From Chondrosia reniformis (lineage: Eukaryota; Porifera; Demospongiae; Chondrillida; Chondrillidae): a stretch of DNA of 64,000 nucleotides. Where the stretch lies: positions 5,555,501-5,619,500 of the forward strand of contig OX359195.1 of NCBI GenBank assembly GCA_947172415.1, written 5' to 3'. The number at the start of each line of letters is the position of its first letter. Position 1 is the first letter of the stretch. The notes beneath the pieces are model-generated. The model was not told the DNA's origin, did not search any database, and worked only from the letters and a program-made list of their open reading frames with translations. A program made the position numbers and the translations under genes. Below, piece by piece: positions 1 through 64,000 of this stretch.

Positions 1-3000
1 CATTCACAAACATAAAATGGTGAAACTAAATACGTAAGTGTATATGTGCATACGTACATACAGTAGGTATATACTAAACACTTGCACATACTGTAAATGT
101 TTTAGGCACAAAACAAAAGTTAGACCTGCATACATAAGTAAGAGCTAATAATAATACTTACATAAGACATACGTATGTATAATATATAATAAGATACATA
201 CACACATACATAGGGTATTGTATATATTTATTTATTGTATTTATTATGTATGCATAAATAAAATACATTTATGTTGCACTTAATAAATGTGAAAATTGGG
301 CTTCATAGTATAATCTGCCAACTCATTAGCCTAAAAATGCCTGAAACAATTTACCGGATGAAGTGGAGTGCACTGTATGTATACAATATACATAAGGTAT
401 TGTATATATGTACGTACGTATAATTATATACGTATATATATGGTATTTTGTAGCTTGCACAGTATGTATACAACATACATAGGTATGTATATCTATCACA
501 TATAGCAGTAGGAATTGGACAAGTGTGTGTTCTAGCATTTACATTTGATCCTTTGAATAATAGAAATTAAATGAAATTACAGTGGCATTCAGCTTAAAGA
601 TGTTAAATAATAATCTTTAACTAAGTAAAGCATTCAGAGTCCACATATCATTAAGCAACTATGTAACTACTTTACAAAGCCATTATCATCATCACCATTT
701 GACTCTAGATTTTTGGGATAACATCTCCTACTTTCTGTTATATATCCATGTTTGATACCAAACTATATGGATATGCTGGGGTTATAATACAGATAATCAG
801 GCCATCTTTAGACTATAAATGTAACACATTTGCATGATAAAAATGGTGTGAACACTGTAGTTCCTCCTAACAGCTGCACTTGCAGGAGTCAACAAGTCTG
901 ACACGCTTAGGTTGGTGTACCTGTTCCAAACAATGGGTTTGTGCAAGGCCAATAAATGAGGAAATAGCTTTCGTGGACTTTGCAGATGCACCATTAAATT
1001 AACCGCACACACAAGCAGTCTGTATAGGAAACACTGTTAGCCGCTTCCTTATATCTGTGGCAGCGGTTAGCACAACATTAGGATACAGAAACAGTGTCAG
1101 TAGGAACAGACTAACACTCTCCTTCATTGCACCAATGATAAATAATTACAGCCCCCTCAGGAAAGGTAAAACCAACTAGTGGATAGGTCAATTCATGTAG
1201 AACAAAGTGAGCACTCAACCAAATTAGAGATGAAATGTGAACACTGGTTCGAACATAATTCTGCATGATGCTAACACATCACTAACTAGGTAGCTCCAAT
1301 ATAGCTCCCCGACCCAAACAACTCCATTCTCCTCTAAGAAGTGCCATCCGCACATTAAGTACATAAATAAATAACGCTCTACATAATACAGACATACATT
1401 TAACCGCTAGTTACCTCCCCTCTACCCACAGAAGACACTTGTGGGCATGTTTGTCAGCTTCAGATTGAAACATAACGGTTAGCTATTATGTATGTCGTAT
1501 GAGAGTGAACAGCTAGTGAACGCAATATATCCAATTCGTCACAGATGGGTTACGAATGTGCACGATAACGGCTTCTGGTCTACTGGGTGACCCTTCCGAA
1601 GTTCTTCGTCGAGTTTCCCATGGTCGAATGCCCAGCGGCCGACAGATTCACAATGATATGGCAGTACTGTCTGAAGAATTATGTGCACCATGAAGTGTTG
1701 ATGTTGTAAACACTTTCGTGTGAAGTTTCTTAAATCTTTCATACAGAATTCCGTTAATAAGCCTTACAATTTTCACACAATAAGTACAGGCGCCAATATC
1801 CTCAACACTTCACACATACGACTACTTCAATCCACCACCCTTAAGCCATTGGTTATAATTTTTTTATACATTCGACCTCTTTATACATAATACTTCACAT
1901 ATAAACAATTGACTAACCTTAGGATTAAACTTCGACTGTTTGGCAATCCGACGTCTAGTTGTAATCGAAGAAGAGGCGTACGAGCGCACAAATTTCCTTT
2001 AAAACAAATGATTTCAACAGAATGACTTCAACTTATATAGGGTGTAATACAGCTATCCACTTCCACTCCGAACGACGTCGATAACGTAGCGGCTAGCAGC
2101 TAATCAGTCACAGCGCAATCAGCTCTTTATTGAATCTAGCTAGCGGTCGATGTTCCTTTCCACTCGCTTGAATACCCAGCTGGTGTCTGTGTACGCAACT
2201 AATAAACGAAGTGGGCTTGGAGATTTGCAATGTTCACTGAAACCACATCAAAGCACAGAGTGTATATACCGGTAGCAATTACGCAACCGAATATATACGA
2301 AAACGGAAGAGCCCCCCACGATTAATAATAAATACAGCCAGCTCTTCGATAATATATGTATGGTTCATTATAATGCTTTATGGAGGAAAATATTTATCTA
2401 ACGTATCTCTCTATATCCTTAACTGAATCATTATTATTATTAACAAGGTTTGTGATTTCTGACTTCCACTTGTAAAATCCCACATATCGACATGTTGTGA
2501 ATACCACTTGTGTGGAGGCATGGGGAGAGGGACCCATGAGATCAAGAGATAAAAAGATTAAGGTCAAAAATTAGACTTACTTTTATAGACCTTTGAGCAC
2601 ATATAATTCTCCTCTAAGCATAAATTCATGACTACAAAATAGTTCTACTCATAATATTATTGTTGTACAGCTTACAATCATACAGATTGAACAAGCATAT
2701 TGACCAGACCTAGTGTGCTGAATTTAAAAGTCCTTATAAATTTCTCATAGTATATAATAAAATTAAGTTATAGATCCCTTTTCCTATATATGCCTGTTCA
2801 CATAAGGCTGTTGCATTAATTAAACAAAAATGCTTAGTTGTGCATAAAGTTCAAAGTAAATTTAGCTTAATTGCTTTTATATTCAAATTGCTAATGTACC
2901 TTTATGAAATGGCTTCCAAGAGGAAAACAGTGTGAAACCTACTTAACATTATCAGGTACAGAATAAAGAGTATTATGATTTCAGTTACTATTCCAATTTC

Positions 3001-3944
3001 CATCAAGTAAAAAGCTATATAAACCAGGCAAAGGCAACTTGAAGATGAACAGTGAATTTACAGTCTGAAAAGAAAACAGTATATACACATAACACTATAG
3101 CATGCACCACAATTGAAACATGACTCTCATTGTAACAGCATCTCTTGAATTATTTGCTATTGATAGAGCTCGCATATGAAATAAGTATTTTAGTAACAGC
3201 TAATTAGTGAGCACTCTCACACACTATTAGATATACATCTACACTTTCAGGTGCTGTGACAATGATCTTATTCTTTATGGCAGCACACATGCAAGCTGCT
3301 CAAAATGAGAGGAAGATGAGATAAGGTGGGTCAGTCACAGTAATGAAAATGAGGTTACTTGTTGACAGGAGTGAGATCTGCCAACAATTAACTCACCTAA
3401 AATTTAAGCCTTTCAGAATTCTTTAGCCATTTTGGTCCTTTGAGGTGCTGTAGACACCTATCATATACTTTCCTTCATCATGTGATACCATCTTGCCTTT
3501 CTCTTTGCTTCAGAATTGGTAATTATAGTTATATTTGCTATCTTGCAGTTGCCATGGTGACTTCTGTTTTCTTATTCAGAAATTTTCTCTTGAGAGCACC
3601 AGCGTTGTCTGCAATCCTTCCTTCTTATTGTTTGCGTGAATACAGTTCCATAGCCACCACATAGAGGTTTACTGATGCAATGTTTAACTACCAAGTTACA
3701 GATATATACTGAATGTTCTAGTTCCTCTACAATTATCTAATTACATTGTCTATTGCTTCTGTGAGAACTCCAGTTCAGAGTAAATACATAGATGCATTCT
3801 GTACTTACACATAAATTGCAATAACATAACTCATCTTAAGTTTCACATTAGTTTTTATGTTTAGAAACTTGCAACATTTCAAAACAGCTAAATGTTAGGT
3901 ACAGTAAACAATGAGTTTCAGTAACTTAAAGGATATTTCTTAAA
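1..3944. other. Gene-poor AT-rich flank, no gene recognised
   Basis: I see no supported coding exon here. Open frames are short, overlap on both strands and lack recognisable protein similarity or paired splice sites. The part from about 1900 to 2340 has more CpG and less AT than its surroundings and could contain a promoter, but no gene is attached to it. A short + frame at about 1555-1692 (reading MCTITASGLLGDPSEVLRRV at its start) looks more protein-like than the background but has no family match I can name. The last few hundred bases next to 3945 are the presumed 3' UTR and downstream flank of SPT5. Confidence 0.5.
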
Positions 3945-6900
3945 TCAAAAAGACTTAGAAATTTTAGCAAGCTTCTTCAAGGAGAAAAACTTCACTTCTC
4001 CGTTTGGCTTCACCCTAACGATTCCATCTCCCTCGTCAACACTCAGCAGTGTTCCAACAGCATCCTTATCCTGTCCAGCAAGTACCCTTACCTGTGTGAG
4101 GACAGCAGAATACATAGCAACAAGAGTATATAGAAGATATGAGTGTGTTACAACTGCATCCTCAAGTAGGTATGGACAGACAGTTGCACACTGTCTATCT
4201 CTAATGTACATACTCTTGATATGGCTCTACTAATTGGTAATAAACAAATGATCAGACAGTAAGACCTTAATTAAGAGCAACAGGATGCAAAATTTCATGT
4301 TATGGTACTAAACAAATTTTGGCAGCACTTAAGGGTTCGGTTCGTATACTTTCTATCAAATTTATAAACTAAACATGAACCGTGAAATAAGAAAATGGCT
4401 AAATCTGTTACATTTAAAGGTTTAAAGGAAAATCTACATTGGATAATAGGGATTTCTTCCAACTGCACCAAACTTATCTTTGAGATGGTTTGTTTAGAGA
4501 TGTTCAAAAGACTATAGATTAAACCATCTCAAATAGAAATTCTACATATTGACAGTTAAATGGTCATGGTATCATGGTGACCACAAACCTCATCTCCTTT
4601 GCTGGGTATTGCCAGTTTAACAGAATTTGCTGAAATCTCCACCTCTCTATGAATATCTGACACATATATGGTGACCTTTGACCCCTAGAGAGAAGAACAA
4701 TGTTTCACTACTTCACTACTTCACTACTTCACTACTTATAAGTGACAAAATCAAGTTATCTAAAGTACTTGTAAAGTTGTTAGACAAGAAAGATTGAAAC
4801 AGAAACATGATTGTCAAACAATATATACTACGTATATATTGTTTGACAATCAATACTACGTATCAATACTAAATCAAAACAATATATACTACGTACGTAC
4901 TGTATATAGCGATAGGGAATATTTTTTTGGAGAAGTACTGTGGTCACTGCTTCTCAATAACTAGTATATAGCTATATGTGTTCCCAATAGTCTTTACTAC
5001 TAACTACAAGTACGTGTATACATTAAAACAGGTACATACGTACTTTAATGGCTTTGACAACAGCACATCTGTTAATATATTGGGGATCCTATAAGGACAT
5101 AAACACATATGAATAATCTAACACACTACTTCTACATCTACTTTAGAGTAAAGGTCTATAGGGAACTAAACCTAGTGAGAGCTTTGGATGAGGATACAAG
5201 AGTTTTCTCCTTCTACTTCTCTTCTTCTCCACAGGGCCAGCCAGCTGTTTCTGGGAATTCCACCCTTCATCAGTGATCCTGGCAGTGGGTATCTTTGTCT
5301 TCTTCATACGTACATTACCAAGGAAGGACATGGATACAGACTGCATGCATGGATTTCTGGCAAAAATTTTGATCCGAAGTTTTACAGTAATACTTTTATG
5401 ACATTCTATTATTATCAAACAAAGCCTATTGTAATTTGATTATCTGTAACTGCCTGCAGGTACATCTAACACTGACCTGATAATTTGTGATAACAACCTC
5501 ACAATCCAATGGTGGAAGGTCATCTACAACAGAGTAATAGAGGAAGTGGGTTCCATGCTTGAAAGGTAACATAACTATAGCATTACACATTCTAACAAAT
5601 GTTATATACAATACATGTGCATACAAATCATATAAAATTAATATAACTATACCATTGACAGAATTGGTAAATGAAACAAAGTGAATACAGACTATGTCAC
5701 CTATAAGATACACTTACTAGTTACATTACATATTTAAATAATAAGTATTCTAATTTATTGAGACTCAACAACAATTATATTTAAAACAAAACTGAACATT
5801 TCGACCCGGAGGTCTTCATCAGCATTATCTGACTCTTAATAGATTAGGATATTTATTGTGAATGCAACAAAAAAAACTTATCACTTCATATTTAAATAAA
5901 AACTAACTACAAAACAAATTTGCATTTCTTCAAAGATGATTAATGCTAACAGACTTACCATCATATGTTCCAGGGGTTTGGGGGCTAGGGAGGAAGGGTG
6001 AGGTGGTGGAGGCGTTAGAGGGAGAGCTGGCACTGCTGTAGTCCATCTGAAACAGGCTCCCCGGAGTGTAGGGATTGCTGTAGGAGGCTGGAGATTCTGC
6101 AATCCTGAAGGACCCCGGGGTGGAGGGATTTTCATAGGTATTACTTCCTGGGGTGCTTGGGTTCATGTAACTCTAAAAGAGAAATAAACAAGAATGCATG
6201 CATACATACATACCATCTAAAGTTATGCAAAACACTGAATGGTATGTGAGGAATCTCATTAGCTAGCTTGTAAACCCTGCACTGGTTTCATTCACTTCCT
6301 GTAAGTACAAACTTTGGTATGTACATAGTACATATAGAGTAAAAGACGATCACTGAGAGACACTGAATTAAGTTCAAGACTACTTACCCCAGCGGGTGAA
6401 GGAGTGTCATAGTCATCAGGTCTTGGTGTGTTGGTAATACTGGGATCCCAGGCCCCTCCGTGAAGAGGGGTCCTGGAGGGATCATAGGACGGAGTCATGT
6501 AACCATAGCTTGGAGTCATTCCACCTAACATAAGAACGGAGAAGCCTTTGAAACAATATCACTCATCATTGTGACTTTGCTGAATGGCTACTTGGTGAAA
6601 TAAATGAGAAACAGAAAATAGTTTGACTGCATTCAGAATTTTCAGCATTGGAAAGTAGTTCTAAATTCAGCACCATATTATAGTCACATGTAATAGTACC
6701 AACTGAGCCTATATCACAACACAAGTGTCACATGTAATAGTACCAACTGAGCCTATATCACAACACAAGTGTCACATGTAATAGTACCAACACATTACAC
6801 ATTACTGTATATAACACCAAGGTTATCAGTTCCCAACCTTCTCTCTGAGGGGTCTTGCCACCTGGAGTCATGCTGCCGTAGGACGGAGTCTGGTTGCCCA

Positions 6901-9900
6901 CCATTGGAGTCATGGTGCCAAAGTTCGGTGTCTTGCCCCACATTGAGGTAACCCCCCTTCTCTGCTCATCACTGAGAGAACAGATGGAGGGACTGAATAT
7001 AGTGCATGGTACAGGTCATGTATTCTCTTCAATGATGAGGGAGACTTGGAAAACTCAGATTGACCTCACACGGGTTAAATAGTTTTAGACAATTTTCAAG
7101 TCAAAAATAAAGTGCAAATCACACCATAAACCAAAGTACATTTAAACTTCCATAAGTGCTGCAATATTAAGATAGTGCTATGGTTTTACTTACGATATCT
7201 CCGAGATACGACTCTTATCTACTGATATGGTCTTACAAGTGGAGTGCAACTCAACTCTCACTGTAGTATCTGTAGCATCCTTTACTATACCAACTGAGCC
7301 TATGCACACAACACAAGTGTCACGTGTAATAGTACCTTTATTGACATATCACTATGAATGAGCAAAGCTCTATTTCTTCAGTCATGCAACTTTACATTTA
7401 ACAAAACTGGACATTTCAATCTGGAGGTCTTCATCAGTTAGTTCTTGAAGGCAATAAATTAATCCTATTACTTGATCACTATTAATATCTACTCTCTTTG
7501 AATATGGAAACTTCTGTCTCATGAAATACACTTTCCAGTTAGATAATATTTAACTGCATCACTGATTAATTATAATGCTGATGAAGACCTCTGGGTTGAA
7601 ACGTCCTGAATTAGTAAATCCATGTTGCTGATGCTTAATAAGGCTTTCTTCTCATAATGATCGCAACAAGCACTCCTTATTCCTTCAGTACTGTACAAGT
7701 ACAATGAACATAGAAACTTCACTTGGGAACAATCACAGAGTGCTCTTCAGATCAAATGTCTTCATCATCATCATCATCATTTAACCAGGAAAGCCCCATC
7801 AGCTCAATAAGGCTGGTCTACCTGGGGTTCCTTACATACGTACAGCATATAAACACATATACACACATACAGTAAATCAGTAAATATCTCAAATTACTTC
7901 CTATGGTGTGATGACAGGTCATTACTACATAACACCAATCTATTATTAATTTAATTATAGCAACAATTGGTTCTTAGAATTTGTGATACCAAATTGCTTT
8001 TATGAAAAAATAGGGAATTTTATGATCTGAAGCTAATATTAAAGCTTTGATGTCTCATTATAGCTTTAGAAGTTCATAATCATGTTGTTATACATTTGCT
8101 AACCTTTGTAAGGTCCTTTGATGATACGAACTGTCTTATGAATAATAGACCTGTCCCTACCCCCTGGCTGGCCACGCCCCATACCACCCCCTCGTCCCCT
8201 CCCCCTGCCTTGCCCACCAGATGCATGTGGATTGGGGCTAGACAAATGGGGGGACATTGGAACAAATCCACTGCTCACTTGAGCCTACATGTGAAAAACA
8301 TTACAAATTATCTTCTAATCTATACGTAGCTACCTAATTCATAACTACTTACTGCATTACTGCCACCAGCCAATTCTAAATGACGAGCTTTACAGACAAA
8401 TATCCCTCCATTTTCAATAACATTGCGAGAATGAATGAATATGAAATTTCTATAAACATGCCGAATTTCTCCCTGTTTAGTCTACAACAACGTGAATAGA
8501 AGGAAAATCATATTTCAATACTACAGTAAAAAAAGGAAAAAAAATTGGCAGAAGTGGGATTCGAACCCACGCCTCCGAAGAGACTGGTGCCTTAAACCAG
8601 CGCCTTAGACCGCTCGGCCATCCTACCAACCCGAAATACGACATACAAAATGGACTATATAAAACCAACATTCCGTATTTTTTACCTTGTGCGGGCCGTC
8701 AACAGCCTTTATGATATCTCGAGCAGTGATAGCGTTCTGCGATAAGAACAGAGAGACATTTACAACCTGCTACAATAAATATAACATGAAACTACTGAAA
8801 ATTCTAAACACAATTTGCTGCAAGCTGTAGCTACCTGGTTTCTGTCTAGAGCTGTAGCATGTCTTGTATTCTTCTTCTGAACACCATGAACCTTCACCAT
8901 GCGTTCCTACAAGGACCCCAGATGGTAATGGCAACTGGTTTACATTAACAAATTAACTTTTCAAACATATTTAACTCTTCCAGAAGGCTTAATCTATACT
9001 GGCCATGCAAATGATATAGCTTACAGTAACCAAATAGTAAAATTGTACATTGAAAACAATTTTTTTGCTTATCATCCTAGCTATTGTACGGCTCATTGCA
9101 ATTAACTCCCTTTTTCATTGAAAACAAAAGAAAGCAATTCTGTTTCAGTGCAATCATTCTACAAGCACAACTGCTTTTAGTCACAAACCTTTCCATACTG
9201 AGTGAGAACTTTAAACTCCTCCTTCTCTAGACGCACTATAACACCAACCACATTCTGCCTGCAAAAATGGAAAAGAGAAAATTAGTATCTCATGAATAAT
9301 CAACCTACCCACACTTCATATTATTTAATGTGTACAGACATAAATAAATTTAGTCTATAAATGAAATTAATCAGTAAATACAACAAATTTTTTGTACTAA
9401 ATATCTTCCAAAAGGTAGCATTGCATATAGGTTTTTAAAAGGAAAAATAAGCATATTCTCTATAGTTCTTCATAAGTGCAAATCTGCCTAACTTATTAAC
9501 ATAGAAATCAACTAATGATGGTTCATCCGCACAATCTATTCCCATCCACAGAAGGGTGTTCATAAGCAGGGACAAGCAAGCCATAAGAAAAAGGGATGAA
9601 CTCACTCAATCTGAACTAGATCTCCCCACTGAAACTGACCAGAGGTGTCCACACCACTGCTAGAGTCATTGCATAGCTGCAGGTCCTTTGGCCTGACTTT
9701 CAGCTGTACAGTAAAGGGACGGAAGAGAAGAGATACATTTAGCATACACAAGGTTTGAACAGATACTTACTTATATATAGACTAACTACAAGTGTACAAT
9801 ATTACTGTAGCAAGTGCTGGACACATTTAACATGGTCAAATAAGATAATTTATAAATGTAATTTAGTGTCATAATGTATTTCAGTTACCAGTGCTATAGA

Positions 9901-12900
9901 ACCATGGCCACTAATTAATACAAATCATACGATAGGTAATAAGCCAGAGAGTACAATAATTGCAAATTACAAGTGCTTGTTTTTAATAATTACAATCCTA
10001 AACTCAGTATGAACAACAAATGTAATGACTTTAATATACTTTGTAGACCAATCCCATTTCGTAACACTTATCATGTATGTGAAACACTCGTGTGCATATA
10101 CTGGCATTCAGACTTACTTCAGACATTGTTAGATCTGAGAATACCACAGCTTGAGACACTTCCATCTTCACCACTAGCCCTGTGTCTCCTTCGTACCTCC
10201 CCGCTATCACCTTCACATGGTCACCCACTTTGAAGTACTTAGCTAATTCATTGGCTTGAAACTCGAGAGGGTCCTACAGAAGACAAAAGCACAAATAATA
10301 AGAGAGTTGTGATGGCATGATTAAAGAGAGAACCACTTAAACTTACAGAGCATCTCCAAAGAAATACAGTAGTACTACGTACGTATGCATATACAGTGTG
10401 TAAGATGGAACTTTAATGTATTAGAATTGGTAAGAGTTTGATGTCACTGGATTGAGAGTGGAGACTTCTAATTCCAATGAAATGGCTACTCAACTGAGGT
10501 CAACCAAGAGCTGAAAGGTCAACAGAAATACAAAGGATTCAACTCTATAGAATAGGACAAGCTTTTCGATGGCATATGTTTCAATTCATTTTGGAGTTGT
10601 TAATTGTGTAGCTCTTTATTTTGAAACTTTCTGAAATAACAAACTATAGTCTACCAGAGTAAAAAGGAAACTTATGAAATATATGCATGATCTACTTGTA
10701 CAAGAGACTGATGATATCTTTCAAAAGTGAAATTTTAATTTAAGACTGGGGTTTGGTTAATTTAAGACTGGGACTAAGAGTTCAATTTAAGAGACTCTGG
10801 TTACTAAGAGTTCAATTTAAGAGACTCTGGTTGCTAAAAGTTCAATTTAAGAGACTCTGGCTGCTAAGGAGTTCAATTTAAGAGACTCTGGCTGCTAAGG
10901 AGTTCAATTTAAGAGACTCTGGCTGCTAAGGAGTTCAATTTAAGAGACTCTGGCTGCTAAGGAGTTCAATTTAAGAGACTCTGGCTGCTAAGGAGTTCAA
11001 TTTAAGAGACTCTGGCTGCTAAGAGTTCAATTTAAGAGATTCTGGCTGCTAAGGAGTTCAATTTAAGAGACTCTGGCTGCTAAGGAGTTCAATTTAAGAG
11101 ACTCTGGCTGCTAAGAGTTCAATTTAAGAGACTCTGGCTGCTAAGAGTTCAATTTAAGAGACTCTGGCTGCTAAGAGTTCAATTTAAAGGTATGGTTGCT
11201 AAGGTTGGTGAACAGACCGTTAAGTCCTCATGTTTGGGTTGAATGGTGACAGTGTTCCCATCCACACTCAGAACAGCTCCCTGAAGGTGCATCAATTCTC
11301 CTTCACACACTTCCACCACATCCCCTGGGGTGAACAGCGGGGCACTTTTGTCATTGGTCAAACTTGTGTTTACTGTAAACAGAGAGAAGAGGAGATTTGA
11401 ATATCTGACTTTAGATCAAGGGATAATGATGTATACGTACGTATGTATGTGGATTATCTGAGCTTGTAGATAGGGTCATCTTAGAGTGTATTACTTATAA
11501 CAGTTAATATTGTGTAACACACTCACATTCTTGCTCAATTTCTTCAGGAGTGACTTGAAACTTTTCCAATTCCCCAAGTGTAGGCTTAACTCCTTCATGA
11601 AGCTAAGATTAAAGATTAAATTAGAAGTTATTAACTCCTTCATGAAGCTAAGATTAAAAATTAAATTAGAAGTTATTAACTCCTTCATGAAGCTAAGATT
11701 AAAGATTAAATTAGAAGTTATTAACTCCTTCATGAAGCTAAGATTAAAGATTAAATTAGAAGTTATTAACTCCTTCATGAAGCTAAGAATAAAGATTAAA
11801 TTAGAAGTTATTAACTCCTTCATGAAGCTGAGATCTAGAAGTTATTAACTCCTTCATGAAGCTAAGGTTTAAAGATTAAATTAGAAGTTATTAACTCCTT
11901 CATGAAGCTAAGAATAAAGATTAAATTAGAAGTTATTAACTGCCTGTTAACAACACATTGGATACAACAACATACATGTACTAATAGAACACAAAGCTAA
12001 ATACATAAACTGAAGCCTATATACTTGACAGATATTTATAACCTTAGCTTATAATAAGAGGTCTACAGCATGACTTTGTTTAGGAACAAGCCAACGAATA
12101 TGGGGATGAAGTAGAGGTGGAAACAGCCTTGCAACGAATATAGACACTATCTACGGTACATGTTGACACTAAATGGGTGGGCAAGGTCCGTCAAGGGAAG
12201 TGCCTCCCTTGAAATGAAGGTCTCCTGTGTGTATAGACAATTAAGAACATACACCTACCCCTATATCTATATGTAGTCTCCACTTACCAGAGCTGACAAG
12301 GGAAACATTTTGTAGAGGAAGCCATTTTTGTATCGGTTTCCTTCAAACAGCCAGTATTCCCCTTCTCTGGACACTTCTCCCCCAATGGCCCGGATCTGCT
12401 CAATATCAAAGTGCTTCTGAGGAGGTCTCTTACGTCTCTTCCTCTCATCCTCCTACATCAGATGCAGTAAAGTAATCTGTCAGTTCACTAACCTCTGTTG
12501 ACCCACCAATAGTGGAGTACCCTCTGCTACATACGTATATACACACAGATAATAGACTATATCAGAGAATACAGTGGTACATCTATAAAGTCTGACAAAT
12601 ACACTGTAACAATTGTAGCTCAGTGCAGAGCACTGGTGGCCATAACCAGCTATCCTGGGTTCATATCCCAGCAATTGCTTCCTTTGTAATTTCTCCCTCC
12701 GTAATGTTTGCCTATGATTGATTGTGGCTTGACTATCAATACAATTTCACATACATTTTACATATATTAGTATACCTTTCAGAAAACATTCCTATACTTA
12801 GAATAACCTCACTGCTGGAGGACGTTAGCTTGGATGGATACTGTGAATATGTATTACATTAGTCCATCAGACCTTAGGTCATTAATAATAGACTACTACC

Positions 12901-15900
12901 ATTTGGTATTTTCCCTTGGAAGCAAATTGGGGTTTTCCCCACTGAAAGCCAACTCACTCCTGAGGCCTTCAACACTCCCCTCTTCTTAGTATAATCTATC
13001 CTTGGCATCAGCTTACACATTGCAGAGTTACGTGACAAGTCAACATACTCCACCTGAAAAGAGAAAAAAAAGAGGCCACTCTTTACAGGCATACTGTCTT
13101 ACATGTACATATTTGTGTACCGTATTTGTCTGAGTAGAGCCCCGGGCCTCTATGTTATTTTGACCCTGCCTCAATTTGAACCAAGCGTCTATAAAATTAT
13201 TCTTTTGACGTCTGTACTCATCTCCCTAGTCGCTTACTTAGTCTACTTTGCAGTGCACTTAACGGCCTCTCCTTCAACATCGTAGGACTATCGCTTTTGC
13301 ATCGCTTCTGCAGTATAAACTGGCTAGACATTGTGATGGGTTCATACCTCGACCCAGTGTGTCAATTTGAGAGACCCTGCCCTCTATTTGAGACCCTGCC
13401 CTCTATTCGAGACCCTGCCCTCTATTTGAGACCCTGCCCTCTATTTGAGACCTTGCCCTCTATTTGAGACCTTGCCCTCTATTTGAGACCTTGCCCTCTA
13501 TTTGAGACCCTGCCCTCTATTTGAGACCCTGCCCTCTATTTGAGACCCTGCCCTCTATTTGAGACCCTGCCCTCTATTCGAGACCCTACCCTTTATTTGA
13601 GACCCTGCCCTCTATTTGAGACCCTGCCCTCTATTCGAGACCCTGCCCTCTATTTGAGACCCTGCCCTTTATTTGAGACCCTGCCCTCTATTCGAGACCC
13701 TACCCTTTATTTGAGACCCTGCCCTCTATTTGAGACCCTGCCCTCTACTCGAGACCCTACCCTTTATTTGAGACCCTGCCCTCTACTCGAGACCCTGCCC
13801 TCTGCTCGAGACCCTGCCCTCTACTCGAGACCCAGGACTCTATTCGAGACTGGCTTCTATACGGATATATGCAGTATGAGCCCCTGTATGTATACATAAA
13901 GTGGATCCTTGCTCAAAGGGTCAACGGGGTTGGGCCAGGTAAATGTCTGGATATTTTAAACTCAGTGACAGCCATTATTAAAACATGGGTTATGCCTTTA
14001 AATACAGTATTACTGTACATATACAGAGGTTGAGCTACTGGTATACCTAGGTGTCCTGACTAACTGCATAGTTAAAGAAACATTAGTTTTAGTTATGTAC
14101 TCCAACAGGGGTCCAGAAAAGGCAGTCCCCCCTGAAGTGTGATACTTGGGTGACTATCACTTTAATAACACAACTAATGTCTAGTCAATCAGATGATACC
14201 TGTCCTATGTCATCCATGAAGATTCCTCTCTTCAGCCTGATCCAGGAGTTCTGTTTGATCCCTCCAGTGTCCTTCACCACCTTGAGGACATCGGTCATCT
14301 CCTTGATCGGCACCATGATCTGGGACCACTTGCCCAAACGAAGATTGGAGACATCTTCTACAGTCTACAGAAAGAATCCATTCCCAGTAAAGGAAGGAAA
14401 GTGATGAAGTGACTGCAGTGGTCAGTTGGGAGTCATAAGTGAGCAGTGGCAATATCATTTAGATGCAATGAGTAATCTAATACCTTCCTCCATACCACAT
14501 CCATTCTATAGTAAAAGGCCTGTAGTTAACTAGTGAGAGCTTTGGATGAGGATATAAGAATCTACTCTGTATTCTTCTGCTCCATGGGGCCACAAGATAG
14601 TTATGATTAAAAAATAATTCTAAAATCACAAACAATAGGTACGCTAGTGGTACAAGCTCTTCCATACCTGTTTGACATGGGTCTGTTTGAATGCCTCCAC
14701 ATATATATATCCTTTAAGACCTTCTACTGCAATGGCAGACTTAATCTGCAGGGGCTGTACAGTACAGAATAATACAACATACAATGAATCACAGGTCACC
14801 ACACAGTAATACAGACATACATACGTGCTATAAGCTATATACATGTACTTATGTAACTATCTCCACCTATATCCCACTCAAAGACTTTGTTGACACAATC
14901 AGTTACTAGTAACATCACAGAAGTAACAATTCTTACACTGTCAGAATCTTGCTTGGAAAGGAATTTCCTCATTAAGAGCAACACAGTCTCCTTCTCTGCT
15001 CCAGGTTTGCACTTGACAGTCCACAGGTTGGGGTCCCTGAGGAGTGCAACTCAACCTTATGTTATGTGCATACATACCCAAATTTATGAAATTTTGTAAA
15101 GCAAATTTCACTGTAAACAAATTCATTCTAATACATTTAGTGAACAGTACAAATACACTGTACATCAAAGGATTTCTTCTAACTGTGTTGAATATACGTA
15201 TCTTTCAAATGATACATCTTTCAATTTATTGAAATTAAAGAAGATCCTCAGGGTACGTCTGACAAAAGATTAAACCAACTGCACCCTTACATGGAAAGAT
15301 GAGCCATTCAAAAGAGACACATGCATAAGATCAAGACATTCTCTTCCTAATCAGATTATGTGCTAACTTCACTCCAGGTAGCAGGCTCTGCTGCCGGATG
15401 TCTTCTGGCTGCTCCTCGTACTCATCAAACTCTCCTTCAGGAGCCTCAGCATACTTCTCACGATAGTACTTTTCAATGTGATCGTGATCCTGACTGCATA
15501 TGAATACAGTATACATATCATGACATTGTATATATATTCCTATACTCCTACAATATGTATATATGTACATACATATATATGTACTGATAGGGTTTATTTG
15601 TCGCGATCATGATGATATATGAAGTTTATTGAGCAACAGCAACATTAAATCTTTGGAATAGAATGTTTCAACCCATAGGTCTTATTGCTGATGAAGACCT
15701 ACGGGTTGAAACGTTCTATTCCAAAGATTTATTGTTGCTGTTGCTCAATAAACTTCATATATCATATATATGTATGTAGGTACATTCCTAACTATGTACA
15801 TACATGTACTGGCTGCCATTCAATAGGATCTGGGTCTCCCAACCTAGACCAGACTTTGGTCACATAGCTGGTCAGGCGTATTAACTCCAAGTGATTATTT

Positions 15901-17495
15901 TGTCATATGCCTTTGGGCTGAGTTCAATTAACTCCCTTTTCATGTACCCATGCGTATATACATACACATATTGTAAAACACATTGAATAGGACAGGCATA
16001 TTTCTGTTCAATCTCTCCTCAGAGAGTACAGTAGTTTCCTATATATAACACTTACTCCAGGAGGGTATGATGAAGTTGTCTTGCTTTACTGGTATCTTCA
16101 ATCAGGGTCGATCTATCAATACCTGTAAGAGATAGAATTACATATTATGATATATTATCTAATATTGTATATATTATTCATATGCTATCCTAAGATGAAC
16201 ACATATTGTAAAACACATTGAATAGGGCAGCCATGTTTCTGTTCAATCTCTCCTCAGAGAGTACAGTAGTTTCCTATGAAAAAAATGTCAGACCTCCTTA
16301 CAACACCATGTGTAGCAAATGTTTCTTTTTGAGTCTCAAAAATGTCCACTACATTGTCTTTAAATAAGTTTAAATAATCCGGTTGCCTGTCTAATTTTCA
16401 ATGCTACGTATTTCATTATGCCATACATCAACCTTTCAACATGTACCATTCCGTCAGTCTATGTGAAGAATCACTCACTCTTGTCCAGTATATCAGCAGC
16501 CCCATCTTCCCAGTCCTCCTCCTCCTCTTCTCCCTCAGTCTCCTCTACAGGGACAACAACACTTGATCAACAACAACAACAACAACAACAAAAAAGTCAA
16601 ATTAAATGTTACAATTAACCACACAGGACAATTATTATATTTAAAGATAACACAAATCAATCTTTAAACATTCAACCCTCCCATCCCCCCACCACAAACA
16701 ACACCATTCTGATACACCAACCAGCCATATCAATGATGAAATCATTTCTTGGCTTTTTCTTGACAGGAAGATCATCATATTCTTCTTCCTCATCCTCGTC
16801 CTCATCAATTACATCCTGTTGGTCCCTACTAACTTCCTGTTCCTCTTCTTCCTCTTCCTGTTTGTACATAGAGAGAGAGAGAGAGAGAGAGAAACGATAA
16901 AATGAGAATTAAGTAGTTCAGATGGTACTTGTACGTGATTCCTCTGTTTTTGAAATTAGGTACATTTAAATATTACATGTAGCTACAAATTCATTTTCAG
17001 ATAAACACAAAGCTCAGAAAGTAAAACCATAAAAGTATAAACTGTGTCTAATGTGGGAGGTTGTCAGTAAACTAATGTATTATCCGGGAGGTTGTCAGTA
17101 AACTAATGTATTATCCGGGAGGTTGTCAGTAAACCTTTGAAGTGTTGGTAGACATCTTACCTAAGGTCCATTCGGTTTTATACAAAAACTAAGTATGTTG
17201 ATCTCTTAATGCTCTGGTACCCACACCAGCAATATTCTTAAAGGTTTAGCACGTCCAAACTTCACTGTTACTAAACGAACTTCAACGCAAAATGAAATTT
17301 GGTCTATTTGAATTCCTATACATATATAGACAGCTCCTGTGTTCGTGTCCAACGACAAAGCGAAGCTACAGCTGGACTAAGTTTAGCATTTCACAAAGTA
17401 ACGGTAAAAAAAACAAATATTAATAAATTAATGGAGAAGCTTACTTCAGATTCGCTCCCACTGTAAGGAGATTCATCGCTGTCGATGTCAGACAT
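3945..17495 (-). CDS. SUPT5H: Transcription elongation factor SPT5 (DSIF large subunit)
   Basis: SPT5 pairs with SPT4 to form DSIF, which binds RNA polymerase II in the nucleus and controls pausing and elongation. Exons read on the minus strand (high to low): 17495-17445, 16857-16722, 16544-16479, 16122-16056, 15493-15368, 15036-14937, 14754-14668, 14364-14200, 13053-12958, 12452-12288, 11602-11527, 11372-11218, 10273-10118, 9703-9606, 9258-9189, 8906-8835, 8736-8686, 8481-8353, 8284-8104, 7299-7194, 6971-6838, 6524-6388, 6172-5959, 5523-5477, 4684-4589, 4091-3945. They sum to 2928 nt (about 975 aa; human is about 1087). In order they show: start [17 protein letters not shown], acidic region with [14 protein letters not shown] domain ([25 protein letters not shown]), KOW domains ([56 protein letters not shown]), then a Ser/Thr-Pro C-terminal repeat region ([23 protein letters not shown]) and a final KOW ([19 protein letters not shown]). 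All joins keep phase. A piece of about 15 residues expected between 5477 and 4684 was not found. The single gene spans 13.5 kb because its introns hold repeats. Confidence 0.95.
4700..4740. repeat. Short tandem repeat, SPT5 intron
   Basis: A 10-base unit resembling ACTTCACTAC is repeated about four times directly after the acceptor side of the penultimate SPT5 exon. It is a simple expansion; no function is suggested. Confidence 0.7.
4809..4851. repeat. Near-perfect 43-bp palindrome
   Basis: Two arms of about 19 bases, GATTGTCAAACAATATATA and its reverse complement, are separated by CTACG. The neighbouring 4852-4895 bases repeat parts of the arm (AATATATACTACGTA). The palindrome lies in an SPT5 intron and would form a hairpin in the pre-mRNA. 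It is probably a transposon remnant. Confidence 0.8.
5148..5330 (-). mobile_element. Dispersed short repeat (AGTTCCCTATAGGCCTTT family)
   Basis: Read on the minus strand, this copy ends with a version of AGTTCCCTATAGACCTTTAC and includes GATCACTGATGAAGGGTGGA-like sequence. Related copies lie at about 14510-14600 (-), 51465-51625 (+) and 61750-61890 (+). There is no coding capacity, so it is a MITE-like non-autonomous element. It sits in the SPT5 intron where a short exon is expected but not found. Confidence 0.65.
5740..5830. mobile_element. Partial copy of the GAAGACCT/GGTTGAAACG foldback family
   Basis: It carries a version of ACATTTCGACCCGGAGGTCT followed by TCATCAGC. This is the half-element also seen at 7398-7445 and, as complete foldbacks, at 7398-7640, 15600-15772 and 41395-41545. 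It lies in an SPT5 intron. Confidence 0.6.
6681..6795. repeat. Tandem repeat of 52 bp carrying a copied SPT5 splice acceptor
   Basis: About 2.5 copies of a 52-bp unit (starting ACATGTAATAGTACCAACTG on the plus strand) lie in the intron between the exons 6971-6838 and 6524-6388. On the minus strand each unit contains ATATAGGCTCAGTTGGTA, which matches the 3' splice site and first bases of the exon that starts at 7299. The ancestral copy therefore appears to be the sequence at 7283-7335. Confidence 0.8.
7380..7645. mobile_element. Imperfect foldback element in SPT5 intron
   Basis: The left part has CATTTCAATCTGGAGGTCTT and CATCAG. The right part has the inverted equivalent, CTGATGAAGACCTCTGGGTT followed by GAAACGTCC. 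The arms are separated by about 130 bases. It belongs to the same family as 15600-15772. Confidence 0.65.
7757..7776. repeat. (TCA)n microsatellite
   Basis: A run of TCATCA units in an SPT5 intron; a simple repeat only. Confidence 0.7.
8546..8627 (-). tRNA. tRNA-Leu (anticodon AAG)
   Basis: This is an 82-nt minus-strand cloverleaf of type II (long variable arm), as expected for leucine. The acceptor stem is GGTAGGA with TTCTGCC and discriminator A. The D arm is GGCCGAGCGGTC. The anticodon stem is CTGGT/ACCAG with loop TTAAGGC, giving AAG at positions 34-36. The variable arm is TCTCTTCGGAGG-like, and the T arm is GTGGG TTCGAAT CCCAC. A and B boxes are intact. A run of T on the minus strand just after the 3' end is a good RNA polymerase III terminator. 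There is no intron and no encoded CCA. It lies in the SPT5 intron between exons 8736-8686 and 8481-8353, on the same strand as the host gene. Confidence 0.95.
10735..11190. repeat. Minisatellite, ~30-bp unit, SPT5 intron
   Basis: About 14 tandem copies of a unit reading GAGTTCAATTTAAGAGACTC and then TGGCTGCTAAG. The unit length alternates between 30 and 31 by one extra G. The array ends about 28 bases downstream of the exon 11372-11218. No coding frame is implied. Confidence 0.9.
11603..11945. repeat. 45-bp minisatellite containing repeated 3' splice sites
   Basis: About eight copies of a 45-bp unit lie directly upstream (in transcript order) of the SPT5 exon 11602-11527. On the minus strand every unit includes TTAATCTTAG followed by CTTCATGAAGGAGTTAA, the same acceptor and first 17 bases as the real exon. 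In the copies the sequence continues into AACTTCTAA, which puts a stop in the SPT5 frame. The array thus offers a ladder of decoy acceptors. Copies differ by a few substitutions, and one (near 11820-11850) is truncated. Confidence 0.9.
12610..12750 (+). mobile_element. tRNA-derived SINE
   Basis: A tRNA-like head has an A box (TAGCTCAGTGCAGAGCA), an anticodon-like stem CTGGT/ACCAG, a B box (GGTTCATATCC) and CAATTG acceptor halves. A non-tRNA tail follows (CTCCCTCCGTAATGTTTGCC). Related tails occur after AGCAATTGTTTC at about 55470-55540 and in the short copy near 42130-42190. The loop lacks the U33 of a real tRNA, so I call it a SINE rather than a functional tRNA. It lies in an SPT5 intron. 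Confidence 0.65.
13366..13860. repeat. 19-bp minisatellite, pyrimidine-rich on + strand
   Basis: About 26 copies of GACCCTGCCCTCTATTTGA, with T/C variation at a few sites, in the SPT5 intron between exons 14364-14200 and 13053-12958. Because 19 is not divisible by 3 and the unit has no stop in some frames, long repetitive open frames appear across it; they are not genes. The strand asymmetry (C+T on plus, G+A in the SPT5 pre-mRNA) is strong. Confidence 0.92.
14510..14600 (-). mobile_element. Dispersed short repeat (AGTTCCCTATAGGCCTTT family), partial
   Basis: It shares AGTGAGAGCTTTGGATGAGG and flanking sequence with the copy at 5148-5330, in the same orientation. SPT5 intron. Confidence 0.65.
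15600..15772. mobile_element. Foldback element with near-perfect inverted arms
   Basis: The arms read ATATGAAGTTTATTGAGCAA at the left and TTGCTCAATAAACTTCATAT at the right, and extend inward through AACAGCAACA, ATCTTTGGAATAGAA and GTTTCAACCC. Almost no spacer remains, so it can form a hairpin with arms of about 75 bases. It carries no protein. SPT5 intron. Confidence 0.85.
15960..16280. repeat. Two direct copies of an ~80-bp element
   Basis: The copies start at about 15965 and 16200 with CACATATTGTAAAACACATT and end with AGAGTACAGTAGTTTCCTAT. They flank the SPT5 exon 16122-16056. Diverged relatives carrying the same GAATA..GCAGCCAT core and AGAGAGTACT end lie at 56320-56400 and 57000-57095. 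Confidence 0.8.
16565..16592. repeat. (CAA)n microsatellite
   Basis: CAACAACAAC run in an SPT5 intron just upstream, in transcript order, of the exon 16544-16479. A second simple repeat, (GA)n, lies at about 16870-16893. Confidence 0.8.
17043..17135. repeat. 31-bp tandem repeat, three copies, SPT5 first intron
   Basis: The unit is GGGAGGTTGTCAGTAAACTA followed by ATGTATTATCC, repeated nearly without change. Confidence 0.85.
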
Positions 17496-18349
17496 TTTGA
17501 AATGGAACTACATATATAAAATGGCGGTAGTCTATGTCATTTACATTGTACATCTGCTTGTCCCGCTGGGGTATATAAGTTTATTTCATTAGCCAAATCC
17601 CGACACAAAAGAATTCCCAGCTAGAGATAGATACAATAATATAAGGTGACAATAGTTATTTAATAATTCATATGGCTCTAAATGGGCATGTTATCATAAA
17701 GTTCAGGGCATCATGATGGTAGAAGTAGGGAAGCTTAGAAGTAATGTGTGAAGGAAAAGGAGATCTTCGAAACCTTCAGGACTGCAAGCTGACCAGTCCA
17801 AAGCTCTCTTCTTACTCTCTGAAGTACACATCATGCCGAATACATCTTTCTTTTTTCCTTTTTTCCTTTTTCGTTTTATTTTCTTCCTTTTTCGTTTTAC
17901 TTTCCCTTTTTTCTTTTTCATTTTATTTTCCTTTTTTCTTGCTTAATTCCTCTTTACTTGCAATCACAAATGACATTTATGATGCATGTCTGTGTCCTGC
18001 ATCGCTGCCGCAATCTATAGTTAAGGATATGCATGGGGGCAGCCTTTGGATTTTTATAACACTTGTTATGCAATATTTACAAGAGTATACTGAATGCTTA
18101 CGCAGATGTATGCTATTGCGATGAGCTGGAATGTATTATCTTATTATACCAATCTCATTATAAATTATATCGACAATTGGGATTGTTGTATAACCACTGC
18201 ACAATGATTACTTTGTTTGGCAATTTTGACATACATGTACATGGTTTTAAATTAAAATATGTTCAAACAATATAGTTCTTAAATAAGTTCTTCATGGATG
18301 TAAAGAGACCATGCTGTTTCTTCTCCTTTTGAGTTTTACTGGATACTGG
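17496..18349. other. SPT5 5' flank and non-coding spacer
   Basis: The SPT5 start codon is at 17495-17493, so its promoter and 5' UTR should lie just above it. The 17500-17600 stretch contains the Kozak-side sequence TTTCAAAATG (minus strand). A T-rich low-complexity tract (17845-17945) creates a false hydrophobic frame on the plus strand. No gene is recognised. Confidence 0.5.
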
Positions 18350-19110
18350 AATGGTGCTGCAGTACTTCGTTTCGCATCACTTTACTGGTGTAAAGGTGAC
18401 CCCAGGGCACACCACGAGGAGGTAGAAGTACTTCGTGCCCCAAAAGGCCTCCGGTTTCTCAACTCTGTTTGACACTTCCACTACTTGCGTCGTAAGAGAA
18501 GTTGCTCGGGAACGGTCCGGCGTACCTGACCGACCTGTGACCAGTTACTAGTCCTGCACTGCCTCACGCTACGGACAGAACAAGCCCGACCCTGGCGGAC
18601 CACAAACTCCCACCAATGAGAATCATCATGTGCACACAACGCAGCTTGAGAGCACTGTACACAGACTTTAGCTCATTGGGATCGGCCAGTTCGCTTTAGA
18701 GTAGGGACCCATCGATGAACTATAAGAAAGAATTAGAGAATACATAAATAGTGAGCACATGCGCATGTAAAATTAATTGCAATTGCAATACAAATGTCTT
18801 CTAAACCAACCTGATGCGGCAGCCTACAATAGCTCCCTGACCGACTACGTAGTGGCACTGGACCCACGCTCCTCCAGGTACGGGTCGTATAGTGAGAATC
18901 CGCAAGTGCCAATTTAACACACAAGCAGGATTAATAGTGAGATACATCTCCAGGCACTAACCCATAGGTAGAGAGACCACCCCACTATACGAACACCGAT
19001 AACCCTTTGTCGCATGGTACCATGGTCGTGCTCCTACCACGGTTGGCGCATCGATCCACACCAAAGTAGACCTCCAGAGTTGATAGCCCGGAGGCCGACG
19101 ACTGAAAATT
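18350..19110. other. GC-rich island of unknown nature, possible minus-strand exons
   Basis: This stretch is clearly richer in G+C and CpG than its AT-rich surroundings. On the minus strand, protein-like frames end near GT dinucleotides. One at about 19090-18958 includes YQLWRSTLVWIDAPTVVGAR. One at about 18915-18808 includes PVPGGAWVQCHYVVGQGAIV and ends at CATCAG/GTTGGT. One at about 18660-18480 includes SHWWEFVVRQGRACSVRSVR and ends in a stop. I cannot join them in one frame and recognise no family. It may be a decayed gene, an undescribed transposon or a promoter island for the first-exon candidate at 19226. Confidence 0.3.
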
Positions 19111-19225
19111 TTCTCGACTATTTATTAGAAATTGTCGGCGGGAAACTTGGTGAACTTGGCGGAAAATCGTGGAATTGAAATTTTGCTTATTGTTTTCGAG
19201 GTCCTATTCAAGAACAATAGACAAC

Positions 19226-19272
19226 ATGCAGAACATGACCCAGCCTATTCAGCAAGTTGTTATTGTTACTGA
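19226..19272 (+). CDS. Orphan first-exon candidate
   Basis: An ATG begins the peptide MQNMTQPIQQVVIVTE. It is followed at once by a consensus donor, GA|GTAAGC, and is preceded by CpG-containing, promoter-like sequence. I could not find a matching second exon on the plus strand in the next 3 kb. It may be the start of a gene whose remaining exons are short and unrecognised, or a chance frame. Function unknown. Confidence 0.25.
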
Positions 19273-22019
19273 GTAAGCATGCACGGCTATTTAGCTAAGC
19301 AAATCACTGCATGTAGATGCATAATAATATCTCTTTGAACTTTTAATTCATTAGCGTAAATCAATTTTTTAAACACATGCACAACTCTTGCGAGCACATG
19401 AATACTAGTATGTCATTGACTTGCATTTTTTTGATTATAGCATGCACAACACAGGACGTTGAGAATCAATGATACAGATGTAGTTAGCAAGAATCACAGG
19501 TTCCTAAATTATTATATCTTTAAATATAAACAATAAAGAGCATTGAGCAATAATGAATATGTACTTAACTAAATCCTTGTGCCATAAAATTTTGTAGCAA
19601 CCTTCTCATGATCAGTTCTGTATGACGGCAGACTCGCGAGGTATAAATGCACTTCAAAATAATCATTAGTACTTATAAAAGTCATTGGCTTATGATACAT
19701 TGCTCAATCAATTTGTGAATCCAAAATGGCCGTTGCTTCAGAAGGTCAATTGTTACTTATGCCCTGATTCACTAATTGGTAGGTCGTCTTGTTTAGGGAA
19801 TCAGACAAACTTTATATATCTATAGCTTCTTTAAATGATGTTTTAATTTAATATTAGTCATTTCAACAAGTCTAATGTTTGTTTTCCTTTAAGTTACAAT
19901 GTTTTAATTACCATATCATTTACTCGTGTTAGAATGCTTATTTGAACTCGAAGTGCAATTTACATAACTAAAATTTATTTTGCAGCCTTTACTTTACTTG
20001 CTCTATATTAATTCATTACAGAATTGTGATAGAAACCAAATGTTAGTTACCTAGCAACATGTCCAATTTAAGAATAAGAAGGCTGAGTGGTAGGGGATCA
20101 TTACAGTTATTGGCTGGCCCCATTCAGATGGGAAAAGATAGTAAGGAAAGATATTACAAATGTAATCTGGAATCAGCAGTGAATATAACAACTGTAAAGG
20201 TCCTGGACTTATGTTTGTCCATTATGTAAGTTTGTAGATTGATTAAAATGGCAGCCATCAGTTGAAGATGTTGTAAGGTGAATACAAATTTTATTATAAC
20301 GTTTCTTTTTCAGATTGAAATTGTTTCATTTCCTTCTACTTGTCTCACACTCACTCATGAAAAGAAGTGCTTAATTAAGCAAGCTATCAATATTTCAATG
20401 AACTAATTGTTTCAGCAGTAATCATATATGCACAAGCTCTTGCAAGTGCATGAATTGACATGTCAAGCTGCATAACACAGAACATTGAGAATTAAGGATA
20501 CAGATGCATAACTGTTAACAAAAATTCCTTTATCATTAAATTTGTATAGATGTTTTTGGAAAAAGGCTTTGAGTGATTGTACTTTACGCTAGTGTACTTT
20601 GTGCATATTTTTATTATGTGCATCGGTCGCAATTTGCCCCCTTCCTCCTCCCTTGTATGACTGCTTTCATGCAGACTCGTGAGATGTGCTATAACCAATT
20701 GAGTTTCTTTACACTTCCAATAAATCGTACATGTTTATATTGCTCAATCAATTTGTAAGTCCAAAATGGCCGTTGCTACTGAAGCTAATTACCTTGTTTG
20801 AGGAACTTTGGCGTTGTACATGCTCAAAGCTATACTGATTGGTAGGTCATCTTGTTTAGAGAATCAGACAAACTATATAGCCGCTTTAAATGAAGTCTAT
20901 AATCTTTATTTCTTTTAATTAAGTCATAGTGATATGATAAGAAGAATTGTCACGGAAATCAAATGTTTGTTTCCTAGCAACATGTTCAATTAAGAAAGTA
21001 TTGGATCAAGGGAATTTGTATGAAGTCAGCACAGCTGTAAAGTGAGTAAACCAGCTGTAAAGGACCTAATCTACATCTGTTCAATGGTACTACCATATTT
21101 AGCATGTCTACCAGTCCCTAGTAACTAGTAACTCCCAGCTACCATAGGTCAGTTGGGGGAGGTGTGCATACCAGGTTCCCTGTATCTGATAGGTCAGTTT
21201 ACTTGCTATTTGGCCATGAAACTGTACAATCCCTTTGAGTAAGTTTATTGGCTTTGACATTAGATGATCTAGTTGGTAGATTGTAAAACTGTTCAAAACT
21301 TTAATTACTTGTTTCTGTGGCTAGTTACTAACAGACAATCTATTTGTTTTACTCTTCTTGGTATTTGATAGCGGAATACTTCAAATGACATCAATTAAAT
21401 TTGTCCGACTGATATGCCTGATATAGGGTCTTTTCCAGCTCCTAGTAGCTATAGCTATACTCATTTGGGGGAGTTGTTACAGTGCTGGGTTAGTCTAAAT
21501 GTGTTAACTTGTACATCTTGTACCTACCTTTATTTCCAATTTATTTAATACAGAAAAGTCTCCATAACAATTGGGTTCAGTTGCCTGGCAACCATTCAAT
21601 TGGAAGTATAAGCAATCAGTTGTTCATGTGACTTTCCAAAGTCATTATTCATAAAGAAACATACATTAATTTTGTATGTAAAAGTGATGCAATACAATGT
21701 GTGTACTTCATGTGTACGTATGTCCTTTTTATAGGACCTATGTATGTATATACATAACTGTGACTGCAATAAGTAGAGAATTACTTTGTATTAAATTATC
21801 ATTGAGAAGCTTTTCTGTTCAACTGTTTCACTGCAACAGCACATGACAGCAGTTGATGCAATAACATGTTTTGGCAGGATTTCTGTCTGAGCATGCACTA
21901 ATTAATATTGAAATAATACATAATACAAATAATTGTAGTGTTATATATACGTAGTTAGGTTAATATCCAATAACTCCAGCAATATCAGGACCATGGTTGA
22001 TTCCTATTACAGTGATGAA
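19273..22019. repeat. Non-coding spacer with a diverged ~1-kb tandem duplication
   Basis: The segment at about 19380-20010 is repeated at about 20420-20960. Shared landmarks in the same order are GCACAACTCTTGCGAG-like, ACAGGACGTTGAGAATCAA-like, GCTCAATCAATTTGT, CCAAAATGGCCGTTGCT, TTGGTAGGTCGTCTTGTTTA and CCTAGCAACATG. A weaker third trace (GTTGCCTGGCAACCATTCAA) occurs near 21580. Both main copies place an ATG in AAAATGGCCGTTGC, but each frame stops after about 11-15 codons. No gene is supported. Confidence 0.6.
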
Positions 22020-22905
22020 TAAAACAACTCTACCTCCTGGTCCTGTCCCTCCAGCTAGCTCTAAGACAGCTTATGGGAAGGTTGAGATGAAGGAGTATGC
22101 TTGGCTCTTTGACACTCCTTATTTGGTCACTAAAACAGTTGTAGCAGACAATCCACTCACATTTTAGGAACTTGACCAGAGCTATGGGTTTGTGATTTAC
22201 ACATACAACCATCCTCTGGAGAGGCTTACCAGATCATCTCCCATCACATCCACCACTTTCAGCCTCTCACTGAGTGGTATACGTGACAGAGCCAATGTCT
22301 TTATTGATAACCAATTGCAGGGTATAGTTAAGAGACAAGAGGCTGATGGAGGAAATATGACAATTGTGATCCATCAAAGTGCCGGCTCACATGGGAGATT
22401 AACCATCTTAGTGGAGAATGAGGGTAGAGTGTGCTATACTGAATGAGGAAGCAAGAGTCTCGACCTCATTGATCACAAGGGAATTCTTAATGGAATCTTC
22501 CTCAATGGTACACTTTTAAAGGATTGGACCTCACAATCTGTTCCAATGAACATGTCCTTCCCGGATGACATCTTGAAGCCTCTTCCCTCCTCTGGTGCCC
22601 TGCCCTCCAGTGCTATACTCTTCAGAGGTCTGTTACCAGCCTTCCCAAAGGGGTCAACTGCTAATGATACCTTCTTGTTGCTGGATGGGTGGAGCAAGGG
22701 TGTGGCCTTTATTAATGGGTTCAATATAGGCAGATATTGGCCAGTGGAACCTCCTCAAGTGACACTATATGTACCGTCCAGTGTCTTGAGATCTGATGGG
22801 ACATCCAATGAGATTGTGGTGTTTGAACAGGACAAGTCACCATGCCAACCACCTCTATATGACAACTGTCTAGTCAGTTTTGTGGACAAGCCAATTTTTA
22901 AGTGA
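22020..22905 (+). pseudogene. Beta-galactosidase C-terminal fragment, two in-frame stops
   Basis: The translation follows the C-terminal beta-sandwich half of lysosomal-type (GLB1, glycoside hydrolase family 35) beta-galactosidase. Landmarks are LPPGPVPPASSKTAYGKVEM, NPLTF, SYGFVIYTYNHPL, GIRDRANVFIDNQLQGIVKR, LTILVENEGRVCY, HKGILNG, SKGVAFINGFNIGRYWPVEP and PQVTLYVPSSVLRSDG. The N-terminal TIM-barrel catalytic half is absent. A TAG at about 22165 and a TGA at about 22443 interrupt an otherwise collinear reading; the flanking residues align without a gap at the first stop. No introns are seen across 880 bases. It may be a retrocopy or a decayed duplicate. The TTTTAG at the first stop resembles a splice acceptor, so a short cryptic exon structure cannot be excluded. 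Confidence 0.8.
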
Positions 22906-23700
22906 ATTTCTCACATGTGATTTGATACACCATTTATGTATGTGTATTATTGTTAGGTGTTATGACTTAAGACATTGATTGTTATAAAGAGTATGGTGAC
23001 TTTACTTATAAACAAAATCTTGTTGGGCTTTTGATGATTTCAGTTATTTGTATCAAATAATTACCGAGCGGTATACCTAGGTTTATTGTTTCCGTCGCTT
23101 AGGGGAGTCGGATCATAGGTTGCCCACGCACATAATTGCTTAAAGTGTGGCAAACAAATTTTTCCCGTTTCTCTTTAGGCCCATATCTAAATTTTGTCAA
23201 GTGTAGCTAAAGTTACAAACGGGCTAGAAGACCATCTTACCCTACAACCTAAAGGGCCAACAGTGAGGTATCGAACGACGGTTGACATTTTAATGTCGAT
23301 AACTTACTCGATGCGTAAAAGTGGCTTAAATATTTTCCTTGGTCAAGCGCCCCGAGATCGAGGTTGGGCCTTAGGATAACGTCCATCGTCTCAAAATTAC
23401 AACAAGAACGACTTTAAACTTTCCTGCGGAAACATTTTCGATTCACTTATAGGAAAAGCGGTGACTACTAATTTCTCTTTGGGACACTCAAAACGAGCAG
23501 CCATATTGACTTCCATATTTTTAATTTAACGATATATCATGTTACATTTCAAAATGGATGGTAGCGAGGGTCTGAACTGCGTTCACGCCTAATAAACAAA
23601 TTATTCATAAACGAGCCAGTAGCTATGTACATGAATTATCCATAATTAAGTTAGTGACGTCTGCTGGCTCCATAGCTCACGTGTTCGATCCTTACACGAA
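22906..23700. other. Spacer and probable promoter of the CARD gene
   Basis: No coding exon is recognised. The part from 23060 to 23520 is richer in CpG than the surroundings (for example TTTCCGTCGCTTAGGGGAGT), consistent with a promoter for the gene starting at 23701. A 61-codon frame at 23194-23379 has no ATG at its start and no similarity I can name. Confidence 0.4.
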
Positions 23701-26700
23701 ATGGAGCTTGGCAAAGAGATCATAAGAAAGAATCTTCTCCTTCTTATCGAAGATTTGGACGCCAAATCCATCGTAAATCATTTATTTGCAGGAGAAGTCA
23801 TAAATGATTCTTTGGTGGAGAAAATTAAAGCGTGTACAACTCGAAAAGAAGCGAACGACGTTTTGGTTTGGCACCTCCACAAAAGTGCTAGCATGAAGAC
23901 GTTAGATAAATTTTACAACATCCTAAAAGAAACCTCTGAGATTTGTCCAAAGCATAGTGAATTGTTGGAAAAGCTGGTGGATTGGAGCCCTAACGACGGT
24001 TGGTGATAGTGGAGTTACATCACTGTGTTATTTTTTTAACTTTTTGCTTTCTTGTATAGTGCTGCATGGGGCATACTCTCGCCCTAGTGTGCAATGCACA
24101 TGGTGCACCTAAAAATTATATATTTGAATATTGAATATAGCTAATAGGCTATAGAAACATAATGCAAACATGCATGCGCACTGTACGTGCCTTTGTACTC
24201 TTACTAATGCTTCCCCTGACTACTTAATCTACCCATTGATTCAGTTTAAACTCTATATCAAAGACGCCCTACATATTGTAAGAATCGTTAAGAAACTGTC
24301 TCATATATCGTAAAAGTTGTAGAGAGATTGATTGAATATTAAATATTAATGGTATTTGCTGTGAAAGTCCATGGTTACTATATTAAGGATGATTACTGTA
24401 GATTTGAGTGGTCATTTGGTGGTGACCAATCCGGTGGTAAACGACTCACACATACAACAGTATGACATTCTATCACACTGCCGCCGAGATCTCATAAGCT
24501 TCTTGAGCCAGGAAGACCCCAAATCTGTAATGCAGCTGCTATACAATGGAGCATATGTTGCTCTTCTCACCTTGCTACAGCCATTTCTCTCTGATATTAA
24601 GGATACCTGCCTTAATCTAATGGGGATTCTCCGCATTCAAGGTCCACAAGTAGTGCATACATGTATGTCTGTTAAAGAGCTCTTTAGTTCCATGAATATA
24701 GCCAAATCATGGAATGATGTATCCTATTTGAGAGCAATGCTGGGTGCATTACCACCTGTCCACAGAGGTGTACCTTCCGCTATTCTGGATCACTATGAGG
24801 AACACCTCTTTGATTATCGCAGTGTTGTAGCAGCAAAGAAAAGGCTCCTGGAGATTAAGCAATCCAGTGATGATCTTCCCAGTAAAGATGTGGTGGAGGT
24901 AGGAATTACTGTCAAGAACAGCATACAGGATCTTTCTTACAGAGGCTGCCATGATGTGTGGAGAGCTGTGTTAGTAGAAGGAGCTGGTATTCCGAGAGAT
25001 AAAGTTGACTGGATCTCAGTTAAGCCCAGCCAGAGTACAACCGTGTGTTTCCATATCCCAAAAGAGTATGCTAGTCGTATTGCAGGTTGCATGTTGAAAG
25101 GTCGCTTCCTGTGGATGCTACTGGAGTTACGGGTCATTAAAGTCCAAATCAGTGGAATTGCCTGTTTCTGGATCACCTGGAACAACTGCAACCATCTTAT
25201 CAAAGATGCGTTGTTGACTGGAGGAGACCTCTTCAGATTTACAAAGGTAATCACATGTGCATACTTTATAAAGTATCATGTATGTTAATTTATGTATATT
25301 CCTATGTATATAGGATGTTTCTGCTCAATTGTATGGTTCAGTCTATTTGGTGAGTGAATTGGAACTGGCAAGTCTGTTTATATACAGTAACTCTGCAAAC
25401 CTTTGATATTAAATTAATGTATAGTTAACCTATGTATCTATACTTGTAACATTGATATTGTGTAAGTTTTTGCATGTACATAAATTACCACTTATTTTGT
25501 ATTCATTTAGTTGTCAACTGAATCAGATTCTGTCAGTACAGAGTTACTGACAAGACTTTACTTTAAGTCATTGTCCATATACGGTATATCCTAAAATAGT
25601 CGATTCTATACTTGCATGTGTTCTGACATATTATTAAATTTCCATATATATACAGAGAGTGAATGTGTGGATATTCGTGACCAACCCTTAGGAGACAAGG
25701 AAGACTGGGTCAGTATATATACGTATGTGTGTCGTATTATAATACGTAGGTTCTAGTGTAATATTTCCTGATTAATTGCCTGAATATATATCTATACTAT
25801 AACATACGTACCTATGTAAGTGGATGTATACGTATATAGGTGAGACCTCTAGAACCAATAGCTGCAAAACCTGTTAGTGTGACAGTTTCCAAGACAACTC
25901 AAATGGAGGAACAAGAGGTGCTAACTATTAGAAAAGGTGTGAATATCAAGAAAGAATATCCAAAGGTGTGCACTATATAGAGTATGAAGTTCTTTACACA
26001 GTTTTTTGCTCAACAAATATATTTGAATTAATTATACATACAATTCTATAAACATCACATGTAAAACTTATGTACGTACGTAGGTTCTAGAAGCTGTTTC
26101 GAAAACAACTCAAAAAAAAGAAACACTAACTTTTGGACAAGGTACTGGTGCGAGTGTCAAGCCTAAGGAAACAGGTACTACAAGAGAGGTGAGCACTATA
26201 TAGAGTGTGTCAGAATCCATGCTAAGAGATACTACATATGGACTTACATTATTAATAGTTTGCATGAAATTTATTAAATTATCATTTTAATGATATGAAA
26301 GCAGTCTGTATTAGAAGTAATGCATTTTCTTTTCTTTGTTTCCCCGTTAACTATCTACCACTATGATGTAATCCTCAGATGGTGAGTATTTGTTAGCTAA
26401 TGCTTTGTTATGCATGTTACTTGAGGATGCATTTTCTTTTCTCTGTTTCCCCATTAACTATCTTCCACAACAATGTAATCCTCAGATGGTGAGTAATTGT
26501 TAGCTAAAGCTTTGTTATGCATGTTACTTGAGGATGTATTTTCTTTTATCTGTTTCCCCATAACTATCTTCCACAACAATGTAATCCTCAGAGAGTGAGT
26601 ATTTGTTAGCTAAAGCTTTGTTATGCATGTTACTTGCGGATGGATGTTCTTTTCTCTATTTCCCCATTAACTATCTTCCACAACAATGTAATCCTCAGAG

Positions 26701-29700
26701 AGTGAGTATTTGTTAGCTAATGTTTTGTCATACATGTTACTTAAAGATGAATGATCTTTTCTCTATTTCCCCATTAACTATCTGCCACAACAATGTAATC
26801 CTCAGATGGTGAGTATTTGTTAGCTAATGTTTTGTCATGCATGTTACTTGAGGATAGATGTTCTTTTCTCTATTTCCCCATTAACTATCTACCACAACAA
26901 TGTAATCCTCAGGAAGTGAGTATATTTGTTAACTAATGCTTTGTCATGCATGTTACTTGAGGATGGATGTTCTTTTTCTGTTTTCACATTAACTGTCTAC
27001 CACTACAATGTAATCCTCAGATGGTGAGTATTTGTTAGCTAATGCTTTGTCATGCATGTTACTTATGGATGGATGTTCTTTTCTCTATTTCCCCATTAAC
27101 TATCTACCACAACAATGTAATCCGTAGAAAGTAAGTATTTGTTAGCTAATGTTTTGTCATGCATGTTACTTGCAGTTGTATCTTCTTTTCTCTATTTCCC
27201 CATTAACTATCTACCACAACAATGTAATCCTCAGATGGTGAGTATTTGTTAGCTAATGCTTTGTCATGCATGTTACTTGTCAATGAAGATGGATGTTCTT
27301 TTCTCTGTTTTGCCATTAACTATCTACCACAACAATGTAATCTTCAGATAGTGAGTATTTAGCTAATGCTTTGTCATGCATGTTAGTTGAGGATGGATGT
27401 TCTTTTCTCTGTTTCCCCAATAACTGTCTACCACAACAATGTAATCCTCAGGAAGTGAGTATTTGTTAGCTAATGATTTGTCATGCATGTTACTTGAGGA
27501 TGGATATTCTTTTCTCTATTTCCCCATTAACTGTCTACCACAACAATGTAATCCACAGAGAGTGAGTATTTGTTAGCTAATTCTTTGTCATGCATGTTAC
27601 TTGAGGATGGATGTTCTTTTTTCTGGTTTCCCATTAACTCTTAACCACCACAATGTAATCTTCAGGAGGTGAATATTTGTTAGCTAATGCTTTTTTGCAT
27701 GTTACTTGAGGATGGATGTTCTTTTCTCTGTTTCCCCATTAACTATCTACCACAACAATGTAATCCTCAGGAAGTGAGTGTTTGTTAGCTAATGCTTTGT
27801 CATGCATGTTACTTGAGGATGGATGTTCTTTTCTCTGTTTCCCCATTAACTATCTACCACAACAATGTAATCCTCAGATGGTGAGTATTTGTTAACTAAT
27901 GCTTTGTCATGCATATTACTTGAGGATGGATGTTCTTTTCTCTATTTTCTCATTAACTATCTACCACAACAATGTAATCCTCAGATGGTAAGTATTTGGT
28001 AACTAATGCTTTGTCATGCATGTTACTTGAGGATGGATGTTCTTTTCTCTATTTCCCCATTAACTATCTACCATAACAATGTAATCCTCAGATGGTGAGT
28101 ATTTGTTAGCTAATGCTTTGTCATGCATGTTACTTGAGGATGGATGTTCTTTTCTCTGTTTTCCCATTAACTATCTACCACAACATTGTAATCCTCAGAT
28201 GGTGAGTATTTGTTAGCTAATGCTTTGTCATGCATGTTGCTTGTCAATGTAGATGGATGTTCTTTTCTCTGTTTTCCCATTAACTTTCTACCACAACAAT
28301 ATAATACTTAGAAAGTGAGTATTTGTTAACTAATGCTTTGTCATGCATGTTACTTGAGGATGGATGTTCTTTTCTCTGTTTATCCATTAACTGTCTACCA
28401 CAAAAATGTAATCCTCAGGAAGTGAGTATTTGTTAACTAATGCTTTGCCGTGCATGTTACTTGAGGATGAATGTTCTTTTCTCTGTTTATCCATTAACTG
28501 TCTACCACAACAATGTAATCCTCAGAAAGTGAGTATTTGTTAGCTAATGCTTTGTCATGCATGTTACTTGAGGATGTGTGTTCTTTTCTCTGTTTTCCCA
28601 TTAACTATCTACCACAACAATGTAATCAGATGGTGAATATTTGTTAACTAATGCTTTATCGTGCATGTTGCTTGAGGATGGATGTTCTTTTCTCTGTTTT
28701 CCCATTAACTATCTACCACAACAATGTAATCCTCAGATGGTGAGTATTTGTTAGCTAATGCTTTTTCATGCATGTTACTTGAGGATGGATGTTCTTTTCT
28801 CTGTTTTCCCATTATCTATATACCACAACAATATAATCTTCAGATAGTGAGTATTTGTTAGCTAATGCTTTGTCATGCATGTTACTTGAGGATGGATGTT
28901 TTTTTCTCCATTTCCCCATTAACTGTCTACCACAACAATGTAATCCTCAGGAAGTGAGTTAGCTAATGTTTTGTCATGTTACTTGAGGATGGATGTTCTT
29001 TTCTCTGTTTACCCATTAACTATCTACCACAACAATGTAATCCTCAGGAAGTGAGTATTTGTTAACTAATGCTTTGTCATGTATGTTACTTGAGGATGGA
29101 TGTTCTTTTCTCTATTTCCCTATTAACTATCTACCACAACAATGTAATCCTCAGATGGTGAGTATTTGTTAACTAATGCTTTATCGTGCATGTTCCTTGA
29201 CAATGGATGTTCTTTTCTCTTTTTTCCCTTTAACTATCTACCACAACAATGTAATCCTCAGGATGTGAGTATTTGTTACCTATTGGTTTGTCATTCAAGT
29301 TACTAGCGGATAGATGTTCTTTTCTCTGTTTCCCCATGGACTATCGTCCACAACAATGTAATCCTTAGAAAGTGAGTATTTGTTAGCTAATGCTTTGTCG
29401 TGCATGTTACTTGAGGATGGATGTTCGTTTCTCTATTTCACCATTAACTATCTACCACAACAATGTAATCCTCAGATGGTGAGTATTTGTTAACTAATGC
29501 TTTGTTGTGCATGTTACTGAAGGATGGATGTTCTTTTCTCTGTTTCCCCATTAACTATATCTACCATAACAATGTAATCTTCAGATGGTGAGTATTTGTT
29601 AACTAATGCTTTGTCGTGCATGTTATGGATGTTCTTTTCTCTGTTTCCCCATTAACTATCGTCCACAACAATGTAATCCTTAGAAAGTGAGTATTTGTTA

Positions 29701-32700
29701 GCTAATGCTTTGTCATGCATGTTACTTGAGAATGGATGTTCTTTTTTCTATTTCCCCATTAACTGTCTACCACAACAATGTAATCCTCAGGAAGTGAGTG
29801 TATTTATTAGCTAATGCTTTGTTGTGCATGTTACTTGAGGATGGATGTTCTTTTCTGTTTTCCCATTAACTATCGTCCACAACAATGTAATCCTTAGAAA
29901 GTGAGTATTTGTTAGCTAATGCTTTGTCATGCATGTTACTTGAGAATGGATGTTCTTTTTTCTATTTCCCCATTAACTGTCTACCACAACAATGTAATCC
30001 TCAGGAAGTGAGTGTATTTATTAGCTAATGCTTTGTTGTGCATGTTACTTGAGGATGGATGTTCTTTTCTGTTTTCCCATTAACTATCTACCACAACAAT
30101 GTAATCCTCAGATGGTGAGTGTTTGTTAGCTAATGCTTTGTCATGTTACTTGAGGATGGATGTTCTTTTTTCTGTTTTCCCATTAACTATCTACCACAAC
30201 AATGTAATCTTCAGATGGTGAGTGTTTGTTAGCTAATGCTTTGTCATGCATGTTACTTGAGGATGGATGTTCTTTTTTATTAACTATCTACCACAACAAT
30301 GTAATCCTCAGAGAGTGAGTATTTGTTAGCTAATGTTTTGTCATGCATGTTACTTGAGGATGGATGTTCTTTTTTCTATTTCCCCATTAACTGTCTACCA
30401 CAACAATGTAATCCACAGGAAGTAAGTATATTTGTTAACTAATGCTTTGTCATGCATGTTATTTTAAGATGGATGTTCTTTTCTCTATTTCCCCATTAAC
30501 TGTCTACCACAACAATGTAATACTCAGAAAGTGAGTTTTTGTTAGCTAATGTTTTGTCATGCATTTTACTTGAAGATGCTTGTTCTTTTCTCTTTTTCCC
30601 CATTAACTATCTTCCACAACAATATAATCCTCAGATGGTGAGTATTTGTTAGCTAATGCTTTGTTGTGCATGTTACTTTGGGATGGATGTTCTTTTTTCT
30701 ATTTCCCCATTAACTGTTTACCACTACAATGTAATCCACAGGAAGTGAGTATATTTGTTAACTAATGCTTTGTCATGCATGTTATTTGAAGATGGATGCT
30801 CTTTTCTCTATTTCCCCGTTAACTGTCTACCACAACAATGTAATCCTCAGAAAGTGAGTATTTGTTAGCTAATGTTTTGTCATGCATGTTACTTGAGGAT
30901 GTATGTTCTTTTCTCTGATTTCCCATTCACTATTTACCACAACAATGAAATCCTCAGATGGTGAGTATTTGTTAACTAATGCTTTGTTGTGCATCTTACT
31001 TGAGGATGGATGTTCTGTTCTCTGATTTCCATTACCTATTTGCCACAACAATGTAATCCTTAGATGGTGAGTATTTGTTAGCTAATACTTTGTTATGCAT
31101 GTTACTTGAGGATGGATGTTCTTTTCTCTGTTTTCCCATTAACTATCTACCACAACAATGTAATCCTCAGATGGTGAGTATTTGTTAGCTAATGCTTTGT
31201 CGTGCATGTTACTTGAGGATGGATGTTCTTTTTTCTATTTCCCCATTAACTGTCTACCACAACAATGTAATCCTCAGGAAGTGAGTATATTTGTTAACTA
31301 ATACTTTGTCATGCATGTTATTTGAAGATGGATGTTCTTTTCTCTATTTCCCCATTAACTGTCTACCACAACAATGTAATCCTCAGAAAGTGAGTATTTG
31401 TTAGCTAATGTTTTGTCATGCATGTTACTTGAGGATGTATGTTCTTTTCTCTGATTTCCCATTAACTATTTACCACAACAATGTAATCCTCAGATGGTAA
31501 GTATTTGTTAGCTAATGCTTTGTTGTGCATCTTACTTGAGGATTGATGTTCTTTTCTCTGATTTCCCATTAACTATTTACTACAACAATGTAATCCTCAG
31601 AAAGTGAGTATTTGTTAGCTAATGTTTTGTCATGCATGTTACTTGAGGATGGATGTTCTTTTCTCTGTTTTCCCATTTACTATCTACCACAACAATGTAA
31701 TCCTCAGATGGTGAGTATTTGTTAACTAATGCTTTGTCATGCATCTTACTTGAGGAGGGATGTTCTTTTCTCTGATTTCCCATTAACTATTTACCACAAC
31801 AATGTAATCCTCAGAAAGTGAGTATTTGTTAGCTAATGCTTTGTCATGCATGTTACTTGAGGATGTATGTTCTTTTCTCTGATTTCCCATTCACTTTTTA
31901 CCACAACAATGAAATCCTCAGATGGTGAGTATTTGTTAGCTAATGCTTTGTCGTGCATCTTACTTGAGAATGGATGTTCTGTTCTCTGATTTTCCATTAC
32001 CTATTTGCCACAACAATGTAATCCTCAGATGGTGAGTATTTGTTAGCTAATACTTTATCGTGCATCTTACTTGAGGATGGATGTTCTTTTCTCTGTTTTC
32101 CCATTAACTATCTACCACAACAATGTAATCCTCAGATGGTGAGTATTTGTTAGCTAATGCTTTGTCCTGCATGTTACTTGAGGATGGATGTTCTTTTTTC
32201 TATTTCCCCATTAACTGTCTACCACAACAATGTAATCCTCAGGAAGTGAGTTTATTTGTTAACTATAATGCTTTGTCATGCATGTTATTTGAAGATGGAT
32301 GTTCTTTTCTCTATTTCCCCATTAACTGTCTACCACAACAATGTAATTCCTCAGAAAGTGAGTAGTTGTTAGCTAATGTTTTGTCATGCATGTTACTTGA
32401 GGATGTGTGTTCTTTTCTCTGATTTGCCATTAACTATTTACCACAACAATGTAATCCTCAGATGGTGAGTATTTGTTAGCTAATGCTTTGTTGTGCATCT
32501 TACTTGAGGATTGATGTTCTTTTCTCTGATTTCCCATTAACTATTTACTATATACAACAATGTAATCCTCAGAAAGTGAGTATTTGTTAGCTAATGTTTT
32601 GTCATGCATGTTACTTGAGGATGGATGTTCTTTTCTCTGTTTTCCCATTTACTATCTACCACAACAATGTAATCCTCAGATGGTAAGTATTTGTTAGCTA

Positions 32701-33662
32701 ATGCTTTGTCATGCATGTTATTTGAGGATGGATGTTCTTTTCTCTATTTCCCCGTTAACTATTTACCACAACAATGTAATCCTCAGAAAGTGAGTATTTG
32801 TTAGCTAATGTTTTGTCATGCATGTTACTTGAGGATGGATGTTCTTTTCTCTGTTTTCCCATTAACTATCTACCACAACAATGTAATCTTCAGATGGCGA
32901 GTATTTGTTAGCTAATGCTTTGTCATGCATGTTACTTGCTGATGGATATTCTTTCTCTGTTTACCCATTAACTATCTACCACAACAATGTAATCCTCAGG
33001 AAGTGAGTATATTTGTTAACTAATGCTTTGTCATGCATGTTACTTGAGGATGGATGTTCTTTTCTGTTTTCCCAATAACTATCTACCACAACAATGTAAT
33101 CCTCAGGAAGTGAGTATATTTGTTAGCTAATGCTTTGTCATGCAAGTTACTTGCGTATGGATGTTCTTTTCTCTATTTCCCTGTTAACTATCTACCACAA
33201 CAATGTAATCCTCAGGAAGTGAGTATATTTGTTAACTAATGCTTTGTCATGCATGTTACTTGAGGATGGATATTCTTTTCTATTTTCCCATTAACTATCT
33301 ACCACAGCAATGTAATTCTCAGGAAGTGAGTTTATTTGTTAGCTAATGCTTTGTCATGCATGTTACTTGAAGATGGATGTTCTTTTCTTTATTTACCCAT
33401 TAACTATATCCCACAACAATGTAATCCTCAGGAAGTGAGTATATTTGTTAACTAATGCTTTGTTATGTATGTTACTTGAGGATGGATGTTCTTTTCGATC
33501 TCTGTTTACCAATTGACTGTCAATGAGCACTCCTACCTGTTTTATATAATGTAGGGACACATGTACACTGGTAAAAGACAGACTAGTTCTGGTTCTGAAA
33601 CTGGCACTGCTGTAAAACATATGCAGCCTTCAGAATCTGAAAAGCTTGAATTTTCAATCTGA
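23701..33662 (+). CDS. CARD-containing protein with unknown middle region; hosts the microexon-like array
   Basis: Exons: 23701-23998, 24402-25246, 25314-25349, 25511-25583, 25656-25708, 25840-25965, 26084-26188 and 33555-33662. They sum to 1644 nt (547 aa) and close in frame at a TGA. Residues about 1-95 look like a CARD (EIIRKNLLLLIEDLDAKSIV, LFAGEVINDSLVEKIKACTT, RKEANDVLVWHL), a death-fold module that mediates CARD-CARD assembly in innate immunity and cell death. Residues about 100-380 (FLSQEDPKSVMQLLYNGAYV; HDVWRAVLVEGAGIPRDKVD; STTVCFHIPKEYASRI) form a conserved-looking region I cannot name. The tail is polar (SVTVSKTTQMEEQE; KQTTQKKE-like; SSGSETGTAVKHMQPSESEK). The first junction is phase 1 (GAC G|GT ... 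AG|AT TTG); otherwise exon 1 would end at a TGA at 24004 as a CARD-only protein. The last intron (26189-33554) contains the 67-unit array. Confidence 0.65.
26318..33530 (+). repeat. ~67-unit tandem array, each unit with a one-codon exon-like site
   Basis: The unit is about 107 bp and runs as CATGCATGTTACTTGAGGAT, GGATGTTCTTTTCTCT, TTTCCCCATTAACTATCTAC, CACAACAATGTAATCCTCAG, then three bases, then GTGAGTATTTGTTAGCTAAT. In every unit that I read, an AG is followed by exactly three bases and then GT (GC in one unit near 32897). By eye the three bases are ATG 28 times, GAA 17, AAA 14, AGA 4, ATA 2, GAG 1 and GAT 1. First and last sites are at 26379-26381 and 33432-33434. The flanking exons (ending 26188, starting 33555) are both phase 0, so each site could insert one residue without a frameshift. 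Indels occur elsewhere in the unit but not between AG and GT. Whether these are spliced is unknown; a plain intronic satellite is the null. Confidence 0.9.
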
Positions 33663-34199
33663 ACACTAACTCTAGTGGACTGCTGATGTAGAAAATATTT
33701 AGTATAAAACTAGTATTGTAGAGATTGGTTCAAAGCTATAATAACCATATTGAACAAGATTTATATATTTACACTGTATATGTTCTGCATGTGTATGACA
33801 GTAACGGGATGTAAGGAAGTTAACATATCATTATAATTATAATTTCTATAGTTTTCTGAATTAATGTTGCATTGACAAGCCATTTGTTGCATGGGCCATC
33901 CGTACTTCTAATTTCATTTTTTAAATGTTTTTATTTTGCTTTTTTCCCACTTTTTTCTTAATATTTTTTGTTAAAATTTATTTTGTAAGTGTTCTCTTGG
34001 CGATAAATTTGCAAAGAAAGAGAGGAAAAAAGTGTTAGTGACTAGTCCTAAAAGTACTGTGAATAGAGTCTGTCTAAACTTCATCTAGGCCCAGCTATGC
34101 CTAGTCTACCAGTTGCTTTCTACCCAAAGACTACATCTGTGAAGTTTTGTGGAATTTCTATTGCTACTTTTCAAGTTCTGAGGATTTATATTTTTTCGC
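33663..34199. other. 3' flank of the CARD gene and 5' region of the retrotransposon
   Basis: No coding exon. The 33890-34020 part (GGGCCATCCGTACTTC, then TTCATTTTTTAAATGTTTTT and TCTTGGCGA) resembles the outer sequence next to the foldback element at 63770-63860, so a shared transposon end lies here. Confidence 0.5.
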
Positions 34200-37130
34200 A
34201 CCTCAACTATGGAGACAACAACTACAAAAACTTGCCTATTCTGTAAAAAAGACTTCAGTAGGGTTGGAAACTACTACAAAGGCTGTCCCAAAAGAGGAGG
34301 AAGATACTATGAGCATTTGCTTTCACAGAAAACCCTTGCAAAGAAACACACCAAAGCCAAAAAGTTACCCTGCCCCAAATGTGGAAAGCTGTTTCAAAGA
34401 CTTGAAACACACCTAAGAAACAGTGCCACTTGCAAAGAGACTAGAGCACCATCCTCTGAAGACCCACCCACAAGTGTCATATATGAACCAGATAATGCTT
34501 TCATCCATGATGAGGTCACCCCAAACTCCAGTACCAAAGATCCCTCTACCAGCCAACTACTACCAAATCTTCTCCTCCCTAAAAGTACAGATGAGTGGTT
34601 AGAGGCAGACAAATTCTTCCACATGGAAGTAGTACCAAAGGTATGTAATGCACAAACAGTGGATGACATAAATTCCATTCTGTGTACAGAAATATACTGC
34701 TACTTTGCCAACAAATACCAAAGTTTAACACCTCACCTACACCATCATCAACACCATCATCATCACCATCAACACCAGAGAACATTAAAGAAGGTGAGGG
34801 AAGAAAAGAAGGAGGCCAAAAGGAAGCTAAGACTGCTTAGGAAAACAGATGCTACACCTGAATCCATCAAGAAATTAGTGAGAGAGTTTAGTTTGCTATT
34901 AAAACAATACAGCAAGCTAGTCAAAGAGGAACACCAAAGAGACCTGAAAAGAAATACAGCTAAAGAAAGAAAAGAATGTCACAAGAATTTTGGAAGTACA
35001 CTAAGAGGCTTTTAGATGAAGGCAATTACACTAGCATTGACCCAAAGCTCACCAAAGAAGAAGCCACCACTTACTTCCAGACTACCTATTCCACTAATGC
35101 CACCACCTACACCCGCCCAAATTGGATGAAACCCGCAGCTGCACCAACAACACCATGTAATATGGATGCCATTACTCCTAAGGAACTGGCATTCCAGCTA
35201 TATAATCACTGCTGGGCAACCAGGACCACCCCAAAACAATTGAAAAGTAGGTGTTATCCGCTTGCTAGGCAAAAAATCAGCAGAGTCTGATCCAACTCAG
35301 CCAACCAACTTCAGACCAATCGCCCTAACCTCCTGCATAGGGAAAGTGTACTCCTCAATATTCAAAATTCACTGGTTACACTTAATGATTTCAAACAAGT
35401 ACCTAAACACCAATGCACAGAAAACCTTTGTGGATGGTATTTCAGGTTGTACAGAGCACCATTTCAAGTTACTCTCCATTATTGATGAGGCACGCAAGAA
35501 GCACAAATCACTAGCAGTTTGCTGGATATATCTTGCAAATGCCTACGGTAGTGTCTGTCATGCTCTAATCCAGTATTCTTTAAAGCATTGCCACGCCCCA
35601 GACCAATTCGTCTCTATAATGGCTGACCTTTATACCAACCTTACAGGAATAGCTAAAACCGAGAACTGGTCAATTGATCCCTTCCCAATTGAAATAGGAG
35701 TTTTCCAGGGAGACCCCTCTCTCGGTTGTCATCTTTAACACCATCATGAACACTCTAGTGGATACTATCACCCAAGCTGAACAGTACGGATACTCCATCT
35801 CTCAATCAAATCACCCATGCAATCTACTCCAGTATGCTGATGATACCTGCCTCCTTGGTAATGGACCAGCCTCTTGCCAATCCCTACTGAACACCACAGC
35901 TGAATGGCTCAAATGGTCTGGACTAAAGGCCAAGGTACCAAAATGTGCTGCTATGGCAATCCAAGCTTCTTCTGGTAGACCAGCAAACCCAAATTTGTCC
36001 CTAGACAATCAAGCAATACCCTTTATTGGGAATGAGGAGTTCAAATTCCTTGGAGCCACCGTCTCACTATCTAACTGTAGGGACACAAGCAATTAAGACA
36101 TTCATTCTCCAAAAGCTACAGAAATCCCCCAGCTGTGTTGATGGTACACTGCTATCTTGTCAACAAAAACTACACCTTTATAAGGATGGCATCTGCCCCC
36201 GTCTGCTATGGGATTTAGTAACCAATGACCTCCCCTATAGCTGGATGGTAAAGAACCTGGAAGCCTTAGCAACCCGATATCTGAAAAATAGTCAGATGTG
36301 TTGATGTTAACCGGCTATACCTGCCCAAGGATCAAAGAGGACTTCAACTCCCTTCTATTGCGGTCATCTTTAAGAAAATGAAATGTGCTCTAGCAGCCTC
36401 TATGATGACATCACAGGACCCACTGATAAGACACCTTGCCACCAGGAGTACAATAGCAGAAGAGAAAGCAAAACCTCCCGTCTTCAAGCCACACCAGGAA
36501 GTTATCACTGTAATGAAGGAGGACCCAGGGGTATCCCGGAAACAAACCATAGCCAGAGTCAAAAGTAAAATATTTCATCAGGATATGAAGAACCGTGCTG
36601 AACATAGTTCTGGACTAACAAGACAAGGCCATATTTTTACTTAATGCCTTGATCGAGCCCCCAATATGTGGTCTTCTACTATTCCATCACTAACAGAAAA
36701 CATATTCAAGTTTAGCTTAAATGCAGTCACAGAAAATGCAAATCTCCACCTGTGGGGAAAATTACCATCACCAACCTGTAAGCTATGCTTCCAAAAACAA
36801 ACCCTATGCCATGTATTGAACAACTGCAACAAGGCCCTCAACTACAGGAGGTACAACAGGAGACATGCATGACAAGATACTGGACATCATCTTCCACTTT
36901 AAATTTCTGAAAAGCCATCAACCAACAAGAGCCAACATCACTGTAGATCTTCCCGGACACCCCTACAACTTTCCACAACACATAACAGCCACAGACTCCA
37001 GACCAGAACCTTTTGATACAAGTCATGTCATGTGTGTAATTATACCTGGGAGGCTTAGAATGCATTATAGTGCAAGTTACAATATACTAAGGTAATCTAA
37101 TCTAATATATATAATTCATTCATATGGCTC
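34200..37130 (+). mobile_element. Decayed non-LTR retrotransposon, R2/NeSL-like
   Basis: Consecutive plus-strand frames (34209-35015, 34976-35290, 35262-35738, 35746-36096, 36026-36304, 36378-36644, 36666-36872, 36865-37095) carry one element broken by several frameshifts. The N-terminal part has zinc-finger motifs (CLFCKKDF; CPKCGKLFQRLETHLRNSAT followed by C). Reverse transcriptase motifs follow: FRPIALTSCIGKVYSSI, IYLANAYGSVCHALI, GVFQGDPSLG and LQYADDTCLLG. The C terminus has a Cys-Cys-His-Cys finger (CKLCFQKQTLCHVLNNC) and then ATDSRPEPFD, placed like the RPD motif of a restriction-like endonuclease. This order is typical of the R2/NeSL/CRE group, which insert at specific sites. The 3' end reads AGTGCAAGTTACAATATACT and continues AAGGTAATCTAAT. 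This copy cannot encode an intact protein. Confidence 0.85.
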
Positions 37131-38445
37131 CAAGAAAGGACCTAGAAACAGAATGGGTATATATTTTATTGGGATCTTTTATTTAGGCCTCTGTTTGTTA
37201 GAAAACCGACAAAATCTGGATATAAAATGCCATAGGACTATAGAAAACCTATAGGAAATTTATATTGAAAAAAATTCAATTGGTCAGATCACTTTGAAAC
37301 CAACATGGAGCAATGTATCTGGCTATTTCTGTTGAAGTGTAGCTGTATCTGCTTGTTTTTTTTTTCATTAAAATAAAGCCCTGGGGCCTGATTAGTTTAA
37401 AATAAGGCATGTCAGTTTGTATTCTTTGTATGATAATCATTTCAGATTATTTGTGATTGAGAACTTTTTCGAATGTTCTAGTCCAGATTATTGTTATAAA
37501 CAGTTATGGGGAATAGCAAAGAACAATGGCAGGTCTAGTGCAAAGGAACTCAGTATAACTGTCCTATGACAGGGATTGATATTTGTTACAATAGCCACGT
37601 ATACGTACAGTTGCACATTTGAATAAGAATTTTTCAGAATAGAAGCAAAGTAATTGCCATTGAACCAAACCAATTATTGGCCAATTGGCCATCAGACCTG
37701 TTTTATACGTATGTGATGATCTCAATGTCCCAATGTCAGGTTTGCTGGTAAAAGAGTGCATTTTATGTTACCCATGGCCATCAATGCAGTGCAGTTACTA
37801 TAATTTGCAATATTTAATATTTAGCTAACTTGATTGTGGTTATTCTAGAGTGAGAACATTTTGTAACTTGCATTACGTACGTAATATACGTATGTATATT
37901 TTTCTACATTACTATTTTCAACAGTCATTTCGGATGTCTGTGAATGTTGACACCGGGTGTTAACTTCATATCTGTCCATGATTGAGATATACAGCATTAA
38001 TATATATAACATGTGTAATTGCAACATCCATTACATCTCTCTATTAACCAGTAGCTCAGAGGGGAAGGGATTGGATTAAAAGAAGAGTTAATCCCTTTAA
38101 GTAAGCCTTGACGAAGTTGAAATGCAACTTGTGTTACTCATATGTATCTATCACATGGCTTCATATATATAAATGTATAATACTGTAGCTATATGCATGT
38201 AGTCAACGTGCAAATCTTGCCTATATAGCTAGCCAAATGTGTCTAGAACAAAATTCAATCAGTTTAGTTATCATTAATTGTTTTGACAAATATCTTAAAA
38301 TAATTACAGTATTTACAAATTCAACCAGCCATTAGCTATATACTCAAGCACTCAATATTTTTCAAATGTTATTTATCAATGTTGTATGTACGTATATAGC
38401 ATACATCAGGGATGCATATATGTTCTAGTTTTATAGTTTTTTTTA
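37131..38445. other. Non-coding spacer
   Basis: Nothing coding is supported. It contains a short T run (37357-37368) and AT-rich sequence. It is the 3' flank of both the retrotransposon and the minus-strand DNase I-like gene. Confidence 0.5.
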
Positions 38446-38686
38446 TCAAAAGTCCTTCCAATTGAAACATTTTGTGATTGGTGGACTTCTATTTCTTAGT
38501 CCATCACCGCAATCCACTTCCACACTCAACGGAGTATGTTCACTTATATCTGTAATCTGCCAAAAGCATATAATATATATAATATAGGGTTGTTCAGGTG
38601 TAATATCTACGTATTACATATATAAAAGTATCTGGTTAAAGCCAATATAATATTAGTCTATAATACTACATACATAAATTTGTACA

Positions 38687-38729
<43 letters not shown>

Positions 38730-40419
38730 TGTATATATACACATATATATAGTACATACGTATATGCTAATAGGTAATACAACTAAAAAGAAGAAACCAC
38801 GTACTATTAATCAAAATCAATACTTTAACAACCCACTTGGTATCGTCTATCAATTCTGGAAATTACATTATCAAAGTAATCCTGAACATTGAATGCGACT
38901 GCACTGTCTGCAAGGACACAGGAGGTTGCCTGGTAGCCAGCAGCTAATATTCTATGTACATTCATAAATAAAGGATACTCATTTGACCTGATTTCGGCAG
39001 AATTTTATACCCTAGCTATAAATTTTAAACTAAAACCATTGTAAGCAGTCACCTTGGAGAGCAGTTACCCCCGAAATTATGGTCAGCTTTAAAGTCTTGC
39101 TAAATATCATATTTATATATAATGGACCATACATATACATAAGGCTTTCTAAATTTGTAGCCACCTCTTAACAATAGATGGCCTCAAGCTAACATCCATT
39201 TATAATTTTTTATGAAATATGCGTAATATATAAGTCTACTGATATATGAATGCCTTTACCTGTCAAAGCTACATTCTTTCTGTATAACTGAAGTGTATTT
39301 ATCTGTTAGCCAGCAGAAGTAGGTTGGCTTATAGATAATGGAGTATAAAAGATCTTCTATCTTGAGATAGTCACAATCCGCCTCAAAATTCCCTAATATA
39401 TAGCCATCAGTTAAATCGTAGGTATCCTTAGCTCCACAGAAGGCATTATCAAGTCCTTTGACCTCATTTAAAGCTTGTTTCTTTGATGAATGGTGTCCGA
39501 TTATGATAAAGTCATATCCTGGCTCAATAAGAGTCATATTACTAGTATCATTGGTAGAATCACTGTCCATGTCATATATTGGTGCAATTTCTAGCTTCCC
39601 TACTAACGGTAGACATTCATATTCGGAACTGTTGTGTGAATACACATTATTTACCTTCACATTTTCACTCCTATAAGGTGAAGATATGCATAGCCTTATA
39701 TTGTTGAAGAAAAATCAATCCTATATTTACATTTTTTATACAGATGTAAATATAAAAGGGCAGAGGATACTATGTTATGCCTATATGAACCATTAATTAT
39801 AAAATATAATATACATATGCACACAACCATGTAGAATATTTACCTATAGATGAAGGCATAAACCTCTTGCATATTACAAGGCTCAGTCCGTTCACAGGGT
39901 GATGCATTCTTATCAACTACATATTCGTAGGTATAGTTTTTTTCCGTACTTATGAGAGGACAGAAACTGAAGGAGAGAAAAAATTAAATTACAGTGTATA
40001 TAATACAGAAAATACTATTGTGCTGAAAATGACCTAAATTCTGAATAGCTTTTATATAAGATTTTACGTTTAAGGGTTTATACCAGATTGTGTTTATTAT
40101 ATAGGTTACATACCTATTCATTTTAGTTACAAACATTTCTACTAATGTTTCACTCTCTGCTCCTTGTAAGAATGTGACATCGTAATGGCATATCATCTAC
40201 ATAAGGAATATAATTTAAGATGGATCTATAGAGATTTATTAATTTGTATAGCAATCCTTGTGGGCTTACTGCAGCTAAACCTGAACTGAGTACTGGATCC
40301 TCTAATTTCCATTGCTTAAACTCTGTAATATCAAATGTTCCAATGCGGATGCTGTGAGTAATGTCAATATCTTGGATAAAAACACACACCAGTAGAAAGC
40401 CTATCTGAAAGGCCTTCAT
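38446..40419 (-). CDS. DNase I-like secreted protein A, probably catalytically inactive
   Basis: Exons (minus): 40419-40270, 40196-40114, 39966-39844, 39670-39260, 38951-38837, 38556-38446; 993 nt, 330 aa. It has a hydrophobic N-terminal signal (MKAFQIGFLLVCVFIQ). The DNase I fold is recognised from SIRIGTFDITEF, ICHYDVTFLQGAES, MQEVYAFIYR, FIIIGHHSSKK, GYILGNFEADCDYL, ECSFDR and ISEHTPLSVEVDC. Compared with DNase I, the N-terminal Asn is Asp (TFDITEF), the Glu after the second strand is Gly (LQGAE), the GDFNADC motif is GNFEADC, and the SDHYP motif is SEHTP; the middle His is kept. DNase I enzymes hydrolyse DNA outside the cell or in digestive compartments, but these changes predict little or no activity. 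It is the only minus-strand member and is head-to-head with gene B (466 bp between start codons). Confidence 0.85.
38694..38732. repeat. (TA)n microsatellite
   Basis: A long TATATA run in the last intron of DNase I-like gene A. Confidence 0.85.
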
Positions 40420-40885
40420 TTTGGTTAACTAATTTCTCCTTTTCATAATACTGTATTGCAAGACTATATAATGTTAATGGAGTAAGTTGCTGCTGTAGCT
40501 ATATGCCATTAGTAAACTTCCCATGCTTCCAAAAGGACAAATTAGTGTTTATAACTTCCATCACTTCTAGTGTAACATTAAGATCTAATAGCTGCAACAT
40601 TAGATTCCATAAAATGCTTTTAAGTGTTATATAGGGTATTTAATAGATATACCTCTAATGAATACATACATAACTATATATGTAACTATATGTATTGAAT
40701 GTGTTCAAAATAATGTTATATATAGAAAATGTATAATTCAGCTCAATAAAATATCCTAACACTTGCTATATACGTACACCATATACTCACATATATAGTA
40801 TAATACGAATATATTGTGTGCAAATGCTATTATACTTATATATAGCTTTAGTGTTCCTTTCACAAGTGACTTTAAACTACAGGAT
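40420..40885. promoter_or_regulatory. Shared intergenic promoter region of DNase-like genes A and B
   Basis: The start codons of gene A (40419, minus) and gene B (40886, plus) are 466 bp apart with no other gene between them. Both promoters must lie here, possibly as one bidirectional unit. No specific factor site was recognised; the sequence is AT-rich with several TATATA stretches. This is inferred from layout only. Confidence 0.45.
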
Positions 40886-43800
40886 ATGGTTGAACGGTCT
40901 AAGTGTTCCTTGAAGGTACTTCCTTCACTATTGCTAGGGATTGCAATACTATTTAATCAAGGTAGAGCTGAAATAAAGATAGCCTCTTTTCAAATTGACC
41001 AGTTTGGAGATGAAAAATGGAACAATGTAGAATTTCCTTGGATACAAGATGTTATTCCAAGAGTAAGATTACAAAAATGACAGAGTGTTACAGTGTTAGG
41101 TATTACATATATAGTAAAAAAGATATATACCATATGTACAAGTTCCTAATTTACATATCTAAATTCACACATACGCACACACTCACACACAAATATATAA
41201 TGTATATACGTACTGTATATTTCTTTGTATGTACATATTTACGTATATACCATACTATGATATTAATATAATTGCATGTCACATAATCTCCTTATCACTG
41301 TATACACTTAGTAATTATAAGTTCTTTGAAATATCCTCTGAAACTTTGTGTATCTAAAGATCTAGATGTACGTATTAGTTGCAATCATTACAACAACTTA
41401 TTGAGCATCCGCAACACTTTTTTAAATCATTAATACGCAGCTGGATGTTTTGAACAGAAAGTCTTCAATACTTTCTTCTGATGAAGATCTTTAGGTTGAT
41501 TATTGATTCAATCAGTGAAACTGATGCTCAATAAGTTATCATACACTTTTCTAAATAATAATGCTCACCTTGATAATAATATATATGTGTATGTACATAT
41601 GTTGTAGATATTCTGTCAATTTGATGTAATATTTGTAATGGGAATAACAGGCTCTTACAGTTTTCTACAAGAAGTCAATGCTACTTTGAATATGAAATTA
41701 GTCAACAAGACAAATTCCTTTACTAGGTATGTACATAGGTATGCATACGTAAGACCTGTCACCACAATTATCTGAAACATATAAAATGAATATAGTACGT
41801 ACATATAGCAGATATTACAATACAGCAATTTAACACATACGTATATACTAATAATCATGACTAAATTGTCCTGTTACTTAAACGTTTAGCTTTTAGACCC
41901 AAATTAACCAGTTATTTTAGCAGTAATAATGATGTTATTTATTTTAGATAGTAAGTATAAGGTTGGCGTAATACTTTCCAGTGATTATATCTTGCTTATT
42001 ATCTTACAGACCAAGTGCAATTAACTCCCTTTTTCAATAATAAGTATATTAGTCTATCCTAGTAATTTGAATCTCCACTAATCAGTGCATGAGATTTCCT
42101 TTTTAATAGAAGAGTGAAAAATGAATAGATCATTTCTTAGCTCAATGGTAGAAGTACTCTAGGTTTTGATTCACAGCAATTGTTTACATATTTCATGTAT
42201 TTTCTAGTGTTACTAGTGTTTACTTTATATCACTTTGATTTCTCAAATATGCATTTTTTGGTTAATAGTGACTGCAGAAATGAAAACTACAATTTTATAA
42301 GTAGTAAAGAATTAGGAGACAGCAATTGTAAGGAAAGATATGCATACTTCTACAGGTATGTGACATACGGTACACACAAGAGCTCAGAAGGAATACTACT
42401 ATATAGTACTTCTATCAGCTCTCCTTATTATAAGCATATGTATACATATTATTCATATACAGTAATATGTTTCATTTGCATATATACATTGGCTTTCTTG
42501 ATCGATATGTGTATATAGCAATGTACAAATAATATATATAGGCAATAACTTACGTAAATATATTGTACATAGTGTATACATTTACGTAGTATATGTGGGG
42601 AGTATAATAACTAACAGTATAATATTATGTATATAATTGTGAAGCAGATAATCATACCTATATATACACACATTTGTAAAATTCCATATATCTACGCTAC
42701 TGTAAAATCTGTTATTATATTGGTGTAAATCTAAGCTATACTTTTACCATTTTCCAGCCCTGATGCAGTTGTACTATCAGACACTCATGTTTACAGTGGT
42801 CAAAATGCTAGCTTGTTCTTCAGACCTCCCTTTGTAACTGAGGTGGTCTATCCACCCATTGAAACAGTTGAGAACCCAGAGATATATTTGAGACCCAAAC
42901 AATACACATTTCGACTGATAGGTATACACACAAAACCCGAAGCTGAGGCTAATGCCATCGAACTGGATGGACTGGTAGAGGTGTACAATCAGTATCTTGA
43001 AATGGGATGTCAAAGTGCTTACATACTTGGAAATTTGAATGCAGGTGAAATATTCTTAAAATTGTACATGTATATTAAATATAAAATTTATAAAAATGTA
43101 TTTATACATATTGGCCACTATATAGGAATTGGCATAGACAGAAAATGCACTGATGTATGTACCTAATATATCAATGCATACTATAATTTAATACCTTTAA
43201 ATTTATAATATTTCTGAATCATAAAATTCACTAATTATGAATACATATGTTTACAACATCCCCCCAATGTTTTTATTACATTTGGGTTCTGGCTGCTATA
43301 GTTTCCAAATCCATGTACTTTTTATGGACATACGTACTAGGTCATGTCAATAGGCTAAGCATGAAGCAACAATTATATACCAACATAATATGTGCGTGCA
43401 GGCTTTACAAGGATACTCATGAATATACGTAATATGGTATATTTATTTGTTTTTTTGAAAAATCTTTTGATAACGTTAACTTGATAACCATTATTACATA
43501 GAACTATCTCTATAAACAGTCTTACTTGCTTGCAGATTGTGAATTTCTAAGTCCTGAAACCTTTATTGATTTAAAACTAACTAGTGAGAGCAATTTCCAG
43601 TGGCTCGTTGGAGATTATACCACATTAGAAGATTCAAAACTATTCTGTGCTTTTGATTCGTAAGCCATGATTTATATACGTACTTTAGGTATTTGATATA
43701 CCTGAATGTATTAGTATATATAAAAATAGCATTGTCAATATGAAATATTAGAAAAACATGTAGGTATAGTATGTTTTACATGTTTTCTTGACCTTTTACG

Positions 43801-44547
43801 TTTGATACTAGCCATATGCCTGTGTATAGGAAAATGGTGCTTTGGATTATCCATGCTTATACAATGTACTTTACATTGGCTACAGTCCTGATCCGTACAT
43901 TACACACTTCGTATATAGGCTCATAATGTTAATTATATAATATATTAATAATATTAAATAAGCCTCAGCAACTCATGTACATGTACGTATATGTATTATG
44001 TATACATATATATGTATTACATTGCATGACCATGCATTCACACCTATCTGTATATAAAAGGTTTATATCTGGAGGTGAAAAGGCTCATGAGTGTCATATT
44101 CCTGGTTCAGGTGGAGTACTGAATTTTAAGGGCTTGATTGAAGAATATGTCACCATAGAAAACCAAATCAAGTATAACTCTCATACCTTAGTAAGCTGGC
44201 TCTAATTTTTTACATCTTGTCTACTGACCAATTTAATAACTGATTTACTCTATGTGCATACCACATGCATGGAATATGCTTCTCATATAAAGGCTACATT
44301 CTCAGCATATGCCAATTTCTCTCCTTAAACACACTTCTGTGATATTTTAACTATAGCACCTGTGTTCTCATTAACAATTTATTTTAAAATTAATGTGTCT
44401 TCCTCTGGTATTTGTATATAGCAACTTGCTCTTAGTGAGCACTATCCAGTGTTTGTAACTATTGACTGTGAAAGGGCTTCTAGAAAATTCTCTACAGAAA
44501 CAGAAGACAAGAAAGAAAAATTATTAGATCGTACTCCTAAATTTTAA
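40886..44547 (+). CDS. DNase I-like secreted protein B, split active-site exon
   Basis: Exons: 40886-41062, 41608-41726, 42269-42355, 42758-43044, 43536-43659, 44061-44190, 44422-44547; 1050 nt, 349 aa. It has an N-terminal signal segment (VLPSLLLGIAILFNQGRAE). Family landmarks are EIKIASFQIDQF, IFCQFDVIFVMGITG, CKERYAYFYR, FRPPFVTEVVYPP, LIGIHTKPEAEA, YILGNLNADCEFL, FQWLVGDY and SEHYPVFVTIDC. Catalytic positions: Asn to Gln, Glu to Gly, first Asp of GDFNADC to Asn, Asp of SDHYP to Glu; both His are kept. It is probably inactive or much altered. Unlike its paralogs, an extra phase-1 intron (43045-43535) cuts between LNA and DC of the active-site motif. An upstream in-frame ATG at 40814 exists; 40886 is chosen because it directly precedes the signal sequence. 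Confidence 0.85.
41395..41545. mobile_element. Foldback-family copy in intron 1 of DNase-like gene B
   Basis: It starts with AACTTATTGAGCATC and ends with GATGCTCAATAAGTT, an inverted pair of terminal arms. Inside is the family core TCTGATGAAGATCTTTAGGT. Same family as 15600-15772 and 7380-7645. Confidence 0.7.
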
Positions 44548-45122
44548 TAGCAACGCTAACTGAAAATATAATGAACTGCATTTATATATAGCTCTTGCTA
44601 TACTGGTCATACCAATGGTATATATACCAAACTTGCTCTTGTCAGTTAATTATATACTTCTCATTGACAAATTAATCAGTATTTTCTACCACACACTTAT
44701 TTAGAAGATTCTCCTGAAACTGTAAATTAAACAATAATAATGGGAACCTACAAAATGACATCTAATCATACGTATATTTATATAAAAACAGTATATACAT
44801 GTATAATATATATATAATATAATATATGAATTATTCATATTAGATTACCTTAGTATATTGTAACTTGTACTGTATATATTAAAAAAATAAAATAAAAGTA
44901 TATATATACTTATGAATGGAATCGATGATATGATGATAAGGATTAGGATTTAGTACATGATACTCCCCAAAAGATTTTGAATTTCACTGCATATACACAT
45001 ACATCAGGAAGCCATTTAATATATATGTGATAATTCATAAATAGCACTTAAAAGTTGCATTATACATTATATTATCTTCCGTACCTTACTGTCTCCAATC
45101 GCAAGTATATACGTAGGTAACT
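44548..45122 (-). mobile_element. Intergenic spacer with a retrotransposon 3'-end fragment
   Basis: Read on the minus strand, about 44840-44885 contains a version of CAAGTTACAATATACTAAGG and then TAATCTAAT, the 3' end of the R2/NeSL-like element at 34200-37130. This is a very short 5'-truncated insertion or a shared tail. The rest is AT-rich, with no gene; it should contain the promoter of DNase-like gene C. Confidence 0.6.
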
Positions 45123-47443
45123 ATGGCTGCGCGTGCAGCAGCTACAAATTTTATAAGTCTACTGGTATCAATATGGATAGTGGGACTACTTCAACAAGCC
45201 AGAGCTGAGATAAAGGTAGCTTCATTCCTCATTGATGAATTCACTGACAGAAAATATGAAACTGAACTTGAATTGGATTGGGTTAAAGATGTAATAATAA
45301 AGGTAATGCTAGTTCTTAAAAGTAATATGTATATACAGTGCAAGTTACAATATATTATATATTATACATATAGCCAAATTCTACTTAGTTTAATATATAC
45401 GTATAGCTATATAGCTAAAAATGCTGACATTTAAACCATCCACAAGGTAATGGCAGGATGGATTATATAGGCCTTGTTTCATAATATCTATTCTACTGTA
45501 TGTACGTAACAGTTAGCATAATTATGAGCTATTAGAGTACATTAATGAAATCATAATGGATTATATATATGCTTTTTCAAAGGTTATTTGTAGGTATGAT
45601 GTAATCTTTGTTATGGGATTGACAGAGAGAGATTTTGTTAGTGCATTTACAGATGCACTAAATGAATATGCAAATCTTAGTGAATCCAAGGTGTACGTGT
45701 GTATTGCATACATATGTAATATATACATGCATATTACAAAAAGAAGTTTTCTATTTAATTAAATGTATGTATAATAAATAATGCATGTGTTTATAGATAT
45801 TGCAGGAACAAGGAATACAGCTTTAAAATCAGTCCAAAGTTTGGTGACTTAAATTGCAAAGATGCCTTTGTTTATTTCTATTCGTAAGCCAATTATGGAT
45901 ATATGTACATTCATACATCACAAATATATACATTATACAGTCTTCAAATGAAACTTTAGAAATGTAATTTGTGAAACATATAATATATGCAATGGAATTC
46001 AGAACCTATATAACTTTTATATATGTATATATACACACATGTACAGGCATATATGCAATCACCTCTGGGACTCGGTTACAGCTGATAACTTTTTATATAT
46101 GTATACATAGGTATGATATTATCCACTTGCTACTATACATATAAATAATAGGTATTATGCTAAATATATACTGTAGACTACTTATCCTGGCTTTCCTTCA
46201 TTCAATACTGCATGTACATACGTATATAGACCTCAGATGGTAGAATTGGAAGATGTACAACTCTATTCAGGTCCGAACAGTGATAAATTCCAAAGGCCAC
46301 CATTTGTCGCCAAATTAACCTATCCTCCTGCTGCTGATGCAAGGGTGTTTGCAAAGGGATATGTCTCTGTACAGTATGAATTAACACTTATTGGATTTCA
46401 AGCTAGTTCTGCTAAGAATGTCACATTTACAGAATTGAACTATCTTCCAAGTGTGTATGATTATTATCATGAAAATGGTTGGCCGGATGCATATTTCCTT
46501 GGAGACTTCAGTGCTGATTGCAAATATCTTGATATGCATGAATTTGAAATGCTTAATTTTTCAAAGAATGCAACATATCGTTGGCTAATAGAACAGTCTA
46601 CAAATATTGATGCTTTTAAGGATCACTGCCAATATGATAAGTCAGTTTAAATTTTTTGATGCACTAATGGGAATGAAAATCTATAATTATTAAAGCAATA
46701 TTTTATGAGTCTTTAAAAATTTAATATTTATATATACACCCTATTTCTGATATTGTATATAGCAAACTGTTACTACAATTAGGTAAATGTACATGTATAA
46801 TAGATCCTTAATGTTGGTTTTGAAATTTAAAAAATGTTTTACAGGTTTGTTGCAGCTGGTGAAACAGCTATGGCCTGCTACGATCAGGACAGACCAGCTA
46901 AAGTATTCAATTTTAACAAATTTGTCAAAGAGAATAATAAAATTTTAGATTATATCCAAAACAAACGAGAAATAGTAAGTAACCATATAGATATGCTATA
47001 TAATATATTATTGATTTAACTACAGTTCATTTGTATGGGCACATCTCCCAACTCTATATACCAGAAAGATACATATATGTATATTTTACATATAATATTA
47101 TATATATGCTGTATGTATATAAGGTACACATGCATTTTTTGCATGTCTACAGAACAGTATATATATACTGTACATGTGATCTACACCCTTTGTATGCAGA
47201 GTTATTACAAGTTTCTTCTCCCCACTGTAGCTGGCAAGTGTGAGCACTCATTATCCCATCTATATGGAGATTGAATGTGCTATTGGTCTGGCAACTAAAC
47301 AGCAGCAAACGGAATTGTTACCAGATCAGCCATCCAAAACTGACAAATACATTTCACAATTTGATCTTGGAAGGAGTGGTCTATTAATCAAGAAAAAAAT
47401 GAAATTTAAGTTTCCAAGAATAAACTTTCCAGGATTTGAATGA
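45123..47443 (+). CDS. DNase I-like secreted protein C, probably catalytically inactive
   Basis: Exons: 45123-45302, 45583-45692, 45797-45883, 46230-46640, 46845-46974, 47231-47443; 1131 nt, 376 aa. Signal peptide (MAARAAATNFISLLVSIWIV). Family landmarks: EIKVASFLIDEF, VICRYDVIFVMGLTER, CKDAFVYFYS, KFQRPPFVAKLTYPP, TLIGFQASSAK, AYFLGDFSADCKYL, YRWLIEQ, CQYDK, STHYPIYMEIEC. Catalytic changes are the most severe in the cluster: Asn to Leu, Glu to Gly, His to Gln (GFQAS), Asn of GDFNADC to Ser, Asp of SDHYP to Thr. The fold cysteines and framework are kept, which suggests selection for structure rather than catalysis. A basic tail of about 55 residues after the family's normal end (KKKMKFKFPRINFPGFE) is unique in the cluster. 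Confidence 0.85.
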
Positions 47444-48065
47444 ATGCATTAATGTTTGACCATTTAATGTAGCTGATATAATACATACCAGACCCATATA
47501 ATAAGTCATATGTTTGCTGAACTTACAAACTTAAAGTTCTTTCATATCGCAAGTACTTCAATAATTTGTGTAGTTTTGCAATGTATCATGATAATGACAT
47601 ACGTATCTACGTAATATATACAAGTACTAAATTTATACAATTATAAAATTATATACGTAGATATATATCTATACATGAGTAAGTTTATATAAATGAATAG
47701 TACATGTGGTCCTGCATCTGGGATTCACTATGATATTAAAGACCGATTAGTTCACTTTCGGTAGTCATTATACTTATCCATTACATTCCTAATGAATAAG
47801 ACTTTTATACTTAATGGGGTCATAATGGTGTACGTATATCGTATATACAATTAATGTAAAATATCATACATTTCATGAAGACTATATATACATTTATACT
47901 TCTCATTACGCATAAGTACATACACATGATATAATACAGATGTATACGTACATGGAAGTTCTCTATAAACAGCTGTATATATATGCATATATATGCATAG
48001 AACAGAAATTGTGGTTAATATATAGTTGAATTCAATTCTTTAGTGTGTATATATCTATAAGATTT
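47444..48065. other. Intergenic spacer between DNase-like genes C and D
   Basis: AT-rich with TATATA stretches. No exon or repeat family is recognised. It should include the promoter of gene D. Confidence 0.5.
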
Positions 48066-50694
48066 ATGGCTTTACCTTTCCAAATAAGCTTGGCTATTCT
48101 GACGGGAGCCTTCTTACTAGGGACAATTGTCCTTGAAGAAGCTAAAGGAGAAATCAAGATAGCTTCTTTTAATATCAAAACCTTCAATACTGATAAATTT
48201 GAATCACGAGCTTGGGTTCGTGAAGTACTCTTGAAGGTATGGATTTCATGAAATATTATAACAATATACACACATGGAGCCACTGATAATACTATATATA
48301 CAGTTTAGTATACGTATATAATCATGTGTAAAAAAGACCGTATGTCACTTGGATTATTGGTCAAATGTTTTGTCCTATATTATTAAGATTAAATTCATAC
48401 ATAATATTAATCATAAACTTAGTGTATTTTCCATATATAATTAACGTATATATATATATGATTTACAATGCAATTGTCATGGATGTTATGTTGCTATATT
48501 AGTCTCAATTACAGATGCCATAATAACATGCATGTATATATGCTGGTGGATTAATTATTTCCCTAACTGTGTGCAATATATACAGTATATACACATACAT
48601 AATAAAAGTACAATTACATGTCTTATGTACATGTATAAAACAAATTTAACCTTTAGTTTATAATTATTTTCTGTTATTATATATTCTCATCTTTTAAGAT
48701 ATTCTGTATGCATGATGTTACATTTGTAATGGAAACAAAAGAAATGGATGTTTTGGAAAGTTTAATTGATGAACTCAATAAGTTTGCTGCAGATCCCAAA
48801 AATAAGTTAGTCAACTCAGGGTAATACCATGAAGCCTGTATGTATGTATACGTATGTCACCACTCAAAGACAGTCGCTGACTCATAATCAATCTGATTGC
48901 TCACTAGTCTAATGAGACAGATTATAGAAAGTATTTATGTTATACAGCTGTCAAGCTATAGCACTCTTCCACTGTAATATATAGATCCTGGAATATAATA
49001 TTATGATGTATATATGTAAAATGTTAACATTTTATAATATAGATCATGAAGACTCAAATGCAGTGATTGTAATATATAAAAGATTTTACTAATGTAAATT
49101 ACAGCTGTCAAGGTCGAATGTATAAAGCGCTTTCAAGTGAATTGGTTGGTCCAGTTGGGTGTAGACCTGCTCAAGAGTTGTATGCCTACATCTATGCGTA
49201 AGTGAAGCTTCTAACATTATCTTTAATCTTTCTTCAAGTTGTTTATTTGCAGGTATATATACATCATACACTATGGAGAGTTTAGTTATATAATTTGTAT
49301 ACTCTATTAATATACAGAATGGACAAGGTCACATTGTCAGACGATAGCCCACTTGGACTTTTTGAAAAGGCTAGAACCAAATCTGGCAATAGTGTATCTT
49401 TCGTCCGTCCACCATTTTCTGTAAAAATGCAATTTAATGTTGGAGCCAAGACATACACTTTCTTGTTAATGGGAATGCATGCCAGGGCTGCTAAGTATGA
49501 CGTGGTGGATGAATTAAATTACCTTGAACAGGTATACAAGGATGAATACAGTGATGATTACCCTGATGGTCTTATAATTGGAGACTTCAATGCAGATTGT
49601 TCTTATTTAAGTAATGCAGAATTCGACAACCTTAAATTTTCTATGAAAAAGATTACATATCATTGGTTGCTGTCTAAAACTAAAAAAGACACTGATTATA
49701 CAAATTTAGGAGAATTTACAAGACATAAATGTGTTTATGACAAGTGAGTTTGCATTTAAACACATTATTATATATAGATAATTATGTATGTAGATTTAGA
49801 ATTCATAATAATATTCTAGACAGCAATGGCTTTTCCTATATATACACCATTGACGGGGCAATGCTGAGGTGTTGAATTCCATAACCGGGGTATATGTGCT
49901 TCAACATGCGTACTAATTAAGGCGTATATAACACATTCCACTGCGCTTCGGTGTATATAGATTTTGGAGTCACTACGCTCCCTCAGGTCTCGTATCTCCA
50001 AAACCTCACATACACCTCAGCGCTGTGGTATATCTATTACACATATAGCTTGTTAGATACCTGATAGTCACACTACAAATTTTATATATATACTTTTAAA
50101 ACCCTGATTCAGTCACCGGCCTATAATAGAACCAGGTATGTAGGTGACCAGAATAGGTATGTTGCATGCACTGTATGTACGAAAGTATATATAACCATGT
50201 AATATTCATTTAAAATCATTGTGGTATATATGTGCCCCTTATTAAAAGTTATCTAATAAATTTCTATGAATATTGTATGTACATAATATTATATATATTA
50301 TATTAATGGCTATAATACTTATATGTATAGTATGATTATTGCTGGTGGAAAAGGATCATTTAGAGACTCACAAATCTTTAAATGCTTAAAGAGAAACTAT
50401 GTTCTCCGATATCTTGACCTAGTTAAAACAGCTATTGGTGTAGCAAATCCCATAAATGCATGCCTCCATGCTTTGGTGAGCTACTAACAGTAAACATTGC
50501 ATGTGTTCAATTGCAATAAAGTGTATAAATATATACAGTTAGACTAACTGTTATAACTATAGACTGCAAATTGTATATCATGTGTGGAGTAATTATTCCA
50601 CAAATGTTTATTGATTAATCCAATTTCTTTTTCTGTATAGGTTGAAACTGTAAGTGATCACTACCCCACAGTAGCAATATTTGATTGTATGTAG
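48066..50694 (+). CDS. DNase I-like secreted endonuclease D, active site intact
   Basis: Exons: 48066-48236, 48699-48820, 49105-49197, 49318-49743, 50331-50475, 50641-50694; 1011 nt, 336 aa. Signal segment (ISLAILTGAFLLGTIVLEEA). Landmarks: EIKIASFNIKTF (catalytic Asn), IFCMHDVTFVMETKE (Glu), AQELYAYIYA (Glu), RPPFSVKMQF, FLLMGMHARAA (His), LIIGDFNADCSYL (Asp and Asn), CVYDK, VSDHYPTVAIFDC (Asp-His). All expected DNase I residues are present, so it should be a Ca/Mg-dependent secreted DNA endonuclease. The two cysteines in GDFNADC and HKCVYDK match the conserved disulphide. Intron phases 0-2-2-2-0 match its paralogs. An in-frame ATG at 48045 is possible; 48066 is chosen because it sits at the signal peptide. 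Confidence 0.88.
49830..50045. mobile_element. Possible MITE in intron 4 of DNase-like gene D
   Basis: A locally GC-richer block starts TATATACACCATTGACGGGG and ends GCGCTGTGGTATATC. Its ends are loosely inverted, and GCGCTTCGGTGTATATAG lies in the middle. It differs in base composition from the flanking intron. The assignment rests on composition and terminal symmetry only. Confidence 0.4.
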
Positions 50695-52302
50695 TTGATG
50701 CAGGATTGCATGTATCACTTGGTCATTTAATACATGCACAACCTCTAGACTCCTATACAACTTTATAAATTGCATTAATATTGTTGGACTCATTGTATGT
50801 ACTTCTCACACATATTATGGATTTTGATTTTCAGAATGAATGAAAGCAATATTTACAATAATAATGAATGTATAAGTTATGTACATGAAAAAGACACATT
50901 GGAAATATTCTACAAAATCTACGTATATATACTGTAACAATTTGCTACATATCTATTACATATATATGTCAACAAGTCATTGTCAGGGTTCTTTCTAGGA
51001 AAAAGATTTTTGGTGGATTTCTACTACCATGTACATATCCCCTAGGGGGATTGGTGCTCCTGAATTTTTAGGCCCTCTGAGATTGATTATAATTCAATCT
51101 GAGAGGTAACTATCAATTAATTAAAATTAATTAAATAGTAACTAAAAATGGACCCTAAAAGCAGCTAAGCTTATAGAAGTGAAAAAGAAAGAGGAGTTGG
51201 TTGGAAGGTAACCCACTCAGTGTATTTATAGGAGCTTCTTCATGGGTCTTTGTTTAGAAAAAAAGATAAGTGCTACCTAATTCATAATATGTACACACAG
51301 TATATATGCCTACTGAATAGGCAAGATATTTCTTTGGTACAATTGACAAAGGATCCAGAGTGTTTGGGGGAGAAGCTAGACCACTAGATTGAACCTTAAT
51401 AATGTACTGTCTATAAGGGGTGTAGTTAGTGTATGTACATGTCAGGACTCACAGATTATTAAAAAAGACAAAGATCCCCAAGATCAACAAGAAAACAAAT
51501 ATTCCCAGGGTTACTAAAATAAATGAAGGGTGGGATTCCCAGAATGTCTGTCCCAATGGAGAAGTAAAAGGATTACTCAGTAGAGAAGAAAATTTCAGTT
51601 CAGTTCCCTATAGGCCTTTTACTCTAAAGTTGATGACATATAGCATGTAAGAAAAGGGCATAATAATATTGATTCAATGACATGTGTTCTGCATGCCTTA
51701 TACATAAATAATCATGGTAATATCATTAGTATGGTAGACTCATCCTACTCCTCTTTTCAAAAGTAAATGTCACATTTCTCTCTCCAAATTAATATATAGT
51801 ATTTATTAGTCATCCTAGCTTGCCTGTACATTTCATTGATTGGTGGAGACAATTCCAAAATGCAAAATGATTCTAGACTAAGTCTGATCTAACCACATTT
51901 AAGAACGATAAGTTCATATAATAAGTATAACTGTAGCTTTCTTGAGAGCTTCTTACAAGTCAGATAGCTATAGCTAATTAGCCAACATGCATGTAGTTCC
52001 TATTGATTTGTTTCCATGGTAATGCTTGGCTTATAATTCATAAAATACATACAAAAACTTAACTATTCACATTACTAATAGGTGTATACGTATATATAGA
52101 TATATTACATAGATCAAACAATATATAATAGCTAACCTATATATTGTACTTATTTAACTTCCTTAACTGTTAAAAGACTTTGATAATGGCGTATATACCC
52201 TAGAGTGGTTACCTACCATATACCTAATTTTATGCATTAACTATAAAATGCTATATATATATATATGTATTTCTCTAATCTGTGTTGTAATAAGCCAGCA
52301 AT
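50695..52302. other. Intergenic spacer with a dispersed repeat
   Basis: No gene. 51465-51625 is a plus-oriented copy of the AGTTCCCTATAGGCCTTT family (AAATGAAGGGTGGGATTCCC core, TTCCCTATAGGCCTTTTACT end). The remaining sequence is AT-rich and should contain the gene E promoter near its right end. Confidence 0.6.
51465..51625 (+). mobile_element. Dispersed short repeat (AGTTCCCTATAGGCCTTT family)
   Basis: The copy contains AAGATCAACAAGAAAACAAA, AATGAAGGGTGGGATTCCCA and AGTTCCCTATAGGCCTTTTA. The most similar partner is the copy at 61750-61890. It is non-coding. Confidence 0.7.
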
Positions 52303-55300
52303 ATGGGTTTGCTGATATATTTTATGATAGTATTTGTAGCAGGAATTATAGTTTTACCAGAATATGTTCAGTCTGAAGGTACAATAAACCTTATGTAAAT
52401 ATACATTGCATATATATATATATATATATTCTATGCCCTCCCCATTAACCTCTTATCCCCTCCACTTCATAATAAATTTATAATAACATTTATTAATGTA
52501 CAGAATCAAAAACAGCTTCATGCATCTTCAATGTATACTGTTCTCTTAGAATCTAGAAAAAGGACTGCCTCACAAGCAGGTCTAGATCAGCGTCCGTTGG
52601 ATACATTTACTAGGCTTACATTAAGAGGTATTATTATAGTTATATAGTCACTCCATATAATATAGATATAGTTCATTCTAGGTGTGTATAATTCAATATG
52701 CTGTAGTCATAAATCCGACTGAACAAAGTCCAGATGTGAAAATAGCATCATTTAATATACAAGACTTGGGCTTAAGAAAACTCACAGAGTCAAGATCCTG
52801 GGTCAGCAGAACATTATACAGAGTAGGTGATAGACCTATTACATATCAGGGAGTACGGTAGTACTCCCTATGTAGGGATGACACGGTTTTTTTCGTTTTC
52901 CCCATACATTGGTATAGGAGCGAAATCCCAAAATAGGCCGAAAATCGACAAAACAAGGCTATGTATAGCTAAATATACAATATACATACTCTAAATAGAC
53001 CTTAAAGGCAAGCGAATATGTCCCGCTGGCGAAATAATAAACTTTAAAAATTCCCATTTTCGTCTTCTTCATATTCTTCTTCTTCTTCTTATTCTTCTTC
53101 GTCAGCCATAACTAAAAATCTATATAAGCTTTTGGACTAATTGTTACACGAAACTACTGCAAATTTTCCGAGCTGTATTCTTTTGTAGAAGCGAGAGCGA
53201 TAACGCTATTATTGAGCATGACGGTTTTCATGACCCTAGAGTCAAGGCCTCAATAAAGTCGCCATTTTAATGACGTCATAATCAGTCGAAGATTGCGAAA
53301 CCAAAATGATTTTAATTATATGAATCTAATTCCTAGCCCATGCTCCATAAAAAGTACAGAAACTAGAAATATTAAAAATTTTCTACAAAAATAGTGAAGA
53401 TGTAGGGATGGCATATAAAGTAGAGAAACAAGAAAGGGATGTTACACAGTGAAGCATTAGCTATACATGAATCATACAACACCCTTGCTTGTAGGATTCA
53501 TGTATAGCTAATGCTTCACTGTGTAACATCCCTTTCTTGTTTCTCTACTTTTTATGCCATCCCTACATCTTCACTATTTTTGTAGAAAATTTTTAATATT
53601 TCTAGTATATAATATTAACCATGCATAATAAGGTGTTAATCTTATTTACAGATATTCTGCCAATATGATGTCGTTTTTGTAATGGAAATGACAACTGCTA
53701 TGGTACTAGAGACATTCCATATGGGATTAAACGAATATGCAAGAAATAATTACAATTCTGGGTTAGTAATAATACTTAATACACTTTAGCAGATATACCT
53801 ACTATATAAGATATAGGTTGCACAATTGTATATATCATATATACATTGATCCATATAATATATATATGTACATGTATCAATTTTATATAAACATATATAT
53901 AAAGCTTTTAGGTATATATATATATATATAAAGTTCAGTTGAAAACGTATTCAGCAAAGTTTTTGAATTGATTTATCAACTCTGCATGACTGTATACAGT
54001 GAAAATGCTAAATATATTCTTTATGCTTTTAGTGTATGCAGGAATTACTATTTTAATTCTTTTGGAAGTAATCCACATGGACCAGAAAATTGTGCAGCAG
54101 CTCAGGAAATATATGCATACTTTGTTGCGTAAGCATAGATGTTCTCTTATATATAGCCTAGAGTATAGAGTATGTATATATAAGAGTCCAGTAGCACATG
54201 GAAAATAGGGATGGCTAAAAAACATGCCCACATTATTCAATGTATTATCACCTAGCACATCAATAAAACAAGATATTAATCATGTGATAAGGACTATGCA
54301 GGTAGAGGCAAACTGAAAGTTTAACCATACACTCCAGGCATCACTTTTGTGTTTGGGTGCACCATCCCCCCACTTCAACTATATATCATGATTCAGAAGT
54401 GATATACGTATGTATATACATATATGGTTAATTACTTGTTTATACGTAGCTAATTATCATTATCCTGTTTTTACATATATACATACATAATTTTAAGGCC
54501 ACAGAGACCAATTTACCTTGAAAACTGGCATGACTACAATGGAAATTACAAAGATGAATTCATTCGTCCACCTTTCATAACAACATTACAAATAGTTACT
54601 AGGCGTGAAATAGCTCGAGAGTCCATCTTATACCAAAGAAACTTAGCAGCAGAAAAATTCTTACTAATTGGAATGCATGCCCAGGCCAAACGTGGAGAGG
54701 TATATATATATATAATATATAAAGCAAAAATATATTTAAAGAATGAAGTTGTATATATATATAAGAATATGTAAATTTTCCTAAGGGTATAATTTTATAT
54801 TTATTAAAGCAAGTGTACATATAATATGCATGTAATACATTTATACTTTTTACATATATATTGTATACATTATGTAGACAGAACGTGAATTAAATGCTCT
54901 AGTTGATATGTATGAGGAAGAATATAAGTCAAATTTTCCTAATGCCATCATGATGGGTGATTTCAATGCAGATTGCAGTTACATTGGCCAAAGAACATAC
55001 AATAGTCTAAAGATAACACAGCAGGATGGTTTTCAGTGGTTAATTGATCCTACAACTAAAACGAATGTATTGGAAACTTGCAGCTATGATAAGTCAGTAA
55101 AAATAATGGCCTGCCTAGCTACATGTATATAGCTGATTGTCATTTGTACTATATATATATATATCTACAAAAATTCAAAACCTTGGATTTTTCCACCAAT
55201 AGGTCTTCATCTCTGTCTTCATTACTACTGCTGTAGACCCATTGATCTAAATTTCCAAATACTTAAATTTTATTGCAGATAATATGAATGAATGCAACAA

Positions 55301-55939
55301 GAACTATTTATATAACTTATTATATACCACATACGTATTATCATGGCTATATACATAGTTTATTTTAGTAACAAGCGGAGCACATTGCTAGATGAATAAT
55401 GAGCATTGCATAATTGTCATTGATCAAATTTATGATCAAACCATTGATCTTGCTTTTGATTCCCAGCAATTGTTTCTTTAAATTTTGTTTTTCTTTTCCG
55501 TGATATTTGCATTTGATTACTTGTAGTTTGATTATCGTTTTTATTTCTCATTAACACTCATGAAGATTTGTAGCAGTTGGAGACAAGGTTGAGAGGTGTC
55601 TCGTACAAGGATCTGCTACAGTATCTAGTTACTTCCCCATAATCAGGCAGGAACTTTCACTAGATCCAAATACTCCTGTAGAGTGTGAAGAAGCATTGGT
55701 ATGTAACATGTATAAATAAACAGAATATTATGACACTAAGACAAATGAACTTGTATACGTCTGTCCATTCCTTTAGTTGTATAATACACATTCTGCTTGG
55801 CTATCATATCAATGTAGTACTATACATGTGTACAATTACAAGCATGTATATACTGTGTCTTTATATTTTGATGTAGAAAAAAATTATAAGTGATCACTAC
55901 CCTATTGAGATGACTCTGAGGATCGGAAATTGTGTTTAG
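52303..55939 (+). CDS. DNase I-like secreted endonuclease E, nine exons, active site intact
   Basis: Exons: 52303-52378, 52550-52627, 52707-52822, 53652-53761, 54033-54128, 54498-54699, 54878-55092, 55566-55698, 55877-55939; 1089 nt, 362 aa. Signal peptide MGLLIYFMIVFVAGIIVLPE. A polar linker (ESRKRTASQAGLDQRPLDTF) follows on its own exon, not seen in other members. DNase landmarks: VKIASFNIQDL, IFCQYDVVFVMEMTT, AAQEIYAYFVA, FIRPPFITTLQIV, FLLIGMHAQAK, AIMMGDFNADCSYI, FQWLIDP, TCSYDK, ISDHYPIEMTL. All catalytic residues are retained. Compared with the six-exon paralogs it has extra introns that separate the signal peptide and the HAQAKRGE/TERELNAL boundary. Intron 3 is large (829 bp) and holds a foldback element and a promoter-like block. 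Confidence 0.87.
52845..53361. other. Promoter-like CpG-containing block in intron 3 of gene E
   Basis: It begins with a palindrome (AGGGAGTACGGTAGTACTCC) that resembles the ends of the 56.3 kb and 57.0 kb elements. It contains a CTTCTT-rich tract and a consensus cAMP-response-type palindrome, TGACGTCA, at about 53271-53278 inside GCCATTTTAATGACGTCATA. Its composition is unlike the flanking intron. It is probably part of a transposon; promoter activity is speculative. Confidence 0.4.
53362..53606. mobile_element. Foldback element, ~105-bp inverted arms
   Basis: The left arm starts ACTAGAAATATTAAAAATTT and the right arm ends with its reverse complement. Both contain AAGATGTAGGGATGGCAT-type sequence, ACAAGAAAGGGATGTTACAC and AAGCATTAGCTATACATGAA. 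The spacer is about 18 bases. There is no coding capacity. It shares the GTAGGGATGGC and ACAAGAAAG signatures with the 63.4 kb foldback. Confidence 0.9.
54205..54380. mobile_element. Single-arm relative of the 63.4-kb foldback element
   Basis: It contains AGGGATGGCT, ACAAGATATTAATCATGTGA, TAAGGACTATGCAGGTAGAG, GGCAAACTGAAAGTTTAACC and GTGTTTGGGTGCACCATCC. These are in the same order as the left arm of 63421-63599. It lies in intron 5 of gene E and has no inverted partner nearby. Confidence 0.65.
55370..55545 (+). mobile_element. tRNA-derived SINE copy
   Basis: A decayed tRNA-like head ends in GATTCCCAGCAATTGTTTC, followed by the same tail type (TTCCGTGATATTTGCATTTG) as the copy at 12610-12750. 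It is in intron 7 of gene E. A shorter trace near 42130-42190 has TTAGCTCAATGGTAGAAGTA and CAGCAATTGTTT. Confidence 0.55.
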
Positions 55940-57320
55940 AGCTGTATTAAAAATTACAGACCATTACTTTATGTTCAAAATATAACATATTCATTTACTA
56001 TAGATGTATGTATACATACATTTATACATGTTTGCATATATCAATGGGTGGAATTGCAAGAAACTGCATGTGCATGGTCTCTCCCATTTGAAAAAGGAAG
56101 AGAAATTGTAAAATCTACAGATTTCAACCTGGCATAGGTTTTCCCTTATAATGTTTAAGAAAGCAGTATACATACATTATCTTACAATGATATCATATAT
56201 CTAAATGATATACATTGTAAATGTATAACTAAAAATGTATCGATATCTCTGTTGATTTTTAGGCTGGTAACCCATAATACTTATTTTTGAAAGATTTATC
56301 TTCCGATATTTTGAGTGTTTAACACATTGAATAAGGAAGCCATGTTTTTATGCATGTTCTATTCCTACTTAGAGAGTACTGTTGTACTCTCCGATATAGC
56401 AACTTGCATTTGATGAGTATAAGGGCCGGACCAGACTCAGAAAGATAGCTCTTTGTAATTGATCACAGTGATCAATAACTACTATAATAAGAGAATAAAA
56501 CACAAATTAGAACTTCAACTGTACATAAATCAGCACATACAGAAGTCTAAGAAAAGGCTCTTTAATGATGGATAACCCCAATAATTAGCTGTGTATTAAT
56601 AGTCCTTAGTTATGGGCTCAAGAGAAAATAACAAAAATTTTACTTAATCCCAAGCTGATAACCAGAGATCACACTAGTACTACTAGTACTGGCTCATTTG
56701 TACTTGTATTATATATTTTATACAATTGTGTGATATTGCCTTCAGAGTGTCTGAATCATGCATACCTGTGATAAAAGCAATAGCTATCGGTCCTACTGAA
56801 AAAGAAAGAAAATGGTATATATATATATACATAATATAAACTGTATCCTCATCCAAAGAGCTCTATATATATAGGCCTGAAACCGTTTTACAAACTTAGA
56901 GCCTATATGCGCTCTTGAAAACAGCTTCCCTCAATTGAAATCGTACAAAAAAGACACATTATGAGTTTAAAAGAGGTAAAAACGCATTAGCTGCCTACTT
57001 ATAAGGTGTTAACCCGTAATACATTGAATACGGCAGCCATTTTTTTCCGGGCCATCCCTACTTAGAGAGTACTACCGTACTCTCTGATATATATAGGTTT
57101 CCCTATATAGGGCTACATATAGGATATAAACTGTATGCATTAAATAATATGTGTCTTTTGCCTCATATCATGCATAATAGAAAAACAATGTTATAAATTT
57201 TTCAATAAAATTATTATATAACTTCCTCCCTGCATTGTTAGTTTGAATGCTAATGTGACTAATGGATACAATACCTTATACTTTAACTGTAAACCCCTTT
57301 TAATTCTCAACAATAGCTAT
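55940..57320. repeat. Intergenic spacer with two copies of the AGAGAGTACT repeat family
   Basis: Copies at about 56315-56400 and 56995-57095 share ACACATTGAATA or ATACATTGAATACGGCAGCC, a T-run, TACTTAGAGAGTACT and a palindromic end (AGAGAGTACTACCGTACTCT). They are related to the pair at 15960-16280. No gene is supported. Confidence 0.65.
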
Positions 57321-59417
57321 ATGATGGCTGACTTATCAAAGTTCCATTCAGCCACTGTAATCCTGCTGATACTGGTTACTACAACAATAGAAGAAACTAG
57401 AGCTGAAATTAAGATAGCTTCTTTTAATATTCAAGATTTCAGTCCAAACAAGTTACAAAATTCCAGGCAGTGGGTCCGTGATGTGCTTTATAGGGTAAGT
57501 TCAGCGCCCCTCAATTGAGAAGGATGTATATACATTAAATGCTGACTAACTCAGTTTTGTACTTTATGTAAGTGTTTTTAAGAGTTAACACCTATATGTA
57601 TAGAGTACCCTCTCTAGCTGTGGAGCGCTTAGGATATTAACCTTGGATTCTGTATGCATATCTACAGTTGTTTTGCCAGTATGATGTTGTGTTTGTAATG
57701 GAAATTACACAAGAACCAGTAGTAAGAAATTTAGTGAGAGAACTCAACTTCTTTGCATCCCAAAATCCAAGGTATTTAATCTATATAATATACATATGTC
57801 TATGCACTGATAGGGCAGATATGTATACCTGATGCTAAGTGCATTTAAAGTGTATGCATGTAATATTTATTTCCACAACTCTAAATAATTAGAGTGTGCA
57901 GAAATCAAGATTATGGATATTTTGCAAGTGATGCATTGGGACCAGAAACATGCCGTGCTGCTCAAGAGATATATGCTTATGTTTACTCGTAAGTACATAT
58001 GTATACATGTAATTGCCTTTATTTAATGAAAACCTAATCATAACCTGTACTGCATGATAAGACTATATATATATATATAATGCAGATAGCTCCATTAAAC
58101 TTATCTATTATAATGAACGCAACTAATCCCCTATATCACTTCATGTAAGCATACATACTTTATATATACAATACATATATACATACTTATATATAATAAT
58201 CGACTTGTTTTCTAATATTGTAAGATCGGCTTTAGATTTTGAAGTACCCTATTTTTTCACATTTATTATAATGATAATGTCTGACCACACAATTAGTTGT
58301 GTTATTCTTTAAAATTATACAGAGCTGGAAAAGTTCAACTGAATAATGCTCATGAATATAATGGACCAGAAAGTGACAAATTTGCACGTCCCCCATATGT
58401 AGTTACAATGGTGTATCCACCGAATAGTTCCAACAAGAAATCTCTCCTGCTAATGGGCTTGCATGCAACAGCTAACAATATAAAGACAAAGATTGAATTG
58501 GAGGCACTGTATACCGCCTCTCTGTATTATAAGAATAGAAAAATTAATCCTATCAATGATGGATTCCTAATGGGAGATTTTAATGCAGACTGTCGCTATC
58601 TCAGTACCAGGAAATATAATATGCTAAAAATATCTAATAATTATAAATGGATAATTAGTCCCCAAATGAAGACAAATATCCTAGGGACTTGCAGTTATGA
58701 TAAGTAAGATTCCATGTGTAAGATTGCATGAGTACCTGAAGTGGGACATTTTTGAGGATAGAATTTTTTTCCCAATCTTTGAAATATATAGTCTTAATAG
58801 TAAATGTTTGTGATTCATACTTAAGAAAAAAAATGGCGGAAGTAATTTTTAGGGTTAGCTCGCAAAAACGTGAAATTATAAGTCCACATGAAAATTTCCC
58901 GGTATATGGTATACATATTATGTAGTTTTTGCCATGTTAAATCTTCACATATATTTTATATACGTATTGGATCTAGGTTTGTAGCTACTTCACAAAATGC
59001 TTATAGCTGTGTTAAACCTGAATCAGTAAAGGTTGATACTTTCTATGATCTAATCCGAGAGATACTACAACCACCTGCCAGTATGCCTGAAGAATGTGTG
59101 CTTGCTTTGGTAAGAACTAGTACGTACATATAATTGTATGTATCGATATATATACACATATACACTGTATATATAGTACGTATTATGCACTAGCATTTTA
59201 TGTATGAAATAATTTATATTAACTAAATTTAATAATACTTAACTAGATGTGGACTATTATTCTATACATACATACATGCAGCAATTATTTCTTTTTCATG
59301 AATTCAATCAAACAATCATACAGCTTCATTATTACCTCTCTTTACATCCTTTTATGTACGTAGGTAAAAACAGTGAGTGATCACTATCCCATAGCAATGG
59401 ATATTGATTGTACCTGA
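57321..59417 (+). CDS. DNase I-like secreted endonuclease F, active site intact
   Basis: Exons: 57321-57494, 57668-57771, 57893-57988, 58323-58703, 58977-59109, 59364-59417; 942 nt, 313 aa, the most compact member and closest to the usual DNase I length. Signal segment SATVILLILVTTTIEETRAE. Landmarks: EIKIASFNIQDF, LFCQYDVVFVMEITQ, AAQEIYAYVYS, FARPPYVVTMVYPP, LLLMGLHATA, FLMGDFNADCRYL, TCSYDK, VSDHYPIAMDIDC. All catalytic Asn, Glu, His and Asp positions are kept. Intron phases 0-2-2-2-0 represent the presumed ancestral gene plan of the cluster. Upstream in-frame ATG codons exist from 57243; 57321 (ATGATG) is chosen because the signal peptide follows. Confidence 0.88.
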
Positions 59418-59611
59418 CAAGGATAATTTCACCTTCCAGCAAACATTATGGGATGTATTATTGAGAAACTCAAGTTATAAGTTTTGTTGGAGCATTATTA
59501 AGACATTTATACCTATAGCTTACTTAATAGAAAAAATATTGAATTTCATATAAGTTGCACTTTTAAATCAATATACGTAAGAACACCATTCTTTGGAAAA
59601 TTGCTTTACAT

Positions 59612-59654
<43 letters not shown>

Positions 59655-60416
59655 AATTAATCATAGTTATAGGCATGAAAGTAATAGTCTGAACTAGTCA
59701 CATCCGCTGTACATAAATTAAATTGAATTTCAACATGCTGAGTTGTCCCTCTCATAGATCAAGCATTCCTGGTACTGCATATACAGTTGGTATATATATA
59801 CTGCATGTGGCTCTCTATATATATACTCTGACTATGACAGAGTATGAAATGAGATGTATAATACCTTGGTGTGATCACACAGTGAATCTATATATAATAA
59901 TACATTTTATTGATTATAGCATTCCATATAATATTTTGTATATTAATATATGAAATAGAGATTCATATAACCGTACATGTGTTGACACTTTTGAATGGTA
60001 TATACATCTTTCTGACTCTTTGAGTGACTCTCTAATGAAGACACTGGATTCATAGACAGTATATATGTATAAAAATCAGAGTATAATGCATATTATATAT
60101 ATATACGTAGTTTGGAGTATAATATACATTATCACATTATACGGCAACTAAAATGTTAAAAGTCTATTATACAAGGATGTATTATATTAATCCATTAACT
60201 ACAGTTTTAACCTTTCTATACTTATATATATGCATAACTTCCAAGCCTTCCATTCCATTAGAGAGTGTTAATGAATATGTATATATGACTTTACAATATG
60301 CAGAAAAAGTGGTTCCAATACATACATATAATACAGACTTTCTATAATAATTATTACACAGATATATCAATTACACATTATATATAGAACTCCATTATAG
60401 TAAAACTAAATAAGAG
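59418..60416. repeat. Intergenic spacer with (CA)n(TA)n microsatellite
   Basis: A CA run followed by a TA run lies at about 59610-59653. The rest is AT-rich, with no exon recognised. It should hold the gene G promoter. Confidence 0.6.
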
Positions 60417-63256
60417 ATGGTTGCATTTGGTATATTCAACATGACTATTTTGCAGATTACTCTGTTTCTGGTAATATTAATAGGCGTTGTTCAAGAGAGT
60501 GAAGCTCCTCGCTCTTACACAAGTAACCAAAGAGCTGCAGCTATAAAAAGGAAAAATCAATTCGCTGATGGACAACAAGTTACGAGACAAAGAACTACGA
60601 TACAAAGAGATAATCCTCAGGATACAGGATCAGAGGCCATAAGGGCGGAAAGTAAGGAAGTGGATGTTGAAATAGAGGAGGGGGAGGAGGAGGCCATGAG
60701 GGTGGAAAGTGATGTTGAAATAGAGGAGGAGGATGAGGAGGAGGAGGAGGATGAGGAGGAGGAGGAAGAAACTGCTCAGTCAAGTGGAATCAAAGTATTG
60801 TCCTATAATATTGAACAATTTGGATTGACAAAGTATGAAGAAGATTGGATTAGAAATACTATCTTTCGGGTTAGTATATATATTTATATGGATGAACATA
60901 AACTTTATATATTAATAACAAGTAATTCGAGTTAAAAAAATTCGTGGGGCTTGCTGCTCCCTCCGCACTCTAACTATACTTGGCCACTTCATTTGGTTTT
61001 AGTATATGTATATACTCATAATCTTAACTATTGAGGATGCTTAAGTGTCCTGAACAGTAAACACCCATGCAGTTAGAATATGTCTATATAGAATATATTT
61101 TAGAATATGTATATTACTGTAAGTTTAATCTACATGATTAGAATACATGCCTATTTATTGCTATATAGATATGTTTACAATGTAGCTTGTCTGCATGGTT
61201 TTATAATTATGAATTCATACTTGCAGATTATCTGCGAATTTGATGTTGTTTTTATAATGGAAGTCAAAAATAGCCTTACAGAAAGTGATTTCAAAGATGA
61301 TCTAAATAGATTTTTAAAGTCTCAACATAATAAGGATAGTGGGAAATTAGCAAAGTAAGGCTGTGTATTTTATATATATTATATACCATTGAAAAGACTA
61401 TAAGACTTAGATATATATATATATATATGTATGACATATATTATAATTAAATGCTGCACACCATGAAATATTCAATACAAATTGTTTATGCATTTATACG
61501 TATATACATGAGTACGCACTTAAAAATGTTTGTTTTTAGCTGTCTGCAGGAAAATTTAGAGAATGGCTATAACATAAAAAGTAGTCCAATGCTACCTGCG
61601 AGTGGACCAACTTTTATACAAGAACGATATTTTTTCATCTATGCGTAAGTTTATATGGACAAATACACTTCTTTTATACACACAACCGAGCACACAATAA
61701 TGTTAAACATTATTATAATATATAAGTATTTATAAGCATTAAAAGATCAAGAAGAAGATTACGATTCCCTGGGTCACTGATAAAGGTTAGAATTCCCAGA
61801 ATCTGCCTGGCTTACTAGACGGAAAAACTCTTGTATCCTACTGTAAGCAGTCACTATAGGTTTAGTTCCCTATAGGCCTTTATTCTAAAATCTATATGTG
61901 TACTAATAAAATGGTATGATTAATCTTATAGTTTGAATGATCTATATAAAACAGAGCAAACGAATGTATTGTATATTCTCTCTTCAATACAAGCATGGCA
62001 AATAAAAAGACTTCACACTATATATACATGGGTTTATACAATACCTAAATTGTATTGTTTTCACTTGCTACGTATACATTATAATACAGGATATGTAGTA
62101 AATATGTTTCATGCATGATAACATTTTACTATTGTTGCTATAATAGTGCGGACAAATTTAATCAGGTGGAACTAACCGCATATAGTGGGCACAGTACACT
62201 AAGACCACCTTACATATTCACAGCCACTGAAACTGTCAGCAAGTTGGATACAAAAATTACAATAATTGGATTCCATGCCCAAGCTGATTCATTTAAAACT
62301 CTTTCAGATCTGAAGCTGTTAAAGGCTGTATACACTGAACACACAAGGTCACTGAGTAATCCAGGGTCATGGCCAATTCTTCTGATAGGAGATTTCAATG
62401 CAGACTGTACCTATCTAAGCAGGGATAATAAAGCAGCTGTTACTGAAGAATTCAATGGATTTTGTTGGCCTCTAGGTGTACCTGGCACAGGCCCAAGTAC
62501 AAATTTATACAGTATTGGGTTCTCAAATCATCATTGCGGATATGATAAGTAAGTCTAAAGTCAGGTTTTATATAGATTTACATACAGCATGAGGTATACA
62601 TATATAGGTATTACAATAAAGGGTTCAGAAGCTAAATATCTTTGAAGTCATGAAAACTGGCTGTATAATATTGTGTTTAAAAATACCATTACATGTATTA
62701 TCCTTGGATCCCAATTTTCAATACATACCTAAGCAATACGTTACAGTAACACATGACATCATGTTTAAAAATTATATTATCATAAAAATTATCAAATCAA
62801 ATCATACATCATAATTTGTAGAATTATTGCTAATGATGCAGCTAAGAAATGTGTAAAAGAAAGAGGGAGATATCCAAGCAGTAAGATTTATGCAAAAATC
62901 AAGGAAGAGCTTAATCTTCAAGAGTCTCCACCAGACTTTTGCGAAGGACCACTGGTAATTATTATAATTATACAGAAAAACGTAGATAATTGGCTAATCA
63001 CTAAAAGTTTTAATGCCTGACCAGGCAAGTGACCAAAGCGCTGGAAAGTGCAACTTTCTGTGATTCCTTTATTGTCATATACTATGCATTTAACTCCTGT
63101 ATATATATATATATATATAACTTGCACTGTATATATGTATATTATATTAATGTGGAGATTATGGCATTCAGCCAGGTTGAATTTGGCCACTGGGATTTGC
63201 AGTATATCATTCCTATGGAACTAACATTCTACCAAAGTTTTGCCTACTTTTATTAG
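60417..63256 (+). CDS. DNase I-like secreted protein G with acidic N-terminal tract
   Basis: Exons: 60417-60869, 61227-61354, 61540-61644, 62147-62548, 62822-62954, 63176-63256; 1302 nt, 433 aa. A signal segment (ILQITLFLVILIGVVQESEA) is followed by about 100 extra residues rich in Arg/Gln and then in Asp/Glu, with an almost uninterrupted Glu/Asp stretch around residues 100-118. The DNase fold follows: IKVLSYNIEQF (Asn kept), IICEFDVVFIMEVKN (Glu kept), IQERYFFIYA, LRPPYIFTATET, IIGFHAQAD (His kept), LLIGDFNADCTYL (kept), HHCGYDK. The last exon, by phase and splice sites, gives FGHWDLQYIIPMELTF, in which the family's SDHYP is replaced by QYIIP, removing the catalytic Asp-His. Either the enzyme is inactive or a different last exon exists; none was found before 64000. 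Confidence 0.8.
61750..61890 (+). mobile_element. Dispersed short repeat (AGTTCCCTATAGGCCTTT family)
   Basis: It contains AAGATCAAGAAGAAGATTAC, GGTTAGAATTCCCAGAATCT and TTAGTTCCCTATAGGCCTTT. It is in intron 3 of gene G and has the same orientation as 51465-51625. Confidence 0.7.
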
Positions 63257-64000
63257 ACATCTTACAAACACATGACTATAAAATTGACTTACTGGTATAT
63301 ATACATAGAAGGAATATAAATGTTTCCTCTATATTGTCTATGTTATATAGGTAAACAGTTATTCTAAGAATATAGCCTCATATATTATGTAATTGATGTT
63401 AACCAGATGCATGATTATATACAAGTTAAATAAAAACATTCAAAAATGAAGTTAAAAGTAGGGATGGCACTATAACAGTGATTGGCACATCTAGAAAAAG
63501 TAACGAAACAAGAAAGTGATCATATGGTAAGGCTAACATTGCAGGAGTGGCATACTGAAACTTAACTATACACATCACTTCTATGTTTGGGCGCATCGAT
63601 CCCTACTTCTAGTATATCCATGATGCGCCCAAACATAGAAGTGACATGTGTATAGTTAAGTTTCAGTATGCCACTCCTGCAATGTTAGCCTTACCATATG
63701 ATCACTTTCTTGTTTCTTTACTTTTTCTAGATGTGCCAATCACTGTTATAGTGCCATCCCTACTTTTAACTTCATTTTTGAATGTTTTTATTTAACTTGT
63801 ATTGCCCCTTTTTCTAGTTAACATTTGTTTCGAACGTATTCTTGGCGAAAACTCGAAATAAAGTAGCAGATTCATAGACGATATAAGCTAGAGTTCTAAA
63901 TTAAAAAATGGCGTCCGAAAAGATCCCAAATTTGTACAATAAGTTTTCTACCGTTCTTTAACATTCAGATTAGGATATTAAAGGCTCCATAATCGTTAAG
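63257..64000. other. 3' flank of gene G, including a foldback element
   Basis: Apart from the foldback (63421-63800), the remainder to 64000 has no recognised exon. From about 63830 CpG becomes more frequent (TTTCGAACGTATTCTTGGCG, AATGGCGTCCGAAAAG), which may mark the start of another transcription unit beyond the window. Confidence 0.5.
63421..63800. mobile_element. Foldback element, ~180-bp near-perfect inverted arms
   Basis: The left arm runs 63421-63599 (starting ACAAGTTAAATAAAAACATT, including GTTAAAAGTAGGGATGGCAC and CTTCTATGTTTGGGCGCATC). The right arm runs about 63625-63800 as its reverse complement, with a spacer of about 25 bases. Very few mismatches are seen, so it is young. There is no open frame, so it is non-autonomous. 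It is related to 53362-53606 and 54205-54380. Confidence 0.92.

Follow-up and report, generated by a model that had tools for sequence, protein, structure and literature searches.

The locus and its host gene

The window, i.e., the whole stretch of 64,000 bases analysed here, corresponds to C7:5555501-5619500 in the kidney sponge Chondrosia reniformis, the genome of which was searched as 117,379,552 bases in 15 contigs. The report on the odChoReni1 assembly gives 117.37 Mb in 14 chromosomes plus a mitochondrial sequence, 10.29 Mb for chromosome 2 and 8.46 Mb for chromosome 7, and lists Illumina RNA-seq from the same specimen as ERR10177766 (PMC12181767).

The gene of interest lies on the forward strand. 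Exon 1 (23701..23998), assigned by the spliced frame, contains the start codon and a caspase recruitment domain (CARD), which was recognised in an ORF search as Pfam PF00619 (E=2.8e-7); its donor, GTTGGT, is weak. Exon 2 (24402..25246), delimited by genome matches and the spliced frame, encodes a domain of about 280 amino acids. Exons 3 (25314..25349, 36 nt), 4 (25511..25583) and 5 (25656..25708) were recognised by frame and by conservation in a paralogue, exon 6 (25840..25965) by the spliced frame. Exon 7 (26084..26188) is the final ordinary exon 5' of a long array of repeats; it ends in phase 0 with ACA AGA GAG and is followed by the donor GTGAGC. Beyond the array, the last exon (33555..33662) starts in phase 0 with GGA CAC and closes with a TGA stop. 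The original prediction had placed these two flanking exons, both in phase 0, in a single CARD gene. This is correct: both continue the open frame begun in the CARD exon. Exons 1-7 and the last exon make up one open frame of 547 residues, which grows to 614 residues if all 67 units of the array are included. Apart from the array region, the introns measure 67-403 bases.

The domain encoded by exon 2 is without a Pfam match. Counting itself, it has 24 matches across the Chondrosia reniformis genome; Pfam searches with ten members of this family yielded nothing significant (best E 0.025). Its predicted structure was set aside, being a single-sequence model with a mean pLDDT of 43. Searches of viral and prokaryote collections remained without a match. 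The last exon has a sole other match in the genome, a paralogue on chromosome 2. A retrocopy with joined codons was rejected, since the last exon matches just these two places.

The paralogue shares 89% of the amino acids in the CARD exon and 64% in exon 2. It sits in a duplicated segment together with an adjoining beta-galactosidase gene (95.7% identity over 894 bases). The exon order is that of the C7 gene, save that parts of exons 6 and 7 are seemingly fused in one exon.

The arrays on chromosomes 7 and 2

The C7 array extends on the forward strand from 26320 to 33496. Tandem Repeats Finder, which is blind to splice motifs, found 67.1 copies of a 107-base unit there. In whole numbers there are 67 units, each about 107 bases long. 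Their consensus includes a branch-point-like TTAAC, an AG, one codon and GTRAGT. The first putative one-codon exon is ATG (26379..26381), the last one is GAA (33432..33434), and 65 further units lie between them, including those at 27666 and 28630. Successive triplets are 97-113 bases apart. All 67 units display AG-NNN-G[TC], with GT in 66 and GC in one; the search pattern includes this very motif, and the even spacing reveals that no unit was lost by it. The donors are GTGAGT in 59 units, GTAAGT in 5, GTGAAT in 2 and GCGAGT in 1. The array of about 67 units with AG, three bases and GT (one GC), as well as the strong GTGAGT donor, had been read correctly in the original prediction.

Inside the C7 array, AG-N(k)-GTRAGT occurs 64 times with k=3, four times with k=1 and once with k=18; the remaining values of k, tried up to 30, give no case. 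In the 56.8 kb that surround the array, AG-N3-GTRAGT is seen three times, both strands considered. The triplets are ATG (28), GAA (17), AAA (14), AGA (4), ATA (2), GAG (1) and GAT (1). The acceptor side had been judged to have a weak pyrimidine tract, which was thought to call for caution. The tract is indeed weak (0.56); the seven other acceptors of the gene, however, range from 0.44 to 0.78, which leaves little ground for concern.

The equivalent intron of the paralogue harbours 157 units (156.8 copies according to Tandem Repeats Finder), all of them with AG-NNN-GT. Their donors are GTGAGT (127), GTAAGT (17) and GTTAGT (13). This array, too, is flanked by phase 0 on both sides, and the gene reads in frame; with all units its product would comprise 657 residues, 157 of them from the units. 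Together, the two arrays use 19 codons. All 67 and all 157 units are of microexon size (up to 30 bases) and have splice signals on both sides.

When the C7 array is taken by itself, its triplet columns rank high in variability (entropies 0.86, 1.27 and 1.09), yet they are not the top three (column 25 reaches 1.31 and column 21 reaches 1.13). It is the paralogue that makes the case. The column alignment covers 223 of the 224 units of both arrays; one truncated C2 unit was dropped by the similarity filter. With these 223 units the triplet is the most variable part of all 107 columns: its diversity amounts to 0.580, 0.669 and 0.631, the highest value of the 104 other columns being 0.470. A58, G59, G63 and A66 are present in 223/223 units and T64 in 222/223. 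Both the AG and the donor letters (G, T/C, A, T) are prescribed by the search pattern; their invariance hence rests on the even spacing, which implies that no unit is missing from the row. A branch-like yUnAy, its A lying 29 bases before the triplet, has the U in 220/223 units and the A in 218/223; it reads TTAAC in 170. In 11/223 units, a further AG lies after the branch point, about 15 bases ahead of the acceptor. As a column control, a 19-base minisatellite showed uneven diversity up to 0.46; a 31-base repeat was of no use for this purpose, its columns being out of register.

Trees, built without the columns under test, give the same picture. The triplet columns require 46, 58 and 54 steps; the remaining columns average 6.8 and do not exceed 33. 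Columns without any step make up 5/8 of the splice columns versus 6/96 of the others (Fisher p=2.4e-4). Between the C7 and C2 arrays, the unit introns diverge by 10.4% and the triplets by 61.9%. Six flanking non-coding stretches of the two genes differ by 9-11% in three cases and by 17-28% in three short, gapped ones. The unit introns thus drift like the neighbouring DNA or somewhat less, the triplets far more. Recent block duplicates differ in C2 at 4/117 triplet sites and 20/4009 intron sites, in C7 at 0/15 triplet sites and 6/515 intron sites. In view of these differences, the triplets may be a mutational hotspot. Single-base changes account for 25 of the 86 triplet changes in the trees; 22 of them are non-synonymous and 3 synonymous, with 16% synonymous expected under neutrality. 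This ratio is near the neutral share, and the test accordingly discloses no selection on the encoded residue.

Related arrays and the predicted residues

The C7 array is one of several in the genome, which a view of 64 kb could not reveal. The hunt for arrays used five fixed 12-letter patterns, two of the searches covering 100 of 140 and 100 of 139 places; parts of the regions thus pointed to were read, and the number of arrays is a lower bound. One of them, C13b (C13:4822719-4853608), has 299 units after removal of four chance pattern matches. Its introns are of a 112-base type and a shorter 72-base type with a different acceptor; the exon measures three bases in all of them. It begins 5.8 kb downstream of a relative of exon 2 (33-35% identity). 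In the stretch read around it, the CARD, exons 3-7 and the last exon of the C7 gene were not found. Nearby, C13a (within C13:4774500-4783000) has 66 units. No array was seen within about 1.5 kb downstream of ten exon-2 relatives, which excludes little, as C13b starts 5.8 kb away from its own.

In the 13.9 kb of the C12 array that were read, 29 units remained after removal of three chance matches; they measure about 218 bases. They form two blocks about 5 kb apart, where transposase-like ORFs also lie. The region C12:4866463-5113517 contains 19 and 51 matches of two 12-letter patterns, mostly beyond the 13.9 kb read. The C1 array (C1:1605500-1612500) has 20 units of about 257 bases. In eight units, six bases come after the CAG (TTTTAC, TTTCAC, GTTTAC). 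Another nine possess, besides the CAG, an AG located three bases further downstream, which would make the exon six or three bases long (AAGAAA, AAGCAA, AAGGAA, GAGGAA). The remaining three no longer have the CAG; a TAG, again three bases further, leaves a three-base exon (GAA).

Triplet diversity was measured in three of these arrays. For the 198 of 299 C13b units with 112-base introns it is 0.580, 0.655 and 0.362 (others: mean 0.041, maximum 0.512), for C12 0.683, 0.683 and 0.495 (others: mean 0.062, maximum 0.447), and for C13a, with two intron types pooled, 0.684, 0.636 and 0.493 (no other column above 0.600). Those C13b units that have 72-base introns, 77 in number, do not fit a general rule of diversification: being near-invariant at the first two triplet bases, they show 0.075, 0.000 and 0.447, with a maximum of 0.590 elsewhere.

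Some of the units can be aligned with one another. The 107- and 115-base units are 65% alike over 86 bases, those of 218 and 257 bases 68% over 105, and those of 115 and 75 bases 83% over 70; the E-values of these matches come from a comparison of five sequences. Judged by this kinship, the units may go back to two old lineages instead of four separate origins. That the exon length stays at 3 or 6 despite introns being 65-68% alike at best between array lineages is strong evidence that the exon is the part that is kept.

Five arrays, C1 being left out, provide 618 triplets. They use 26 codons, and not a single one is a stop, 14.3 stops being expected with shuffled positions; the units counted are not independent of one another, however, and the C7 array alone, with 0.0 stops expected, has no power in this test. 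The residues would be E (135), M (125), R (93), K (81), D (68), L (41) and others (75), and the predicted segments are charged and helix-friendly. The ordered peptides of C7, C2, C13b and C13a, however, display little sign of helical periodicity when compared with 2000 shuffles: the observed hydrophobic power at 3.4-3.7 residues is reached by 923, 67, 434 and 1877 of them, respectively. An initial impression of a heptad or coiled-coil order was abandoned. The hydrophobic power gives it no clear backing, and among the 24 longer codon runs that are repeated in C13b, the lag is a multiple of seven in 6 only. Opposite charges at i,i+4 stand out in C13a alone of the four arrays, with z -3.4 relative to simple shuffling, which takes no account of block duplication. 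The C2 peptide also fits DSG(phi)XS, a phosphodegron pattern; the motif was picked after the peptide had been inspected, and 1 of 20,000 shuffles has it.

Proposed splicing codon by codon and competing explanations

The anatomy of the arrays, their frame and the conservation of the splice signals in the paralogue and in the other arrays are directly visible in the DNA. To read the arrays as series of putative one-codon exons is strongly supported by these features. In the C7 array we probably deal with 67 tandemly duplicated, functional exons of this kind, which lie towards the 3' end of the CARD-protein gene and would be spliced stepwise. The interpretation first offered, a CARD protein gaining a variable run of Met, Glu, Lys and Arg residues, is supported in part: the units look like frame-keeping one-codon exons, as AG-N3-GTRAGT is kept elsewhere while the triplets differ and never encode a stop; constitutive and alternative inclusion would agree with the sequence equally.

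How might such exons be spliced? An exon of three bases leaves hardly any room for simultaneous binding at its two ends; for a one-base exon, intron definition with stepwise splicing has been suggested (PMC4674806). In the sponge array, the introns would likewise be removed by intron definition, in succession from the 5' side. Each splice would add three bases to the upstream exon and bring the next donor, GTGAGT, right to its new end; the process would resemble recursive splicing, yet leave one codon behind per step. With all units used, the 7.4-kb region of C7 would be divided into 68 introns of 94-190 bases and that of the paralogue into 158 introns of 83-118 bases, which is the size range of the gene's own introns. 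The product would be a charged segment rich in Met, Glu and Lys, up to 67 residues long, between exon 7 and the last exon. As every unit is in phase 0, skipping of any number would preserve the frame, and by gain, loss and change of units the segment could evolve residue by residue. If the units are spliced, reads would carry ACAAGAGAG and then the triplets in the sequence of their units, or strings of triplets leading up to GGACAC.

The tandem nature of the C7 array, with its block duplications, could also be that of an intronic minisatellite, the founder unit of which had a splice-like motif by chance; the array would then leave as one 7.4-kb intron, and the triplets would be meaningless. 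A neutral minisatellite should lack any column pattern tied to function. Column diversity and tree steps of the C7 and C2 arrays are of another kind: over 223 units the splice columns stay invariant and the triplet is near saturation, while the unit introns drift like their flanks. Other unit sequences in the same genome share the design of a 3- or 6-base exon, none of the 618 triplets is a stop, and a single intron of 7.4 kb would stand beside introns of 67-403 bases. We thus consider the minisatellite improbable; a mere chance satellite was discarded because of the column statistics and the other arrays. Strong donors right after acceptors and the even spacing would also suit stepping stones of recursive splicing, by which the original prediction had alternatively explained the array. 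The units would aid stepwise removal, both large introns falling into pieces of 83-190 bases, and the triplets would be absent from the final mRNA or irrelevant therein. As a mechanism, this proposal fits. As a purely non-coding device, it fails to explain why the triplets are diverse and free of stops and why the exons measure 3 or 6 bases. Moreover, the known ratchet points juxtapose acceptor and donor (PMC8605326), an arrangement (k=0) that the C7 array never shows. Taken as a full explanation, it is very unlikely.

The third rival turns the relation of intron and exon around: introners would have invaded an older, uninterrupted frame, each coming to lie between two codons, and the triplets would never have been copies of one another. 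Some unit introns, identical over every aligned column yet paired with quite different triplets, are indeed compatible with this. Copies of an introner family, however, should be spread over many genes, whereas genome searches found the 107-base unit only in the two paralogous arrays (in some of these searches the first pass gave two candidate regions, of which one was scored); a dispersed repeat was rejected for the same reason. Blocks of units were duplicated together with their triplets, and phase-0 insertion at every third base over 67-299 consecutive sites is hard to imagine. This idea we find hardly credible.

How does it compare with known systems? In insect Dscam, exons are duplicated in tandem, but they are large and used one at a time; the sponge arrays are likewise made of duplicated frame-keeping exons, yet each unit is one codon. 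Splicing of exons as short as one codon, or even shorter, is evident from the three-base microexon micro-Ex8 of Drosophila homothorax (PMC7392893) and the one-base exon of Arabidopsis APC11, for which intron definition plus recursive splicing has been suggested (PMC4674806). These are single exons in their genes, in contrast to the sponge runs of 67-299 duplicated units with differing triplets (PMC7392893, PMC4674806). The consecutive microexons of human RPS24 are also several in a row, though they number three and are not a tandem array (PMC12686416, PMC11162997). Recursive-splicing ratchet points and RS-exons resemble the sponge units in that a donor lies at the new junction after each step (PMC8605326, PMC6224609); ratchet points leave no base behind, while a step in the sponge array would leave a codon (PMC8605326).

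A further comparison is with the schistosome micro-exon genes, the very small symmetric exons of which can, by splicing, vary a protein by a few residues (PMC4350168; DeMarco 2010 as cited there). The three-base units between phase-0 exons in both sponge genes are small symmetric exons of this type. In schistosomes, however, the greater part of the coding sequence consists of such exons, and some products carry signal peptides (PMC4350168). The sponge gene encodes a CARD protein, its model opening directly with the CARD; one-codon exons supply 11-24% of the residues, i.e., 67/614 in C7 and 157/657 in C2 with all units counted, and the introns are near-identical. This comparison is one by description. 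Three-base exons are already known singly. The literature matches listed, all open-licence papers and in three cases 12 of 3352, 8 of 14 and 8 of 40 entries, included single microexons, short runs as in RPS24 and the micro-exon genes of schistosomes; an array of one-codon exons was not among them.

Provided that the units are spliced, they are the extreme case of exon size and a natural test of how the spliceosome copes with tens to hundreds of successive one-codon exons. Gain, loss and rearrangement of individual codons would then be a route of protein evolution. More tentatively, Chondrosia reniformis might own a gene class whose proteins are in part assembled residue by residue through splicing, with transcripts differing in their units out of tens to hundreds of one- or two-codon exons; at least two CARD-protein genes could in this way have open-ended tails, possibly for immune or self-recognition purposes. 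If inclusion varies, a single gene could give rise to very many different tails. The usual tools for gene prediction and read mapping deal poorly with exons this short, and proteins of this kind may be misannotated for that reason.

The CARD family and the two paralogues

The CARD exon finds 148 matches throughout the genome, many of them clustered on chromosome 2; Chondrosia reniformis has a large CARD family. The beta-galactosidase gene (22168-22905) adjoins the CARD gene of the window. Here, 894 bases match the surroundings of the chromosome 2 paralogue (near 9754457-9755341) with 95.7% identity: chromosomes 7 and 2 share a segmental duplication that includes the beta-galactosidase neighbourhood.

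Exon 2 of the two paralogues (24402-25246 in the window) is unevenly conserved. Its first 400 bases display a DNA identity of 53-63%, its last ~150 bases one of 97-98%. Either gene conversion or a diversifying domain may account for this pattern.

Arrays on chromosomes 2, 12 and 1

In the array of the chromosome 2 paralogue, the ordered triplets of units 128-133 and again of units 145-150 translate to DSGIDS, which has the shape of a beta-TrCP phosphodegron. The motif, which was chosen post hoc, was present in 1 of 20000 shuffles of the array peptide.

Two blocks of the chromosome 12 array are separated by a large minus-strand ORF of 734 amino acids, transposase-like as judged by eye, and a second ORF (L041:4901-8568, in the stretch of chromosome 12 that was read).

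The putative exons of the chromosome 1 array (C1:1605500-1612500) comprise six bases. In three of its 20 units, an acceptor is lost and another one gained three bases on, which would shorten the exon from two codons to one.

Other elements in the window

Directly 3' of the last exon of the CARD gene lies a LINE-like element with reverse-transcriptase ORFs (34182-36096); its ORF at 35698-36096 matches RVT_1 with E=2.3e-13. Further tandem arrays are found at 10774-11187 (period 31), 11586-11941 (period 45) and 13371-13850 (period 19).
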